Part shown: piece by piece, positions 1 to 64,000 of the stretch | Layout: every line of letters begins with the position of its first letter | How positions within the stretch are numbered: position 1 is the stretch's first letter | NCBI GenBank assembly: GCA_021202395.1 | Contig: JAJQDC010000020.1 | Span: 1-64,000, forward strand | DNA: 64,000 nt | From: Clostridia bacterium | GTDB taxonomy: Bacteria > Bacillota > Clostridia > Christensenellales > Borkfalkiaceae | Direction of reading: 5' to 3' | Made by a program: the position numbers and the translations under genes | Notes under the pieces: generated by a model | Database searches by the model: none | What the model was told of the DNA's origin: nothing | The model's input: the letters and a program-made list of their open reading frames with translations, nothing else

Positions 1-443
1 GCTTTTACAATGCCTTGTATAAAACTTTGGGCGTTGTCAAAATCGGTTTCGTCGGGGTGCCCTTTGTTTATCCCGCCGCCGATTTTAAAAATAAAAAATC
101 TGTCAAGCGCTTTACATGCAAAGTTACCCAAAATTTTTATGCCTTTTGCTTCAAGCTCAGCTATAAGCGCCTTGTTATTGTTTACGCTGCCTGTTCCGCT
201 TGTAGAAAATACAAAAGCATACTTTGGCAAATTATCTGCTTTTTTTACGTATTCAAGCAATTCTTTGTCGTGCTTGCCGTAATAAATACCGCCGCCAAAG
301 CCCACAATGTCGTATTCACTGATATTGTAGTATTTTAAATCACTTAATTCGGCAACGGTAAGGGGAGCAGCTTCTGCCATAGCTTCGGCTATCTGCATGG
401 TATTTCCAAGGTGTTTAGATTTTACTATTGCAAGAAATTTCAT
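1..443 (-). CDS. Flavodoxin-domain protein, 3' end cut by window edge
   Basis: Reverse-strand reading from ATG at 443: MKFLAIVKSKHLGNTMQIAEAMAEAAPLTVAELSDLKYYNISEYDIVGFGGGIYYGKHDKELLEYV..., flavodoxin-like; runs off the window start. Confidence 0.75.
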   Translation of the reverse strand, partial: MKFLAIVKSKHLGNTMQIAEAMAEAAPLTVAELSDLKYYNISEYDIVGFGGGIYYGKHDKELLEYVKKADNLPKYAFVFSTSGTGSVNNNKALIAELEAKGIKILGNFACKALDRFFIFKIGGGINKGHPDETDFDNAQSFIQGIVK

Positions 444-451
444 GTTAATTC

Positions 452-2086
452 CTATTTGGTAAATGCGTAAAAGCTTAATGTGAATATGGGTATATTCAAT
501 GCAATTATGCAGGGTATTACTACTTTTGCAAGCACTTCTGTGGTAGAAGACCAGTTTACCGAAAGCAGTATTGCAAACAGAACAATTATAAGAATTATAA
601 TAACGGTGGTAATTATGCTCGTTATAATATACCTTAAATTTGTAGGTTTGCGTACCTGTTTGCCGTAACCGGAGCCGAAGAGTATGCCGCACACAAGCAC
701 GTCTGCAAGCCCCAAAGCAAGTATAATAAAGGGATATGCAAGCGATATGTTAAGGCTGTCTTTAAACAGAACGCACAGAGTAAATTCAAGTAAAATGATT
801 ACGCCCACTATAAGCGAACATTTAAATAGAGTTGCGCCCTTGTTGTATGTGCTCTGTTTTGCCTTTACCGAATATCCATCGTTTTCTGATGTGTAAATTT
901 TAAGCCCGTCGCTTGCCGCCTTTTCGCTGGCGTCGTAAAATCTTGATTTTACTGGTGCAGGTATAACCGTTTCCTGAACAGGGGGGCGGGGCTCTTCCTG
1001 CGGCTGGGGAGCAGGCTGCTCGTTAGCGCCAGGTTTAAGCGTGTTTACAAACAGTTTGTCTATAAGGTTCCTGTAATCGCGCTCCGTTTCGGGGCGGGAA
1101 TTGTAAATAAGTTTTTCAGCATCAAGATTTTCTGCAGCAGGCGCTTCCTGGGTTTCAGGCTTTTTATCAAGTTCACCCGAAATAAGCTTTACGTAATTTT
1201 CATGAGCCTGCCTTCTTTGCTCTTCAGAAATTTCACGCTCTACACGTAGCCGTTCTTCTTCTGCTGCAATTTCAAGCGCAGAAGGGGCGCTATAAACGGG
1301 CTGCTGCGGTTCAGGCTGGCTTTGTACGGGCTGTTCTGTAGCAGGCGGAACTTCCGTCTGTTGTTCAGCCTTTTCAGGTTCTGTTTTTACTTCTTCGGTA
1401 ACTACAGGCTGGGCGGCTTCTTCAGCTTTATGTTCTTCTTCAGCCGTTTCTTCTTTAAGTTCTTCTGGTATTTCGTCTGGCTGTAAAATAACAGACGTTT
1501 CGTGCAGAGCTGTAAAGGTTACCGCTTCTATAACTGGTTCAGCCGTAATCTGCTCTGCAGGCTTTTCTTCCGATTCTTTCTTTTCGCAAGATTCTTCGTC
1601 CGTTTTTTCTTCTTCGCCTTCGCCGCGCAGAGTCGGTACCCTTGAAGTAGACTGTTTTAAATATTTAAAATCTACAGGGGTAGGGGCGGGCTGCGAAAAA
1701 TCAAAATTTTTATCGGAAATAAGGTTGTCTATTACCGTACGGGAATATTCCCATTCAGCCTGGTTCTTTTCGGTAATTTCTTTGCCTGCGTCGGTAAGGC
1801 GGAAATATTTACGTCTGCCGCCCGATGATACTTCGTCAGACTTCCAGTAAGCTTGTATGTAGCCTTGTGTTTCTAACCGTTTCAGCGCACTGTAAAGGGT
1901 GGGCTGTTTAAGCGTGTACTGCCCGTGGCTCTTTTCATTAATTTCGTTTATAATCTCATACCCGTATTTATCCCTGTCGTAAAGGGAGCGCAGTATGATT
2001 GTGTTTATATGGCCGCGTATCAGGTCTGCACTAATAGAGCTTTTTCCGTCTTCGTGGTTTTCGTATTCTTCGGTTTCTTCTTCCAT
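452..2086 (-). CDS. PadR-like transcriptional regulator with long charged/Pro-Gln linker and C-terminal membrane domain
   Basis: N-terminal ADLIRGHINTIILRSLYDRDKYGYEIINEINEKSHGQYTLKQPTLYSALKRLETQGYI (PadR wHTH); about four hydrophobic segments at the C-terminus. ORF track starts at 2134, but a sigma-A-like promoter covers 2115-2144, so start at 2086 preferred. Confidence 0.85.
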   Translation of the reverse strand: MEEETEEYENHEDGKSSISADLIRGHINTIILRSLYDRDKYGYEIINEINEKSHGQYTLKQPTLYSALKRLETQGYIQAYWKSDEVSSGGRRKYFRLTDAGKEITEKNQAEWEYSRTVIDNLISDKNFDFSQPAPTPVDFKYLKQSTSRVPTLRGEGEEEKTDEESCEKKESEEKPAEQITAEPVIEAVTFTALHETSVILQPDEIPEELKEETAEEEHKAEEAAQPVVTEEVKTEPEKAEQQTEVPPATEQPVQSQPEPQQPVYSAPSALEIAAEEERLRVEREISEEQRRQAHENYVKLISGELDKKPETQEAPAAENLDAEKLIYNSRPETERDYRNLIDKLFVNTLKPGANEQPAPQPQEEPRPPVQETVIPAPVKSRFYDASEKAASDGLKIYTSENDGYSVKAKQSTYNKGATLFKCSLIVGVIILLEFTLCVLFKDSLNISLAYPFIILALGLADVLVCGILFGSGYGKQVRKPTNLRYIITSIITTVIIILIIVLFAILLSVNWSSTTEVLAKVVIPCIIALNIPIFTLSFYAFTK

Positions 2087-2114
2087 GGTGTGAAATCTCC
2101 CAAATATTGTATAT

Positions 2115-2144
2115 ATTATAACACACAGATACAATTTATGTCAA
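2115..2144 (-). promoter_or_regulatory. Sigma-A-like promoter for the PadR-like gene
   Basis: Reverse strand TTGACA (2144-2139) and TATAAT (2120-2115) with 18-nt spacer. Confidence 0.7.
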
Positions 2145-2263
2145 TAGTTTTGATAAAATAATAGTACTATGCCAGGCATAAAATGTAAAAATTTTCCTAA
2201 ATTCAATAGACAATTTTATTTAATCGTGATAAAATTAAGTATGTTTATACAAGAGGTAAAGTG

Positions 2264-2992
2264 ATGTATAAGAATATTAAGTCATATGAAATAAGATACA
2301 CCGATGTAGATTATGCCGACACAATTAAACTTTCTTCAATGCTTTCGCTGTTAGAAGAATCTGCCTGCGCTTCGGCAGACGAGCTCGGCTTCGGCTACGA
2401 TAAAATTATGCCTGCAGGCATCGGGTTTATTGTTGTAAACTGGCACATAGATTATCTTCGCCCCATAAAGCTTGAAGATAAAAGTATCACCGTGCACACC
2501 TGGCCGCACAAACCTTCACGCACGACTTTTATAAGAGATTTTGAAGTTTATTGCGGAGAAGAAAAGGTAGCAGTAGCTTCATCGCGCTGGTGTATGGTAG
2601 ATTTAAATAAATATTCTATTTTACCCACTTCGGCATTTCCGCCTGCGCAGAATACCTTATATAACGATGCAAATTCTTTAACTGCACCCGAATGGAAGAT
2701 TGCTCCTACCGAAGGCGAAGAAAGTTTTGTAAAAACCGTAACATTGTCTGACTACGACCATTACAACCACGTAAACAATACCAAGTATGCCGATTTCTGT
2801 TTAGATGCATTTTCGCTTGGTGAAGTTACGGGCAAGTATATTTCTGCCGTACGCATTAACTATGTTAAGCAATGTAAATTCGGTGAAGAGCTTAAATTTT
2901 ACAGAACGTTTAACGACGGCTTCTGGTATATAGAAGGCAGAGCGCAGGGCGAAGTGCGTGTCCGCTTTAAATTAAAATTTTCTGACATATAA
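2264..2992 (+). CDS. Acyl-ACP thioesterase family protein
   Basis: YEIRYTDVDYADTIKLSSMLSLLEESACASADELGFG... and NHVNNTKYADFCLDAF, hot-dog thioesterase features. Confidence 0.85.
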   Translation: MYKNIKSYEIRYTDVDYADTIKLSSMLSLLEESACASADELGFGYDKIMPAGIGFIVVNWHIDYLRPIKLEDKSITVHTWPHKPSRTTFIRDFEVYCGEEKVAVASSRWCMVDLNKYSILPTSAFPPAQNTLYNDANSLTAPEWKIAPTEGEESFVKTVTLSDYDHYNHVNNTKYADFCLDAFSLGEVTGKYISAVRINYVKQCKFGEELKFYRTFNDGFWYIEGRAQGEVRVRFKLKFSDI

Positions 2993-3630
2993 TGGAACTA
3001 TCTTATACGGTAATAAAAAGCGCAAGAAAAGGCTATTCTGTGCGCATTACTACAGACAATAAAATTACGGTGCGTGCACCGCTTAATGCTACCGACAGGC
3101 AGATAAAAAAGTTTCTTGCAGAAAAGAGCGGCTGGATAAATAAGGTAGTTGCATTTAATGCGAATAATAAACTTGATAACGCCGACGTAAGGGATATGAA
3201 GAGTGCTTACGTAAACGGCAAACTTGTTCCGGTTATTTGCGGCGGTAAAAACTATATCGGTGAAGACGGCGTTCACATAGCAAATATAAAAAGTTTTAAA
3301 ACAGCTTACGTAAACGGTGCGGGCGGTGAGTTTATCGCCAGATTCAAACAGACGGAAAGGGAGTGTAACCTGCACGCAAAGAGCGTAAATTTCCGTTCCT
3401 ATAAAGGGCGTTGGGGCTGTTGCGACGGGGAAAATAATATTGTATTTAATTATAAGCTTATGATGCTGCCGCCGGGTTTACAGCGGTACGTGATGGTACA
3501 CGAACTTTGCCATACCGTTTACCACAACCATTCTTCAGCTTTTTGGGCGTTGGTAAAAAGGTTTGTACCCGATTATAATGTTTTACGCAAACAGCTTAAA
3601 GATTACAATTTTTTAGCAAAAATGTATTAA
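2992..3630 (+). CDS. YgjP-like zinc metallopeptidase (DUF45/M48-like)
   Basis: RWGCCDGENNIVFNYKLMMLPPGLQRYVMVHELCHTVYHNHSSAFW; HELCH zinc motif. Confidence 0.85.
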   Translation: MELSYTVIKSARKGYSVRITTDNKITVRAPLNATDRQIKKFLAEKSGWINKVVAFNANNKLDNADVRDMKSAYVNGKLVPVICGGKNYIGEDGVHIANIKSFKTAYVNGAGGEFIARFKQTERECNLHAKSVNFRSYKGRWGCCDGENNIVFNYKLMMLPPGLQRYVMVHELCHTVYHNHSSAFWALVKRFVPDYNVLRKQLKDYNFLAKMY

Positions 3631-3655
3631 AAAGCCGCCTTTATGGTGGCTTTTT
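3629..3655. terminator. Bidirectional intrinsic terminator between convergent genes
   Basis: AAAAAGCCGCC-TTTAT-GGTGGCTTTTT. Confidence 0.8.
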
Positions 3656-3656
3656 G

Positions 3657-4424
3657 TCAGCTTTGTTTAATATTCTGCTGTTTAAGAAATGTCTTCATTA
3701 CAAGCGAGTGCGGCATAATTTTTGTAAGCATATGGTTTATTTTTGCGTAGATACCAGGAACAACATAATCTTTTTTGCCGTTCATCGCATTAATACATTT
3801 TTTGACAACCCATGCGGCTTCGTACGGGTGGGGATAATTATTTACAACCTTATCTTTATTTGCCCTGTCAAAGAATTCCGTCTTAACCCACATCGGGCAG
3901 AACCCAAGGGCATGTATGCCGCGTGGTTTAAGCTCTGTATTTAAGGAGCGTGTAAAGCTTAAAGCAAAAGCTTTGCTTGCTGCGTAAATGCTCATATACG
4001 GAATGGGAGCAAAGGAAGAAAAGCTGCATATATTTACAATCTGGCTGCCCTTTTTCATATAAGGCAGACACAGGTAGGTTACGGTAAACATTGCTTTTGC
4101 GTTTAAATCTATCATTCCGGCATTGTCTTCGTAAGAAGATTTTTCTATGCTCTGCATAACGCCGTAGCCCGCCCCGTTAACAAGCACTGCAATTTCCGGT
4201 TTGTTTTCTTTAAGGGCGGTATCTAATTTTTCTGTTCCGCCCTGCGAAGCAAGGTCTGCAGCTATTATTTTGCTGGGAACTGCAAGCTCGGCTGCAACCT
4301 TTTTAAGTTTATCTTCGCTGCGGGAAATCAGCCAGAATTCTTCTATCCCGTATCTGCCTTTAAGCTGCAGGGCAAACTCTTTGCCCATCCCTGCGGACGC
4401 ACCTGTAATTATACATACTTTCAT
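3657..4424 (-). CDS. Short-chain dehydrogenase/reductase
   Basis: MKVCIITGASAGMGKEFA... NVC SFSSF...YAASKAF (TGxxxGxG and YxxxK). Confidence 0.88.
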   Translation of the reverse strand: MKVCIITGASAGMGKEFALQLKGRYGIEEFWLISRSEDKLKKVAAELAVPSKIIAADLASQGGTEKLDTALKENKPEIAVLVNGAGYGVMQSIEKSSYEDNAGMIDLNAKAMFTVTYLCLPYMKKGSQIVNICSFSSFAPIPYMSIYAASKAFALSFTRSLNTELKPRGIHALGFCPMWVKTEFFDRANKDKVVNNYPHPYEAAWVVKKCINAMNGKKDYVVPGIYAKINHMLTKIMPHSLVMKTFLKQQNIKQS

Positions 4425-4522
4425 AATTTTTCTCCCGATAAATGTTTACCTTATTTTACCTTATTTTTAAGTTTGTGTCAATGTATAAATGTATTGTATC
4501 AGATTTAATTTTATGCACAATA

Positions 4523-4581
4523 TTTGCATAAATATGCGTATATACAGAATATTTGAATAAATTATTGAATAATTATGCAAA
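4523..4581 (+). promoter_or_regulatory. Candidate ArgR operator (ARG-box-like repeats) upstream of argG
   Basis: TTTGCATAAATATGCG (4523-4538) and TTGAATAATTATGCAA (4565-4580) resemble TNTGAATWWWWATTCANW; lies upstream of the argG promoter. Confidence 0.45.
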
Positions 4582-4619
4582 ATTTTGCAAGTTATTTTAA
4601 TTATACGGCAGTAATTTGC

Positions 4620-4649
4620 TTGACTTTGATATTTTATATATAGTATAAT
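4620..4649 (+). promoter_or_regulatory. Promoter of arg cluster
   Basis: TTGACT-N18-TATAAT, followed by inverted repeat TAGAACG-TTAAG-CGTTCTA in the leader. Confidence 0.75.
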
Positions 4650-4703
4650 TCTGCCCGATAGAACGTTAAGCGTTCTAAATAAATTTTGCGGAAAGTGAAA
4701 AAT

Positions 4704-5924
4704 ATGAAGAAACAGGTTAAAAAAGTAGTATTGGCTTATTCCGGCGGTCTTGATACGTCGATAATAATTCCCTGGTTAAAAGAAAATTATGATAACTGCG
4801 AAGTTATAGCGGTATCAGGCGACGTTGGCCAGGAGAGCGAGCTTGAAGGGCTTGAAGAAAAGGCGTTAAAAACGGGTGCTTCCAAATTATATATAGAAGA
4901 TTTACGTAAAGAATTTATAGAAGATTATATCTATCCCACAATGAAGGCAGGCGCCGTTTACGAAAATAAGTATCTTTTAGGTACTTCTTTCGCCCGCCCC
5001 GTAATTGCAAAAAGGATAGTAGAGATTGCTAAAAAAGAAGGCGCCGATGCAATATGCCACGGCTGCACGGGCAAGGGTAACGACCAGGTCCGCTTTGAAC
5101 TTTCTATAAAGGCTTTTGCGCCCGAAATGACTATAATAGCCCCCTGGCGTGAATGGGATATAAAGAGCCGCGATGAAGAGATAGATTACGCAGAAGCGCA
5201 CAATATACCCCTTAAAATAAACAGGGAAACAAACTATTCCAAAGACAAAAATCTGTGGCATCTGTCGCACGAAGGGCTTGATCTTGAAGATCCTGCAAAT
5301 GAACCGATGTATGATAAAATACTTGAACTCGGCGTTTCGCCCTGGAAGGCACCCGATAAAAGCACCTATGTAACGCTTCATTTTGAAAAGGGTGTGCCCA
5401 CGGCTATAGACGGCAAAAAGGTAGACAGTATCACCCTTATGGCAATGCTCAACAAAATCGGCGGAGAAAACGGCGTAGGGCTTTGCGATATGGTAGAAAA
5501 CCGCCTTGTTGGCATGAAGAGCCGCGGTGTATACGAAACCCCCGGCGGTACAATTCTTTACGCGGCGCACGAACTGCTTGAATCTATCTGCCTTGATAAA
5601 GCTACAATGCACTATAAGCAGCTTATTGCGGTAAAATACGGCGAACTTGTTTACGACGGGCAGTGGTTTACACCCTTGCGCGAAGCGCTTGATGCGTTTG
5701 TGGAAAAGACGCAGGAAAACGTTACGGGCGACGTGAAACTCCGCATTTACAAGGGCAACGTAATGAATGCAGGTATAACATCGCCTTACTCGCTTTACAG
5801 CGAAGATATAGCTACATTCGGCGAAGATAACTGCTACAACCAGGCGGATTCAGAAGGGTTTATAAACCTGTTCGGCTTGCCCATTAAGGTTAAAGCGCTT
5901 ATAGACAGCAAAAAGATCAAATAA
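4704..5924 (+). CDS. argG: Argininosuccinate synthase
   Basis: [29 protein letters not shown]...; ATG at 4704 preferred over TTG at 4686. Confidence 0.97.
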
Positions 5925-6856
5925 TGTACAACATATTCATAGACGGTAAAGAGGGTACGACGGGTCTGCAGATTTATGACAGGCTCGCCGCCCGTACCGA
6001 TATCAACTTAATAACCCTGCCGGAAGATAAGCGTAAAGATTATTCTGCAAGAAAGAGCTGCCTTAACGAGGCGGATATAAGTTTTTTGTGCCTGCCCGAC
6101 GCCGCTGCGCGGGAAGCTGTTTCTATGGTAGAAAATCCTTCAGCAAGAATAATAGACGCATCCACGGCGCACCGTACGGCAGAAGGCTGGGTTTACGGCT
6201 TGCCAGAAATATCCAATAGCCGCAGGCAACAGATTGCAACGGCAAAAAGGGTTGCTAACCCTGGTTGCCACGCAACGGGTTTTATAACGCTTGCTGCTCC
6301 GCTTGTAAAGGGCGGAATAGCAGGGGCAGATTATCCGTTTAACGCACACTCTGTTACTGGTTATTCGGGCGGCGGCAAAAAAACTATTGCAGAATATAAA
6401 AACCCCGAAAGGGATATATCGTTAAGCTCCCCCAGGCAGTATGCCACGGCAATGCAGCATAAGCACCTGCCGGAAATGGTAAAGGAGTGTGGGCTTAAGT
6501 TTGCACCGGCGTTCAATCCGATTATCTGTGATTTTTATTGCGGTATGTGCGTTGTTGTACCGCTTACGGTAAGGTTGCTCAATAAAAAGGTAACGGCAAG
6601 CGACATGTATGACTATTTTGCAGAGTACTATGCCACGCAGAATTTCATAAAAATAGCTAAAAATGAAGAGATTCCTGCTTATTTACCTGCAAATGAGTTA
6701 TCCGGAACCAATATGCTTAAGATTTATATTAACGGCAGCAGTGAGCATATTTTTCTTGCAAGCGTGTTTGATAACCTTGGTAAAGGCGCTTCCGGTGCGG
6801 CAGTGCAGAATATGAATATAATGCTTGGGTTAGACGAAAGAACGTCTTTGATTTAA
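5924..6856 (+). CDS. argC: N-acetyl-gamma-glutamyl-phosphate reductase, short (type 2-like)
   Basis: [21 protein letters not shown]...VANPGCHATGFI; catalytic GC; 310 aa. Confidence 0.95.
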   Translation: MYNIFIDGKEGTTGLQIYDRLAARTDINLITLPEDKRKDYSARKSCLNEADISFLCLPDAAAREAVSMVENPSARIIDASTAHRTAEGWVYGLPEISNSRRQQIATAKRVANPGCHATGFITLAAPLVKGGIAGADYPFNAHSVTGYSGGGKKTIAEYKNPERDISLSSPRQYATAMQHKHLPEMVKECGLKFAPAFNPIICDFYCGMCVVVPLTVRLLNKKVTASDMYDYFAEYYATQNFIKIAKNEEIPAYLPANELSGTNMLKIYINGSSEHIFLASVFDNLGKGASGAAVQNMNIMLGLDERTSLI

Positions 6857-6912
6857 AATTTTTGAAATAAAATTACACCGTAAAAGTTATATAAAAAAGC
6901 CCGTCATTAGTT

Positions 6913-6941
6913 TTGACTTTTTTGTATTACAGTGTTATACT
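6913..6941 (+). promoter_or_regulatory. Internal promoter upstream of argJ
   Basis: TTGACT-N17-TATACT. Confidence 0.6.
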
Positions 6942-6998
6942 TATCAGTGGTATGTTACGGGGAAGATGAAATAAATATTAATAATAAATTATTTGGCT

Positions 6999-8219
6999 AT
7001 GAAATTTTTAAGAGAAGTTGGCGGCGGTGTGTGCGCACCCTATGGTTTTAAAGCGGGCGGCATACATTGCGGCATAAGAAAGAACAAAGATAAAAAAGAC
7101 CTTGCGCTTATTGTAAGCGAAGTTCCTGCGGCGGCTGCAGGCGTTTATACGCAGAACCTTGTAAAGGGCGCACCTGTAACCGTTACAAAAAACCACATTG
7201 CTGACGGCAAGGCTCAGGCTATTATATGCAACAGCGGCAATGCAAATACCTGCAATGCAAACGGGATAGATATTGCAGAAGGAATGTGTTCGCTTGTAAG
7301 CAAAGTTGCAGGAATAGACAGCTGCGACGTAATAGTTGCTTCTACCGGAGTTATCGGTCAAAAGCTTGATCTGCAGCCCATGGCAGACGGGATAGACAGC
7401 CTTTATGCTTCTTTGGGCGACAACAGCGACGACGCCGCAGAAGCCATTATGACGACCGATACAAAAATAAAATCGGTTGCAGTTGAATTTGACCTTGACG
7501 GCAAGCCTTGCAGGATTGGCGGCATAGCAAAGGGTGTGGGTATGGTTTGCCCCAATATGGCTACAAACCTTATATTTATCACCAGCGACGTTGCCATAAG
7601 CCCCCAAATGTTGCAGACAGCCCTTTCAGAAGATGTTAAAACATCTTTCAATATGGTCAGCGTAGACGGCGACCAGTCTACCAACGATACCTGCTGTATA
7701 CTTGCAAACGGGCTTGCGGGCAATAATATGATTACAGAAAGCGGAGAAGCTTTTTCCGCCTTTAAAAAGGCACTTCATTCCGTTACCGTAAAGCTTTCTA
7801 AAATGATAGCAAAAGATGGAGAAGGGGCAACAAAGCTTATTGAATGCAACGTTTCGGGCGGTAAAACGTCTAAAATGTCTAAAAATGTAGCCCGTTCGGT
7901 AATTAAATCTTCTTTGGTAAAGGCTGCCATGTTCGGCAGTGATGCCAACTGGGGAAGGGTGCTTTGCGCAATAGGCTACGCAGGCGAGCCGGTAGACGTA
8001 AACAAAATAGACGTTATTTTCCGTTCGTCTAAGGGTAAAATTCTTGTCTGCGAAAACGGTTGCGGCGTAGAATTTTCTGAAGAGCTTGCAAAGAAAATAC
8101 TTTCGCAGGACGAAATACAGATAAATATAGATCTTAAACTCGGCGGCTGCCGTGCTACGGCGTGGGGCTGCGACCTTACATACGATTACGTAAAAATAAA
8201 CGGCGATTACAGGACCTGA
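6999..8219 (+). CDS. argJ: Bifunctional glutamate N-acetyltransferase/amino-acid acetyltransferase
   Basis: GVGMVCPNMATNLIF self-cleavage region; position between argC and argB. Confidence 0.95.
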   Translation: MKFLREVGGGVCAPYGFKAGGIHCGIRKNKDKKDLALIVSEVPAAAAGVYTQNLVKGAPVTVTKNHIADGKAQAIICNSGNANTCNANGIDIAEGMCSLVSKVAGIDSCDVIVASTGVIGQKLDLQPMADGIDSLYASLGDNSDDAAEAIMTTDTKIKSVAVEFDLDGKPCRIGGIAKGVGMVCPNMATNLIFITSDVAISPQMLQTALSEDVKTSFNMVSVDGDQSTNDTCCILANGLAGNNMITESGEAFSAFKKALHSVTVKLSKMIAKDGEGATKLIECNVSGGKTSKMSKNVARSVIKSSLVKAAMFGSDANWGRVLCAIGYAGEPVDVNKIDVIFRSSKGKILVCENGCGVEFSEELAKKILSQDEIQINIDLKLGGCRATAWGCDLTYDYVKINGDYRT

Positions 8220-8221
8220 TT

Positions 8222-9070
8222 ATGGATAAACAGCAGCAGGCGGAATTTTTGATAGAGGCTTTGCCTTGCATTAAAAAATACCGCGGCAAGACAATCGTAA
8301 TAAAATACGGCGGAAACGCCATGACGGACGACGGGTTAAAGGCGGCCGTTATGAGCGATGTTACCGTTTTGAATGCGCTTGGAATGAATGTTGTTCTTGT
8401 GCATGGCGGCGGTCCCGAAATTTCTGATATTTCTAAAAAGATGGGTATTGAACCCCGCTTTGTAAACGGATTGCGCTATACCGATAAAACTACTGCTGAT
8501 ATCGCACTGATGGCTCTTGCCGGCAAAGTAAACAAAACGCTTGTAGACCTTATACAAACCAAGGGCGGTAAAGCGATAGGTCTTTGCGGGCAGGACGGTC
8601 ATATGCTCATGTGCGAAAAACAGTCAGAAGAACTGGGCTACGTCGGTAAAATTACTTCTATAAACACACAGGTGATATCCGACGTTCTTGCTCTCGGCTA
8701 CATTCCCGTTATTTCACCCGTCGGCTGCGACGGCGAAGGCAACGTTTACAACATAAATGCAGATACTGCTGCTGCCGCTATTGCCGGTGCGCTTGGTGCA
8801 GAAGTGCTTCTTCTTATGACCGATATAAAGGGGCTTTTAGAAAATAAAGATGACCCCGACAGCCTTATTAAAGAAGTTTATGTTTCTGACATCCCCGCTC
8901 TGGTTAAACAGGGTATAATTTCAGGGGGGATGATTCCCAAAATAGAGTGCTGCAAAGAAGCTATCCGCCGCGGAGTAAAAACCGTTTTTATTACGGATGG
9001 CAGGGTTTACCATTCCATTTTGGTAGAAATTTTGTCTGAAGAAGGCAGCGGAACAATGTTTTACAGTTGA
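8222..9070 (+). CDS. argB: Acetylglutamate kinase
   Basis: TIVIKYGGNAM...VLVHGGGPEI...; ATG at 8222 preferred. Confidence 0.96.
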   Translation: MDKQQQAEFLIEALPCIKKYRGKTIVIKYGGNAMTDDGLKAAVMSDVTVLNALGMNVVLVHGGGPEISDISKKMGIEPRFVNGLRYTDKTTADIALMALAGKVNKTLVDLIQTKGGKAIGLCGQDGHMLMCEKQSEELGYVGKITSINTQVISDVLALGYIPVISPVGCDGEGNVYNINADTAAAAIAGALGAEVLLLMTDIKGLLENKDDPDSLIKEVYVSDIPALVKQGIISGGMIPKIECCKEAIRRGVKTVFITDGRVYHSILVEILSEEGSGTMFYS

Positions 9071-9095
9071 CTGATTTTTTTAAATCAGTCTTTAT
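9069..9095 (+). terminator. Intergenic hairpin between argB and argD (terminator or processing site)
   Basis: GACTGATTT-TTTT-AAATCAGTC then T-rich. Confidence 0.5.
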
Positions 9096-9119
9096 TTATA
9101 ATAAAGGGTAAGTTATATT

Positions 9120-10286
9120 ATGGACAGCAATCAGATTATAAACGAAGATAAAAAGTACGTAGCTTCTACTTATGCACGCTTCCCCGTGGCTTTAAAAGAC
9201 GGCAAGGGCAGCAGGCTGTACGACTACGAAGGTAAAGAATATATAGACTGCGGCAGCGGTATTGCCGTCAACATATTCGGCATAAACGACGAAGAGTGGA
9301 AGGCGGCTGTAACAGCCCAGCTTGGCAGCGTGCAGCACACGAGCAATCTTTATTATTCCAAGCCGCAGGCAGACCTTGCAAAGATGTTGTGTGAAAGAAC
9401 GGGGGCATCAAAAGTATTTTTTGGCAACAGCGGCGCAGAAGCCAACGAATGTGCAATAAAAGCGGCAAGAAAGTACAGTGATAACAAATACAATTCTTCC
9501 CGTAAGGAAATAATTACAATAAAAAATTCTTTCCACGGCAGAACAATAGCAACGCTTTCCGCTACAGGGCAGGATGCATTCCACAAGTATTACGGTCCGT
9601 TTGTAGAAGGATTTAAATATGCAGATCCTACCATAAACGGAATAAAAGCTTGCTTAAACGCCGACACTTGCGCTATAATGGTAGAAACTATCCAGGGCGA
9701 AAGCGGTGTAAACGTTTTAGGGGCTGACTTCCTTAAACAGGTAGAAAATTTATGCTGTGAAAAGGACATCCTTTTAATTGTAGACGAAGTTCAGACGGGC
9801 AACGGCCGAACGGGTTATCTGTATTCTTACGAAGCATTCGGAATACATCCCGATATAGTAACTACTGCAAAGGGGCTTGCAGGCGGGCTTCCTTTGGGTG
9901 CATGTATGCTCTTCGGCAAATGTGCGGATGTATTCGGCTATGGCGACCACGGCTCTACATTCGGCGGCAACCCTGTAGCATGTGCAGGTGCCTGCAATAT
10001 CTTAAGCCGCATAACGGGCGACCTTCTTGCCGAAGTGCAGGGCAAGGGTGCATACTTTAAAGCCAACCTTGAACGCATTAAAAATGTAGAAGAAGTTACG
10101 GGAATGGGGCTTATGATAGGTATAAAAACAAACAAGCCTGCGTCAGACATTGCCAATAAATGCTTACAAAAAGGCTTGCTGGTATTAACAGCCCACGGCA
10201 AGGTAAGGCTTTTACCTGCATTAAACATCAAAAAAGAAGAAATTGACATAGCGTTAAAAATATTGAACGAGGTAATAGGCGAATGA
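9120..10286 (+). CDS. argD: Acetylornithine aminotransferase
   Basis: Class III aminotransferase; DEVQTGNGRTGYLYSYEAFGIHPDIVTTAKGLAGG. Confidence 0.95.
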   Translation: MDSNQIINEDKKYVASTYARFPVALKDGKGSRLYDYEGKEYIDCGSGIAVNIFGINDEEWKAAVTAQLGSVQHTSNLYYSKPQADLAKMLCERTGASKVFFGNSGAEANECAIKAARKYSDNKYNSSRKEIITIKNSFHGRTIATLSATGQDAFHKYYGPFVEGFKYADPTINGIKACLNADTCAIMVETIQGESGVNVLGADFLKQVENLCCEKDILLIVDEVQTGNGRTGYLYSYEAFGIHPDIVTTAKGLAGGLPLGACMLFGKCADVFGYGDHGSTFGGNPVACAGACNILSRITGDLLAEVQGKGAYFKANLERIKNVEEVTGMGLMIGIKTNKPASDIANKCLQKGLLVLTAHGKVRLLPALNIKKEEIDIALKILNEVIGE

Positions 10287-11188
10287 AACATCTACTTAAA
10301 TTATCTGACCTTACCAGGGAAGAGATATTATCTATATTGAACCTTGGCGACCAGCTTAAATTTGAACGCAACAACGGCATACAAAAAGATTACCTTAAGG
10401 GTAAAAAACTTGGTATGATATTCCAGAAGTCGTCTACCCGCACAAGGGTTTCCTTTGAAGTGGGCATGTACGAACTTGGCGGCTACGCTCTGTTTTTATC
10501 GAGTAACGATTTGCAGATCGGCAGGGGCGAGCCCGTACAGGATACCGCAAGGGTGCTTTCGCGCTATCTTGACGGCATTATGATACGTACGTTTGCCCAG
10601 CAGGAAGTGGAAGATCTTGCAAAGTACGGCTCAATACCCATAATAAACGGTCTTACAGATTATTGCCATCCCTGCCAGGTGCTTGCCGACCTTATGACGA
10701 TAAGGGAATATAAGGGAACCTTTAAAGGGCTTAAAATGGCGTTCATCGGCGACGGTAACAATATGGCAAACAGCCTTATTGTGGGCGCCGTAAAAACGGG
10801 GATGCAGATAAGCGTAGCCTGCCCCGAAAACCATTTGCCAGACGAAAAGCTTGTAGCCTGGGGCAAGGAAAGCGGTCTGTTGACTGTTACTACCAGCGTA
10901 AAAGACGCTATAGAAGGCGCAGATGTGCTTTATACCGACGTCTGGGCTTCTATGGGCCAGGAAGGCGAAAAGAAGCAAAGGGAGAACGATTTTAAGGGCT
11001 ATCAGATAAATGAAGAAAATATTAAGGGTGCAAAAGAAGACGTAATGGTTATGCACTGCCTGCCTGCCCACCGCGGAGAAGAAATTACCGAAGGCGTGTT
11101 TGAAGCGCACGCCAAAGAAATTTTTGACGAAGCAGAAAACAGGCTGCACGCACAGAAAGCCGTTATGGTAAAACTTTTAAGATACTGA
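10283..11188 (+). CDS. argF: Ornithine carbamoyltransferase
   Basis: SSTRTRVSFE and MHCLPAHRGEEIT motifs. Confidence 0.96.
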   Translation: MKHLLKLSDLTREEILSILNLGDQLKFERNNGIQKDYLKGKKLGMIFQKSSTRTRVSFEVGMYELGGYALFLSSNDLQIGRGEPVQDTARVLSRYLDGIMIRTFAQQEVEDLAKYGSIPIINGLTDYCHPCQVLADLMTIREYKGTFKGLKMAFIGDGNNMANSLIVGAVKTGMQISVACPENHLPDEKLVAWGKESGLLTVTTSVKDAIEGADVLYTDVWASMGQEGEKKQRENDFKGYQINEENIKGAKEDVMVMHCLPAHRGEEITEGVFEAHAKEIFDEAENRLHAQKAVMVKLLRY

Positions 11189-11217
11189 AATAACAGAAAA
11201 ATTCAAGGAAAAATCAG

Positions 11218-12291
11218 ATGAAGACAAGCAAAGTTTATTTGACGTTGCAAAACGGGAAACAATTTGTCGGGCAGTCGTTCGGAGCTTGCGGAGAGGTTGT
11301 CGGCGAACTTGTTTTTACAACTGGTATGACGGGTTATATAGAAACCCTTACCGACCCCAGCTATTACGGGCAGATCGTTACGCAGACCTTTCCGCTTATA
11401 GGCAACTATGGCATGATAGAGTCGGACTCGGAAAGTAAAAAACCTTGGGTTTCCGCTTATATCGTCCGCGAAAAGTGCGATATGCCTTCTAATTTCAGAA
11501 GTGAAGGCACGTTAGACGATTACCTTAAAAAACACAACATTATAGGTATTTACGGCATCGATACGCGAGAGCTTACAAAAATAGTAAGGGAAACGGGTGT
11601 AATGAATGCTGCAATAACGTTGGCGCCGCTGAAAGATTTTTCTGCGGTTAATAACTACCGCATTAGCGACGCAGTTAACGCCGTAACCTGCAAAGAACCT
11701 GAATTTATGGGCGACCCTGACGGAATAAGGGTAGCCGTATGGGACTTTGGCGCAAAGAGCAATATTACACGTGAACTTGTAAAGCGCGGCTGTTATTGCA
11801 TAAAGATACCCGCATTTTATACTGCGGAACAGATTTTAGAGTTCAATCCACAGGGGCTTATGCTTACAAACGGCCCCGGGGACCCTTCCGAAAATACCCA
11901 CATTATAGAAAATATAAGAAAGCTTGCCGGTAAACTTCCCATTTTCGGCATTTGCCTTGGGCACCAGCTTTTTGCGCTTGCCATGGGCGGCAAAACAAAA
12001 AAGATGAAGTACGGGCACAGGGGTTCTAACCAGCCCGTTAAAAACCTTGATACGGGCAGGGTATATATATCCAGCCAGAACCACGGCTACGAAGTTATAT
12101 CTTCAAGCTTAAGCTTTGGCAAACTATCCTTTATAAATGCCAACGACGGCACTTGCGAAGGGTTTGAATATCCCGATATAAACGCATACACGGTGCAGTT
12201 CCACCCCGAAGCTTGCGGCGGGCCGCACGATGCGTCTTTCCTCTTTGATAAATTTATACTTAATATGAAGGAGGGGAAATATCATGCCTAA
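11218..12291 (+). CDS. carA: Carbamoyl-phosphate synthase small subunit
   Basis: GATase class I motif IFGICLGHQLFALA. Confidence 0.96.
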   Translation: MKTSKVYLTLQNGKQFVGQSFGACGEVVGELVFTTGMTGYIETLTDPSYYGQIVTQTFPLIGNYGMIESDSESKKPWVSAYIVREKCDMPSNFRSEGTLDDYLKKHNIIGIYGIDTRELTKIVRETGVMNAAITLAPLKDFSAVNNYRISDAVNAVTCKEPEFMGDPDGIRVAVWDFGAKSNITRELVKRGCYCIKIPAFYTAEQILEFNPQGLMLTNGPGDPSENTHIIENIRKLAGKLPIFGICLGHQLFALAMGGKTKKMKYGHRGSNQPVKNLDTGRVYISSQNHGYEVISSSLSFGKLSFINANDGTCEGFEYPDINAYTVQFHPEACGGPHDASFLFDKFILNMKEGKYHA

Positions 12292-15200
12292 GAGAGACGA
12301 TATTAAAAAAGTTCTTGTTATTGGTTCAGGTCCTATAGTAATTGGCCAGGCTGCCGAATTTGACTACGCCGGCGCGCAGGCGTGCCGCGTTCTTAAAGAC
12401 GCAGGCCTTGACGTAGTTCTTTGCAACTCTAACCCCGCAACAATTATGACGGATAAAGCGCTTGCAGATGAAATTTATCTTGAACCGCTTACCATAGATA
12501 CGTTAAAAAGAATTATCATAAAGGAACGCCCCGACAGCTTGCTTGCATCATTAGGCGGCCAGACAGGTCTTACGCTTGGCTGCCAGCTTGCAAAAGAAGG
12601 CTTTTTGGACGAGTGGGGCGTAAAGCTCATCGGCGTAAATTTAAGTGCGATAGACAGGGCAGAAGACAGGGAACTGTTTAAAGAGACAATGCAAAAGATT
12701 AACCAGCCCGTTGTTCCTTCTGATATTGCCTATACGGTAGACGAATGTGTGGAAGTAGCACAAAGGATAGGCGGCTACCCCGTAATTATCCGCCCTGCAT
12801 ACACGCTTGGCGGTGCGGGCGGCGGCGTTGCGTACAACGAAGAAGAGTTAAGATTGATTGCCCACAACGGTCTGCTGCTTTCGCCCATAACGCAGGTGCT
12901 TATAGAACGTTACATCGGCGGCTGGAAAGAGATTGAATTTGAAGTTTTGCGCGACGGTGCAGGCAACGTGCTTACCGTCTGCTCAATGGAAAATTTTGAC
13001 CCCGTAGGCATTCACACTGGCGACAGCATAGTCATTGCGCCTGCCGTAACCCTTTCTGATAAAGAATACCAGATGCTGCGTACGGCTTCGCTTGACATTA
13101 TAACGGAGCTTGGCATAGAAGGCGGTTGCAACTGCCAGTTTGCGTTGAACCCCGATTCGTTTGAATATTCTGTAATAGAAGTTAACCCCAGGGTTTCCCG
13201 TTCGTCTGCACTGGCGTCTAAGGCAACCGGTTACCCCATAGCAAAAGTTTCAACTAAAATTGCGCTCGGCTATACGCTTGACGAAATTAAAAACGATGTA
13301 ACGGGCAAAACTTACGCCTGCTTTGAACCTACCCTTGACTACGTGGTAGTAAAACTTCCCAAATGGCCCTTTGATAAATTCCTTTATGCAAAGCGCACGC
13401 TTGGCACGAGGATGAAAGCCACCGGCGAAGTGATGGCAATAGGTACCAGCTTTGAGATGGCTATAATGAAAGCCGTCCGCGGTGCAGAAATTTCTTTAGG
13501 CACTTTAAATATGCCTAAGATGATGGAACTTTCTGACGAAGAGATACACGCAAAACTTTCTGAACTTACCGACGAAAGACTTTTTGTTGTATACTCTGCG
13601 ATAAAGCGCGGTATTCCTATAGAAGAAATTTACCGTATAACAAAGATAGACGAATGGTTTTTGGAAAAATTAAAGAACCTTGCCGACTACGAAAATGAGA
13701 TACAGGGCAAGCCGCTTACACGCCCGCAGTACCTGCGCGGTAAAAAACTTGGCTACCCCGATAAAGAACTTGAAAAACTTTCAGGAAGCAAACTCCCCAT
13801 GCACAGGGATGCCGTGTTTAAGATGGTTGATACCTGCGGTGCAGAGTTTGCTGCACAAACGCCGTATTTTTATTCAACTTATGACGAAAAGGAACACGAC
13901 GAAGCAAAGCCTTTTGTAAAGCGCAGCCAGAAGCGCAGGATAGTGGTTATCGGCTCGGGTCCCATAAGGATAGGCCAGGGTATTGAGTTCGACTATTCAT
14001 CGGTACACTGCGTATGGACGCTTAAAGAACTTGGCTACGAAGTAATAATAATAAACAACAACCCTGAAACTGTATCTACCGACTTTGATACGGCGGACAG
14101 GCTTTACTTTGAAGCGCTTACGCCGGAAGACGTGCAAAGCGTAATAGACATAGAAAAGCCTTACGGCGTGGTGATCACTTTCGGCGGGCAGACTGCTATA
14201 AAACTCTGCAGCTACCTTGATAAAAAGGGTATAAGGATACTTGGCACGCCTGCCGACAGCGTAGACCTTGCCGAAGACAGGGAACGTTTTGACGAACTGC
14301 TTGAACAGTTTGACATAGCCCGCCCCAAGGGGCTTACCGTTATGACCAAGCAAGAGGCGATTTCTGCCGCAGAACAGCTTGGCTACCCCGTGCTTTTGCG
14401 CCCGTCGTACGTAATTGGTGGCCAGAATATGACAATAGCGTTTACCCAGAACGACATAGAACGCTATATGGACGTTATTCTTGCCCAGCACATAGAAAAC
14501 CCTGTGCTCTGCGATAAATACCTTATGGGTACAGAGCTTGAAGTAGACGCTATTTCTGACGGCGTAGACGTGCTTATCCCCGGCATTATGCAGCATATTG
14601 AGCGTGCCGGTGTACATAGCGGCGACTCTATAGCTGTTTATCCCCCGTATAATCTAAGCGACGCTATGCTTAAAAAGGTAGTTGATATATCTACCAAGCT
14701 TGCCATATCGCTCAAAACAAAGGGGCTTATAAATATACAGTACCTTATTTACCAGAACGAACTTTACGTAATAGAAGTCAACCCCAGGGCATCGCGTACA
14801 ATACCTTATATTTCTAAGGTAACGGGCGTACCTATGGTAGAGCTTGCAACAAAAATATTGATGGGTGCAAAACTTAAACGCCTTGGTTACGGCACGGGGC
14901 TTTACCCCAGTTCGCCGTACGTTGCGGTAAAGGTTCCCGTGTTCTCTTTTGAAAAGCTCAACGACGTAAACTCGCAGCTCGGCCCCGAAATGAAGTCTAC
15001 GGGCGAAGTTCTTGGCATCGGTAAAACAATAGAAGAAGCGCTGTTTAAGGGGCTTGTTTCTGCAGGGTTCAATATGAAGCACCCCACAAAGCAGCATCCT
15101 TCAGGCATTTACTTTACCGTAAACGATCAGGATAAGTTTGAAATTGTAAATATTGTTAAAAAGTTTGCAGACCTTGGGCTTACGCTTTACGCAACCAAAG

Positions 15201-16339
15201 GTACTGCTGATACGATACGAAGTTTAGGTCTTGAATGTACCGACGTGGAAAGGCTTTCTACTAACGACGATATATTCAAGCTTATGGATGAAGATAAGAT
15301 AGACTATATAGTTTATACAGGTAAAACGGATATAGAATCTATTACAAACTATATATCTCTTCACCATCACGCAATACTTCTTGGTATTACGGTGCTTACT
15401 TCGCTTGATACCACAAATGCACTTGCAGATTGCATTGCGGGCAGATACACCCAGTTCAACACAGAACTTGTAGATATCAACCACCTGCGTAAGGAAAAGT
15501 TAAAGCTTGACTTCTGTAAAATGCACAGCTGCGGCAACGATTACATTTTGTTTAACAATATGGATAACCGCATTACCTGCCCCGAATCGCTTGCGATAAA
15601 CTTTTCTGACAGGCACTACGGGATAGGCAGCGACGGCATTGTTATGATAGAAAAATCTGACGAAGCCGTATGTAAAATGCGTGTGTTCAACCGCGACGGA
15701 AGCGACGGCGGTATGGCGGCTAACCCGCTGCGGTGCGTTGCAAAGTACGCTTACGACAGGCGGTTTATAGATTCAGGTACAATTAACATAGAAACATGCA
15801 AGGGTGTAAAAGAACTTGAAATAGCTTCTTTTAACGGCTTTGCAAGTTCTGTATCGGTAAATCTTGGCAAAGCTACGTTCGACGGTAAATCTATACCTTC
15901 GGTATTTGACGGCGAAGTGGTAGAACAGATGTTAAGTTTTGGCGGTACAGAATATAAAACTACTATAGTTAACGTCGGTATTCCGCACTGCGCTGTCTTT
16001 TGCGACAAGGTAGACGACATCGATATAGAAGCATTGGGGCAGGCTGTAATAACATCAGGATACTTCCCCGCAGGTGCTTACCTTGAGTGCGCAAGGCTGG
16101 TAAACAACCTTACCGTAAAAATACGTGTATGGGATAAGATAAACGGCGAAACTATGGCTTGCGGTACAGCTGCCGCTGCAGTTGCCGTTGCAGCGGTAAA
16201 ATCTGGCAAGTGCCTTAAAAACAGTATTATTACCGTTAAGCTTAAGGGCGGCGACCTTTTTGTAACCTGCAAAGAAGACGGCGATATATTATTAGACGGC
16301 AGCGTTAAGCAGTCTTATGAAGGCGTAATAGAAATTTAA
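12284..16339 (+). CDS. carB: Carbamoyl-phosphate synthase large subunit fused to a C-terminal DapF-like domain
   Basis: Residues ~1-1070 typical CarB (two ATP-grasp halves plus MGS-like domain); from ~15503 LDFCKMHSCGNDYILFNNMDN...GETMACGTAAAAVAV is DapF-like; single open frame of 1351 aa. Confidence 0.95.
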   Translation: MPKRDDIKKVLVIGSGPIVIGQAAEFDYAGAQACRVLKDAGLDVVLCNSNPATIMTDKALADEIYLEPLTIDTLKRIIIKERPDSLLASLGGQTGLTLGCQLAKEGFLDEWGVKLIGVNLSAIDRAEDRELFKETMQKINQPVVPSDIAYTVDECVEVAQRIGGYPVIIRPAYTLGGAGGGVAYNEEELRLIAHNGLLLSPITQVLIERYIGGWKEIEFEVLRDGAGNVLTVCSMENFDPVGIHTGDSIVIAPAVTLSDKEYQMLRTASLDIITELGIEGGCNCQFALNPDSFEYSVIEVNPRVSRSSALASKATGYPIAKVSTKIALGYTLDEIKNDVTGKTYACFEPTLDYVVVKLPKWPFDKFLYAKRTLGTRMKATGEVMAIGTSFEMAIMKAVRGAEISLGTLNMPKMMELSDEEIHAKLSELTDERLFVVYSAIKRGIPIEEIYRITKIDEWFLEKLKNLADYENEIQGKPLTRPQYLRGKKLGYPDKELEKLSGSKLPMHRDAVFKMVDTCGAEFAAQTPYFYSTYDEKEHDEAKPFVKRSQKRRIVVIGSGPIRIGQGIEFDYSSVHCVWTLKELGYEVIIINNNPETVSTDFDTADRLYFEALTPEDVQSVIDIEKPYGVVITFGGQTAIKLCSYLDKKGIRILGTPADSVDLAEDRERFDELLEQFDIARPKGLTVMTKQEAISAAEQLGYPVLLRPSYVIGGQNMTIAFTQNDIERYMDVILAQHIENPVLCDKYLMGTELEVDAISDGVDVLIPGIMQHIERAGVHSGDSIAVYPPYNLSDAMLKKVVDISTKLAISLKTKGLINIQYLIYQNELYVIEVNPRASRTIPYISKVTGVPMVELATKILMGAKLKRLGYGTGLYPSSPYVAVKVPVFSFEKLNDVNSQLGPEMKSTGEVLGIGKTIEEALFKGLVSAGFNMKHPTKQHPSGIYFTVNDQDKFEIVNIVKKFADLGLTLYATKGTADTIRSLGLECTDVERLSTNDDIFKLMDEDKIDYIVYTGKTDIESITNYISLHHHAILLGITVLTSLDTTNALADCIAGRYTQFNTELVDINHLRKEKLKLDFCKMHSCGNDYILFNNMDNRITCPESLAINFSDRHYGIGSDGIVMIEKSDEAVCKMRVFNRDGSDGGMAANPLRCVAKYAYDRRFIDSGTINIETCKGVKELEIASFNGFASSVSVNLGKATFDGKSIPSVFDGEVVEQMLSFGGTEYKTTIVNVGIPHCAVFCDKVDDIDIEALGQAVITSGYFPAGAYLECARLVNNLTVKIRVWDKINGETMACGTAAAAVAVAAVKSGKCLKNSIITVKLKGGDLFVTCKEDGDILLDGSVKQSYEGVIEI

Positions 16340-16340
16340 A

Positions 16341-17468
16341 ATGATTTATTTTGATAATGCCGCCACAACAAAACCTGATAAAGATTGTCTTGGCAGGGCA
16401 GAAAAATATTTAACCGACCAATTTTATAATCCTTCCGCACTATATGCGGAAGGATATAATTTGCATCTTGATTTGCGCTCTGCAAGGGAAAGTATTTTAT
16501 CGCATATAGCGGATAAAAATGCGTATGAACTTATAATAACTTCCTGCGGCAGCGAAGCCGACAACCAGGCGGTGTTCTGCGCAGGCAGGCGGGGCAACAT
16601 TGTTACCACAAGCGGCGAACATGCTGCTGTTTATTCGGCGGTAAGCGAAGCAAAACTCCGCGGCGGCGATGTAAGGTTTGCAAAGCTGAATGCCGACGGA
16701 AGCGTTAACGAAGAAAGTTTATTATCTCTTGTAGATAAAGACACTTCGCTTGTGTCGGTAATTCATGTAAATAACGAAACGGGTGCGGTAAATGATATTA
16801 ACAGCCTTGCGGCAAAGGTAAAAAAAATAAATTCTCGTACGGTATTTCATTCTGATGGTGTGCAAGCTTACGGCAAATTACCTTACAGGCTTTCACAAAA
16901 CGTAGATCTTTATTCTTTAAGCGCACACAAAATTGGTGCGTTAAAGGGCACCGGTGCGCTTATAAAGCGTAAAACGCTTAATATAAAGCCTTATATTTAC
17001 GGCGGCGGGCAGGAAAACGGCTTAAGAAGCGGTACCGAAAACGTGTTCGGTATAAAAATGCTTGAATATGCAGCAGATAAAGTTTACGGCAATCTGCAGG
17101 AAAATTACAAAAAAATATCTGCAGTAAAAGGGCGGCTTTGCGAACTGTTGGATAAAAATATTTTTACCGTTTTATCGCCGCAAAGCGGTTCGCCGTATAT
17201 TCTTACCGTAGCGGCAGAAGGTGTGCGCGGTGAAACTGCATTGCATGCAGTAAACGACAAGGGGCTTATTATAGGTACGGGTTCGGCTTGTTCTTCTAAT
17301 GCGGCAAAGCGCCATTCAAGGGTTATAACCGCATGCGGAATCAATGATAAACTTGCCGACAGCGTACTGCGTATAAGCTTTTGCTGCAATAATACGGCAG
17401 AAGAAGCTGAACTTGCCGCAGAGATTTTAAATAAAACAGTTGGTGAACTTAAAGAGGCGTTAAAATAA
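16341..17468 (+). CDS. Cysteine desulfurase (IscS/NifS-like)
   Basis: MIYFDNAATTKPD...SLSAHKIGALKGTGAL...GTGSACSS. Confidence 0.93.
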   Translation: MIYFDNAATTKPDKDCLGRAEKYLTDQFYNPSALYAEGYNLHLDLRSARESILSHIADKNAYELIITSCGSEADNQAVFCAGRRGNIVTTSGEHAAVYSAVSEAKLRGGDVRFAKLNADGSVNEESLLSLVDKDTSLVSVIHVNNETGAVNDINSLAAKVKKINSRTVFHSDGVQAYGKLPYRLSQNVDLYSLSAHKIGALKGTGALIKRKTLNIKPYIYGGGQENGLRSGTENVFGIKMLEYAADKVYGNLQENYKKISAVKGRLCELLDKNIFTVLSPQSGSPYILTVAAEGVRGETALHAVNDKGLIIGTGSACSSNAAKRHSRVITACGINDKLADSVLRISFCCNNTAEEAELAAEILNKTVGELKEALK

Positions 17469-18623
17469 ATGGAAAAGGTAATAATTATACGGTATGCTGA
17501 AATTCATTTAAAGGGCAAAAACCGTGGGTATTTTGAACATATTTTTGCCGTTAATATGGAAAAATCTCTTAAGGGCATCCGCCACGAAATTCACAGGCAG
17601 AGCGGCAGATATCTTGTAGAAGGCTTTGCTGATGAAAATACAGACCTTATAGTAAACAAAATTAAAAGAGTTTTCGGCGTTCATTCGGTAAGCGTTGCCT
17701 ATAAAGTACCGTCTGACATGAATGAAATTTTTAATGCGGCAAAACTTGTTGCAGGCGAAAGCGGTACGTTTAAGGTAGAAACGCACAGGGCAGATAAGAC
17801 ATTTCCGCTTAATTCTCCGCAGATAAGCGCAGAAATCGGCGGAAGAATGCTTGAAAGTAACCGTTTACTTAAAGTGGATGTACACAACCCAGATTTTGTA
17901 ATTAATATTGACGTAAGAGAAAACGGCACGGCGCTTGTGTTCAATAAATTTGAAAGCGGTGCCGACGGTATGCCCGTAGGTACCGCCGGTAAAGGTTTGC
18001 TTTTGATATCCGGCGGTATAGACAGCCCTGTGGCAGGGCATATGATTGCTAAGCGCGGTATGAAGATAGAAGGGTTGCACTTTCATAGTTACCCGTATAC
18101 CAATATGCAGGCAAGACAAAAGGTAAACGATCTTGCCGCAGTGCTTTCTGAATACAACTGCGGTTTCACGTTAAACGTTGTTTCTGTAAAAAGAATACAG
18201 GAAGAAATACACAAAAATTGTAATGGCGCTTATATGGTTACGCTGCTTCGCAGGTTTATGATGCGAATTGCAGAAATAATTGCGGATAAAAACGGCGACC
18301 AGTGTATTATTACGGGTGAAAGTTTAGGTCAGGTAGCCAGCCAGACGGTAGAGGGTATGACGTCTTCTAACTCAGTTATAAAAAATTTGCCTGTACTGCG
18401 CCCCTTATGCGGCTTTGACAAAAACGAAATTATAGAGCGGAGCCGCAAGATCGGCACTTACGAAATCTCTATTCAGCCGTTTGAAGATTGCTGTACGGTA
18501 TTTTTACCTGAATATCCCATAATAAAACCTAAAATAGAAGATGTTCTTGCAGAAGAGGCAAAACTTGACGTAGAAGGGCTTATTACTGACGCACTCTCTA
18601 CATTAGAAATTACTGAATTATAA
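17469..18623 (+). CDS. thiI: tRNA 4-thiouridine synthase ThiI (no rhodanese domain)
   Basis: THUMP region plus LLISGGIDSPVAGHMIAKRG PP-loop; adjacent to cysteine desulfurase. Confidence 0.94.
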   Translation: MEKVIIIRYAEIHLKGKNRGYFEHIFAVNMEKSLKGIRHEIHRQSGRYLVEGFADENTDLIVNKIKRVFGVHSVSVAYKVPSDMNEIFNAAKLVAGESGTFKVETHRADKTFPLNSPQISAEIGGRMLESNRLLKVDVHNPDFVINIDVRENGTALVFNKFESGADGMPVGTAGKGLLLISGGIDSPVAGHMIAKRGMKIEGLHFHSYPYTNMQARQKVNDLAAVLSEYNCGFTLNVVSVKRIQEEIHKNCNGAYMVTLLRRFMMRIAEIIADKNGDQCIITGESLGQVASQTVEGMTSSNSVIKNLPVLRPLCGFDKNEIIERSRKIGTYEISIQPFEDCCTVFLPEYPIIKPKIEDVLAEEAKLDVEGLITDALSTLEITEL

Positions 18624-18625
18624 AA

Positions 18626-18656
18626 ATAAAAACTCACACAGTTGTGTGAGTTTTTA
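18626..18656. terminator. Bidirectional terminator between thiI and PBP gene
   Basis: AACTCACACA-TGTGTGAGTTTTT hairpin. Confidence 0.8.
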
Positions 18657-18657
18657 T

Positions 18658-20877
18658 TTATTCGTTATACCAGTCCCAGTGGATAATGTCTGGTATTTTC
18701 TGCTGCGGCTGCTGGGTTTTTGTACCGATATTCACGGCAGGCAGTTTAATTGTTTTGCCGTAATAAGTTTTTTCCTTGCCGCAGTAGCAGGGGGTTACGT
18801 AGTAAACGTAATTTCCGTCTTCTACTTCATCGCAAAAGTTGTTTATCCACTCACCGTTATAAACCTGTATTTTTTGTCCGTTACTTTCGCGTTCTATCAA
18901 ATATACATAGTACTCTGTCTGACATAATGATATAAAAACTGCATTATTTTTAACATTTATTGTGGGCTTTTCTATTGTCGGGCAGGAAAATCTGGTAGAA
19001 GCAAGTTTTGGCTCGCTCCCTTTTATAACTTTAATTTCTTTTGTCTTAAGCATTGGTGCTGCCCTGTCGGCAAGAATTATTTTATTGTTGTTTGTATATT
19101 CGTCGCGGTCTATTTTTATTGTTGTAGTTCCGCTTGTTACGTTTAACGGTGCAGGTGGTTTTACTTCATATAATTTATTTAAAATACTTTCTGCTATTTG
19201 GGTGCAGTTGTTGCCGCCCGTTATATTTAGCGGTGTGTTGTCTTTATCGCCAAGCCATACGCCGATGCAGTCTTCTGATGTGTATGCAATGCAGTATGCG
19301 TCAGTATTTCCCTGTAAATTGCCGCACGTGCCTGTTTTTGCCGCTACGTCAAACGGGATATTTTTTAATTTTTTTGCCGTTCCGCTTTTTGCCGTTTGCA
19401 AAAGCATATCGTTCATCAGCGAGCAAGTCCCTATAGAGAATACTTTTTGCGTTGTATTTTCTGCTTTGTATATTACTTTGCCGTTTTCTGCAATAATTTC
19501 ATTAATAAAGTGCGATTTTCCATAATTACCGTTATTGGTAAAGGTGGAATATCTGTCGCAGATATCTTTAAGCGTAAGCCCGTATTTCATTCCGCCAAGA
19601 GCAAGAGATAAATTTTTTTCGTCATTTTCAAGTTTTATTCCCATTTTTGCTGCGTATTTTTCTGCCCTGTCAAGCGTAAGAGCGTTCAATGTCTTTACTG
19701 CGGGAATGTTGTAACTGTTTGCAATGCTTTGTGCAACTGTTACGTAACCATGGTAATTTTTGTCGTAATTTTCAGGTGAATAACCGCTGTAGTTTACCTT
19801 TTCGTCAAGTATTTTTGTGTCTGGGTAAAGCAGTTTTTCTTCTATCGCGGGTGCGTAGACCAGCAGCGGTTTTATGGTGGAACCGGGTTGCCGCCTTGCG
19901 CTGCCTATCGTAGATTTATATGCTTTTACGCCGCCTTTGGCAGAAATTATTATAACGGAGTTGTCGCTGTCAAAAGTTAAATTTTCTATATGTTTTTGCA
20001 GGTTTACGTCAAGAAAAGTCTTGATTTTGCTTCCGCCTGATAAACTATAATAGTCAATACCAATGTCTTCAAGTTCGTCAAATACAGCGGTAAGGTAATC
20101 GTCGGTGCCGATATCCTGGTTCTTTTCAGCAGAAAGCGGGCTGTTTACCGCATTTTTATATTCTTCATTATCTATATATCCGCATGTCTGCATGCTTTTT
20201 AACACAATATTTCTGCGTTCTTCGCATTTTTGTGCATTTTTAAAGGGAGAGTAGTTGTTAGGCGAGGTAAGCAGACCTGCCATTGTGGCAGACTGTTCAA
20301 GGTTAAGATTTGTTGCCGTTATGCCGTAGTAAAATTCTGCAGCGCTTTCAAGCCCGTAGCAGTTATGTCCGAAGTAAATTGTGTTAAGGTACATTTCAAG
20401 TATCTTTTGTTTGGAATATCTTTGTTCAAGCTCTTTGGTAAGTTTTATTTCGCTCAGTTTGCGCTTTATCGTTTTTTCGCCCGTAAGGTGTGTGTTTTTA
20501 ATTAATTGCTGGCTGATGGTAGAAGCGCCCTCTTTAAACGAACGGCTTACAATGTTTTTGTAAAGAGCTTTAGCCATCCGCTTGTAATTAAGCCCGTTGT
20601 GCTTAAAAAACGTTCTGTCTTCTGACGCAATAAACGCATTTACCGTATCTTTGTTCAGGTCGTTAAGGTTCACGCTTTTGCGTTTATAAATTAATGACGC
20701 ATTCGTAATTTCATTGCCGTCTGCATCGCAAACGGTAATACTGCGGCTGTAATTTGTAAGCTTGCTTTCGTCTAAAACGGCGTCTTTGGTAATTAACGCA
20801 AAAGCTCCGTAAATTAATGCTATAACCAAAGCTGCAGCAAATATAAGAAACAGCAGCACTTTAAAGATCTTTTTCAT
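18658..20877 (-). CDS. Class A penicillin-binding protein (GT51 plus transpeptidase)
   Basis: EDRTFFKHNGLNYKRMAKALYKN...GASTISQQLIKNTHLTGEKTIKRKLSEI; SxN and KTGT motifs (AAKTGTCGN). Confidence 0.93.
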   Translation of the reverse strand: MKKIFKVLLFLIFAAALVIALIYGAFALITKDAVLDESKLTNYSRSITVCDADGNEITNASLIYKRKSVNLNDLNKDTVNAFIASEDRTFFKHNGLNYKRMAKALYKNIVSRSFKEGASTISQQLIKNTHLTGEKTIKRKLSEIKLTKELEQRYSKQKILEMYLNTIYFGHNCYGLESAAEFYYGITATNLNLEQSATMAGLLTSPNNYSPFKNAQKCEERRNIVLKSMQTCGYIDNEEYKNAVNSPLSAEKNQDIGTDDYLTAVFDELEDIGIDYYSLSGGSKIKTFLDVNLQKHIENLTFDSDNSVIIISAKGGVKAYKSTIGSARRQPGSTIKPLLVYAPAIEEKLLYPDTKILDEKVNYSGYSPENYDKNYHGYVTVAQSIANSYNIPAVKTLNALTLDRAEKYAAKMGIKLENDEKNLSLALGGMKYGLTLKDICDRYSTFTNNGNYGKSHFINEIIAENGKVIYKAENTTQKVFSIGTCSLMNDMLLQTAKSGTAKKLKNIPFDVAAKTGTCGNLQGNTDAYCIAYTSEDCIGVWLGDKDNTPLNITGGNNCTQIAESILNKLYEVKPPAPLNVTSGTTTIKIDRDEYTNNNKIILADRAAPMLKTKEIKVIKGSEPKLASTRFSCPTIEKPTINVKNNAVFISLCQTEYYVYLIERESNGQKIQVYNGEWINNFCDEVEDGNYVYYVTPCYCGKEKTYYGKTIKLPAVNIGTKTQQPQQKIPDIIHWDWYNE

Positions 20878-20977
20878 CTTAAATTAGTATACGAAAAATC
20901 AATAAATTGTTTCAAATTAATTGAAAAAATTTCTCTTAAATTATATAATAGTTGTATATACGTAAAAAAGGAGATTT

Positions 20978-22291
20978 ATGAGCGGTTTTTACCATATTGT
21001 TACATACGGCTGCCAGATGAACGTACACGATTCAGAAAAGATTGCCGGCATGCTTAAAGAGTTGGGCTACGAAAGTACACAAAAGATAGAAGAAGCAGAT
21101 ATTATAGTTTTTAACACCTGTTGCATAAGGGAAAATGCAGAAAACCATGCATACGGCAATATTGGTATGTTAAAAAAACTAAAGGCAGCAAATAAAAATC
21201 TTATTATAGCTGTAGGCGGCTGTATGCCCCAACAAATAGGCAAAGCCGACGTACTGCACAAAAAATTCCCGTATGTAGATATTATTTTCGGTACGCACAA
21301 TTTAAACGATTTTAAAAATCTTATATTAAAAAAGCGTGAAAGTAAAAAGGCGGTAGTAGAAATTGTAGGCGGCAACGGCGACGTATGCGAAGGGGATAAC
21401 CCCTACAGAACAAGTTACCCCAACGCCTGGGTAAATATAATGTACGGCTGTGATAATTTTTGCAGTTACTGCATTGTACCCTACGTAAGGGGGCGTGAAC
21501 GCAGCCGCCAGCCGCAGAATATAGTTGCAGAAGCAAAACAGCTTATAGCTGACGGATATAAAGAAATTACTTTGCTTGGGCAGAACGTAAATTCTTACGG
21601 TAAAGGTATAGACGGGGCAAGCTTCCCTTCGCTTTTAAAACAGATTGCAGAAATTGAAGGCAAGTTCAGGTTAAGGTTTATGACAAGCCATCCCAAAGAT
21701 TTTTCTGAAGAGCTTGTAAAAGTAATAGCTTCTTACGGTAAAATCTGCAACAACGTGCACCTTCCCGTACAAAGCGGTTCAGATAGAATTTTAAAGGCAA
21801 TGAACAGGCGGTACACTTCGGCAGAGTACCTTAAAAAGATAGAAATTTTAAAAAAATACATCCCTGATTGCACGGTTACTACAGATATTATAGTAGGTTT
21901 TCCCGGTGAAACAGAAGAAGATTTCCGCGCTACAATGGACCTTGTTAAACAGGTAGGCTATTCTTCTGCATTCACGTTTGTATATTCCCCCAGGCAGGGC
22001 ACTAAGGCTGCCGCTATGGAAAACCAGGTGCCTGAAGAAGTGTCTAAGGCAAGAATAATGGAGCTTATAGAGCTTGTAAATTCGCTTACAAGGGTGCAAA
22101 GTGCAGGCTATGTAGGCAAAACGTGCGAAGTTTTATGCGAAGGGTACGACGATAAAAAGGATATGTTCCTTGGCAGAGACGAGTACGGCAGAATGGGTTA
22201 CTTTAAATGCGAAAATAACCCGATAGGTCAGTTTGTAAACATCAAGGTTACCGAAGCGAACGGTATATCGCTTTACGGCAAAATTATATAG
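20978..22291 (+). CDS. miaB: tRNA-2-methylthio-N6-dimethylallyladenosine synthase
   Basis: YGCQMNVHDSE, MYGCDNFCSYCIVPYVRGRERSR radical SAM CxxxCxxC. Confidence 0.96.
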   Translation: MSGFYHIVTYGCQMNVHDSEKIAGMLKELGYESTQKIEEADIIVFNTCCIRENAENHAYGNIGMLKKLKAANKNLIIAVGGCMPQQIGKADVLHKKFPYVDIIFGTHNLNDFKNLILKKRESKKAVVEIVGGNGDVCEGDNPYRTSYPNAWVNIMYGCDNFCSYCIVPYVRGRERSRQPQNIVAEAKQLIADGYKEITLLGQNVNSYGKGIDGASFPSLLKQIAEIEGKFRLRFMTSHPKDFSEELVKVIASYGKICNNVHLPVQSGSDRILKAMNRRYTSAEYLKKIEILKKYIPDCTVTTDIIVGFPGETEEDFRATMDLVKQVGYSSAFTFVYSPRQGTKAAAMENQVPEEVSKARIMELIELVNSLTRVQSAGYVGKTCEVLCEGYDDKKDMFLGRDEYGRMGYFKCENNPIGQFVNIKVTEANGISLYGKII

Positions 22292-22301
22292 GTAAATTTT
22301 T

Positions 22302-24884
22302 ATGGCTCTTTCACAGATGATGCAACATTACCTTTCGGTAAAGGAAAAATATAAAGATTGCGTACTCTTTTACAGATTAGGCGATTTTTATGAAATGTTT
22401 TTTGACGATGCTGAAAAGGTATCTAAATTATTGGACCTTACGCTTACGGGCAGGGACTGCGGGCTGGAAAAGCGTGCCCCCATGTGCGGCGTGCCGTACC
22501 ATGCTGCCGATACGTATATAGCAAAGCTTGTTGCCTTTGGCGAAAAGGTGGCTGTTTGCGAGCAGCTTGAAGATCCGGCAACGGCAAAGGGGATGGTTGC
22601 CCGCGATGTGGTAAGAGTGGTAACGGCGGGCACCGTTACAGATGATAAACAGCTTGACGAACGCTCTGCAAGCTACATTTGCAGTGCTTATTTAAATAAT
22701 GGCTGTGTTTCGCTTGCGTGGGCAGATATTACCACTGGCGAGCTGTATGCGCAAGATTTTGACGGCGGCGAAGCCGTAAGTAGAGCCGTTTCGCATATGG
22801 TAAAACTTGCAGTAAAAGAAATTATCTGTAACGATGATATGCTTCTTGCTACTAAAAACATACCCGAAGTAACAAGGAACGTATTGCCAAAATTTTCAAG
22901 CTATTTATCTTACGCTTATAATTTTGCCGGTGCCGAAATGCGCCTTAAAGAACAGTTTAATACAAACACGCTTTCTGCCTTTTCGGTAAACGGGCACAGC
23001 GGTGCAATCTGTGCAGCGGGGGCTCTTATAGAATATCTTAAAGACACCCAAAAGCATGCACTTAAAAATATAGACGGAATAAATTATATATCGGGCGACA
23101 GCTACATGACGCTTGATACGTCTGCCATACGCAACCTTGAACTTGTTAAAACTATAGCAGAAAATAAACGCTACGGTTCGCTTTTATGGCTTTTGGATAA
23201 AACTAAAACGGGTATGGGTGCAAGATTGATGAACAATACAATTTTGTCGCCATTGAACGATAAAGACAGGATCAACTTCCGTTTAGACGGTGTAGAAGAG
23301 CTTTTTAACGCACCCGTAATAATGATTTCTATAAGCGAACTTCTGTCTGAAATAAACGATATAGAAAGGCTTTCGGGTAAGATTTCTAACGGCAACATAA
23401 CGCCGCGCGACTGCATTGCGCTTGCCCGCTCGTTAGAAGTTATTCCGAATATCCGTATGCAGCTTGCAGGTTTCAGTTCAGCCGCTTTAAGGGGAGTAAG
23501 TTCCAAACTTTATGATATGAGCGCCGTAACAGAGCTTATAACAAAAGCTATTGTACCGGAAAACACGCCTGTTCTGCAAAAGGACGGCGGCTATATAAAA
23601 AGCGGTTATAACGCCAAATTAGACGAGCTGCGCGATATAAAAAATAACGGCAAAGATATAATTTTACGCATAGAATCCCGCGAAAGGGACGCAACAGGTA
23701 TACGTACTTTAAAGGTTAACTACAACCGTGTTTTCGGGTATTATATCGAAGTTTCAAAATCTTTTAAAGATAAAGTTCCGCTGAATTACCAGCGCAGGCA
23801 GACGCTTGCCAACGCAGAGCGTTACACAACCGAAGAACTTAAAGAAATAGAAGAAAAGATTTTAAACAGCGAAGATATGGCTTTAAAGCTTGAAGCCCAA
23901 ATCTTTGAAGAAATTAAAGACGTACTTACCGCCAATATAAATAATTTTAAGGTGATATCGGGTGCAATAGCCGCACTTGATATGTACGTATCTTTTGCGC
24001 AGGTGGCAAAAAGTTATAAGTACGTGCGTCCTGTAATTGTTGACAGCGACAAGCCGCTTGTCATAAAAGATGGAAGGCACCCCGTTGTGGAAAGAATATC
24101 CAAAGAGCGTTTTGTTCCCAACGATACCCTTTTAGACGAAGGGGACAACCGCACGATGATTATAACAGGACCCAATATGGCAGGTAAAAGCACTTATATG
24201 CGGCAGACTGCCCTAATAACGCTTATGGCGCATATCGGCTGTTTTGTACCTGCAAAGTATGCAGAAATACCTATAACAGACAGAATTTTTACCAGAATAG
24301 GCGCAAGCGACAACCTTATTTTTGACCAGAGCACCTTTATGGTAGAAATGATAGAAGTTGCTTCAATATTGCAAAACGCAACAAAAAGCAGCCTTCTTAT
24401 TTTAGACGAAGTAGGCAGGGGTACAAGCACTTACGATGGCTTGAGCATTGCGTGGGCTGTTATAGAGCACCTTACAAACAAGGTTGGCGCTAAAACGATG
24501 TTTGCCACACATTACCACGAACTTACCGAACTTGAAGACCGTATGGACGGCGTAAAAAATTATAAAATAGCAGTAAAAGAACTTAACGGCACTGTAGTTT
24601 TTATGAGAAAGATCATGCGCGGCGGCGCAAACAGAAGCTTTGGTATAGAAGTCGCTTCGCTTGCAGGCGTGCCGAAAGAAGTTACTGCTCGTGCAAAAGA
24701 GATATTAAAACTTGTAGAGCGCAAAGATAAAATAACAGAAAAACCCGATGTACAGGAAGATGAACCCAGGGAACTTTCTGAAGTGGAAAGCATTCTTGCA
24801 AGTACAGATATGAATAATTTATCGCCTATGCAGGCATTTATGATTTTATCTGATCTGGCAGAAAAGGTAAAAGAGCAGATGTAA
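22302..24884 (+). CDS. mutS: DNA mismatch repair protein MutS
   Basis: N-terminal GDFYEMFFDDA; Walker A GPNMAGKSTYMRQ. Confidence 0.97.
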   Translation: MALSQMMQHYLSVKEKYKDCVLFYRLGDFYEMFFDDAEKVSKLLDLTLTGRDCGLEKRAPMCGVPYHAADTYIAKLVAFGEKVAVCEQLEDPATAKGMVARDVVRVVTAGTVTDDKQLDERSASYICSAYLNNGCVSLAWADITTGELYAQDFDGGEAVSRAVSHMVKLAVKEIICNDDMLLATKNIPEVTRNVLPKFSSYLSYAYNFAGAEMRLKEQFNTNTLSAFSVNGHSGAICAAGALIEYLKDTQKHALKNIDGINYISGDSYMTLDTSAIRNLELVKTIAENKRYGSLLWLLDKTKTGMGARLMNNTILSPLNDKDRINFRLDGVEELFNAPVIMISISELLSEINDIERLSGKISNGNITPRDCIALARSLEVIPNIRMQLAGFSSAALRGVSSKLYDMSAVTELITKAIVPENTPVLQKDGGYIKSGYNAKLDELRDIKNNGKDIILRIESRERDATGIRTLKVNYNRVFGYYIEVSKSFKDKVPLNYQRRQTLANAERYTTEELKEIEEKILNSEDMALKLEAQIFEEIKDVLTANINNFKVISGAIAALDMYVSFAQVAKSYKYVRPVIVDSDKPLVIKDGRHPVVERISKERFVPNDTLLDEGDNRTMIITGPNMAGKSTYMRQTALITLMAHIGCFVPAKYAEIPITDRIFTRIGASDNLIFDQSTFMVEMIEVASILQNATKSSLLILDEVGRGTSTYDGLSIAWAVIEHLTNKVGAKTMFATHYHELTELEDRMDGVKNYKIAVKELNGTVVFMRKIMRGGANRSFGIEVASLAGVPKEVTARAKEILKLVERKDKITEKPDVQEDEPRELSEVESILASTDMNNLSPMQAFMILSDLAEKVKEQM

Positions 24885-24908
24885 TTTAAGGCTGGAGAAC
24901 GCAGTTTT

Positions 24909-26840
24909 ATGGCAAAAATAAATATACTTACAAAAGATATATACAACAGAATAGCCGCAGGGGAAGTGGTAGCCAACCCTGCGTCGGCAATAAAAGAGCT
25001 TGTAGAAAACTCTATCGATGCGGGTGCCAAAGAAATTTCTGTATATGTAGAAAAAGCGGGCACCCAGCTTATACGTGTCTGCGACGACGGTTCGGGCATA
25101 GAGCAAGACGATATGCGCGCTGCGTTTATGTCTCACGCAACAAGCAAGGTGTCAAGCGTAGATGATTTGGAAAATATAAAAACATTGGGCTTCAGGGGAG
25201 AAGCGCTTGCCAGCATCGGCGCAATATCTGTTTCTGAAATTGTTTCCGTAACCGAAGGGAACCAGGCTTGCAGGGTAGTTTGCGAAGGCGGCTACATAGG
25301 TAAAACAGAGCCCGCCGCACTGCAAAAGGGAACGGAAATTACCGTACGCAATCTGTTTTACAATACACCTGCGCGCGCTAAATTTTTAAAGACGGAAAAG
25401 CAGGAACTTGGCTTTATTACTTCCTGCATGACAAACTTCATACTCGGCAACCCCGATATTTCCTTTAAATATTATTCAGAAGGCAAGCTTTTGTTGCAGT
25501 CTTTCGGCAACGGGCTTGACGAAGCGTTTTCCCAGGTTTACAGCTATAAAGTAATATCCCAATGCTACAAAATAAATGCCGAATACGAAGGCGTGCATAT
25601 AAGCGGGTTTATCAGTAACCAGAACTTTTTTAAACCAAACAAAAGCTGCCAGCATCTGTTTATCAACGGCAGGCACGTGGTAAACGAAACTGTTTCTGTA
25701 GCGGTAAAGGTGGCATACCAAAGTTACACAATGCACAGGCAGTTCCCGTTGTATGTGCTGTTTATAGAAGTTCCTTCCGAAGAGTTAGACGTAAACGTAC
25801 ACCCCAATAAAGCAGAAGTGCGCTTTGCCGATAACCACAGGATATACCACGCGGTTTATACAGTGCTTTCAAACGTGTTAGACGGAACGGCAAAAGCGGC
25901 TGATTTTGTGATAGAAAGCAGCGTAATTCCGCAGGTGCAGTCTACAATGCCTGAAAAACAGACGCCGCCCCCAGTGCGCCCTGCCGAATGGGAACATTTA
26001 CCCGAAAAGGCAGAAAAAAAGCAAAAAGAGCCCGAAAAGCCCATTTCTGCGGTAACCGAACAAAATATTGTACCGGAAGAATATATTACAACCGAGCCTG
26101 AATTCCGCGACAGGAAAAAAGAATACTCTTTGTGTGAATATTACGGATCGCGTTCAAAAACAGAAAATAAAATGGCTGTAAGTTTTGACCCGTATGATAT
26201 TTATGCCGACCATTCAGAAGAACTGGCAAGAAAAGCCCAAAAAGAAGAACAGGCTAAAATGGTCTGCAAAACAATTACCTACAAAGGCAATCTGTTCAAC
26301 ACTTACCTTTTATATGAAATCGGCGACGACGTTTATATTATAGACCAGCATGCCGCCCACGAACGGCTTATTTATAACAGCTTTATGGAGCAGATTAAGG
26401 AACGTAAGGTTTTAAGGCAAGGCATGCTTGTACCGTATCTGTTCGGCGTAACGGCAGAAGAAAATGCCTTTCTGGAGCAAAATTTGTCTGTTATAAGAGA
26501 AATGGGCTTTGATATAGAACCGTTCAGCCTTACTTCTTACAGGGTAAACGAAATACCTGCCGACCTGCAGGATATAAATTTAAAAGAGTTTTTTAACGAT
26601 TTACTGTCAGATTTAAATTCGTTAAAAACGGTAAAGCTTGCTGATGTGTTAAAGGATAAAATAGCCATGAAGGCGTGCAAACACGCAATAAAAGGCGGAA
26701 TGGCTATAACCAAAGAAGAAGCAGATAAGCTTATTGCCGATATGGGCGGCGACATGGGGATGAAGTGCCCGCATGGCAGACCTGTTGCCGTAAAACTTAC
26801 AAAGTACCAGATAGAAAAAATGTTTAAAAGGATCGTGTAA
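24909..26840 (+). CDS. mutL: DNA mismatch repair protein MutL
   Basis: IAAGEVVANPASAIKELVENSIDAGA; GFRGEALASI. Confidence 0.97.
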   Translation: MAKINILTKDIYNRIAAGEVVANPASAIKELVENSIDAGAKEISVYVEKAGTQLIRVCDDGSGIEQDDMRAAFMSHATSKVSSVDDLENIKTLGFRGEALASIGAISVSEIVSVTEGNQACRVVCEGGYIGKTEPAALQKGTEITVRNLFYNTPARAKFLKTEKQELGFITSCMTNFILGNPDISFKYYSEGKLLLQSFGNGLDEAFSQVYSYKVISQCYKINAEYEGVHISGFISNQNFFKPNKSCQHLFINGRHVVNETVSVAVKVAYQSYTMHRQFPLYVLFIEVPSEELDVNVHPNKAEVRFADNHRIYHAVYTVLSNVLDGTAKAADFVIESSVIPQVQSTMPEKQTPPPVRPAEWEHLPEKAEKKQKEPEKPISAVTEQNIVPEEYITTEPEFRDRKKEYSLCEYYGSRSKTENKMAVSFDPYDIYADHSEELARKAQKEEQAKMVCKTITYKGNLFNTYLLYEIGDDVYIIDQHAAHERLIYNSFMEQIKERKVLRQGMLVPYLFGVTAEENAFLEQNLSVIREMGFDIEPFSLTSYRVNEIPADLQDINLKEFFNDLLSDLNSLKTVKLADVLKDKIAMKACKHAIKGGMAITKEEADKLIADMGGDMGMKCPHGRPVAVKLTKYQIEKMFKRIV

Positions 26841-26842
26841 CT

Positions 26843-27754
26843 TTGGATAAAGTGCTTGTTATATGCGGTCCTACCGCGTCAGGAAAGACATCTTTGGCAA
26901 TAGACTGCGCCAAAAAGCTTGACAGTGCTGTAATATCAGCCGATTCTCAGATAGTGTATAAGGGGCTGGATATCGGCACGGCTAAGCCGACTTTAAAAGA
27001 GCGGGCAGGCGTGCCGCATTACATGATAGACGTCGCCGAACCTACGTGCGATTACAGTGTGTCTGACTACTGCGGGCAGGCTCTGCCCATAATATACGAT
27101 ATTATAAACAGCGGCAAGGTGCCCGTTATTTGCGGCGGTACAGGTTTTTATATAAACTCTCTTTTGTTTGACTTCAGCTACGGCGGAGTGGCGGCAGATG
27201 AAGCGGTACGCAAAAAATATTACGCTATAGCAGAAGAACACGGCAAAGAGTATCTGCATTCTCTACTTGAAAATATTGACCCTGAAAGTGCGGCAAAGCT
27301 TCATCCTAACGATGTAAAAAGGGTGGTGCGTGCTTTGGAAATTTGTGAAACGGGAGGCAAAAAAAAATCTGACCTTGCCGACGGCAATACTAAACGTTTT
27401 GACTACCTTGCCGTTGCAGTAGACTACCCAAGGGAAGAGTTGTACGCAAGGATAGAAAAGCGTGTAGACGATATGTTTGACAGCGGCCTTGTACAAGAAG
27501 TTAAGGGGCTTGTTTCTTGCGGTGTTAACGAAACTTGCAGGTGCATGCAGGCAATAGGATATAAAGAAGTGCTTGAATGCCTTAAAAACGGCGATAATCA
27601 AAGTACTATGCGTGGCATAATTAAGCAAAATACACGCAGATACGCCAAAAGACAGATTACTTTTTTTAAAAAGCTTAACGGTTTGGTATGGCTTAAACCG
27701 CAGGAAGCCACGGCAGAAAATATAATGGAGCTACTGAATAATGCAAAATATTGA
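26843..27754 (+). CDS. miaA: tRNA dimethylallyltransferase
   Basis: VICGPTASGKTSLAIDCA; SADSQIVYKGLDIGTAKP; TTG start. Confidence 0.96.
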   Translation: MDKVLVICGPTASGKTSLAIDCAKKLDSAVISADSQIVYKGLDIGTAKPTLKERAGVPHYMIDVAEPTCDYSVSDYCGQALPIIYDIINSGKVPVICGGTGFYINSLLFDFSYGGVAADEAVRKKYYAIAEEHGKEYLHSLLENIDPESAAKLHPNDVKRVVRALEICETGGKKKSDLADGNTKRFDYLAVAVDYPREELYARIEKRVDDMFDSGLVQEVKGLVSCGVNETCRCMQAIGYKEVLECLKNGDNQSTMRGIIKQNTRRYAKRQITFFKKLNGLVWLKPQEATAENIMELLNNAKY

Positions 27755-28958
27755 AAGTTATATACAGGAATGTGAAAGTAAGCTTGAGGGCAGGTTTAAA
27801 GAAATAGATAAAACCGCTTATTTTAACCAGGTAAAGGTTGCAAAAGCTTTTGAAAAGAATAACATAGCAGATAGGCACTTTAACGGCACTACAGGTTACG
27901 GCTACGGAGACGACGGCAGGGATGTTCTGGGTAAAGTGTTTGCTTCGGCATTCGGGGCAGAAGAAGGCATTGTATCGCCCCATCTTTTGTCAGGCACACA
28001 TGCGCTTACCGTGGCGCTGTTCGGTTTTCTCCGCCCCGGTGATACGCTTTTATGTATAAGCGGTATGCCTTACGATACCATCCGCGGCGTTATTTATGGC
28101 GAAGGCAACGGTTCTTTAAAAGATTTCGGTGTGAAGTTTAACTGTGTAGATCTTGATAAAAACGGCTTATTTGATTTGGAAAAAATTAAACGGGAACTAC
28201 AAAACGGGGTAAAAGTAGTTTATATCCAGCGTTCCCGCGGGTACGAGCTGCGCGACGCATTTTCCTGCGGGCAGATCGGGGAAGTATGTAAATTTGTACG
28301 CAGCTGCGGCTTTAACGGCTGCATTTTTGTAGACAACTGTTACGGGGAATTTGTGGAAGAAAAAGAACCCTGCGAAGCGGGCGCTGATATTATTGTTGGT
28401 TCACTTATAAAAAACCCCGGCGGCGGGCTTGCCCAGACGGGCGGCTACATCTGCGGCAAAGCGCAATATATTGATCTTATAGGTAAGCGGCTTACCGCGC
28501 CTTCTATCGGCTTAGAAGTAGGCTCTTTTGCCTTGGGTTATCAGTATTATTACCAGGGATTTTTTATGGCGCCCCATACGGTAGCACAAGCCCTTAAATG
28601 CAGTTTGCTAATTGGTACCGCGCTTAACGGGCTTGGCTATAAAAATTACCCTTCGGCAGACAAAACGCCTTACGATATCACCCGAGCTATACGCTTTGAC
28701 GACAGAGAAAAAATGATAAATTTTATAAGGGAAGTGCAGTATGCGTCCCCTGTAGACAGTTTTGTTACCTGCGAAGAGTGGGATATGCCCGGTTATGACG
28801 ATAAAATTATAATGGCTGCAGGTACTTTTGTTTCGGGTGCTTCTATAGAGCTTTCTGCCGACGGACCCGTAAAACCGCCCTATATAGCATATTTTCAGGG
28901 CGGGCTTACCTACGAACACGGCAGGTATGCCTTATCTCGGATATTGAGTAAAATGTAA
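27741..28958 (+). CDS. Methionine gamma-lyase family / YnbB-like PLP protein
   Basis: GTTGYGYGDDGRDVLGKVFASAFGAEEGIVSPHLLSGTHAL; GSLIKNPGGGLAQTGGYICG. Confidence 0.9.
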   Translation: MQNIESYIQECESKLEGRFKEIDKTAYFNQVKVAKAFEKNNIADRHFNGTTGYGYGDDGRDVLGKVFASAFGAEEGIVSPHLLSGTHALTVALFGFLRPGDTLLCISGMPYDTIRGVIYGEGNGSLKDFGVKFNCVDLDKNGLFDLEKIKRELQNGVKVVYIQRSRGYELRDAFSCGQIGEVCKFVRSCGFNGCIFVDNCYGEFVEEKEPCEAGADIIVGSLIKNPGGGLAQTGGYICGKAQYIDLIGKRLTAPSIGLEVGSFALGYQYYYQGFFMAPHTVAQALKCSLLIGTALNGLGYKNYPSADKTPYDITRAIRFDDREKMINFIREVQYASPVDSFVTCEEWDMPGYDDKIIMAAGTFVSGASIELSADGPVKPPYIAYFQGGLTYEHGRYALSRILSKM

Positions 28959-28974
28959 TTTTTGATAGTAAAGT

Positions 28975-29006
28975 AAAACGGCTTGCGATGAACGCAAGCC
29001 GTTTTT
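28975..29006. terminator. Bidirectional terminator
   Basis: AAAACGGCTTGCG-ATGAA-CGCAAGCCGTTTTT. Confidence 0.85.
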
Positions 29007-29027
29007 GGTGTAAATTTTTTATTTAAA

Positions 29028-30963
<1,936 letters not shown>

Positions 30964-31133
30964 TTGAAGATGCCTCCCATCAAATATGATTTTGATTTAC
31001 AAGTAATTTATAAACATTGGCAAATAATCTCAAACAGATTAATATTAAAAAAATGCAATTTAGATTTAAAGAATTGCCTTTTCAGTAAAAAGGTGTTACA
31101 ATATTGTCATTCGGTAAAAGGGGGACTTTTGCG

Positions 31134-31592
31134 ATGGATAAGTGGGATAAAAGATTTATGGAACTTACCGAGCATATCGGCGGCTGGTCAAGCTGTTTTA
31201 AGCCTGACAGGCATGTCGGTGCCGTTATTGTGCGGGATAAACGCATAATTGCCACAGGCTACAACGGCGCCCCGCAGGGGATAAAAAGCTGTGTAGACAA
31301 GGGTGAGTGCCTCCGCAACAAAATGGGTATAAAAAGCGGAACCATGCAAGAGTTTTGTTATGCCGTACATGCCGAACAAAACGCCATTATACAGGCAGCC
31401 CGCGTGGGCAGCAGTGTAGAAGGGTGCACCCTTTACTGTACGCACCAGCCTTGCGTTATATGCGCAAAAATAATTATAAATTCAGGCATAAAGCGCGTTG
31501 TCTATAAAGAAGGCTATCCCGACGAATTTTCTTTAAAGCTGTTTAAAGAAGCTTCTGTAACAATAGAAAAGTATTCCGAACTGGAAAATTAA
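31134..31592 (+). CDS. dCMP deaminase family protein (ComEB-like)
   Basis: HAEQNAIIQAAR...PCVICAKIIINSGIKRVVY zinc deaminase motif; ATG at 31134 preferred. Confidence 0.92.
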   Translation: MDKWDKRFMELTEHIGGWSSCFKPDRHVGAVIVRDKRIIATGYNGAPQGIKSCVDKGECLRNKMGIKSGTMQEFCYAVHAEQNAIIQAARVGSSVEGCTLYCTHQPCVICAKIIINSGIKRVVYKEGYPDEFSLKLFKEASVTIEKYSELEN

Positions 31593-31610
31593 TAAAAGGC
31601 GGTATAAATT

Positions 31611-32132
31611 ATGGCTAACCCTAAAGTTACTATAGAGATGGAAAACGGTAAAAAGATTGTAGCGGAGCTTTACCCCGATAAAGCACCCAACACGGTAAAC
31701 AATTTTTTAAGCCTTGTGCAAAGCGGCTTTTACGATGGACTTACCTTTCACCGCGTTATAAGCGGTTTTATGATACAGGGCGGCGACCCTGCTGGCAACG
31801 GCACGGGCGGCCCCGGTTACTGCATAAAGGGCGAGTTTGCCCTTAACGGCTTTAAACAGAACGATATTAAACATTCCCGCGGGGTGCTTTCTATGGCAAG
31901 GGCTATGGCTCCCAACAGCGCAGGTTCGCAGTTTTTTATAATGCATAAAAATGCTTCTTACTTAGACGGGCAGTACGCCGCATTCGGCTGTGTGGTAGAA
32001 GGAATGGACGTCGTAGACGAAATTGCTTCCGTTCGAACGGGTATGAACGATAAGCCCGTTAACGCCCAGGTAATGGCAAAAGTTACTGCGGAAACCTACG
32101 GGCAGAATTACCCCCAACCTAAAAAATGTTAA
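31611..32132 (+). CDS. Cyclophilin-type peptidyl-prolyl isomerase
   Basis: FHRVISGFMIQGGDPAGNGTGGPGY; SAGSQFFIMHKN. Confidence 0.95.
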   Translation: MANPKVTIEMENGKKIVAELYPDKAPNTVNNFLSLVQSGFYDGLTFHRVISGFMIQGGDPAGNGTGGPGYCIKGEFALNGFKQNDIKHSRGVLSMARAMAPNSAGSQFFIMHKNASYLDGQYAAFGCVVEGMDVVDEIASVRTGMNDKPVNAQVMAKVTAETYGQNYPQPKKC

Positions 32133-32177
32133 AATAACTTGAGAAAAATATTAAAATTAATATAAATTGGAGATTTT

Positions 32178-33614
32178 ATGGCTGACAACTCTGTTTATTC
32201 TAATCCTTTGATTACCCGTTATGCAAGTGCGGATATGGCTAAAAACTTTTCTGATGAAAAGCGTTTTAAATTATGGCGTAAATTATGGATTGCGCTTGCA
32301 GAATCAGAAATGGAACTTGGCTTGAACGTAACGCAGCAACAGGTAGACGAACTTAAAAAGTATGCCGATGACGTTAATTTTGACGTTGCAGAAAAATATG
32401 AGCGCGAAGTACGCCACGATGTAATGGCACATGTGCGTGCTTACGGCGACCAGGCTAAAAGCGCAAGCGGCATAATCCACCTTGGCGCTACAAGCTGTTT
32501 TGTAGACTGCAACTCTGAGCTTATTATAATGCACGACGCGCTTGACATTATTAAAGCTAAGCTTGTTAACGTAATGGATAAACTGCGTTCGTTTGCCCTT
32601 AAATACAAATCTTTGCCCACGCTGGGCTTCACCCATCTGCAGCCCGCACAGCTGACCACCGTAGGTAAAAGGGCAACGCTCTGGCTGCAGGATCTTGAGA
32701 TGGACTATGCCGACCTTGAAAACCTTTACGGGCAATTCAAGCTCCGCGGGGTAAAAGGTACCACCGGCACGCAGGCAAGCTTTATGGAGCTTTTTGACGG
32801 CGATGAAAATAAGGTTAAAGAGCTTGAAAAAAAGGTTGTCTCCAAAATGGGTTACGGCAAAGTTTACGGCGTAACGGGGCAGACCTACCCCAGGAAATTT
32901 GATTATAACGTGCTGTGCGTCCTTTCGCAGATTGCGCAGAGTGCGTATAAGTTTTCCAATGATATAAGAATTTTGCAGAACATGAAAGAAGTGGAAGAAC
33001 CTTTTGAAAAATCGCAGATAGGCTCTTCTGCTATGGCATACAAGCGCAACCCTATGCGCAGCGAACGTATGGGCTCGCTTGCGCGCTATGTAATATCGCT
33101 GCCCACAAACGCCGCAATAACGGCGGGCACGCAGTGGTTTGAACGCACGTTAGACGATTCTGCCAACCGCAGGATAGTTATCGCTCAGGCATTCCTTGCG
33201 GTAGACGGCATACTTAATATTTACATGAACGTATCTGAAAATCTTGTAGTATACGATAAAGTAATAGCTAAGCACATTGCGGCGGAACTGCCGTTTATGG
33301 CTACCGAAAATATCATGATGGAATGTGTTAAAGCCGGCGGCAACAGACAGGAACTGCATGAACGAATAAGGGTGCTTTCTATGGAAGCAGGTAAAAACGT
33401 AAAGGTAAACGGCGGCGACAACAACCTGTTAGATTTGATAAAGGCAGATAAAATGTTTACCCCCGTGCACGACAAGCTTGACGAAATTTTAGACGCTTCT
33501 AAATTTATCGGCAGGGCGCCTTCGCAGGTAGAAGAATTTATTTCTAACGAAATTGATCCGATACTTGAAGCAAATAAAAATCTTCTCGGTCAGAAGGGAG
33601 ACGTTAAAGTTTAA
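32178..33614 (+). CDS. purB: Adenylosuccinate lyase
   Basis: TLGFTHLQPAQLTTVGKR; IGSSAMAYKRNPMRSER signature. Confidence 0.96.
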   Translation: MADNSVYSNPLITRYASADMAKNFSDEKRFKLWRKLWIALAESEMELGLNVTQQQVDELKKYADDVNFDVAEKYEREVRHDVMAHVRAYGDQAKSASGIIHLGATSCFVDCNSELIIMHDALDIIKAKLVNVMDKLRSFALKYKSLPTLGFTHLQPAQLTTVGKRATLWLQDLEMDYADLENLYGQFKLRGVKGTTGTQASFMELFDGDENKVKELEKKVVSKMGYGKVYGVTGQTYPRKFDYNVLCVLSQIAQSAYKFSNDIRILQNMKEVEEPFEKSQIGSSAMAYKRNPMRSERMGSLARYVISLPTNAAITAGTQWFERTLDDSANRRIVIAQAFLAVDGILNIYMNVSENLVVYDKVIAKHIAAELPFMATENIMMECVKAGGNRQELHERIRVLSMEAGKNVKVNGGDNNLLDLIKADKMFTPVHDKLDEILDASKFIGRAPSQVEEFISNEIDPILEANKNLLGQKGDVKV

Positions 33615-33620
33615 TAAAAA

Positions 33621-33655
33621 AATAAATGCGTACAACTTGTACGCATTTATTTTTA
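33621..33655. terminator. Bidirectional terminator between convergent genes
   Basis: AATAAATGCGTACAA-C-TTGTACGCATTTATTTTT. Confidence 0.8.
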
Positions 33656-34375
33656 ACCGTTTTCGGCTGATTTTTTTTGTTTTTGCTTATTTATATATTT
33701 TGGTATATACGTATAGCATAAAAGGAATATAAGGTGAAGTATAAGGATAAGTGCCCCCACAAAGTACCAAGTGAGTATCGTACCCGAAATAAGTGGCTCT
33801 TTGATATACATAGCGTCGTAATCGGCTTCGAACTTATCAAATGCCGTAAGAAGGAATATCCCGTACGTCATCATTATGCAAAGCCCCAGGGGGAAGTATT
33901 TCCATTTTTTAAGGGACGGCGTTATCCATTTTGTCATAAACATCAGTACTGCAAGGTACAGCGCCATAGAGTGGTGCAGTAAGCCGGATATTGTGTTTAC
34001 ATAGAAGAACGATTCGTTCTGGCTTACAAAGTCGGGGTAAATTATGGTAATTAGCCCGCCTATAAAGCCGCAGTAGACCATACAGTGCAGAGTGCAGTTG
34101 TCTTTTTTGAAAGCGAGTGCACAGATTGCAAAAGCAAAACTTGCTATACCGCAGAACGTGTTGGGTATAAAGTAGAACCAGTCGTCGTTAGAAATCGCGA
34201 TACAGATTCTGTTCCATACAATAAACACAAGCAGTATTGCCGCTGTAACTTTTATAGCGATAAATTTAGAAAAATCACTTTTGCAAAACCTATGTATTAA
34301 GTAGAGGCTTGCTACGGCAAGAACGAGAAACACGGCAACATAAGTTAAGTGTTGCCAGCCAAAAACTTGTGGCAT
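33653..34375 (-). CDS. YwaF/TIGR02206-like integral membrane protein
   Basis: Multi-pass membrane protein; HHSMALYLAVLMF and overall pattern. Confidence 0.65.
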   Translation of the reverse strand: MPQVFGWQHLTYVAVFLVLAVASLYLIHRFCKSDFSKFIAIKVTAAILLVFIVWNRICIAISNDDWFYFIPNTFCGIASFAFAICALAFKKDNCTLHCMVYCGFIGGLITIIYPDFVSQNESFFYVNTISGLLHHSMALYLAVLMFMTKWITPSLKKWKYFPLGLCIMMTYGIFLLTAFDKFEADYDAMYIKEPLISGTILTWYFVGALILILHLIFLLCYTYIPKYINKQKQKKSAENG

Positions 34376-34408
34376 TTTAGTAAACTCCTTTAATAAAATT
34401 ATATATAC

Positions 34409-34437
34409 AGTTTAATATTTGCAGATAAAAATGTCAA
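34409..34437 (-). promoter_or_regulatory. Promoter of the YwaF-like gene
   Basis: Reverse strand TTGACA-N17-TAAACT. Confidence 0.6.
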
Positions 34438-34528
34438 CTATTATAATGACAAATGTCATAAAAAATTATGATATTTTTTGTCGGATTGAAAAAATTGAAA
34501 TTTAAAAAATCAAAAGTAAAAAATTATT

Positions 34529-34557
34529 TTGACAAATTCAAAAAGTTTTGCTAAAAT
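34529..34557 (+). promoter_or_regulatory. Promoter of MATE-kinase leader
   Basis: TTGACA-N17-TAAAAT. Confidence 0.75.
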
Positions 34558-34572
34558 ATTTTGCGTAAAAAA

Positions 34573-34647
34573 GATGTATCTATCCAGACATAAGTCCAAC
34601 CTTGGATAATCAGGTGCGTAGTCATTTATAGATTACGCCTTTTTTAT
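34573..34647 (+). ncRNA. Structured leader, candidate guanidine-IV (mepA motif) riboswitch
   Basis: Hairpin TATCCA(34581-34586)/TGGATA(34603-34608) with conserved-looking 16-nt loop GACATAAGTCCAACCT, possible loop CCT to AGG (34612-34614) pseudoknot, then terminator; upstream of a MATE transporter, the known genetic context of mepA RNA. Confidence 0.55.
34616..34646 (+). terminator. Intrinsic terminator within MATE leader
   Basis: GCGTAGTC-ATTTATA-GATTACGC followed by CTTTTTTATT. Confidence 0.85.
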
Positions 34648-34671
34648 TGTCAAGGAGGTTTTTTTATTTTT

Positions 34672-36684
34672 ATGACAAAAAACGGAGTTAAAGGTCATAC
34701 CGATTCTTCTGAGCGTATAGCAAAGGTACCTATGAAAAAGCTCATCTGGCAGTTAGGTTTGCCGATGATAGTTTCTATGGTACTGCAGGCGGTATATAAT
34801 ATTGTAGATACCGTGTTTGTGGTGAAAAGTTCTGCAGGTACTGCGGGCAACCTTGCGTTAACATACGCATTCCCCATACAGATACTTATGATTGCGGTAG
34901 GCGTTGGTACGGGTATAGGTATCAATGCGCTGCTCGGCAAAAGCTTAGGAGAAAACAATAAAGAAGTTGCAAGCAAAACCTGCGGCAACGGCATATTTCT
35001 TATGCTGGTATTGTACGTCGCATTTATGCTTTTCGGCATTTTCGGCGCAGAGTGGTTTATAAAGATGCAGGCTGATGAAACAAGCATTTATTATGAAAGC
35101 GCTGTTTCTATGGGTACATCGTACCTTCGTATCTGCTGCGTTTTATCTATAGGCAGTATAGGTTTTGCCGTTTTTGAAAGGTTTTTGCAGGCTACAGGCA
35201 AAACAACCCTTTCTATGACAGCCCAGTGTACGGGTGCAGCGTTAAACATTATTTTAGACTACGTATTTATCTACCCCTGCGAGATGGGCGTTGAAGGTGC
35301 GGCGTGGGCAACCATAATAGGGCAGATAGCGTCGCTGATGCTTGCGCTGATATTCCATTACGCTACAAATAAAAATATCAACAAGAGCCTGAAATTCATA
35401 AAGCCCAGCTGGACTATAATTAAAGGCATATACAAAACGGGCTTGTCTGCGGCAATTATGCAGGGACTGCTTTCGGTAATGATGCTTGGCATGAACCTTA
35501 TTTTAGGTACTACGGCGGGCGTGGCAGATACGCTTGTGGGCAGCTTTGGTATCTATTACAAAATAATGCAGTTTGCGTTGTTCGCCTTTTTTGGCGTTTC
35601 AAATACAATAATTACAATACTTTCTTTCAACTACGGCATGGGGGATAAAACCAGGTGCAGACAGGCTATTATATGGGGTATTGCAGACTGCGTTATTGTG
35701 GCGGTGTTTGTTACCGTTTTGTTTGAAGCGTTGGCTTCGCCTTTTGCTTCTCTGTTCAGTGCAACCAGTTTAGACGCCGATTCAAAAACCCAGCAGGTAG
35801 TGGAAACGGCTATAAGAATTTCTGCTATAGGTTATGTTTTTATGGCGTTCAGCGTTGCCGTACAGGGCGTGCTGCAGGCGTTCCGTTACGCAATCCGCCC
35901 GCTTATAATTTCGTTATTGCGCCTTGTTGTGTTTGTGTTCCCCATAGCGTATGCGTTTACTTTAACGGATGATCCGCTCAATACGGTATGGTGGTCGCTT
36001 GTCATCTGCGAAGTGCTTACGGCGGCAGTTGCGGTGTTTATTTTGTATGATACATATAAGCGTAAAATTGTTCCTATGGCAGAAGCGGAAAAGGCGCAAA
36101 GCGGCAACCTTATTGTAACCATATCGCGCGAGCACGGTTCCCACGGCAAATATATCGGCAGCCTTGTTGCAAAAAAACTTGGGATAGGGTATTACGATAA
36201 AGAGATCGCCGCAAAGGTGGCGGAAGAATCGGGGCTGACAAACGATTTTATCGGCGGCGCGCTCGACGGGGAAGAAAAGTTAAGGAATACTTACTTAACT
36301 ACTTCAACCAGCAGGCAGGCGATTATAGAGCAGGCTAAAGTAATACGCAAAATAGCCGACAGTGAAAGCTGTGTAATAGTGGGCAGGGGTGCCGACTTTA
36401 TTCTTAAAGATTATTACGATTGCGTAAAAGTTTTTGTCTACGCAGACGAAAACTTCAGGGTAAATACAGTAAAAGAGCTTTACGGCGATGACGATGCTTC
36501 TGCCAGAAAGCATATGGAGCAGTCTGATGCTTCACGTAAAAAATATTATCATTTTCTTTCCGGTCAGAACTGGGGCGATAAAAATAATTATGATTTATGC
36601 GTAGATTCGTCGGTAGGGGCAGAAGAGACGGCAGAGCTTATAGCTTCTTACGTACGCACCCACAGCAAAACGCTTAACAGCTGA
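34672..36684 (+). CDS. MATE family efflux transporter fused to C-terminal cytidylate-kinase-like domain
   Basis: N-terminal MKKLIWQLGLPMIVSMVLQAVYNIVDTVFV (MATE); from ~36109 IVTISREHGSHGKYIGSLVAKKLGIGYYDKEIAAKVAEESG (cytidylate-kinase-like family); one 670-aa frame. Confidence 0.93.
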   Translation: MTKNGVKGHTDSSERIAKVPMKKLIWQLGLPMIVSMVLQAVYNIVDTVFVVKSSAGTAGNLALTYAFPIQILMIAVGVGTGIGINALLGKSLGENNKEVASKTCGNGIFLMLVLYVAFMLFGIFGAEWFIKMQADETSIYYESAVSMGTSYLRICCVLSIGSIGFAVFERFLQATGKTTLSMTAQCTGAALNIILDYVFIYPCEMGVEGAAWATIIGQIASLMLALIFHYATNKNINKSLKFIKPSWTIIKGIYKTGLSAAIMQGLLSVMMLGMNLILGTTAGVADTLVGSFGIYYKIMQFALFAFFGVSNTIITILSFNYGMGDKTRCRQAIIWGIADCVIVAVFVTVLFEALASPFASLFSATSLDADSKTQQVVETAIRISAIGYVFMAFSVAVQGVLQAFRYAIRPLIISLLRLVVFVFPIAYAFTLTDDPLNTVWWSLVICEVLTAAVAVFILYDTYKRKIVPMAEAEKAQSGNLIVTISREHGSHGKYIGSLVAKKLGIGYYDKEIAAKVAEESGLTNDFIGGALDGEEKLRNTYLTTSTSRQAIIEQAKVIRKIADSESCVIVGRGADFILKDYYDCVKVFVYADENFRVNTVKELYGDDDASARKHMEQSDASRKKYYHFLSGQNWGDKNNYDLCVDSSVGAEETAELIASYVRTHSKTLNS

Positions 36685-36712
36685 AGAAATTATATTTTAA
36701 ATATAAACAAAG

Positions 36713-36745
36713 GCTCTTACCCAAAACCAAAGGTAAGAGCTTTTT
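36713..36745 (+). terminator. Terminator of MATE-kinase gene
   Basis: GCTCTTAC...GTAAGAGC-TTTTT. Confidence 0.8.
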
Positions 36746-36747
36746 GC

Positions 36748-36776
36748 TTGACATTCCGCCGAATAAATTGTATATT
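36748..36776 (+). promoter_or_regulatory. Orphan promoter
   Basis: TTGACA-N17-TATATT; no CDS downstream before a terminator. Confidence 0.55.
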
Positions 36777-36782
36777 TTAAAT

Positions 36783-36906
36783 GATATTTTAAGGCGGAAC
36801 ATTTTCTGCTTTTATTTAATTGGTTTATAGTATAAACAATGTAAAAGCAGTATAAATAAAAATACCCGTCTTTTAGCTTAAATAAACTAAAAAATGGGTA
36901 TTTTTT
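36783..36906 (+). ncRNA. Candidate small RNA
   Basis: Downstream of orphan promoter; stem CTGCTTTTA (36806-36814)/TAAAAGCAG (36842-36850) enclosing GTTTATAGTATAAAC; ends in strong terminator; no meaningful ORF. Confidence 0.45.
36858..36906. terminator. Bidirectional terminator (tRNA-Trp on -, candidate sRNA on +)
   Basis: AAAAATACCC(36858-36867)/GGGTATTTTT(36896-36905) with inner TTTTAG/CTAAAA. Confidence 0.8.
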
Positions 36907-36912
36907 ACATTT

Positions 36913-36987
36913 TGGCAGGGGAGACGCGATTCGAACACGCAACCAGTGGTTTTGGAGACCATTACTCTACCGTTGAGCCACTCCCCT
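36913..36987 (-). tRNA. tRNA-Trp (anticodon CCA)
   Basis: Reverse strand AGGGGAGTGGCTCAACGGTAGAGTAATGGTCTCCAAAACCACTGGTTGCGTGTTCGAATCGCGTCTCCCCTGCCA; acceptor AGGGGAG/CTCCCCT, anticodon loop CTCCAAA, encoded CCA. Confidence 0.95.
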
Positions 36988-37057
36988 AAAATAAAACCAA
37001 CGGATAATATTATATATTATTGTCTTTTGTTAGTCAACTGATTTTGGAGTTAATCTT

Positions 37058-37864
37058 ATGAAAAAACTTTTTAAACTTGGAATTATAGGTTGCGGCTTTA
37101 TGGCGCAGTCAATACTCAAAGGGGTAGTCCTTTCTGATTTTTTAAGGGCTAAGCGTGTAGTGGTAAGCGACCGCGACGAGCAGGCTTTAGACAAAGCGGC
37201 AGACCTTGGCGTAAGGGGAACAGCTGACAACAGGTATGTAGCCGAAAACAGCGAATTTGTGTTAATCGCCGTAAAGCCCCAGCACTTTGAAGAAGTTGCC
37301 AGGGAGTTAGAAGGCGCCAATATAGAAAAAGTAATTTCTATTATGGCTGGCGTAAAGAAAGAAAAAATAAAAGCGCTGCTCGGCAGAAAAACCAAAGTTG
37401 CCCGCTGTATGCCCAACTTACCTTGTTCTATAGGCAGCGGCGTTATCGGCGTGGATATGTCTGACTACAACGACGATGTAACGGATACAGATTTTATCGG
37501 CAGCACTCTTAATTGCCTTGGTACGACTTTAAGCATAAGCGAAAGTAAGATGGATGCAGTAACGGGTATAAGCGGCAGCGGACCTGCATATGTATTTATG
37601 TTTATAGACAGCCTTATAGACGCAGGCGTAAAACAAGGACTTACCCGTAACGAAGCAACCGTGCTCGCCGTGCAGACAGTAGTAGGCAGTGCAGAAATGG
37701 TAAACGAAAGCGATACGCCCGTACCCGAACTTATAAAGCGGGTATGCAGCAAGGGCGGCACCACGATAGAAGCTGTAAAGGTATTAGAAGAAAACAACTT
37801 CCGCGGAATAATCGGCGAAGCGGTGTCTGCATGCACAAAACGTTCTAAAGAGCTTTCTGAATGA
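37058..37864 (+). CDS. proC: Pyrroline-5-carboxylate reductase
   Basis: KLGIIGCGFMAQSILKG; GSGPAYVFMFIDSLIDAGVKQGL. Confidence 0.95.
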   Translation: MKKLFKLGIIGCGFMAQSILKGVVLSDFLRAKRVVVSDRDEQALDKAADLGVRGTADNRYVAENSEFVLIAVKPQHFEEVARELEGANIEKVISIMAGVKKEKIKALLGRKTKVARCMPNLPCSIGSGVIGVDMSDYNDDVTDTDFIGSTLNCLGTTLSISESKMDAVTGISGSGPAYVFMFIDSLIDAGVKQGLTRNEATVLAVQTVVGSAEMVNESDTPVPELIKRVCSKGGTTIEAVKVLEENNFRGIIGEAVSACTKRSKELSE

Positions 37865-38304
37865 AACAGGTAATTTTATATACAGACGGAGCCTGTTCTG
37901 GTAATCCAGGAGTAGGCGGATGGGGTGCGGTACTTATTTACAACGGGCACGAAAAAAGAATATCGGGTGCAGAAGAGAGTACCACAAACAACCGTATGGA
38001 ACTCACTGCCGTTATAGAAGGATTAAAATGTCTTAACCAGCCGTGCTCCGTTCAGGTTTACAGCGATTCTGCCTATACGGTAAATGCCTTTGAAAAGGGG
38101 TGGATATACGGCTGGCGCAGTGCTGGCTGGGTAAAAGCCGATAAAAAAGCCGTACTTAACGCCGATTTGTGGCAGGAACTTCTGGTTTTGACTGATGTAC
38201 ACAAGGTTTCTTTTAACAAAGTAAAGGGACACGCCGATGACGAGTTTAACAACATATGCGACAAGCTTGCCACCGACGCTATAAAGAATTTTAAGAAAAA
38301 TTAA
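37861..38304 (+). CDS. rnhA: Ribonuclease HI
   Basis: LYTDGACSGNPGVGGWGAVL; NNRMELTAVIEGL; VKGHADDEFN. Confidence 0.96.
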   Translation: MKQVILYTDGACSGNPGVGGWGAVLIYNGHEKRISGAEESTTNNRMELTAVIEGLKCLNQPCSVQVYSDSAYTVNAFEKGWIYGWRSAGWVKADKKAVLNADLWQELLVLTDVHKVSFNKVKGHADDEFNNICDKLATDAIKNFKKN

Positions 38305-38343
38305 TTAATTTTTCACAATTTAAATATAATATATGGTAATAAT

Positions 38344-39294
38344 ATGTATATGTTAAAAGAAAGTACCCGCGATACATTAAAACACGTTTTTAACGTTACT
38401 GCAACAGTGCTTATGTGCATTGCCGCAGGGTTTTTTATTGTATCCGGTCTGCTTTTTGATACATTGGAATTTATTAATACCAACCGCACGCTGCTTATAT
38501 CTCTTGCCATAGGCATTGTATTTATAATTATGCTGTGCGGGCTTATTTTTTATATTTTAGATTTATCTACGCTGTATAAAACAACATTCTGCCTTATTGT
38601 CTGTCTTTTTTTAATATCGGTCGTATTTTACTTTATCTGTTCCACAGGGTTTATAAAAAGGGTAACCGATATGGATTCTCTGCGGGAGATGATAGAAGAA
38701 ACCGGTGCGTGGGCTGTATGGGTATTTATATTGGTACAATTTTTGCAGGTGGTGGCTCTGCCTATCCCGAGCACGATAACGGTAATGGCAGGCACTGCGC
38801 TGTTTGGCCCGCTTTTGTGTTCTCTGTACAGTTTTATCGGTATTTTTATCGGTTCGGTTGTCGCCTTTGCGATAGGTAGATGGCTCGGCTACAGGGTGGT
38901 AAGCTGGATAGTCGGCAAAGAAGAGCTTGACAAGTGGCTTAAAAAGCTGAAAGGTAAAGATTATCTTTTGCTTTCTATAATGTTCCTGCTGCCGCTTTTT
39001 CCCGATGATTTGCTGTGTTTTGTTGCAGGGCTGTCTACAATGACGTGGCCGTACTTTCTTATAATGATCTTTATTACACGGGCAATATCCATAACGTTGT
39101 CGGCATACTCGTTTGAAACAATTCCGTTCAATACGTGGTGGGGGCTGTTGTGCTGGGCGTTAATCATAGCGGCGGTAATTGCGTTGTTTGTTGTTGTATG
39201 CAAGTATTCAGACCAGATAGATAAGTTTATAAAAAACAAATTGGGGCTTAACGTAAAACGCAAAAAAAAGAATGATAAAAACAAAAAACTGTAA
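38344..39294 (+). CDS. TVP38/TMEM64 family membrane protein
   Basis: QVVALPIPSTITVMAGTALFGPLLCSLYSFIGIFIGSVVAFAIGRWLG. Confidence 0.88.
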   Translation: MYMLKESTRDTLKHVFNVTATVLMCIAAGFFIVSGLLFDTLEFINTNRTLLISLAIGIVFIIMLCGLIFYILDLSTLYKTTFCLIVCLFLISVVFYFICSTGFIKRVTDMDSLREMIEETGAWAVWVFILVQFLQVVALPIPSTITVMAGTALFGPLLCSLYSFIGIFIGSVVAFAIGRWLGYRVVSWIVGKEELDKWLKKLKGKDYLLLSIMFLLPLFPDDLLCFVAGLSTMTWPYFLIMIFITRAISITLSAYSFETIPFNTWWGLLCWALIIAAVIALFVVVCKYSDQIDKFIKNKLGLNVKRKKKNDKNKKL

Positions 39295-39305
39295 ATGTAT
39301 AAAAC

Positions 39306-39337
39306 CATACGGCAGGCGGCAGCCTGCCGTATGATTT
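39306..39337 (+). terminator. Intrinsic terminator
   Basis: CATACGGCAGGC-GGCA-GCCTGCCGTATG then TTTTATT. Confidence 0.75.
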
Positions 39338-39472
39338 TATTATAATAGTATTTAATAATGTATTAGAAAATTTATTTGATAATTCTTTATCAATATGTCT
39401 TTATTGTGTTGATTTTTTGTATGGTTTTTGATAAAATGATATATGTAGGAAATTTGGCAATAGGAGATTTTT

Positions 39473-40846
39473 ATGGATAAAATCCAACAACTGCACGAGC
39501 GGAAAGAAAAGTTGATGCTTGCCGGTAAGTCCGTAAGGGAAGATATATCTTTGCTTACAGACGAAGGCAGCTTCGTAGAGCTTTCTGCCTTCAGTTTTTC
39601 CAGAAATGAATTTTATGGCGATGAAGCACAGGGAGAAGGGGTTGTAACAGGTTTTGCAACTATAGACGGTTACCCTTACTACATTGCCGTTATTAACCCT
39701 CAGGTTATGCAGGGCGGCGTAAGCAAAGCTATGTGCGATAAAATTTTTAAATGTCTTGACGCTGCCGAAAAGAACGACGCACCCGTAATTTATCTTTTGC
39801 ACTCTAAAGGCGTGCAGATAGGCGAAGGGGTAAACGTGTTGGAAGGGCTTGCTAAGCTTATTTTAAAAGCCGTACAGCTTAAAGGTTCCGTTACGCAGTA
39901 CGCGGTAATAAACGGCGAAGTGTACGGTCAGCTTGCCGTATTGGTTGCAGCCTGCGACTTTACTTTCTTTATAAAAGAAAAAGGTCTGCTTGCGGCAAAC
40001 AGCCCGCTTGTTATTTCGGCAAAGAGCGGCGTAAACCTTTCTGCAAAGGAAGTAGGTTCGGCAGAAGCGTTAGAAAAAGCCAATATCGCTGCGTTTATTG
40101 CAGAAAATCTTTCTGAAGTAAAGGAGGCGATAGCAAAAATTACCGACCTTCTTGCAGTTAAATTTGCAGACAGCGGCGATATGAACACCGTTCTGGCTCA
40201 GCTAAATGCAGAAATTACGGCAGAAAACCTTACAGAAGTTTTTGATGCAGACAGTTTTATAGAAGTAGGCGCACCCTATTCTTCAGACGTAAAGTGCATT
40301 TTAGGCAGGATAGGCGGAATTACTGCGGCAGCGGTTATCTTTAATAAGGAAGGCGGCGTAAAGCTTAACGTGCGCAACGTAAGAAAGATTAAAGATTTTG
40401 CAGAATTTGCCTGCTGCAACGGGCTGCCTTTTGTAACGTTTGTAGATTGCCTTGGTTTGTGCCCCTGCCTTGATAACAACAACAGCCTTGTGCTTAAAGA
40501 AGTTACAGAACTGGTAAATGTTTTAGATTGTCTTGATTCTAAAGTTGCCGTAGTAACCGGCAAGGCAGTAGGGCTTGGCTTTACGCTTTTTGCAGCAAAG
40601 AGTATGGGCTACGACTGTTCGTTTGCATTTGCAAATGCGCAGATTGCACTGTTTGACGGTGCTCAGGGTGCAGAGATAGAATTTGCAGATGAAAAATCTG
40701 CAGATAAATCTGCTCTTGCGCAAAGATATTCAGAAGAAAATGCCGACCCTGTAAATGCCGCAAAGAACGGCTATATAGATAACATTATAGAGCCTGCTTT
40801 TGTAAAACAATACCTTGCCGCATCGCTGCAGATGCTTTTAAAGTGA
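39473..40846 (+). CDS. Divergent biotin-dependent carboxyltransferase (MmdA/12S-like)
   Basis: N-terminal KIQQLHERKEKLMLAG...DISLLTDEGSFVEL...GEGVVTGFATIDGYP; weakened oxyanion-hole motifs; first gene of Na+ decarboxylase cluster. Confidence 0.8.
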   Translation: MDKIQQLHERKEKLMLAGKSVREDISLLTDEGSFVELSAFSFSRNEFYGDEAQGEGVVTGFATIDGYPYYIAVINPQVMQGGVSKAMCDKIFKCLDAAEKNDAPVIYLLHSKGVQIGEGVNVLEGLAKLILKAVQLKGSVTQYAVINGEVYGQLAVLVAACDFTFFIKEKGLLAANSPLVISAKSGVNLSAKEVGSAEALEKANIAAFIAENLSEVKEAIAKITDLLAVKFADSGDMNTVLAQLNAEITAENLTEVFDADSFIEVGAPYSSDVKCILGRIGGITAAAVIFNKEGGVKLNVRNVRKIKDFAEFACCNGLPFVTFVDCLGLCPCLDNNNSLVLKEVTELVNVLDCLDSKVAVVTGKAVGLGFTLFAAKSMGYDCSFAFANAQIALFDGAQGAEIEFADEKSADKSALAQRYSEENADPVNAAKNGYIDNIIEPAFVKQYLAASLQMLLK

Positions 40847-40854
40847 GGTGAATA

Positions 40855-41244
40855 ATGGGTTCACTGTTACTCAGCATCGTACAAAATTTAGATGATAACA
40901 ACTGGTATTTTGACAATAAAGCAGAATCTTTTATTTACGCAGGTATAGGTATTCTGGTTGTATTTGCAGGGATACTTATTCTTATCGGCGTAATATCGCT
41001 TTTAGGCTTTATATTTAAAAAGCTTGACGAAAAGGGCGTTTTAAACAGAAAAACCAAAAAGAGCAAAAAGAAAGCAGAGCAGGCAGCCGCCGCTTCAGAA
41101 GCGGTGCAGCAACAGCCCGCAGAGGCAGCGTCAGATGAAATACCCGACGAAGTGAAAGTTGCAATAATGGCTGCGATAATGGCTTATTATCAGACGGAAC
41201 AACCCAAATGTGAGTTTACCGTAAAACGGATAAAAAGAATTTAA
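40855..41244 (+). CDS. OadG-like (gamma/delta) subunit of sodium-pumping decarboxylase
   Basis: One TM helix followed by Lys/Ala-rich segment and EVKVAIMAAIMAYYQTE; gene context. Confidence 0.75.
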   Translation: MGSLLLSIVQNLDDNNWYFDNKAESFIYAGIGILVVFAGILILIGVISLLGFIFKKLDEKGVLNRKTKKSKKKAEQAAAASEAVQQQPAEAASDEIPDEVKVAIMAAIMAYYQTEQPKCEFTVKRIKRI

Positions 41245-41263
41245 AGGAGTATAATCAGTTTTT

Positions 41264-41632
41264 ATGCGTAATTTTATAGTTACTATTGACGGTAAAAGTT
41301 ATTCGGTAGGCGTAGAAGAAACAACATCTTCCGACGGCGCAGTTGCGCCCGTTGTAACAAGCGTAGCGCCCAAGGCGGCGGCACCTGCCCCCAAGGCAGA
41401 ACCTGTTGCTGCGCCCGCAAACGGTGAAAAAGTTCTTTCGCCCTTCCCCGGACTTATAAAAAATATTCTTGTAGAAAGCGGTTCGCAGGTAAAAAAGAAC
41501 CAGCCCATAGTTGTTCTTGAAGCAATGAAGATGGATAACGACATTACCGCTCCCTGCGACGGAACGGTTACAATATCGGTAAGCAAAGGCGCCAATGTAG
41601 AAACGGGAGCCGTTCTTGCAGTAATAAGCTGA
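41264..41632 (+). CDS. Biotin carboxyl carrier protein
   Basis: VLEAMKMDNDITAPCDGTV biotinylation motif after Ala-Pro linker. Confidence 0.95.
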   Translation: MRNFIVTIDGKSYSVGVEETTSSDGAVAPVVTSVAPKAAAPAPKAEPVAAPANGEKVLSPFPGLIKNILVESGSQVKKNQPIVVLEAMKMDNDITAPCDGTVTISVSKGANVETGAVLAVIS

Positions 41633-41646
41633 TCGGAGGATAACTG

Positions 41647-42897
41647 ATGCAAAGCGGTTTACTTGCAGTAGACATCGGTGAAATATTTATAAACTTGTTC
41701 AATAGCATGGGGTTTACAAACGGTGAGTGGCAGAACTATGTAATGCTTCTTATATCGTTTGTGCTTATGTACCTGGCTATTGTTAAAAAGTTTGAACCGC
41801 TTTTACTGCTTCCTATAGCGTTTGGTATGTTTCTTATGAATATTCCCGGCGCAGATGAAGTTTTATGGGGTACATATCCTGACCCTGATGTTCACGATTA
41901 CGACACGGTAGAAAACAGGGGACTTTTATGGTACCTGTATTTCGGCGTAGATAAGGTAATTTACCCGCCCCTTATTTTCCTTGGGATAGGCGCAATGACC
42001 GATTTCGGCCCGTTAATAGCCAACCCCAAGAGTATGCTTATAGGTGCGGGTGCACAGCTCGGTATTTTTGTTGCGTTTATACTTGCGGTATTCCTTGGGT
42101 TTTCCGTTGCGGAAGCAGCGTCTATCGCAATCATCGGCGGTGCGGATGGCCCTACGGCAATATACGTAACGTCGCAGCTCGCTGACGATTTTATACCGAT
42201 GATAGCCATTGCGGCATATTCCTATATGGCGCTTATACCGGTAATACAAAAGCCTATTATGCGCGCTATGACCACCAAAAAAGAGCGCACTATAAAAATG
42301 AAACAGCTCCGCAAGGTAAGCAAGCTTGAAAAAGTTTTGTTCCCGCTTATCGTTACGCTTGTAGTAGGTATTATATTGCCTTCTTCTATAGCGCTTTTGG
42401 GTATGCTTATGCTTGGCAACCTGTTCAGGGAATCGGGCGTGGTAGACAGACTTTCTACCCAGGCGCAGAACGGCTTGATGAATACAATTACAATATTCCT
42501 TGGAATATCTGTAGGCTGCAAAGCAACTGGGGAATTGTTTCTTTCGGTAGATACTTTACTTATAATAGTAATCGGCTTGCTTGCGTTTGTAATAGGTACT
42601 ATTGGCGGCTTGCTTGTTGCTAAAATTATGTGCGTTGCTACACATGGCAAAGTTAACCCGCTTATAGGTTCGGCAGGCGTTTCGGCTGTGCCAATGGCGG
42701 CACGAATATCAGAAGACGTCGGGCGGGAGTACGACCCGCAGAACCATTTGCTTATGCATGCAATGGGGCCCAACGTGGCGGGCGTTATAGCTTCGTCTAT
42801 TGCCGCAGGTATATTGCTTGCCTGCTTCAGCGGATATGCAGACGGTACTGCGGTTGCAGAAGCCGTTCAGTCGGCTGTATCGGCTGTAATGGCATAA
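41647..42897 (+). CDS. Sodium ion-translocating decarboxylase beta subunit (OadB-like)
   Basis: AASIAIIGGADGPTAIYV; GVSAVPMAARISEDVGREYDPQNHLLMHAMGPNVAGVI. Confidence 0.95.
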   Translation: MQSGLLAVDIGEIFINLFNSMGFTNGEWQNYVMLLISFVLMYLAIVKKFEPLLLLPIAFGMFLMNIPGADEVLWGTYPDPDVHDYDTVENRGLLWYLYFGVDKVIYPPLIFLGIGAMTDFGPLIANPKSMLIGAGAQLGIFVAFILAVFLGFSVAEAASIAIIGGADGPTAIYVTSQLADDFIPMIAIAAYSYMALIPVIQKPIMRAMTTKKERTIKMKQLRKVSKLEKVLFPLIVTLVVGIILPSSIALLGMLMLGNLFRESGVVDRLSTQAQNGLMNTITIFLGISVGCKATGELFLSVDTLLIIVIGLLAFVIGTIGGLLVAKIMCVATHGKVNPLIGSAGVSAVPMAARISEDVGREYDPQNHLLMHAMGPNVAGVIASSIAAGILLACFSGYADGTAVAEAVQSAVSAVMA

Positions 42898-42913
42898 TTT
42901 CAGGAGAAAGATA

Positions 42914-44356
42914 ATGTCAGAAAATAAAGAAGTAAAAACAAAAAAAGTTTATATTACTGATACCATTTTGCGTGATGCGCACCAGTCTCTTGCCGCTACA
43001 AGAATGAAGTGGGAAGAGATGGAACCCGTTTTAGCCCAGCTTGACGATATTGGTTACTATTCTTTGGAAGCATGGGGCGGCGCAACGTTTGATACCTGTC
43101 TTCGTTACCTTAACGAAGACCCCTGGGACAGATTAAGAAATTTAAAAAAGTACCTTAAAAAGACGCCTATACAGATGCTTTTACGCGGGCAAAACCTTTT
43201 AGGTTACAGGCACTATGCCGACGACGTGGTGGAAAAATTTGTAGATAAAGCCATAGAAAACGGCATTGGCGTAATAAGGGTTTTTGACGCCCTTAACGAT
43301 CCCCGTAATCTTGAAACATCTATGAAGGCTATAAAAAAGTATGGTCAGGGTAAATGTGTATGTGAAGCGGCGATTTCTTATACAACCAGCCCCGTACATA
43401 CCACCGAATACTTTGTAAAGCTTGCAAAACAGTTTGAAGATATGGGTGCCGATAACATCTGCATAAAGGATATGGCAAACCTTTTGCTGCCTTTTACTGC
43501 ATATGATGTGGTAAGCCAGATAAAAGCAGAACTGCGCCCCGAAACAAAGGTGCATATACACACGCACAATACAACGGGTACCGGCGATATGATAAACCTT
43601 ATGTCCGTTAAAGCGGGTGCCGATATTATAGACTGTGCTCTTTCGCCTTTGGGCAACGGTACTTCTAACCCCGCGACAGAGCCTATGGTGGCAACCCTTA
43701 AGGGCACTGAGTACGATACGGGCATCGATATAAATAAGCTTCTTCCCATAATACAGCATTTTAACGGCGTGGCCGCGCGGTTAGAAAAAGACGGCTTCCT
43801 TAACGCAAGGGTAAGAAAGATTGATATAAACACCCTGTTATACCAGGTTCCCGGCGGTATGCTCTCTAACCTTATCAGCCAGCTAAAATCTGCCGGTAAA
43901 GAAGATAAGCTTATGGAATGCCTTGCCGAAGTTCCCGTAGTAAGAAAAGACTGCGGGTATCCTCCGCTGGTAACCCCCACAAGCCAGATTGTGGGCACGC
44001 AGGCTGTATGGAACGTTTTAATGGGAAGGTACAAGACCATTACTGCACAGTATAAAGATCTTATTTTGGGTAAATACGGTGCCGTTGCAGGCGAAGTAAA
44101 TCCTGAAATAAAGGCTATGTGTACCAAAAACGGAGAGCAGGTTATAACCTGCCGCCCTGCAGACTTGTTATCTGACGAAATGGATAAACTTACGCAGGAA
44201 GTAAATGACGCCGGTTATTACACCAAGGAAGAAGATGTGTTAAGCTACGCGCTGTTCCCCGAAGTTTCTACCAATTACTTTAAATGGCGTGCTGCGCGCG
44301 ACAGCGGTGTAGATAAAGATATGGCGGCAAACCCCGACAAGGTTTATCCCGTATAA
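42914..44356 (+). CDS. Oxaloacetate decarboxylase alpha / pyruvate carboxylase subunit B-like carboxyltransferase (5S type), no biotin domain
   Basis: VYITDTILRDAHQSLAATRM; HIHTHNTTGTGDM; ends after PYC/OADA domain. Confidence 0.94.
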   Translation: MSENKEVKTKKVYITDTILRDAHQSLAATRMKWEEMEPVLAQLDDIGYYSLEAWGGATFDTCLRYLNEDPWDRLRNLKKYLKKTPIQMLLRGQNLLGYRHYADDVVEKFVDKAIENGIGVIRVFDALNDPRNLETSMKAIKKYGQGKCVCEAAISYTTSPVHTTEYFVKLAKQFEDMGADNICIKDMANLLLPFTAYDVVSQIKAELRPETKVHIHTHNTTGTGDMINLMSVKAGADIIDCALSPLGNGTSNPATEPMVATLKGTEYDTGIDINKLLPIIQHFNGVAARLEKDGFLNARVRKIDINTLLYQVPGGMLSNLISQLKSAGKEDKLMECLAEVPVVRKDCGYPPLVTPTSQIVGTQAVWNVLMGRYKTITAQYKDLILGKYGAVAGEVNPEIKAMCTKNGEQVITCRPADLLSDEMDKLTQEVNDAGYYTKEEDVLSYALFPEVSTNYFKWRAARDSGVDKDMAANPDKVYPV

Positions 44357-44405
44357 AATAATAAAGAGATTGCGGGCGGGTTATTCCCGTCCGCTTTTAA
44401 GGTTT

Positions 44406-45629
44406 ATGAAGGTAGCGGTAATAGGAGCAGGCGCTTCAGGTTTAATGGCGGCATGGGCTGCCGCAAAAAACGGCAACGAAGTAACTGTTTTTGAACGCAA
44501 CGAAAAGTGCGGCAAAAAAATTTATATCACGGGCAAGGGAAGGTGCAACCTTACAAACGACTGCACGCCCGAAGTCTTTTTGCAAAACGTGGTAAACAAC
44601 GCACGTTTTTTAACGGGTGCAATTTACTCTTTTACGCCGCAGGACACAATTTCTTTTTTTGAAGAAGGCGGCCTTAAACTTAAAAAGGAAAGGGGAGCGA
44701 GAATATTTCCTGAAAGCGACAAGGCAAGCGACGTTACTGCAACGTTAGAAAAATATTGCAAAAGATACGGAGTTGTATTTAAATTTAACGAAAAAGTAAA
44801 CAGTTTAACAGCTTTGCAGGGTACTATGTCTGGCATAATAACAGACAAATCGCTATATTATTTTGACAAGGTTTTGGTTTGTACCGGCGGAGTAAGCTAT
44901 CCTTCTACAGGCTCAACGGGCGACGGTTATATTTTTGCGCAAGATACTGGGCATACGGTAAAGCCAGCCGTGCCCGCCCTTTGCGGACTTAACATAAAAG
45001 GTTCTTTTTATAAAGAAATGCAGGGGCTGTCCCTTAAAAACGTAAGGCTTACCGTCTATGACGGAAGTAAACTTATTACAAGCCTTTTCGGTGAAATGCA
45101 GTTTACCCATTTTGGCATATCGGGTCCGCTTGTTTTAACAGTATCAAGCTATATAAACAGGTCAGATTTAAAAAATATAAAGCTTGTTCTTGACCTTAAA
45201 CCTGCACTTACCGAAGAACAGCTTGATAAGCGCCTTTTGCGTGATTTTGAAGAGTTTTCAAATAAAACAATAAGCAACTGCCTTAAAGCTTTGCTGCCTT
45301 CTGCCATGATAAGCGAAGTGCTTTTACGCAGCGGTGTTCCTGCGGATAAAAAAGTAAACGTTGTTACCAAGACAGAAAGGGTAAGGCTGTTGACAATTAT
45401 AAAAAATTTTGATATGCTTGTAGCGTCGCTCCGCGGTTTTGATGAAGCCATTATAACGAGCGGCGGTGTAGACGTAAAGCAGGTTAACCCAAAAACAATG
45501 GAAAGCAAGATTGTTAAAGGGCTGTATTTTTGCGGCGAAGTGCTTGATGTAGACGCTTTAACGGGCGGTTTTAATTTACAGATTGCATTTTGCACGGGCT
45601 ACGCCGCAGGAAGATCCATAAAAGAATAA
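44406..45629 (+). CDS. NAD(P)/FAD-dependent oxidoreductase, HI0933/BaiN-like
   Basis: MKVAVIGAGASGLMAAWAAAKNGNEVTVFERNEKCGKKIYITGKGRCNLTN. Confidence 0.93.
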   Translation: MKVAVIGAGASGLMAAWAAAKNGNEVTVFERNEKCGKKIYITGKGRCNLTNDCTPEVFLQNVVNNARFLTGAIYSFTPQDTISFFEEGGLKLKKERGARIFPESDKASDVTATLEKYCKRYGVVFKFNEKVNSLTALQGTMSGIITDKSLYYFDKVLVCTGGVSYPSTGSTGDGYIFAQDTGHTVKPAVPALCGLNIKGSFYKEMQGLSLKNVRLTVYDGSKLITSLFGEMQFTHFGISGPLVLTVSSYINRSDLKNIKLVLDLKPALTEEQLDKRLLRDFEEFSNKTISNCLKALLPSAMISEVLLRSGVPADKKVNVVTKTERVRLLTIIKNFDMLVASLRGFDEAIITSGGVDVKQVNPKTMESKIVKGLYFCGEVLDVDALTGGFNLQIAFCTGYAAGRSIKE

Positions 45630-45648
45630 AATATAAGAGGAAAAACAG

Positions 45649-46656
45649 ATGACTGCCATACGCGGTGCTACTACCGTAAATTCAGACACGCCTGAAGAAA
45701 TTAAGGCTGCGGTAAAAGAATTATTGTGCGCAATAAGAGAAAAGAATAATTTATCCAGCGAAAATATAATTTGTATTATGTTTTCAAGTACGGGCGATAT
45801 CCGCTCTTTTTACCCAGCAAAAGCGGCAAGGGAAGCAGGCTTTGACGGGTGCGCATTATTTTCTTCGCTGGAACCGCCTATACAGGGCGCACTGCCGCTA
45901 TGTATCCGCGTTATGGTTTTATGCCACGGTAAATTTAAAGCGGAACATGTATACCTACGCGGGGCTAAACGCCTTCGCAGGGATATTACAAGCAACCTTG
46001 TTGTTGCGTTAGACGGACCTGCCGGCAGCGGAAAGTCTACTGCGGCTAAAGCGCTGGCAAAACATTTTAATATTCTCTATCTTGATACAGGCGCCATGTA
46101 CCGCGCCTGCGCGTTAAAGTGCCTTAACAGCGGTATTTCACCCGAAGACGGCAAAGCTGTTGCCAATATGGTAAAAAATATTGATTTAAAAATAGAGTAT
46201 AGTGAAGGGAAGCAGGTTACCGTTCTTGACGGTAAAGATGTTTCTCTGGATATAAGAAAACCTGAAATTTCTGATATGGCTTCTAAAGTTTCTGCAAACA
46301 GCGCCGTAAGGGAAAAGATGGTACAAATGCAAAGAAAGATTGCATCGTCTATGCCGTGCGTGCTTGACGGAAGGGATATCGGCACTAACGTTCTGCCCGA
46401 TGCCGAATATAAATTTTATATCACCGCTTCTTCGGGTGTGCGTGCTATGCGCAGATTTGCAGAAGAAAAAGCCAAGGGATACGATATAGATATTAAAAAG
46501 GTAGAGGCAGACATTATAGCCCGCGACAAGCGGGACAGCGAGCGTGAAATTGCGCCGCTGCGCATGGCGGAAGACGCCATATTGGTAGATACTTCTGATA
46601 TGACAGAACAGCAGGTTGTTGAATTTCTTGTCAATAAAATACAGGAAAAAGTATAA
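45649..46656 (+). CDS. cmk: AroH-type chorismate mutase fused to cytidylate kinase
   Basis: Residues 1-~115 MTAIRGATTVNSDTPEEIK...FSSTGDIRSFYPAKAARE...LEPPIQGALPLCIRVM...HVYLRGAKRLRRD (AroH); then NLVVALDGPAGSGKSTAAKALAKHFNILYLDTGAMYRA (Cmk). Confidence 0.93.
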   Translation: MTAIRGATTVNSDTPEEIKAAVKELLCAIREKNNLSSENIICIMFSSTGDIRSFYPAKAAREAGFDGCALFSSLEPPIQGALPLCIRVMVLCHGKFKAEHVYLRGAKRLRRDITSNLVVALDGPAGSGKSTAAKALAKHFNILYLDTGAMYRACALKCLNSGISPEDGKAVANMVKNIDLKIEYSEGKQVTVLDGKDVSLDIRKPEISDMASKVSANSAVREKMVQMQRKIASSMPCVLDGRDIGTNVLPDAEYKFYITASSGVRAMRRFAEEKAKGYDIDIKKVEADIIARDKRDSEREIAPLRMAEDAILVDTSDMTEQQVVEFLVNKIQEKV

Positions 46657-46661
46657 TATTT

Positions 46662-47342
46662 ATGGGAAAGAATAAGGATAAAAAGCAATATACGCCATTA
46701 GAAAAATGGTTTAGATTTTTGCATAAGGTAGAAAAGGTTCTTAAGTTTTTTTTGCCGTACAGGGCGCATTTTGCCGTGCAGGGCAAAGATTTAAAGGACG
46801 GCGGCTACATACTTGTAGGCAATCATTACCGCATATGGGACGTTATGTATTCAATAATGATGTTCCCTAATAAACCAGTCCACTTTATGGCAAAGCAGGA
46901 ACTTTGGGAAGGCAGCAAATTTATGCACTGGTTTGTTGTTAAAAGTGAGTGCATACCAGTTTCAAGGGACGGCACAGGAACGGACGTAAAAGCCATTATG
47001 CAGGCAATGCGTTACGTAAAAAACGGTGAAGTCATAAATATATTCCCGGAAGGTCGCCGCAATAAAGAAAATGTTGACATGCTGCCTTTTAAGGGCGGTT
47101 CTGCGGCAATTTCCATAAAGACAAAAACACCAATTATACCTATAGTGCAGATAAAAAAAGCTAAACTCTTCCGCAAGTCAGATATTTTATACGGCAAGCC
47201 GATAGAATTTACCGAATACTACGGCAAAAAACTTACAGATGAAAATATTGCCGAATGCGAAGAAAGGCTTCGCTCTGTAATGCTTGGCATGAGACAGGAG
47301 TTTATAGAACAAAAAGCTGCCGCTAAAAATAAGAAGAAATGA
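46662..47342 (+). CDS. 1-acyl-sn-glycerol-3-phosphate acyltransferase (PlsC-like)
   Basis: GNHYRIWDVMY (HX4D variant) and NIFPEGRRNKEN. Confidence 0.88.
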   Translation: MGKNKDKKQYTPLEKWFRFLHKVEKVLKFFLPYRAHFAVQGKDLKDGGYILVGNHYRIWDVMYSIMMFPNKPVHFMAKQELWEGSKFMHWFVVKSECIPVSRDGTGTDVKAIMQAMRYVKNGEVINIFPEGRRNKENVDMLPFKGGSAAISIKTKTPIIPIVQIKKAKLFRKSDILYGKPIEFTEYYGKKLTDENIAECEERLRSVMLGMRQEFIEQKAAAKNKKK

Positions 47343-49534
47343 ATGTAATAATAGCAAAAAACAGCGGTTTTTGCACGGGTGTAAGAAGGGCTGTTGATAC
47401 CGCGCTTGCGGCGGAAAAAGATACTTACGTACTTGGTGAACTTATACACAACAAAGACGTAATAAAAGAGATATCCGACCACGGAGTGCATACCGTAGAA
47501 TCTTTGGATGAAGTGCCCGACGGGGCTACTGTCATATTCCGTTCGCACGGCGTGCCGCAGTCTTACTACGGACAGTGCGAAGAGCGCGGAATAAAAGTTA
47601 TAGACTGCACCTGCGAATTTGTAAAAAGAACGCAAAAGATTGTAAGGGAGCAGTACCTTAGTGGAAAAACAATAGTTATAGCAGGCGAACCCACCCATCC
47701 GGAAGTTATCGGGCTTATGGGCTGGTGCGGCAACAGCGCCTATGTAGTTAATTCAGAAGACGCAGACCTGTCTGAAATCGGCGGCAAAGAGCTGTGTGTA
47801 GTGGCTCAGACAACGTTTTCAGTAAAAAAATTTGAAAAAATAATAGAAAATATAAAAAAACAGCGTGAAAAAACAGTTGCCGTTTTCAAAACTATTTGCT
47901 ATACTACTATAGGACGTCAGTCAGAGACAGAAAATATTGCCAGGCAGTGCGAAGCCGTTTTGGTAATCGGCGGGCTTAACAGCAGCAACACAAACAAGTT
48001 GTTTGATATTGCGTCGCGTTACTGCAAAAATGTTTTCAGGCTTGCCAATGCCGACGGCTTAGATTATACAATGTTAAAAAATTTTGCAAGTGTAGGTATA
48101 GTATCGGGTGCATCCACCCCCGATGCCCAAACCCGGGAGGTTCTTTTAAAGATGGAAGAAGTTAGCACAGAAGTTAAGGTAACCGTGTCGGAAGAAGAGG
48201 AAAAGGTTTCTGCCGCAGCGGCTCAGCCCGAAGTTGAAGTAAAAGCAGAAGAAGCTGTTACGGCTGAGGCTAAGGAAGAGACAAAATCGGCAAACCCTAT
48301 GGACGACGTAGTTGCCAAAATTGATAGCGAATCGAAATTCAAGAAAGGTCAGACGGTGTCTGCAACTATTTCGGAAGCTACCGAAAGCGGTCTTAAAATT
48401 TTACTGCCGTTCTCTAAGTCAGAAATCCTTTTGGTTAAAGAGGAGCTTGACTGCGAAGAATACAGCCAGGAAGAGTACGCAAAGAAGGTAGGCGATTCGA
48501 TAGAACTGCTTGTAGTAGAACTTAAACCTTCGTTAAAACTTTCCCAGAAGATGATTAAGCAGCTCAAAGAAGAAGACGCTGCAACCGCAGAAATAGAAGG
48601 CGGCAAGGAATTTTCAATTACCTGCACAGGCTTCAATAAAGGCGGCCTTATCGGCAAGATGGGTTCTTACCAGGTATTCGTGCCCGCTAAAGAAATAAGG
48701 ATGGGCTATGTAAAAGACCTTTCCAAATACGAAGGCAAGACTCTCCGTTTAAGAGCTCTTGAAGTTAAGAAAGACAAAAAGAAAGAAATTATCGCTTCCC
48801 AGCGCGTTATTCTTGAAGAAGAAAAGGCTGCCCGCGATGCTGCTAAACTTGCAAAGGAAGAAGAATTCTTTAATGCCATAAGCGTTAACGACGTTGTATT
48901 AGGCAAAGTAGAAAGGGTTACCAAATTCGGTGCGTTTGTTTCTGTAAACGGCTTTGACTGTCTTGCACACATATCCGACCTTTCCTGGACAGGTATAGAA
49001 AATGTTACCGACGTTCTTGAAATCGGCAAATCTTACGAATTCCTTATCCTTAAGATAGACAGGGAAAATAAGAAAGTTTCTATCGGTTACAAACAGTTAC
49101 AGCCCCAGCCTTGGGATCTTGCTGCAGAAAAATATGCAGTAGGCGAAGTTATCCACGGCAAAGTTGTAAGGGTTGTTCCCTTTGGCGCTTTTGTAGAAGT
49201 AGAAAAAGGCATAGACGGCCTTGTACACGTATCACAGATTTGCCACGAAAGGATAGAAACCCCTGCGTCAGTGCTTAACGTCGGCGACGAAGTAGACGCT
49301 AAAATTATGGCTCTTGACCCCGCCGCAAAGAAAATGAACCTTTCTATTAAGGCTCTTCTTCCCGAAAGCGAACGTAAGCCCACTAAGCACAATAAAGAAG
49401 AAGGCGAAGAAAAGCCCGCAAGAAAGCCCCGTGCTCCTAAAAAGGACGATGATGAAATGAGTAACTGGAATGGCGGTGCTTCCGTTTCTACATCACTTGC
49501 AGACATCCTTGCCGATGCAGAAAAAAGAAAGTAA
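47339..49534 (+). CDS. ispH: IspH (HMBPP reductase) fused to S1-domain protein
   Basis: IAKNSGFCTGVRRAVDTA...FRSHGVPQSYYG...; then about four S1 repeats (e.g. VLGKVERVTKFGAFVSVNGFDCLAHISDLS). Confidence 0.95.
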   Translation: MNVIIAKNSGFCTGVRRAVDTALAAEKDTYVLGELIHNKDVIKEISDHGVHTVESLDEVPDGATVIFRSHGVPQSYYGQCEERGIKVIDCTCEFVKRTQKIVREQYLSGKTIVIAGEPTHPEVIGLMGWCGNSAYVVNSEDADLSEIGGKELCVVAQTTFSVKKFEKIIENIKKQREKTVAVFKTICYTTIGRQSETENIARQCEAVLVIGGLNSSNTNKLFDIASRYCKNVFRLANADGLDYTMLKNFASVGIVSGASTPDAQTREVLLKMEEVSTEVKVTVSEEEEKVSAAAAQPEVEVKAEEAVTAEAKEETKSANPMDDVVAKIDSESKFKKGQTVSATISEATESGLKILLPFSKSEILLVKEELDCEEYSQEEYAKKVGDSIELLVVELKPSLKLSQKMIKQLKEEDAATAEIEGGKEFSITCTGFNKGGLIGKMGSYQVFVPAKEIRMGYVKDLSKYEGKTLRLRALEVKKDKKKEIIASQRVILEEEKAARDAAKLAKEEEFFNAISVNDVVLGKVERVTKFGAFVSVNGFDCLAHISDLSWTGIENVTDVLEIGKSYEFLILKIDRENKKVSIGYKQLQPQPWDLAAEKYAVGEVIHGKVVRVVPFGAFVEVEKGIDGLVHVSQICHERIETPASVLNVGDEVDAKIMALDPAAKKMNLSIKALLPESERKPTKHNKEEGEEKPARKPRAPKKDDDEMSNWNGGASVSTSLADILADAEKRK

Positions 49535-49550
49535 TTAAATTAAATAGTTT

Positions 49551-49580
49551 AAAAAGCGTATCCGCACGGATACGCTTTTT
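49551..49580. terminator. Intrinsic terminator
   Basis: AAAAAGCGTATCCG-CA-CGGATACGCTTTTT. Confidence 0.85.
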
Positions 49581-49681
49581 GTTACAAAAAAATTAAAAAA
49601 ATATGTGATTTATACGTTTTATGCAGTTTAAACGGGGCAATAGTCGGTTATAAGATAAATGTTAATTTACGGAGGTTTTTT

Positions 49682-51559
49682 ATGAAACGTGAAGGTAATA
49701 TCCAGATATCAAGCGAAAATATGATGCCCATTATAAAAAAGTGGCTCTATTCAGATAAGGATATATTTTTAAGAGAAATTGTTGCAAACGGCATAGACGC
49801 CATAACAAAATATAAAAAATTAGCCGATATGGGCGAAGCGCAGGCAGACGAAGGCGAATACTGCGTAAAAATTTCTGTAGATAAAAAAGCTAAAACGCTT
49901 ACCGTAGAAGATAACGGCATCGGTATGACCGAAGAAGAAGTAGAAAAGTACATAACCCAGATAGCCTTTTCCGGTGCTTCTGACTTTCTTGCTAAATATG
50001 AAAAGGCTGGCGGCGACGGCATTATAGGGCACTTTGGCCTTGGATTTTACTCTGCATACATGGTTTCGGAAGATGTGGAGATTTTCACAAAATCTTATAA
50101 AGACGAACCCGCCGTACACTGGGAATCAGACGGCAATGCTACATACAGCATAGAAGAATGCGATAAGGCTGAGCGCGGTACAAAGATTGTAATGCACATC
50201 GCATCTGCAGAAAAGGAATTTCTTGACGAAAATACCATCCGCCAGCTTATTAAAAAATACTGTTCGTTTATGCCTTATAATATTTATCTTTCTTATAAAG
50301 GGGACGGCAACGACAAGCCGCTTAACGATACAACGCCCCTGTATATGAGAAAGCCTAAGGATTGCACAGACGAAGATTACAAAAAGTTTTATACAGATAC
50401 CTTTATGGACTACAATGAACCGCTGTTCTGGGTGCACCTTAATATGGATTACCCCTTTAATTTAAAGGGTATACTCTATTTTCCCAAAACACGCAACAAG
50501 CTTGAGCTTGAGCGCGGCAAGGTAAAACTTTACTGCAACCAGGTATTTATTGCTGATAACATAAAGGAAGTTATACCCGAATATCTTATGTTGCTTAACG
50601 GCGTGATAGACTGCCCCGATATACCCCTTAACGTTTCAAGAAGCTTTTTGCAGAATGATAAACAGGTGCAAAAGATTTCTAAACATATAACCAAAAAGGT
50701 GGCAGATAAGCTCAATCTTTTATTTAAAAACGACCGTGAAAAATACGAAAAGTGCTGGGAAGATATAGCTAACTTTATTAAATTCGGCTGCATAAAGGAT
50801 GAAGATTTTTACGAAAAGGTAAAAGATATAATTGTATTTAAAAACCTTGACGGCAAGTATTGCAACTTTAAAGAATTTAAGGGCGATACCGCAGAAGAAA
50901 AGGCAGAAGATACAGCCGCTGCAGCAGAAGAAGTTAAGCCCGAAGGCGAAAATGCAGAAGAAAAGCCTGCAGAAGAAAGTAAAGAGCCGCAGACAATTTA
51001 TTACGTAAGCGACGAACTGCAGCAGGCACAGTATATAAAGATGTTCAAGGGAGCGGGGCTTGATGCAATTATTTGCGACAACTCGTATATAGATCCGCAC
51101 TTTGTAACCTTCCTTGAATACAAATCGCCCGATAAGCTTAAATTTGCCCGCATAGATACTGCTATAGACGGTGCGTTAAAGCAGGAAGAAAACGCAGAAG
51201 ACAGCGTTATCGTAGACATCTTTAAGAACGCATTAAACGACGATAAAATAACTGTAAAAACGGAACGCTTTAAAAATGAAAACGTGCCTGCCGTTATTAA
51301 CGTAGACGAGATGACGCGCCGTTACAGCGAGATGGGACAGCTCTACGGCATGAGCGACGAATTTACCGCTAAAACGCTTGTGGTTAACCTTTCTAACCCC
51401 ATTGTCGCCGGACTTAAAACTCTTGACGACGAAAAGCAGAAGTTTACGGCTAACCAGATTTATCTGCTTGCCCTTCTTTCATTCCAGAAGCTTGGTACTA
51501 AGGAGCAGGATAAACTTATACAGAACACGCTTGAATTGCTTGAAAATTACATCAAGTAA
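49682..51559 (+). CDS. htpG: HSP90 chaperone HtpG
   Basis: FLREIVANGIDAITKYKKLA; DNGIGMTEEEV; GHFGLGFYSAYMV. Confidence 0.96.
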   Translation: MKREGNIQISSENMMPIIKKWLYSDKDIFLREIVANGIDAITKYKKLADMGEAQADEGEYCVKISVDKKAKTLTVEDNGIGMTEEEVEKYITQIAFSGASDFLAKYEKAGGDGIIGHFGLGFYSAYMVSEDVEIFTKSYKDEPAVHWESDGNATYSIEECDKAERGTKIVMHIASAEKEFLDENTIRQLIKKYCSFMPYNIYLSYKGDGNDKPLNDTTPLYMRKPKDCTDEDYKKFYTDTFMDYNEPLFWVHLNMDYPFNLKGILYFPKTRNKLELERGKVKLYCNQVFIADNIKEVIPEYLMLLNGVIDCPDIPLNVSRSFLQNDKQVQKISKHITKKVADKLNLLFKNDREKYEKCWEDIANFIKFGCIKDEDFYEKVKDIIVFKNLDGKYCNFKEFKGDTAEEKAEDTAAAAEEVKPEGENAEEKPAEESKEPQTIYYVSDELQQAQYIKMFKGAGLDAIICDNSYIDPHFVTFLEYKSPDKLKFARIDTAIDGALKQEENAEDSVIVDIFKNALNDDKITVKTERFKNENVPAVINVDEMTRRYSEMGQLYGMSDEFTAKTLVVNLSNPIVAGLKTLDDEKQKFTANQIYLLALLSFQKLGTKEQDKLIQNTLELLENYIK

Positions 51560-51575
51560 ATTTTACTCCTCCATA

Positions 51576-51623
51576 AAAAGAACGCCGACGCATAAAAAAT
51601 TGTGCGTCGGCGTTCTTTTTTTT
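51576..51623 (+). terminator. Intrinsic terminator
   Basis: AAAAGAACGCCGACGCA...TGCGTCGGCGTTCTTTTTTTT. Confidence 0.85.
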
Positions 51624-51646
51624 GACCTTTATAAATACCTTAAATT

Positions 51647-52567
51647 ATGGATCTTGGGTTTTTATCGAAAGATATACTTTCGGCAATAGGTAACTTAAAT
51701 TTAAACTATCTTTCAGAAATACGTTTAAGGATCAGCCAGCCTGTAATTGTTGAATACCGCGGTGAATATAAATACCTGTATGCAGGCGGCGTAACCGTAA
51801 GGGGCGGAGGCGCTATAATCTGCAATGACGTGCAGCAGACGCTTTACAGGGCAATGGGTGGCTGTGTGTACAGCTTTGCAGAACAGCTTAAAGACGGTTT
51901 TATTACAGTAAGCGGCGGTGTTCGTATCGGCGTTGCAGGGGAGTACGTAACCGAAAACGGCGAAGTAAAGACAATAAAAAACGCAAGCTCTTTGAATATA
52001 AGAATACCGCATGACGTGGGCGGCTGTTCCGGTTATGTTTTTAATAAACTACTAAAAGACCGCCTGTGCAGCGTGCTTTTGTTTTCTGCACCGGGCTGCG
52101 GAAAAACCACAATGCTAAGGGATATTGTAAAAAATATCAGCGCTGCATACAGGGTAAATATTCTTGTGCTTGACGTGCGTAACGAAATCAGCGGCGGGCA
52201 GGGCGGTTATAACCTTGGGGACGGTGCAGACGTGGTTTTAAGCTGTGATAAGCTTGCTTCGGTAAAAAGCGCTATAAGGGCTATGAAGCCCGATATTATC
52301 GTAACGGACGAGCTGTACGGAGAAAATGATTATAATGCAATGCGTTATGCCGCCGACTGCGGGATATATGCAATAGCATCTTCCCATATTTGTAACCGAA
52401 AGATTTTAAAGGATATGCCGTTTGAATACTTTGTGTGCCTTACGGGCATTAACCGCAAAGCTGTAATTTATGATAAAGATTTTAATATTGTTGGCGATAG
52501 CGGCGCTTACGACGTTTGCGGGCGTGCTGCTTTCTGCGGAAAAAAAGAAGAGAATGAAAATATTTAA
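51647..52567 (+). CDS. spoIIIAA: Stage III sporulation protein AA
   Basis: VLLFSAPGCGKTTMLRDIVKNIS; DIIVTDELYGENDYNAMRYAADCGI. Confidence 0.92.
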   Translation: MDLGFLSKDILSAIGNLNLNYLSEIRLRISQPVIVEYRGEYKYLYAGGVTVRGGGAIICNDVQQTLYRAMGGCVYSFAEQLKDGFITVSGGVRIGVAGEYVTENGEVKTIKNASSLNIRIPHDVGGCSGYVFNKLLKDRLCSVLLFSAPGCGKTTMLRDIVKNISAAYRVNILVLDVRNEISGGQGGYNLGDGADVVLSCDKLASVKSAIRAMKPDIIVTDELYGENDYNAMRYAADCGIYAIASSHICNRKILKDMPFEYFVCLTGINRKAVIYDKDFNIVGDSGAYDVCGRAAFCGKKEENENI

Positions 52568-52895
52568 CGAACTGTACGAATATAATGAGCTGCTTATATT
52601 AAATATGAAATTCCGTCAGGAAGATATGTTTACGCTTGCGCAGGGGTTCACATATATAAGCGACCTGTTAAACGGTAAACAGCTGTTAAAAGGTGCCGAC
52701 GGGGAATTTATAGAAAGTTATTTAAAAAATCTTGGTAAGACAGACGCACAGTCGCAGATAGATTACCTTGCCGAAAGAAAGGTTTACATAAAAAAATTTA
52801 AGGACGAAAGTTTTAACGATTATAAAAAGTATAGTTCTTTGTACGTTAAAATATTTTTTATGCTCGGCGTGCTTATTGCCGTTTTGCTTGCGTAA
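52470..52895 (+). CDS. spoIIIAB: Stage III sporulation protein AB
   Basis: N-terminal TM helix, position in spoIIIA operon; overlaps spoIIIAA by 98 nt. Confidence 0.8.
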   Translation: MIKILILLAIAALTTFAGVLLSAEKKKRMKIFNELYEYNELLILNMKFRQEDMFTLAQGFTYISDLLNGKQLLKGADGEFIESYLKNLGKTDAQSQIDYLAERKVYIKKFKDESFNDYKKYSSLYVKIFFMLGVLIAVLLA

Positions 52896-53092
52896 TGGAT
52901 ATAAGTATTCTTTTTAAAATAGCAGCCGTGGGCATTATAATAACAATTATTTGCCAAGTGCTTAAAAAATCTGACAGGGATGATATAGCTACCATTGTAA
53001 GCCTGGTGGGGCTTATTATAGTGCTTATGACGGTAATAAGCCTTATAACCGACCTGTTTGAGCAGGTGCGCCTGCTGTTTGATATGTTCTGA
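52895..53092 (+). CDS. spoIIIAC: Stage III sporulation protein AC
   Basis: 65-aa two-TM protein, ILFKIAAVGIIITIICQVLKKSDRDDIATIVSLVGLIIVLM. Confidence 0.92.
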   Translation: MDISILFKIAAVGIIITIICQVLKKSDRDDIATIVSLVGLIIVLMTVISLITDLFEQVRLLFDMF

Positions 53093-53484
53093 TGATATTA
53101 TTAAAAGTGTGTGCCGTTGCGGCGGTAACAGCCGTTTGTGCCCTTATACTTAAATCTAATAAATCGGACCTGGTTCCGCTTTGCCTTGCTGCGGGCGGAA
53201 TAATTATGATTTTATGCGTGTTCGATTACCTTACGGCAAGCATACAGCTGATAAAAACGTTTACCGAACAGACGGGTATAGACAGTTCGGTTGTCAAAAT
53301 TATTTTTAAAATAATAGGTATAGGCTACATTGTGGAACTTACGGCGGCTTCGGTAAAAGACCTTGGCTTTGACAGCGTGGCAGACAAGCTTATTATGTGC
53401 GGTAAAATAATAATTTTTATGGTTTCCGTTCCCATACTCAGCAGCCTTTACCTGGTGATAGTTTCATTAATAGATATGGTATGA
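53092..53484 (+). CDS. spoIIIAD: Stage III sporulation protein AD
   Basis: Paralogous to AC; operon position. Confidence 0.9.
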   Translation: MILLKVCAVAAVTAVCALILKSNKSDLVPLCLAAGGIIMILCVFDYLTASIQLIKTFTEQTGIDSSVVKIIFKIIGIGYIVELTAASVKDLGFDSVADKLIMCGKIIIFMVSVPILSSLYLVIVSLIDMV

Positions 53485-54677
53485 ACCACTTAAATACTAA
53501 AAAATTAATAAAAGCACTAATCATCATATTAGGTATATTTGCTCTTTTTGCCGTACTGCCTGCGGCTGCAGTTAATGCGGAAGACGGCACGGAAGACCTT
53601 AACGGCAGTATTGCTGAGCTTTTAGAAGGGTTAGACCTTTCTGCATTGCAATCTTACCTTGATGAAAATTCAGACAGCTATCTGTTCAACTTCGGCAATA
53701 CCGCACGGGAAATTATAGAATATCTTATAAGCGGCAATGCTGGAAGTGATTACGGCAGTTACATTTCAGAGATAACTTCCGTTATACTTTCTGACGTAAT
53801 ATCTTTGATACCTGTGTTTGCCGAAGTGCTGGCTGTTGCGCTGCTCTCTGCAATTTTTGCAGGGGCGGAAGGGAGCATAATAGGTAAATCTACGTCTAAA
53901 ATAGTACGGCTTGCATGTTATTCACTTATAATAGTTATGATTACCGCCGCGCTTGCAGGCGTGGTAGAAGAGTGTGTGTCCTGCATTTCTTCCTTAAAAA
54001 AACAGATGGAAATTATTACGCCCATTCTTGTAACGCTTACCGTGCTGACAGGCGGTACAAGCTCTGCCGCTATATACCAGCCTGCCGCGCTTTTTTTGTC
54101 GGAAGGTGCGGTAGAAATTATAAGCGGCTTTATTTTTCCTGCGGCGATAGCTTCTGCGGTGCTCAATTTTATGTCTAAAATTAATCCGCAGATAAACTTT
54201 TCGGGTGTGTCTAAGCTTTTAAAAAGTATTATGAAGTGGGTAATGGGCATAACCGTTACGGTGTTCAGTCTTTTTATTACCGTGCAAAGTTCGGCTACGT
54301 CTTTATTGGACGGGGTGTTGTTTAAAACTACAAAGTACGTGGTGTCTAATTCGGTACCCATAGTAGGCGGCTTCCTTTCAAGCGGGTTCGATCTGTTAAC
54401 GGCGGCGGGGCTGCTGATAAAAAATTCCGTAGGCGTTTGCGGCATAATACTTATAATTGCAGAAGTTGCATCCCCGCTGGTGCTTTTAATAGCCTTTTCG
54501 CTCATGTTAAAAATAGCAGGTGCTGTGGTGCAGGCTGTGGGCGACGGCGATATGTATTCGCTTATGTCAGATTTATCGTCTGACGTAGAGTATTTTCTTG
54601 CAGGTTTGCTTACTGTTGCGTTTATGTATGCGCTTACGGTTATGCTTATTATAAACTCGGCGGTAAGCTTTTTATGA
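53481..54677 (+). CDS. spoIIIAE: Stage III sporulation protein AE
   Basis: Multi-pass membrane protein with signal peptide; operon position and pattern. Confidence 0.9.
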   Translation: MNHLNTKKLIKALIIILGIFALFAVLPAAAVNAEDGTEDLNGSIAELLEGLDLSALQSYLDENSDSYLFNFGNTAREIIEYLISGNAGSDYGSYISEITSVILSDVISLIPVFAEVLAVALLSAIFAGAEGSIIGKSTSKIVRLACYSLIIVMITAALAGVVEECVSCISSLKKQMEIITPILVTLTVLTGGTSSAAIYQPAALFLSEGAVEIISGFIFPAAIASAVLNFMSKINPQINFSGVSKLLKSIMKWVMGITVTVFSLFITVQSSATSLLDGVLFKTTKYVVSNSVPIVGGFLSSGFDLLTAAGLLIKNSVGVCGIILIIAEVASPLVLLIAFSLMLKIAGAVVQAVGDGDMYSLMSDLSSDVEYFLAGLLTVAFMYALTVMLIINSAVSFL

Positions 54678-55114
54678 CGGCCTATCTTGTAACGGCTTGC
54701 GGCGCCGTGTTTTTATCTGTGCTGGTATCTTTTATTATACCGCAGGGCAAACTTGGCAAAACTATCACGGTAGTCTTGCGGCTGGTTTGCATAGCAATAC
54801 TTATTTCTCCGCTTACCGGGTTGTTTGATGTCTCTTCCTACAGCAGCGAAGATATTGCAGATTACAGTTATATCTGCAGCGTTTACAGTTCAAACCAGAG
54901 CGAAGCGCTTGAAGAAATTTTATATAACGAATTCGGCGTTGCGTCAGACTGCACCGTAACCGTGATATATTCCGAAGGGCAGTTTTACGTAGATAATGTA
55001 GAAGTTTGTCTTTTTACGGCGGAAGGGGAAGTTGCCGGTAAAATTTATGAATATTTGCAGGCGGAAGGTTATATAAATATAACTGTATATGAACAGACGG
55101 ACGCAGATAGCTGA
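54674..55114 (+). CDS. spoIIIAF: Stage III sporulation protein AF
   Basis: Two N-terminal TM helices; operon position. Confidence 0.82.
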   Translation: MTAYLVTACGAVFLSVLVSFIIPQGKLGKTITVVLRLVCIAILISPLTGLFDVSSYSSEDIADYSYICSVYSSNQSEALEEILYNEFGVASDCTVTVIYSEGQFYVDNVEVCLFTAEGEVAGKIYEYLQAEGYINITVYEQTDADS

Positions 55115-55445
55115 TTTTTTAAAAGAAAAGAAAAAACTTATACTTGTAATACTTTTGATTATTCTGCTTGCCGCAGCCGTTTTTATCTTTTACGGGGATA
55201 AAGAAGAGCAGACTTCTACCGCATCATCAATGACCGAAACTGAAAGCAAGATCGCAAATGTGCTTTCTGCTATGGACGGCGTCGGCGAAGTGGAAGTTCT
55301 GGTTACCGAAACCGAAGGGGAAATAACAGGGGTGGTTATCGTTTGTGAAGGGGCAGACAGTATACTTGTAAGGAACAATATACTTAATGCCGTTTCTACA
55401 GCGCTTAATATAAATAAAAACATTATTGCAATTTATTCGATGTAA
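55089..55445 (+). CDS. spoIIIAG: Stage III sporulation protein AG, short form
   Basis: N-terminal TM helix and ring-building motif SKIANVLSAMDGVGEVEVLVTETEGEITGVVIVCEGADS; 118 aa. Confidence 0.83.
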   Translation: MNRRTQIADFLKEKKKLILVILLIILLAAAVFIFYGDKEEQTSTASSMTETESKIANVLSAMDGVGEVEVLVTETEGEITGVVIVCEGADSILVRNNILNAVSTALNINKNIIAIYSM

Positions 55446-55455
55446 GGAGAAATTT

Positions 55456-55938
55456 ATGTCAAAAAAGAAAAAGATTATCGTAATGTCTTCACTTGTGCTG
55501 CTTTTAGCCGTAACCGCTGTTTTAAACGTATTGCTTGCGCAAAGCAGTTCTGCCGAAGACACCGCCGTAACAACGGCAAACTATTTTACTACATACCGTT
55601 CCGAACGAACTACAACCAGAAGCGAAGAACTTCTGCAGTTAGACAGCATAATAGCGCTTTACGATTCAGACAGCGAAGAGTACGCTTCGGCAGTGGCTAT
55701 GAAGCTTGAAATTGTTTCTGTTATGGAACAGGAGCTTGTGCTTGAAACCATGATAAAGTCAATAGGCTTTTCTGACGCAGTTGTGGCAATAGGTACAGAA
55801 TCGGGCAACGTAAACGTATTTATAAATTCAGACGAATTAGATTACGATACGGCGCTTTCTATCTACAACCTTCTTTTGAATGAAGCGGGCGTTGCGGCAG
55901 GAAATATAATAATTATGCCCGTTTATTCAGAGATTTAA
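55456..55938 (+). CDS. spoIIIAH: Stage III sporulation protein AH
   Basis: N-terminal TM, YFTTYRSERTTTRSEELLQLDSII; ATG at 55456 preferred. Confidence 0.87.
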   Translation: MSKKKKIIVMSSLVLLLAVTAVLNVLLAQSSSAEDTAVTTANYFTTYRSERTTTRSEELLQLDSIIALYDSDSEEYASAVAMKLEIVSVMEQELVLETMIKSIGFSDAVVAIGTESGNVNVFINSDELDYDTALSIYNLLLNEAGVAAGNIIIMPVYSEI

Positions 55939-56038
55939 CGGGGCGGTATAACAACTTAACGTTAATATAAGGTAATTTCTTAATAAAAGGTTGCAAAATT
56001 TTACGCTATATGTTATACTTGGGTTACAGGAGAAAATT

Positions 56039-56371
56039 ATGGCACATTTAAGACACGACCCGACTTCTACGCAAAAAGGTGATATTACCTACGACGCCGG
56101 CATAGTGAGCGGCATAGTTGCGCTTGCTATAAACGAAGTAGACGGGGTTTCGCTGCTTGATACAAAAAATAAAGGGGTTAAATTATCCTTTGAAAAGAAC
56201 GGCATTATTGCAGACGTAAGCGTTAAAGTAGATTACGGCAACAATGTTGCTTCGCTTGCATTCCGTATCCAGCAGTCTATAAAACATAGCGTAGAATCTA
56301 TGACTAAGTTTAAGGTAGATAAAATTAACGTGCACATTCAGGATGTGGATTTTCCTGATAATTTAACTTAA
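56039..56371 (+). CDS. Asp23/Gls24 family protein
   Basis: GDITYDAGIVSGIVALAINEVDGV...VSVKVDYGNNVASLAFRIQQSIKHSVESMTKFKVDKINVHIQDV. Confidence 0.92.
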   Translation: MAHLRHDPTSTQKGDITYDAGIVSGIVALAINEVDGVSLLDTKNKGVKLSFEKNGIIADVSVKVDYGNNVASLAFRIQQSIKHSVESMTKFKVDKINVHIQDVDFPDNLT

Positions 56372-56375
56372 AGGA

Positions 56376-56406
56376 ATAATATTCCCTTTTTTAAAAGGGA
56401 ATATTT
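56376..56406 (+). terminator. Hairpin between asp23 and nusB
   Basis: AATATTCCCTT...AAGGGAATATTTT. Confidence 0.55.
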
Positions 56407-56422
56407 TGCTATAAAGGAATTT

Positions 56423-56824
56423 ATGAGAACTGCGGCAAGAGAAACTGTTTTTAAAATTTTGTTTTCAGAACAATTTGGCACGCTTGCGGATGAAAATTTT
56501 AAAGCGGGGATGTACCGCGCGGGCGGCCTTAACGCCGATGACGTAGCGTATTGTAATAACATAATCGGTTTAGTACATACGTACTTTCAAGAGCTGACAT
56601 CAATAATAGACAAACATTCTTACAGCTTCCCCGAAGTAAGGCTGTTCCCCGCGGACAGGTGCATACTTACGGTAGCGCTGTCAGAAATTTTATATTGCGG
56701 CGACATACCGGACAAGGTTGCCGTAAACGAGGCTGCAAATATAGCCTCTAAGTATTCGTCAGAAAAGAGCGCTTCATTTATAAGCGGCATACTTGCATCG
56801 GTAATAGGTGATAAAAATGTATAA
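56423..56824 (+). CDS. nusB: Transcription antitermination factor NusB
   Basis: MRTAARETVFKILFSEQFG...; AVNEAANIASKYSSEKSASFISGILASV. Confidence 0.92.
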   Translation: MRTAARETVFKILFSEQFGTLADENFKAGMYRAGGLNADDVAYCNNIIGLVHTYFQELTSIIDKHSYSFPEVRLFPADRCILTVALSEILYCGDIPDKVAVNEAANIASKYSSEKSASFISGILASVIGDKNV

Positions 56825-57665
56825 GGTAATAGACGGCAAGGCATTAGCGGCAAGCATGCGTGCTGATATAAAAGCTAAAGTTTTTAGCTTTAAACAAGAT
56901 TACGGCAAAACAATAGGTCTTGCCGTGGTGCTTGTCGGCGACGATTCTGCTTCGCAGGTTTACGTGCGCAATAAAATTAAAGCGTGCGAAGAGGTAGGCA
57001 TAAAATCTTTTGCTTACCGCCTTGATAAAGATACTCCCCAAAAAGATCTGGAAGAGCTTGTACAGAGCCTTGCGGCAGATAAAAATGTTAACGGCATACT
57101 TGTGCAGCTTCCGCTACCTGAACATATCGATGCAGAAAAGGTTTTATCGTATATTCCTTACGAAAAGGATGTAGACGGCTTTTGCGCGCAAAATATCGGC
57201 AGGCTCTGCATGAACGAAGATTGCCTTGTGGCTTGCACGCCCAACGGCGTTATGCAGATGTTTGCAAGCGAAGGTATAAGTTTAAAGGGCAAGAATGCGG
57301 TTGTTGTAGGGCGGTCTAACATAGTGGGCAAGCCTATGGCAATGCTGCTTACTAATGCAGACGCTACCGTTACGCTCTGCCACAGCAAAACGCAGAATTT
57401 AAAGGAAATTTGCCTTAATGCGGATATACTTGTTGCTGCAATAGGCAAACCTAAATATATTTCAGCCGATATGGTTAAAGAAGGTGCGGTAGTAATAGAC
57501 GTAGGTATGGACAGGGACGAAAACGGCAAGCTTTGCGGCGACGTAGACTTTGAAACTGTTAAAGAAAAATGTTCGTATATAACGCCCGTACCCGGCGGCG
57601 TGGGACCTATGACTATTACCATGCTTATGTACAATACCTACCTTGCGGCGGTAAGGAGTTTATAA
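56808..57665 (+). CDS. folD: Methylenetetrahydrofolate dehydrogenase/cyclohydrolase
   Basis: VLVGDDSASQVYVRNKIKACEEVGI; VVVGRSNIVGKPMA; PVPGGVGPMTI. Confidence 0.97.
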   Translation: MIKMYKVIDGKALAASMRADIKAKVFSFKQDYGKTIGLAVVLVGDDSASQVYVRNKIKACEEVGIKSFAYRLDKDTPQKDLEELVQSLAADKNVNGILVQLPLPEHIDAEKVLSYIPYEKDVDGFCAQNIGRLCMNEDCLVACTPNGVMQMFASEGISLKGKNAVVVGRSNIVGKPMAMLLTNADATVTLCHSKTQNLKEICLNADILVAAIGKPKYISADMVKEGAVVIDVGMDRDENGKLCGDVDFETVKEKCSYITPVPGGVGPMTITMLMYNTYLAAVRSL

Positions 57666-57668
57666 ACC

Positions 57669-58547
57669 GTGCTGAACTTTCAGGATAAATACAGCGAATA
57701 TCTGGCTATATTCAATTCGCGGCTGGAAAAATTTTGTTCAGAGCTTGATTGTAAACCTGATATTCTTGCTGAAAGTATAAAATATACGCTTATAAACGGC
57801 GGTAAACGGGTGCGCCCCGTTCTGATGCTTGCCACGGGCGAACTTATCGGTGCAGATAAAGAATCTCTTTCTGATTTTGCGCTTGCGCTTGAGCTTATCC
57901 ATACCTACTCGCTTATACATGACGATCTGCCCGAAATGGACAACGACGACTTCCGCAGGGGCAAACCTTCAAGCCATAAAGTGTTTGGGGCGGGTAACGC
58001 TGTGCTTGCGGGCGACGGTCTGTTAAATACCGCATACGCAATACTTTTTGATTGCTGCAAACGGGGCAGGGAGTATGCCGATGCTGCCAAATTTTTGTGC
58101 GACTGCGCGGGAATAAACGGCATGGTGGCAGGGCAGTCTGCAGACCTGTACTGCGAAAAAAATGCCATATGCGACGAAGAATGGTTAGAGTATATAGTTT
58201 TAAATAAAACGGCAAAGCTTATTACTGCGGCTACCACGGTGCCTTCTGTTTTAAAGGGCGGCAGGTACTTTTTGGAACTTAAACAGTTTGGTGAAGATCT
58301 TGGCAGGCTATTCCAGATTGTAGACGATATCTTAGACGTTAAGGGCAGCTTTGAAAAGATGGGTAAAACGCTTGGAAAAGATAAAAACGAAAATAAGCTT
58401 ACCTACGTAAATTTTTACGGCATGGACGAAAGTTGCGTTTACGCAGATATAATTTACGACAAGTGTATAAAAATTCTTGACGGGATAGACGCAGATACAG
58501 AATTTTTAAAGCAATTTGTATCATTTGTACGCCACAGGGATACATAA
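57669..58547 (+). CDS. ispA: Polyprenyl (farnesyl/geranyl) diphosphate synthase
   Basis: GGKRVRPVL; LIHDDLPEMDNDDFRRGKPSSH; FQIVDDILD. Confidence 0.95.
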   Translation: MLNFQDKYSEYLAIFNSRLEKFCSELDCKPDILAESIKYTLINGGKRVRPVLMLATGELIGADKESLSDFALALELIHTYSLIHDDLPEMDNDDFRRGKPSSHKVFGAGNAVLAGDGLLNTAYAILFDCCKRGREYADAAKFLCDCAGINGMVAGQSADLYCEKNAICDEEWLEYIVLNKTAKLITAATTVPSVLKGGRYFLELKQFGEDLGRLFQIVDDILDVKGSFEKMGKTLGKDKNENKLTYVNFYGMDESCVYADIIYDKCIKILDGIDADTEFLKQFVSFVRHRDT

Positions 58548-58599
58548 GGTTTTTAACCTTTGTGGCAAGATTGTTGCGGCAAACAGCACAATTTAATAT

Positions 58600-58628
58600 T
58601 TGACATTTTAATAAATGTGTGTTAATAT
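58600..58628 (+). promoter_or_regulatory. Dedicated promoter upstream of the OLE RNA
   Basis: TTGACA (58600-58605)-N17-TAATAT (58623-58628). Confidence 0.7.
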
Positions 58629-58635
58629 AATATCA

Positions 58636-59205
58636 ATATAATAGTGGTGCAGTATTCTAGTCAGTTGTTGATGATACGAAGACGGGGTTAAACTACCGTT
58701 AAAGGGCATATCGATGAAGTTTCTGGTGTCTGCTTGGTTTGCCCAAATTCGGGTGGATGCTGGGAGTAAAGGTGTATGGGAACTGCATAACGGCATATGA
58801 CAGCCTACCCATTCACCGTGGAGGCAGACGGCACAAATGACTGCCGCCTGTATAAACCTGCTATCGGGCGAAAGCTCGGTACAGAGTAGCCTGCCTTGCG
58901 TGAAGTCAGCGGATAGCAGATCTAAGCGTGCCTATATGTGGCCACGTATAGCTTACGCTATCGCTGCTTGAAATTGATTTTGCAAAAGAGGATAAGCTCA
59001 TCATCAGCTGCCAAGGAAAGCTTCTAGACTGTTAAAGTATTAGAGATTACGGTGTGGTCTCAGTGGCGATTCGGTTATGTATTCGGAAACGGTACAAACG
59101 TGTTTTTAAAAGGAAACTGCTTCTTCGGCGACGGGAAGTAAGCGCGGGGGAAATCCTACCGAACCTTAAGCCGCAAAGTTTATTTAATATAAGCCACTTT
59201 TATAT
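58636..59205 (+). ncRNA. ole: OLE RNA (ornate large extremophilic RNA)
   Basis: ~570-nt GC-rich, hairpin-rich non-coding region exactly between ispA and a small TM protein followed by dxs-tlyA-nadK-argR-recN, the established OLE neighbourhood; internal stems CTGCTATC(58858-58865)/GATAGCAG(58912-58919), CGGGC-GAAA-GCTCG (58865-58878), AGGC..GGCA/TGCCGCCT (58822-58849). Confidence 0.88.
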
Positions 59206-59212
59206 TTTATTT

Positions 59213-59241
59213 GCGCACATAAATTATGTGCGTATTTTTTT
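59213..59241 (+). terminator. Intrinsic terminator between OLE RNA and oapA
   Basis: CGCACAT-AAATT-ATGTGCG followed by TATTTTTTT. Confidence 0.75.
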
Positions 59242-59255
59242 ACAGACGGATTTAT

Positions 59256-59906
59256 ATGGATATAGACGATAATTGTAACAATAAAAACAGCGTAAAAGAA
59301 GACGGCGGTGAAGAAAGTTCTGAACAGGAAACTACGCCCAAACCAGCTAAAAAGCCTAAAAAGAAAAAAAAGAAAGTACCTTCATGGGTAAAATGGGGAT
59401 TTTTCGTCCTTATTCTGTCTTTTATATTAAGCTTTTTGTTCAGCCTTTTAACAGAAGTTTCTATAAACGATGACAGCCCGATTTATGTCTGCATAATAGT
59501 GCTTGTTGTGCTTTTGTGTTTAAATATTTTCTGCGACATGCTTGCAAACGCAGTGCTTTCCTGCAATGCAGAAGGGTTTAACGCAATGGCTTCAAACAAA
59601 ATAAGGGGAGCCAAACGCGCGGTAAAGTTCTGCAAAAATTCAACAAAAATTGCAAGCGTATTTGCCGACGTAATCGGCGATATATGCGGCATTGTGAGCG
59701 GTGCCGTAGGTACCACGTTTGCGGCGTATTTTGCTTTTGTAGAAAACGATATCGCCTTAATGTTTATCTCTATTATCATAAGCGCGCTTATAGGTGCGCT
59801 TACGGTTGGCGGAAAAGCGTTCTGTAAAACACTTGCCATTAAATATAATAAACAGATAACTTTTGCTTTTGCAAAGTTTACTACGTATTTTAAAAAGGAA
59901 AAGTAA
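59256..59906 (+). CDS. oapA: OLE-associated protein A (OapA)-like membrane protein
   Basis: Lys-rich N-terminus then about four hydrophobic helices; position directly downstream of OLE RNA and upstream of dxs; ATG at 59256 preferred. Confidence 0.8.
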   Translation: MDIDDNCNNKNSVKEDGGEESSEQETTPKPAKKPKKKKKKVPSWVKWGFFVLILSFILSFLFSLLTEVSINDDSPIYVCIIVLVVLLCLNIFCDMLANAVLSCNAEGFNAMASNKIRGAKRAVKFCKNSTKIASVFADVIGDICGIVSGAVGTTFAAYFAFVENDIALMFISIIISALIGALTVGGKAFCKTLAIKYNKQITFAFAKFTTYFKKEK

Positions 59907-61639
59907 TGCTCGAAAATATTACGTCTGCAGACGTAAAGGGTATGGATGCTGACGCCCTTAACGTGCTGTGTGAAGAACTGCGCAATAAAATAATTTCCAC
60001 CGTGATGACTAACGGCGGACACCTATCTTCTAACCTGGGTGCGGTAGAACTTACCGTTGCCCTTCATTACGTGTTTGATTTTCCGCGCGATAAGGTTATT
60101 TTTGACGTAGGGCACCAGTGTTACGCCCACAAACTTTTAACGGGCAGGGCTGCGGAATTTGATACCCTGCGCAAGCGTGGCGGGCTGTCAGGATTTCCCA
60201 AGCGTGAAGAAAGTGTATACGACTGCTACAATACCGGGCATGCAGGAACTTCCATATCGGCGGCTTTGGGTATGGCTAAGGCAAGGGACGTAAAGGGGGA
60301 AGATTACAACGTTATTGCCGTTATAGGCGACGGTTCTTTTAACAACGGGCTTGTGTACGAGGCATTCAACAGCTTAATTCCATTAAATACAAATATACTT
60401 GTAATAATTAATGATAACGGTATGTCAATTTCGCCCACGGTTGGCAGTATGCATGAATATCTTGAAATCTTAAGCGACGATTCCGGGAAAAAACAAAACC
60501 GCCACCCCAGGGCAGGCATGTTTGAAAAATTCGGCTTTAAATACGAGGGCGTGTATGACGGCAACGACGTACAAAGCCTTATATCCGTTTTACAGGATAT
60601 AAAACAAAGATTAAAGCACGAATCGGTAATTTTACATATACAGACAAAAAAGGGTAAGGGTTATGCTTTTTGTGAAGACAACCCCGAAGCCACTCACGGA
60701 ATTTCTGATGAAGGTGTAAGCCCCGCAAAGGAAGAATACAGCGAAGTATTGGGTAAAACTCTGTGCTCGCTTGCAGAAAAAGATCAAAGAATTGTAGCCG
60801 TAACCGCCGCAATGACGGGCAGCCTTGGGCTTTCTTCCTTTTTTGAAAAGTTCCCCGGCCGTTCTGCCGACGTAGGCATTTGCGAAGAGCATGCAACCAT
60901 TTTATGTGCTGCAATGGCGGCGGAAGGGCTTAAACCCTATTACGCCGTTTATTCCACCTTTTTACAGCGCTCTTACGACGAAATTATAATTGATATCTGC
61001 AGCCAGAATCTGCCCGTTACCATATGTGTAGACAGGGCTGGTGTATCAGGGCCAGACGGCGAAACGCATCAGGGGGTATTTGATTTATCTTTCCTTTCCC
61101 CGATACCAAACCTTACGATAGCCGTTCCCAAAGACACAGACGAACTTAAAGAGATGCTGCAGTTCAGCGTTAATTTCAGCGCTCCGCTTGTAATACGTTA
61201 TCCGCGTGAATGCCGCCATAAGTTTCCTTCCAACAGTAAAGTGGAATGGGGCAAGTGGGATGTTCTTGCGCAGGGGGACGGTAAGGCGGCAATAATTGCC
61301 TGCGGCGAAAGAGCGATAACAAGGGCTTATTCGGCTGCAAAAATATTAAAAAAGAGCGGAATTTCCCCCAAAATTATAAACGCAAGATTTATTAAACCGC
61401 TTGACGGCGCAATGCTTGACGGTTTAGCCGAAGACCACGTGGTTACGATAGAAGATAACGTGTGCACCGGCGGGCTTGGTTCGCTTGTTGCAAGCTATTA
61501 TGCCGAGAGCAATAAATCTGTAAAATGTTTTGCGTATAAAGACGAATTTATAGAACAGGGCGGTGTTGAAGACCTTATGGACGATTACGGGCTTAAAGTC
61601 GGCGACATTGCAGATTACATAAAAAATGAGATTGGATAA
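59906..61639 (+). CDS. dxs: 1-deoxy-D-xylulose-5-phosphate synthase
   Basis: VIFDVGHQCYAHKLLTGR; GHAGTSISAALGMA; CVDRAGVSGPDGETHQG. Confidence 0.97.
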   Translation: MLENITSADVKGMDADALNVLCEELRNKIISTVMTNGGHLSSNLGAVELTVALHYVFDFPRDKVIFDVGHQCYAHKLLTGRAAEFDTLRKRGGLSGFPKREESVYDCYNTGHAGTSISAALGMAKARDVKGEDYNVIAVIGDGSFNNGLVYEAFNSLIPLNTNILVIINDNGMSISPTVGSMHEYLEILSDDSGKKQNRHPRAGMFEKFGFKYEGVYDGNDVQSLISVLQDIKQRLKHESVILHIQTKKGKGYAFCEDNPEATHGISDEGVSPAKEEYSEVLGKTLCSLAEKDQRIVAVTAAMTGSLGLSSFFEKFPGRSADVGICEEHATILCAAMAAEGLKPYYAVYSTFLQRSYDEIIIDICSQNLPVTICVDRAGVSGPDGETHQGVFDLSFLSPIPNLTIAVPKDTDELKEMLQFSVNFSAPLVIRYPRECRHKFPSNSKVEWGKWDVLAQGDGKAAIIACGERAITRAYSAAKILKKSGISPKIINARFIKPLDGAMLDGLAEDHVVTIEDNVCTGGLGSLVASYYAESNKSVKCFAYKDEFIEQGGVEDLMDDYGLKVGDIADYIKNEIG

Positions 61640-62381
61640 ATATCTTGCAGACCGTTTTACATCCCGTACCAAGGCTGCGGCGGCGATAGAGCGCGGCTGC
61701 GTAACCGTTAACGGCAGGGTAAGCAATTCTGCCTACGAAGTTAAAGAAGGCGACCTTATTGAAGTAAAAGAAGACGAAATTTCTTTTGTTTCAGTTGGCG
61801 GCTTCAAGCTGCACAGAGCGCTTATGGAATTTAACTTTGACGTAAGCGGTAAAATTTTTGCCGATGTGGGTGCAAGCACGGGTGGCTTTACCGACTGCCT
61901 TTTGCAAAACGGGGCAAAAAAAGTTTACTGCATAGATGTCGGGCAAAGCCAGCTTGCTGAAAGCCTTAAAGATAAAAACGTAGTTATTATAGATAATTAC
62001 AATGCAAGAAACCTTAATAAGGGGTTGTTCAGTGAAGAGCTTGACGGTGCGGTGGTAGACGTAAGTTTTATTTCGCTTACGTATATTTTACAGCACGTTG
62101 CCGATGTGCTTTCAGATAACAAGTATTGTTTTGCGCTTATAAAGCCGCAGTTTGAGTGTGAAAGCAGGAATGTAGGTAAAAACGGTATAGTAAAAGACCC
62201 TGAAAAACATAAGAACATTATAAAAAAGATTTATGATTTTTCTTTAACGTGTAACCTTGCCCCGCAAAAACTTTGCTGTGCGCCGATGGTAAAAGGTAAA
62301 AATACCGAATATGTTATTTTACTTGAAAAGGGCGGCAAAGCCGAGCCATTAGATTTACTTATAAAATCTGTAAAAGTTTAG
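61626..62381 (+). CDS. TlyA family rRNA methyltransferase (S4 plus FtsJ-like)
   Basis: MRLDKYLADRFTSRTKAAAAIERGCVTVNG; DVGASTGGFTDCLLQNGAKKVYCIDVGQSQLA. Confidence 0.94.
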   Translation: MRLDKYLADRFTSRTKAAAAIERGCVTVNGRVSNSAYEVKEGDLIEVKEDEISFVSVGGFKLHRALMEFNFDVSGKIFADVGASTGGFTDCLLQNGAKKVYCIDVGQSQLAESLKDKNVVIIDNYNARNLNKGLFSEELDGAVVDVSFISLTYILQHVADVLSDNKYCFALIKPQFECESRNVGKNGIVKDPEKHKNIIKKIYDFSLTCNLAPQKLCCAPMVKGKNTEYVILLEKGGKAEPLDLLIKSVKV

Positions 62382-62400
62382 TTTTACAGATTTTATTTTT
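62363..62400 (+). terminator. Terminator overlapping tlyA 3' end
   Basis: AAAATCTGTAAAA-GTTTAG-TTTTACAGATTTTATTTTT. Confidence 0.75.
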
Positions 62401-62410
62401 ATTTTCTCTG

Positions 62411-62439
62411 TTGCATATTTGCATAAACTGATGTATAAT
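62411..62439 (+). promoter_or_regulatory. nadK-argR-recN promoter with possible ArgR-like box in spacer
   Basis: TTGCAT-N17-TATAAT; overlaps TTGCATATTTGCATAA. Confidence 0.6.
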
Positions 62440-62447
62440 AATTGCGT

Positions 62448-63260
62448 ATGAAAGTAGGGATATATTCAAATAAAAATTTTATAAGTGAAAATATAAGGCT
62501 GATAGACCAGATAACGCTTAAGCTAAATTCATGCGGTATAGAATGCCGCAAGGTATTTGACGGTAAAAATCTTGAAGGGTTAAACGTTCTTATAGTGCTC
62601 GGCGGCGATGGTACGATTCTTACCGTAGCAGGCGACTGTGCCCGTCTGGGCATCAAGATTATGGGTATAAATTACGGGCATATGGGCTTTTTGGCTGAAT
62701 TTGAGCAGGACAAGCTTGACAGTGCGATAGACCTTATATGCACGCAGAACTTTATTACAGAAAAGCGCAGTATGCTTAATGTGGAAATTTGTGGTAAAAG
62801 TTATCTTGCCCTTAACGACCTTGCTATACAGCGCAGCACTTACGGCAATAAATACAGCAACACAATACAGCTTTCTGCCGAAATAGACGGCTCGGTGGTA
62901 GATAATTACCTTGCCGACGGCATAATAGTGTGTACGCCTACGGGCTCTACGGCATATTCGCTTGCGGCGGGCGGCTCTGTTCTTACGCCGGATATAAACG
63001 CTTTTGCTCTTACGCCCTTGTGTGCCCATTCGCTGCATTCCCGCCCGATAGTATTTTCAGACAGCTCTGTATTAAAAATTATATATAAAAAGAATAACAC
63101 GTCGGTAAACGTTGCCATAGACGGCGTTATAGTCGGTGAATTTGAAGACAGCCTTACGGCGACAGTTACAAAATCGCAATACTATGTAGAATTTATTACC
63201 ACGGGGCAGATAAACTTTTTTGATAAACTTCTTTCTAAATTAAGTAAATGGAGCAGATAA
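62448..63260 (+). CDS. nadK: NAD kinase
   Basis: VLGGDGTILTVAG; NYGHMGFLAEF; VCTPTGSTAYSLAAGGSVLTP. Confidence 0.96.
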   Translation: MKVGIYSNKNFISENIRLIDQITLKLNSCGIECRKVFDGKNLEGLNVLIVLGGDGTILTVAGDCARLGIKIMGINYGHMGFLAEFEQDKLDSAIDLICTQNFITEKRSMLNVEICGKSYLALNDLAIQRSTYGNKYSNTIQLSAEIDGSVVDNYLADGIIVCTPTGSTAYSLAAGGSVLTPDINAFALTPLCAHSLHSRPIVFSDSSVLKIIYKKNNTSVNVAIDGVIVGEFEDSLTATVTKSQYYVEFITTGQINFFDKLLSKLSKWSR

Positions 63261-63715
63261 AAGTGTACAGAAACGACAGGCAGGCAAAAATTCTTGAGAT
63301 AATTAACCGTACGGAAATTGAAACACAGGAAGAGCTTTGCATCGAACTCAATAAATTAAATTTCAACGTTACGCAGGCAACAATATCCCGTGATATTAAA
63401 GATTTAAAACTTTATAAAGTAGCCGGCACGGTAAAAAAATATAAGTACGCAAGTTTAGAAGGGGATAAAGAAGCTTTAAGCCCCAGAATGCTGAACATAT
63501 TCCGCGAGTGCGTTAAAAATATAGATTATGCCAACAATCTTATTGTGGTAAAAACAATGAGCGGCAACGGGTCTACCGCAGGAATGTTTATTGATTCTTT
63601 GCAGTCAGAAGATATATTGGGCTGTGTAGCCGGCGACGATACCGTGCTTGTTATTGTAAACTGCAATGAAAACACACCAACGGTTGCAGAAAAACTTAAA
63701 GGTTATCTTATTTAA
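63248..63715 (+). CDS. argR: Arginine repressor
   Basis: RQAKILEIINRTEIETQEELCIELNKLNFNVTQATISRDIKDLKLYKV; C-terminal ILGCVAGDDTVLVI. Confidence 0.95.
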   Translation: MEQIKVYRNDRQAKILEIINRTEIETQEELCIELNKLNFNVTQATISRDIKDLKLYKVAGTVKKYKYASLEGDKEALSPRMLNIFRECVKNIDYANNLIVVKTMSGNGSTAGMFIDSLQSEDILGCVAGDDTVLVIVNCNENTPTVAEKLKGYLI

Positions 63716-63717
63716 TT

Positions 63718-64000
63718 ATGCTTAACAGACTTGTTATAAAAAATATTGCGCTTATAGAAAATGCAGAAATAGAGTTTGGTCCGAATTTAAATATTTTGTC
63801 GGGTGAAACGGGTTCCGGTAAATCAGTAATCCTTGATTCGCTTAATTTTATCCTTGGTAGCAAGGCAGATAAAAGCATGATACGTTACGGCACAACGGAA
63901 GCTACCGTACGCGGAGAGTTTTATACCGAAAGCGGAAGTGCGGCTGCAGAAGCGTTAAAAGAGCTTGATATAGAATCTGACGGAGAGATTATTATTACCC
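63718..64000 (+). CDS. recN: DNA repair protein RecN, 3' end beyond window
   Basis: MLNRLVIKNIALIENAEIEFGPNLNILSGETGSGKSVILDSLNFILGSKADKSMIRYG. Confidence 0.95.
   Translation, partial: MLNRLVIKNIALIENAEIEFGPNLNILSGETGSGKSVILDSLNFILGSKADKSMIRYGTTEATVRGEFYTESGSAAAEALKELDIESDGEIIIT

Follow-up and report, generated by a model that had tools for sequence, protein, structure and literature searches.

What controls the MATE transporter–kinase gene at positions 34672..36684 (+) of the window, the 64,000-nt stretch of contig JAJQDC010000020.1 (assembly GCA_021202395.1, Clostridia bacterium) analyzed here, and is its leader a guanidine-IV riboswitch, as an earlier note on this DNA had proposed? The promoter, hairpin, terminator, ribosome binding site and MATE gene named in that note are all present, at the coordinates given below. 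The proposal of riboswitch control stands in part: the leader is conserved, riboswitch-like, contains a terminator and is in all likelihood cis-regulatory, probably as an ON switch, whereas the assignment to the guanidine-IV class does not hold.

The MATE-kinase locus

The gene follows a sigma-70-type promoter, TTGACA-17-TAAAAT with an extended -10 (34529..34557, +; 11 of 12 consensus matches), and a leader of about 75 nt lies between promoter and gene; the ribosome binding site AAGGAGG (34652..34658, +) was read directly from the sequence. The open reading frame of 670 codons encodes a MATE transporter (approximately amino acids 20-470) fused to a Cytidylate_kin2 domain (amino acids 481-647), in line with the MATE-kinase fusion of the earlier note, with both parts recovered by Pfam (MatE, PF01554, E 1e-29; Cytidylate_kin2, PF13189, E 1.8e-44) and the protein scoring above the cut-off of TIGR00797 (matE). 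The MepA equivalog model gave 89.8 of 850 bits, far under its cut-off, so the name MepA is unsupported for this gene. A literature search on MATE-cytidylate kinase fusions turned up nothing relevant. The divergent neighbor gene (33653-34375, -) has a TMEM164-family match (PF14808, E 2.7e-12), and a full-length OLE RNA (Rfam RF01071, 412 bits) is encoded in the window at 58628-59213 (+).

Conservation and structure of the leader

Two further species of the genus have close orthologs, 88% and 85% identical to the window gene, with the same leader (L004 and L005; the window leader is L003). In the alignment of the three leaders, 20/29 promoter positions, 21/27 positions of a core GUAUCU..CC and 28/34 terminator positions are invariant; the figures are 31/129 (24%) for the sequence preceding the promoter, 3/18 immediately behind it, 2/9 for the linker and 10/26 for the surroundings of the ribosome binding site. 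Conservation is thus restricted to promoter, core and terminator, and the high invariance of core and terminator (about 80%) argues that both are under selection. The core, GUAUCU..GACAUAAGUCCANCC (34576..34602, +), has a weaker echo in L123, the leader of a gene 66% identical to that of the window.

Model R1, run over 297 genomes of the order, gave beyond the window's genome and G045 weak matches resembling chance terminators; the pattern GACATAAGTCCRNCC..AGGTGYG, across 85,488 species, returned the two orthologs and two chance matches but no further close copies; chance matches aside, the core GUAUCU..GACAUAAGUCCANCC plus AAGGUGCGUAGUC was thus seen in no more than three genomes, all of the genus. 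The leader, compared with plasmids by BLAST, had no match there.

Downstream of the core is an intrinsic terminator (34612..34645, +) composed of AGGU, the stem GCGUAGUC/GAUUACGC and a U tract, which in the DNA reads as GCGTAGTC/GATTACGC at 34616-34638 followed by T6. It is beyond chance (one found vs. 0.0 expected in shuffles; fold z -4.0), it places a GC-rich hairpin and U tract between promoter and ribosome binding site, the arrangement of an intrinsic-terminator attenuator, and L123 keeps its stem with pair changes.

Regarding the hairpin TATCCA (34581-34586)/TGGATA (34603-34608), which encloses the loop GACATAAGTCCAACCT, its sequence exists as described previously, but alone it is within chance (z -1.1), and the ortholog leaders, when aligned as the earlier note had suggested, keep core and terminator but not its exact stem register; the three close window-type leaders in existence are too few for a real covariation test of the window fold. 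A weak alternative, a possible P1 hairpin UCU-AUCC-AGA (34579..34588, +), pairs identically in L004 and has one pair broken in L005. For the suggested CCT/AGG pseudoknot, all three leaders keep the loop CC and AGG but not the remaining pairing: ACCU (34599..34602, +), the possible partner of AGGU (34612-34615), could form four pairs in the window leader, four different ones in L123 (GCCG/CGGC), and two to three in L004 and L005, where the ends are broken. A GAC/GUC mini-hairpin within the loop was rejected, as neither L123 (GAC/AUC) nor the new motif described below keeps the pairing.

Comparison with guanidine-IV riboswitches

Rfam searches at the gathering score and at E <= 10 gave only chance matches at the leader. 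The Rfam 15 copy used also gave no match for guanidine-IV-like leaders (SMR seeds L062, L066, and L070) and apparently lacks this class; because such true-looking leaders are equally unmatched, the Rfam result at the window leader is uninformative on guanidine-IV. SMR exporters were searched in 150 genomes of the phylum and their leaders compared, and a two-loop leader family was found before SMR genes and also before a MATE gene of Acetoanaerobium. The Acetoanaerobium sequence, a 2.63 Mb entry classed as a plasmid and annotated with only 4 features, may represent a chromosome. A covariance model, R2, was built from four leaders of SMR and MATE genes; its family, UUGCCRCCGGGUAA..GUUAGGYCUUAG, lies upstream of MATE, SMR and PnuC genes, with further copies, from a search of 300 genomes, before MATE (L096, L097, L098, L102, L106, and L109), SMR (L101 and L103) and PnuC (L104 and L107) genes, and the model scores up to 58 bits on members outside its seeds. 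The published guanidine-IV gene set is likewise MATE, SMR and PnuC (PMC7736828), and the loop AGGUCUUAG is consistent with the numbering G62 U63..G66 U67...A71 G72 used in that paper (PMC7736828). We therefore take the R2 family to be guanidine-IV, an identification of our own made from gene set, layout and numbering rather than from published sequence. Guanidine-IV-like leaders were also seen at L092 (1501-1600) and L096-L107.

On the window leader R2 reached at most 5.2 bits, in the wrong place, and across the window's genome it had no match at E <= 0.1, so the class assignment fails; the leader is almost certainly not a guanidine-IV riboswitch. The conserved loops UGCCRCCGGGU and UUAGGY, with their RCC/GGY pseudoknot, are not in the window leader, which has only CC and AGG in common with them. 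Of the two observations that the earlier note had named as refuting the class, the covariance match is indeed absent, but close orthologs do keep the loop.

The window leader and guanidine-IV have a similar layout. Like guanidine-IV (mepA motif, GGAM-1; PMC7736828), the window has a short leader with a loop upstream of a terminator hairpin, a MATE gene downstream, a possible pseudoknot involving the terminator and a probable ON switch; a terminator platform before a guanidine-related (MATE) gene is common to both, but this combination is not class-specific. The second guanidine-IV loop lies inside the terminator hairpin, whereas the window GG is at the terminator base, and the window has neither the UUGCCRCCGGGUAA loop nor the GUUAGGY loop. 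The leader could still be a guanidine-IV riboswitch or a variant of the kind called Gd4v, since its CC/GG pairing could block the terminator base and CCANCC/AGGUGCGUAG is a faint echo of CCACC/AGGUCUUAG in the guanidine-IV-like family, but this is very improbable given the contrast between up to 58 bits on guanidine-IV-like leaders and the low, misplaced score here, and given that the loop consensus GCCRCCGGGU and UUAGGY is missing. Gd4v resembles the window leader in being an orphan candidate transcriptional ON switch with MATE among its genes; it has guanidine-IV-like loops, a changed D1 base and the D2 hairpin on the terminator. Its sequence and its structure are both said to be extremely close to those of guanidine-IV (PMC9788692), and the guanidine-IV-like loops, judged with R2 rather than with a Gd4v alignment, are missing from the window leader.

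A structured motif upstream of related MATE genes

Orthologs at 52-66% identity have a different and very uniform motif of about 40 nt between promoter and gene, here called R3 after its covariance model. Its layout is ARYGNGUW-P1-GUAARUCCR-RYU, directly after the promoter, with an outer stem P0 and an inner stem P1 flanking the internal loop GNGUW/GUAARUCCR, and its 3' half enters the terminator. In alignment A3 (28 sequences), 92.0% of pair cells are paired vs. 77.7% in shuffles, and the covariation score is 0.491 vs. 0.248 in shuffles, a value reached in 0/500 and far above all slid versions. Among 79 aligned matches all eight pairs change on both sides, with 151 such cells vs. 44 (0/500), although this alignment was fitted to model R3. 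Full-length examples make up 78 of the 79, and all of them share G8, G10, G42, U43, A44, A45, C48 and C49.

Regarding distribution, the 33 matches that R3 gave in the order at E < 1e-3 are spread over about 30 of 297 genomes; in the class it was detected in 18 of 196 genomes (E <= 0.01), and in the phylum in 7 of 250. The loci collected in alignment A4 are L006-L010, L124-L146 and L149-L203, and two tandem copies are present in each of G292, G341, G094 and G082. Rfam gave no family match at R3-bearing loci at E <= 0.5, including none to yjdF (azaaromatic) or other efflux-gene riboswitches. Those riboswitches place detoxification genes under toxin-responsive control, a regulatory logic like the one proposed here. 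Among the main texts of the papers searched, none names a motif of this kind beside MATE or CarD genes. R3 is thus a candidate new riboswitch class, apparently uncatalogued, proposed from comparative sequence data.

The terminator is formed from the 3' half of the motif in many R3 copies (e.g., L009, GCGUAAGUCCAA/UUGGACUUACGC) and from the 5' half in others, including L181 (AACGUGUAGUUUUG/CAAAACUACACGUU), L161 and L172. Since both designs exclude the P0-P1 fold, they suggest that this fold prevents termination. The genes downstream include several MATE subfamilies, CarD-like regulators (L162, L183, and L198 by Pfam; L187, L191, L194, and L195 by similar sequence), MFS genes (L196 and L200 by Pfam; L201 and L203 by sequence), a TetR gene (L180) and a stand-alone Cytidylate_kin2 gene (L184), the last of which fits the MATE-kinase fusion in the window. 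The gene at L181 we read as encoding a UvrA-like protein, its ABC match being sub-threshold.

Relationship of the window leader to R3

Run unfiltered over the window, R3 gave nothing near 34574-34650 at E <= 10, and the close ortholog leaders had no R3 match either. In a tree of the MATE part, the three window-type genes together with those of L123 and L147 form one clade (SH-aLRT 98) nested among motif-bearing MATE genes, with the motif-bearing outgroups L178/L157/L145 and L146/L175 below it; this is a quick tree with SH-aLRT as its only support measure. Two leaders of the clade have intermediate features: L123, with GCGUAUC..GACGUAAAUCCAGCC and a separate terminator of the window kind, is aligned by R1 over its full length at 20.3 bits, and L147 has GGCGUAAUUCCGGCU, its terminator likewise separate.

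The string UAAGUCCA(A)C is common to window-type and motif-bearing leaders at the same leader position. In the window, AUAAGUCCA at 34590-34598 is the counterpart of GUAARUCCR, and GAUGUA (34573..34578, +), found by a custom motif scan, may be a remnant of the 5' internal-loop strand, being GNGUW with a one-base insertion; its counterparts are GAGUA in L004, GCGUA in L123 and GAAUGUA in L005. This putative trace of the internal loop, GAUGUA..AUAAGUCCA, was scored with a structure-aware scan built from the 78 examples, which gave shuffle P values of 0.008 for L003, 0.004 for L004, 0.022 for L005, 0.002 for L123 and <0.0003 for L147, values that depend on ad hoc scoring and chosen gap penalties, with L003, L004 and L005 not independent and other window tiles scoring similarly. 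No complementary bases occur at the place of the outer stem P0 in L003, L004 or L005.

The window leader has the same position as R3, before an orthologous gene, and appears to keep the core RUAAGUCCRNY and GUA; it differs in having A for the invariant G42, an extra C and no P0, and its terminator is separate, whereas that of R3 overlaps the aptamer. The nested tree and the core trace are most simply explained if the window leader descends from the canonical motif, P0 having been lost and the terminator rebuilt. Such a derivation appears probable, although the direct sequence evidence is modest.

Proposed mechanism and alternative explanations

The explanation that we favor, by somewhat more than an even chance, is a transcription-attenuation ON switch that descends, strongly altered, from the new motif class and uses the terminator as its gate. 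RNA polymerase would initiate some 7 bases past 34557, and its default would be to stop at the terminator (34612-34645), whose formation would be decided by the element at 34573-34602. A signal would stabilize the core and block the terminator, possibly via pairing of ACC(U) with (A)GGU at the terminator base, and so turn on the MATE-kinase gene. The element is fairly likely to be a ligand-binding riboswitch, and the signal would most likely be a small toxic compound that the MATE protein exports. The window clade would have lost the outer stem, and a separate terminator would have replaced the aptamer-overlapping one.

The attenuator may instead be unrelated by descent to R3, its core being a separate lineage-specific sensor (an aptamer, or a protein or small-RNA site). 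The lack of an R3 match at the window leader and the confinement of the core plus AAGGUGCGUAGUC to three genomes of one genus agree with this, but the nested gene phylogeny, the intermediates L123 and L147 and the string UAAGUCCA(A)C at a matching leader position speak against it, and we regard it as unlikely, though a serious alternative. That the terminator merely lowers expression constitutively near the promoter, with no signal involved, would be compatible with a terminator that is well supported by itself; however, the upstream core matches the terminator in conservation and the linker separating the two does not, which makes this reading improbable. Attenuation by a leader peptide, in which a ribosome stalling on a short ORF would control the terminator, can draw on the frame ATG TAT CTA TCC AGA CAT AAG TCC AAC CTT GGA TAA at 34574-34609. 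This frame is broken in both orthologs, lacking a start codon after an in-frame TGA in L004 and stopping after four codons in L005, and conservation is at the nucleotide, not the codon, level; the leader peptide was therefore rejected as extremely improbable.

Returning to the favored ON switch, it is possible, at slightly less than an even chance, that the R3 class as a whole responds to a toxic compound by switching on MATE and MFS exporters, CarD-like regulators and Cytidylate_kin2 kinases, with the window leader a derived variant, perhaps of changed ligand specificity, that drives a transporter-kinase fusion. If so, a compact and widespread orphan riboswitch class would be added, and its gene set of drug-type exporters, CarD-like regulators and a kinase family with unassigned substrate would point to a toxic compound or stress signal in Clostridia-type bacteria. 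The link between Cytidylate_kin2 and MATE would then be twofold, through the window fusion and through separate genes under the same RNA motif, and the window clade would provide a natural example of a riboswitch with rebuilt aptamer and terminator.

Other leaders were observed before MATE-kinase fusions 33% identical to that of the window. Those of G032 and G045 (L208/L209) have a conserved terminator leader, GACUGAACCAGCARGAGCGUAUAAUUUUCAG...UUAUACGCUC-U7, that resembles neither the window leader nor the R3 motif, and the leaders L011 and L207 have an R3 variant without GNGU, ACAAGUGGC-P1-GCGUAAAUCUGAUUACGG.

Follow-up and report, generated by a model that had tools for sequence, protein, structure and literature searches.

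OLE RNA in a Borkfalkiaceae bacterium: a predicted transcription unit with its own promoter and terminator, nested in the ispA-oapA-dxs operon

Few bacterial RNAs without an assigned function are as large or as conserved as OLE RNAs, and what is said of their biogenesis usually comes from a single species. Non-coding RNA units nested in operons can use a promoter of their own and a leaky intrinsic terminator to set how much RNA is made relative to the protein encoded downstream. In Halalkalibacterium (Bacillus) halodurans, ole is a member of an operon, yet it has its own promoter too, as described by Lyon et al. 2022 (PMC9723947, citing Ko & Altman 2007). Variant 1 OLE RNAs have shortened P7, P8 and P9 and are missing the OapB site in P13, according to Fernando & Breaker 2024 (PMC11332333). 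The membrane protein OapA is related to MpfA proteins (PMC12265935, PMC11332333).

Here we compare with these systems an OLE locus from a Clostridia bacterium of the family Borkfalkiaceae, found in a 64,000-nt stretch of contig JAJQDC010000020.1 that we call the window. Using cmscan, the Rfam OLE model RF01071 matched with 412.2 bits (E 1.2e-117), far above the gathering score of 50 bits, and over its whole length (model 1-616 of 616). The initial annotation had named this region OLE RNA from its letters, and the covariance model upholds that identity: the window carries an ordinary RF01071 RNA gene, and a genome search found it to be the only OLE copy in the source genome. The genes around it, identified with Pfam profiles, follow the order nusB-folD-ispA-OLE-oapA-dxs-tlyA-nadK-argR, and an open reading frame running past argR at the window end fits a putative recN, which places this OLE in the isoprenoid/recN operon context known for the family. 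The central part of the locus reads as follows.

57669-58547, forward strand: ispA, polyprenyl/farnesyl diphosphate synthase (PF00348, 177 bits), the upstream operon gene.
58628-59213, forward strand: OLE RNA (RF01071 span), its 5' end inside the promoter -10 region; shortened P7/P8, variant-1-like.
59256-59906, forward strand: oapA, OLE-associated membrane protein (PF01595 CNNM transmembrane domain, 30.1 bits; co-occurrence with OLE).
59906-61639, forward strand: dxs (TIGR00204, 606.6 bits).

Against NCBIfam FPPsyn the ispA product scored 273 bits, slightly under the cut-off of 275. The OapA score is barely above the PF01595 cut-off of 28.4 bits; the 59256-59906 frame encodes a small, CNNM/MpfA-related membrane protein directly adjacent to OLE. 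We took ATG 59256 as the oapA start, and a longer frame from 59226 would begin within the terminator stem described below. In the RF01071 alignment, model positions ~205-237 are mostly deleted, which shortens the P7/P8 region, and most of the apical segment of P13 is retained. A search for an OapC candidate returned no PF01248 (L7Ae-family) match in the 96.5%-complete genome, with a positive control in B. subtilis. The source genome carries OLE and OapA, yet has no L7Ae-family PF01248 protein. With P7/P8 shortened and OapC unmatched, this RNA falls outside the full-length OLE subtype, which has a complete P7-P8 together with OapB/OapC.

The 5' and 3' boundaries of OLE are marked by the following predicted elements.

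58600-58628, forward strand: OLE promoter; -35 TTGACA (58600-58605), 17-nt spacer, -10 TAATAT (58623-58628).
58635, forward strand: predicted transcription start, 7 nt past the -10, from promoter geometry; base 1 of the closing helix.
58635-58648, forward strand: closing helix, 5' strand (P1-like), with GTGG at 58644-58647; MFE pairing and covariation.
59193-59206, forward strand: closing helix, 3' strand, with CCAC at 59194-59197; MFE pairing and covariation.
59212-59241, forward strand: intrinsic terminator; hairpin at 59212-59234 (10 bp, 3-nt loop, core CGCAC/GTGCG) followed by a U-tract.

The promoter carries an extended -10, with TG at 58620-58621 (TG-t-TAATAT, 58620-58628). An alternative TATAAT at 58626-58631 overlaps the -10 and would require a 20-nt spacer. 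Promoter-like sites are no commoner than expected in the AT-rich 12-kb region (27 against 28.2 after shuffling) and a lone match is therefore uninformative, so that the promoter call rests on position and conservation. We gathered 306 OLE loci, which reduced to 280 distinct ones: the genus supplied 29, the family 2, the order 82, the class 57 and a GTDB exact-motif scan that takes in cultured Bacilli and Clostridia the other 110. All 29 genus loci have a strong promoter immediately 5' of OLE, and 27 of them score at least 12 at this position, compared with 0.5% of shuffles. These promoters are near-consensus, with an extended -10 in most, TTGACA or TTGACT as the -35 in 29/29 and a 17-nt spacer in 28/29. 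Outside the genus, a promoter precedes OLE in 67/81, 41/57 and 97/107 loci of the wider groups and in both family loci, in total ~84% of those sampled, compared with 10% of dinucleotide shuffles. The window site thus has the -35 and -10 elements, the 16-18 nt spacing and the conserved position of a sigma-A promoter, and OLE genes in general have a predicted promoter of their own. A promoter before the structured region was part of the initial annotation and is borne out throughout the genus; the two are less cleanly separated than it had them, since the Rfam consensus start (uaauau) resembles and overlies the promoter -10 region. The RNA 5' end is probably near 58635.

A conserved GTGG near the 5' end of OLE is complementary to a conserved CCAC near its 3' end. 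In the window the two lie within a helix that joins 58635-58648 to 59193-59206 with one T-T mismatch and that is present in the MFE fold of 58635-59241, where nucleotides 1-7 and 9-14 pair with the 3' tail. Across 170 thinned loci, bases outside GTGG/CCAC differ between loci but still pair. The mean outward run is 3.11 pairs; it falls to 1.25 when partners are swapped (maximum 1.55 in 1000 shuffles) and to 0.74-1.10 when the partner is slid. The closing positions, unpaired in the Rfam model, covary across Bacillota as judged from these loci. The published OLE model has a P1 in domain 2 (PMC12265935); the closing helix may be this P1, and we do not claim it as new. In the window the helix begins exactly at the predicted +1, and family-wide the match between +1 and helix end is loose (thinned set; differences mostly -3 to +5, Spearman 0.26).

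At the other end of the RNA, the hairpin at 59212-59234 has a predicted stability of -11.7 kcal/mol and is followed by a T7 tract, TTTTTTTA; it ends 21 nt before the oapA ATG. The stem-loop and U-tract that the initial annotation saw between OLE and oapA are therefore present, and they are conserved. Counting only loci where the post-OLE position has both a U-tract and a hairpin at least as stable as -8 kcal/mol, we found a terminator in 25/28 genus loci, compared with 1.2% of shuffles. The frequency was 13/76 in the wider order (6.1% of shuffles) and 11/49 and 29/92 in the other two groups (4.1% and 5.1%). With oapA placed by homology, the counts were 25/28 for the genus and 11/71, 8/44 and 20/78 for the other groups. 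In the genus stem, UACGCAC/GUGCGUA, seven columns are nearly invariant and the exceptions are G-U or terminal only; A-U to G-U changes occur at two stem pairs, and the loops all differ (25/25). The U-tract lies on the 3' side of the hairpin only, in forward orientation only, and is kept though loops and spacers vary. This GC-containing hairpin with its adjoining, conserved U-tract has the form of an intrinsic terminator. Three of the 28 genus loci are without the stem, two of them sister species, and the stem appears to have been lost in at least two genus lineages. Given these losses and the 13/76 in the wider order, the predicted terminator is inessential to OLE. A terminator before oapA is unmentioned in the OLE papers we searched, and it is the less documented part of OLE architecture.

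We consider it highly probable that OLE in the window is its own transcription unit nested in the ispA-oapA-dxs operon. In the interval from the ispA stop (58547) to the -35, the window locus showed no terminator, which is why the unit is nested rather than separate. The proposed free-standing transcript of ~600 nt holds on the downstream side, where the terminator lies, and does not hold upstream. Between OLE and oapA, no promoter-like site was found in the window or in any of the 28 genus loci, compared with 8.75% of shuffles, and a search for an oapA promoter inside or after OLE in the genus found none. Because of this lack of a site after OLE and the 21 nt from hairpin to ATG, oapA would require read-through, starting either at the OLE promoter or further up in the operon, as the initial annotation had proposed and as is the simplest consequence of the arrangement. 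RNA polymerase would start at the sigma-A-type promoter at 58600-58628, probably at 58635, and transcribe the ~600 nt of OLE; most transcripts would end at the hairpin and U-tract at 59212-59241, with a minority reading through into oapA and the downstream genes. Operon transcripts from upstream could also run through OLE. A strong promoter joined to a leaky terminator would yield abundant OLE RNA and less oapA mRNA. We infer the transcript ends, the efficiency of termination and the dependence of oapA on read-through from sequence. In two Clostridium-like loci (L044, L287), oapA is preceded by a promoter-like TGCTATAAT located after the OLE terminator. There oapA may have a promoter of its own, and read-through may not be the sole solution elsewhere.

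Three other readings were weighed against the nested unit. Chance might have produced the two signals in AT-rich DNA, a reading that draws on the promoter-like sites being no commoner than in shuffles over the 12-kb region; the position-specific conservation of the signals in 28-29 genus species, and at frequencies far exceeding shuffles across the remaining OLE family, leads us to reject a chance origin, which is vanishingly improbable. OLE might instead be mainly processed from a long operon transcript, with the promoter a minor one and the 3' hairpin an element of stability or processing. The H. halodurans RNA is encoded within an operon, and its processing is presumed (PMC9723947, PMC11332333); no terminator separates ispA from OLE in the window, and many OLE loci outside the genus are without a terminator before oapA. 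However, the promoter is close to consensus at every genus locus, with an extended -10 in most of them, and the U-tract adjoins the hairpin in forward orientation only and is kept while loops and spacers change, so that we regard processing as the main source of OLE as very unlikely.

The remaining reading is that the terminator is a regulated attenuator, in which a stem-binding protein or the assembly of the OLE RNP would choose between termination and read-through and so couple oapA expression to the status of OLE. The stem is more constant than its structure needs, with an identity of 0.98 at OLE terminators. By the same measure, 18 terminator-like hairpins located after tmRNA in the genus gave 0.61, a rough control in that some of the 18 may differ from the true tmRNA terminators. 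A second, equally constant stem, GCTGATAG/CTATCAGC, stands 3' of OLE in 11 Clostridium/Alkaliphilus-like loci, among them Clostridium thermobutyricum, Alkaliphilus, Anaerosalibacter and Sporosalibacterium, and is the sole such palindrome in 5/6 genomes tested; oapA, moreover, lies directly 3' of the terminator. Nonetheless, OLE has no conserved segment complementary to the UACGCAC stem or to the GCTGATAG/CTATCAGC stem, no antiterminator is visible, and we rejected antitermination through pairing within OLE. The loss of the stem in the genus also counts against regulation. Specific recognition is weakened further because similar ACGCAC stems also stand after tmRNA and at a few other terminators in some members of the genus. 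Attenuation is thus an unlikely account of the terminator, and it is correspondingly doubtful that the constant hairpins (UACGCAC in the genus, GCUGAUAG in the Clostridium/Alkaliphilus-like loci) serve as attenuators or binding elements peculiar to each lineage, by which the OLE particle would control the expression of its membrane partner OapA.

The ACGCAC arm lies directly after tmRNA in several genus genomes, the source genome included (L407; also L393, L414, L417, L397, L401), and it appears to be a recurring terminator stem in the genus. Two simpler views of the constant stem were also dropped. It does not belong to a genome-wide repeat family, since each genus genome has about 0-5 copies of the UACGCAC palindrome with a loop of at most 10 nt, and it is not exclusive to OLE, longer-loop ACGCAC versions following tmRNA in some genus genomes.

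Among the 61 genus genomes, OapA was found in 35, and OLE in all 35, a count that includes three genomes whose OLE is cut at a contig end; the other 26 have neither. Such co-occurrence is in line with what is known of ole and oapA, which are strictly associated. In eight OLE-less genus genomes (loci L377-L384 in G054, G028, G018, G067, G047, G026, G043 and G056), ispA is followed directly by dxs with a gap of ~10-100 nt. The promoter-OLE-terminator-oapA cassette is thus present or absent as a unit. OLE-less genomes cluster in the ispA tree and three changes are needed. Relatives with and without the whole cassette form a natural comparison set. Elsewhere in the family, one genome (G071, locus L031) has folD-ispA-OLE-oapA-tlyA, a cluster without dxs and with an OLE without a terminator.

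About a quarter of the OLE-bearing genus genomes have a contig that breaks off within OLE or at its border (G009, G011, G015, G016, G021, G022, G052, G055, G010; loci L027-L030, L350, L358, L360, L367, L020). Apparent 5'-truncated genus copies are these contig ends, and we rejected the view that they are degenerate genes. Conservation of OLE between co-resident species probably breaks short-read assemblies; if this is true, OLE would seem absent or truncated in surveys of MAGs. The oapA fragments in G010:C45 and G039:C169 have identical contig coordinates and score, which suggests a shared or mis-binned contig.

Taken together, the results suggest that the OLE promoter normally determines where the RNA begins and that the two RNA ends pair in a helix whose start is close to +1, while several lineages, the genus nearly without exception, would end OLE at an intrinsic terminator before oapA. 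The nested unit offers concrete predicted transcript ends and a possible explanation for an excess of OLE RNA over OapA. When the spacer between ispA and oapA is compared among relatives, as the initial annotation had advised, both of its signals recur in the genus (promoter 29/29, terminator 25/28). Its suggestion of a different expression architecture is sustained for the clade-conserved terminator and fails for the promoter, which is family-wide and known in H. halodurans (PMC9723947). The contrast it drew with a usual, operon-processed OLE was overstated, in that the H. halodurans promoter had been reported and most sampled OLE genes have one.

The closest described system is H. halodurans OLE (RF01071), which shares with the window the ole-oapA tandem, a promoter inside the operon and an RNA of ~600-630 nt (PMC9723947). 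It differs in that its 3' end is described as processed, whereas the window has a conserved predicted terminator before oapA; the window OLE also has a shorter P7/P8, and the source genome has no OapC-family (PF01248) match. The variant 1 OLE of TANB77-type uncultured gut bacteria resembles the window in its shortened P7/P8, its small-genome uncultured host and the lack of an OapC-family protein (PMC11332333). The window differs from other nested non-coding RNA units in having a large structured RNA that is part of an RNP, with the protein partner of that RNA encoded by the next gene downstream. The window OLE is an expression variant of a known RNA.
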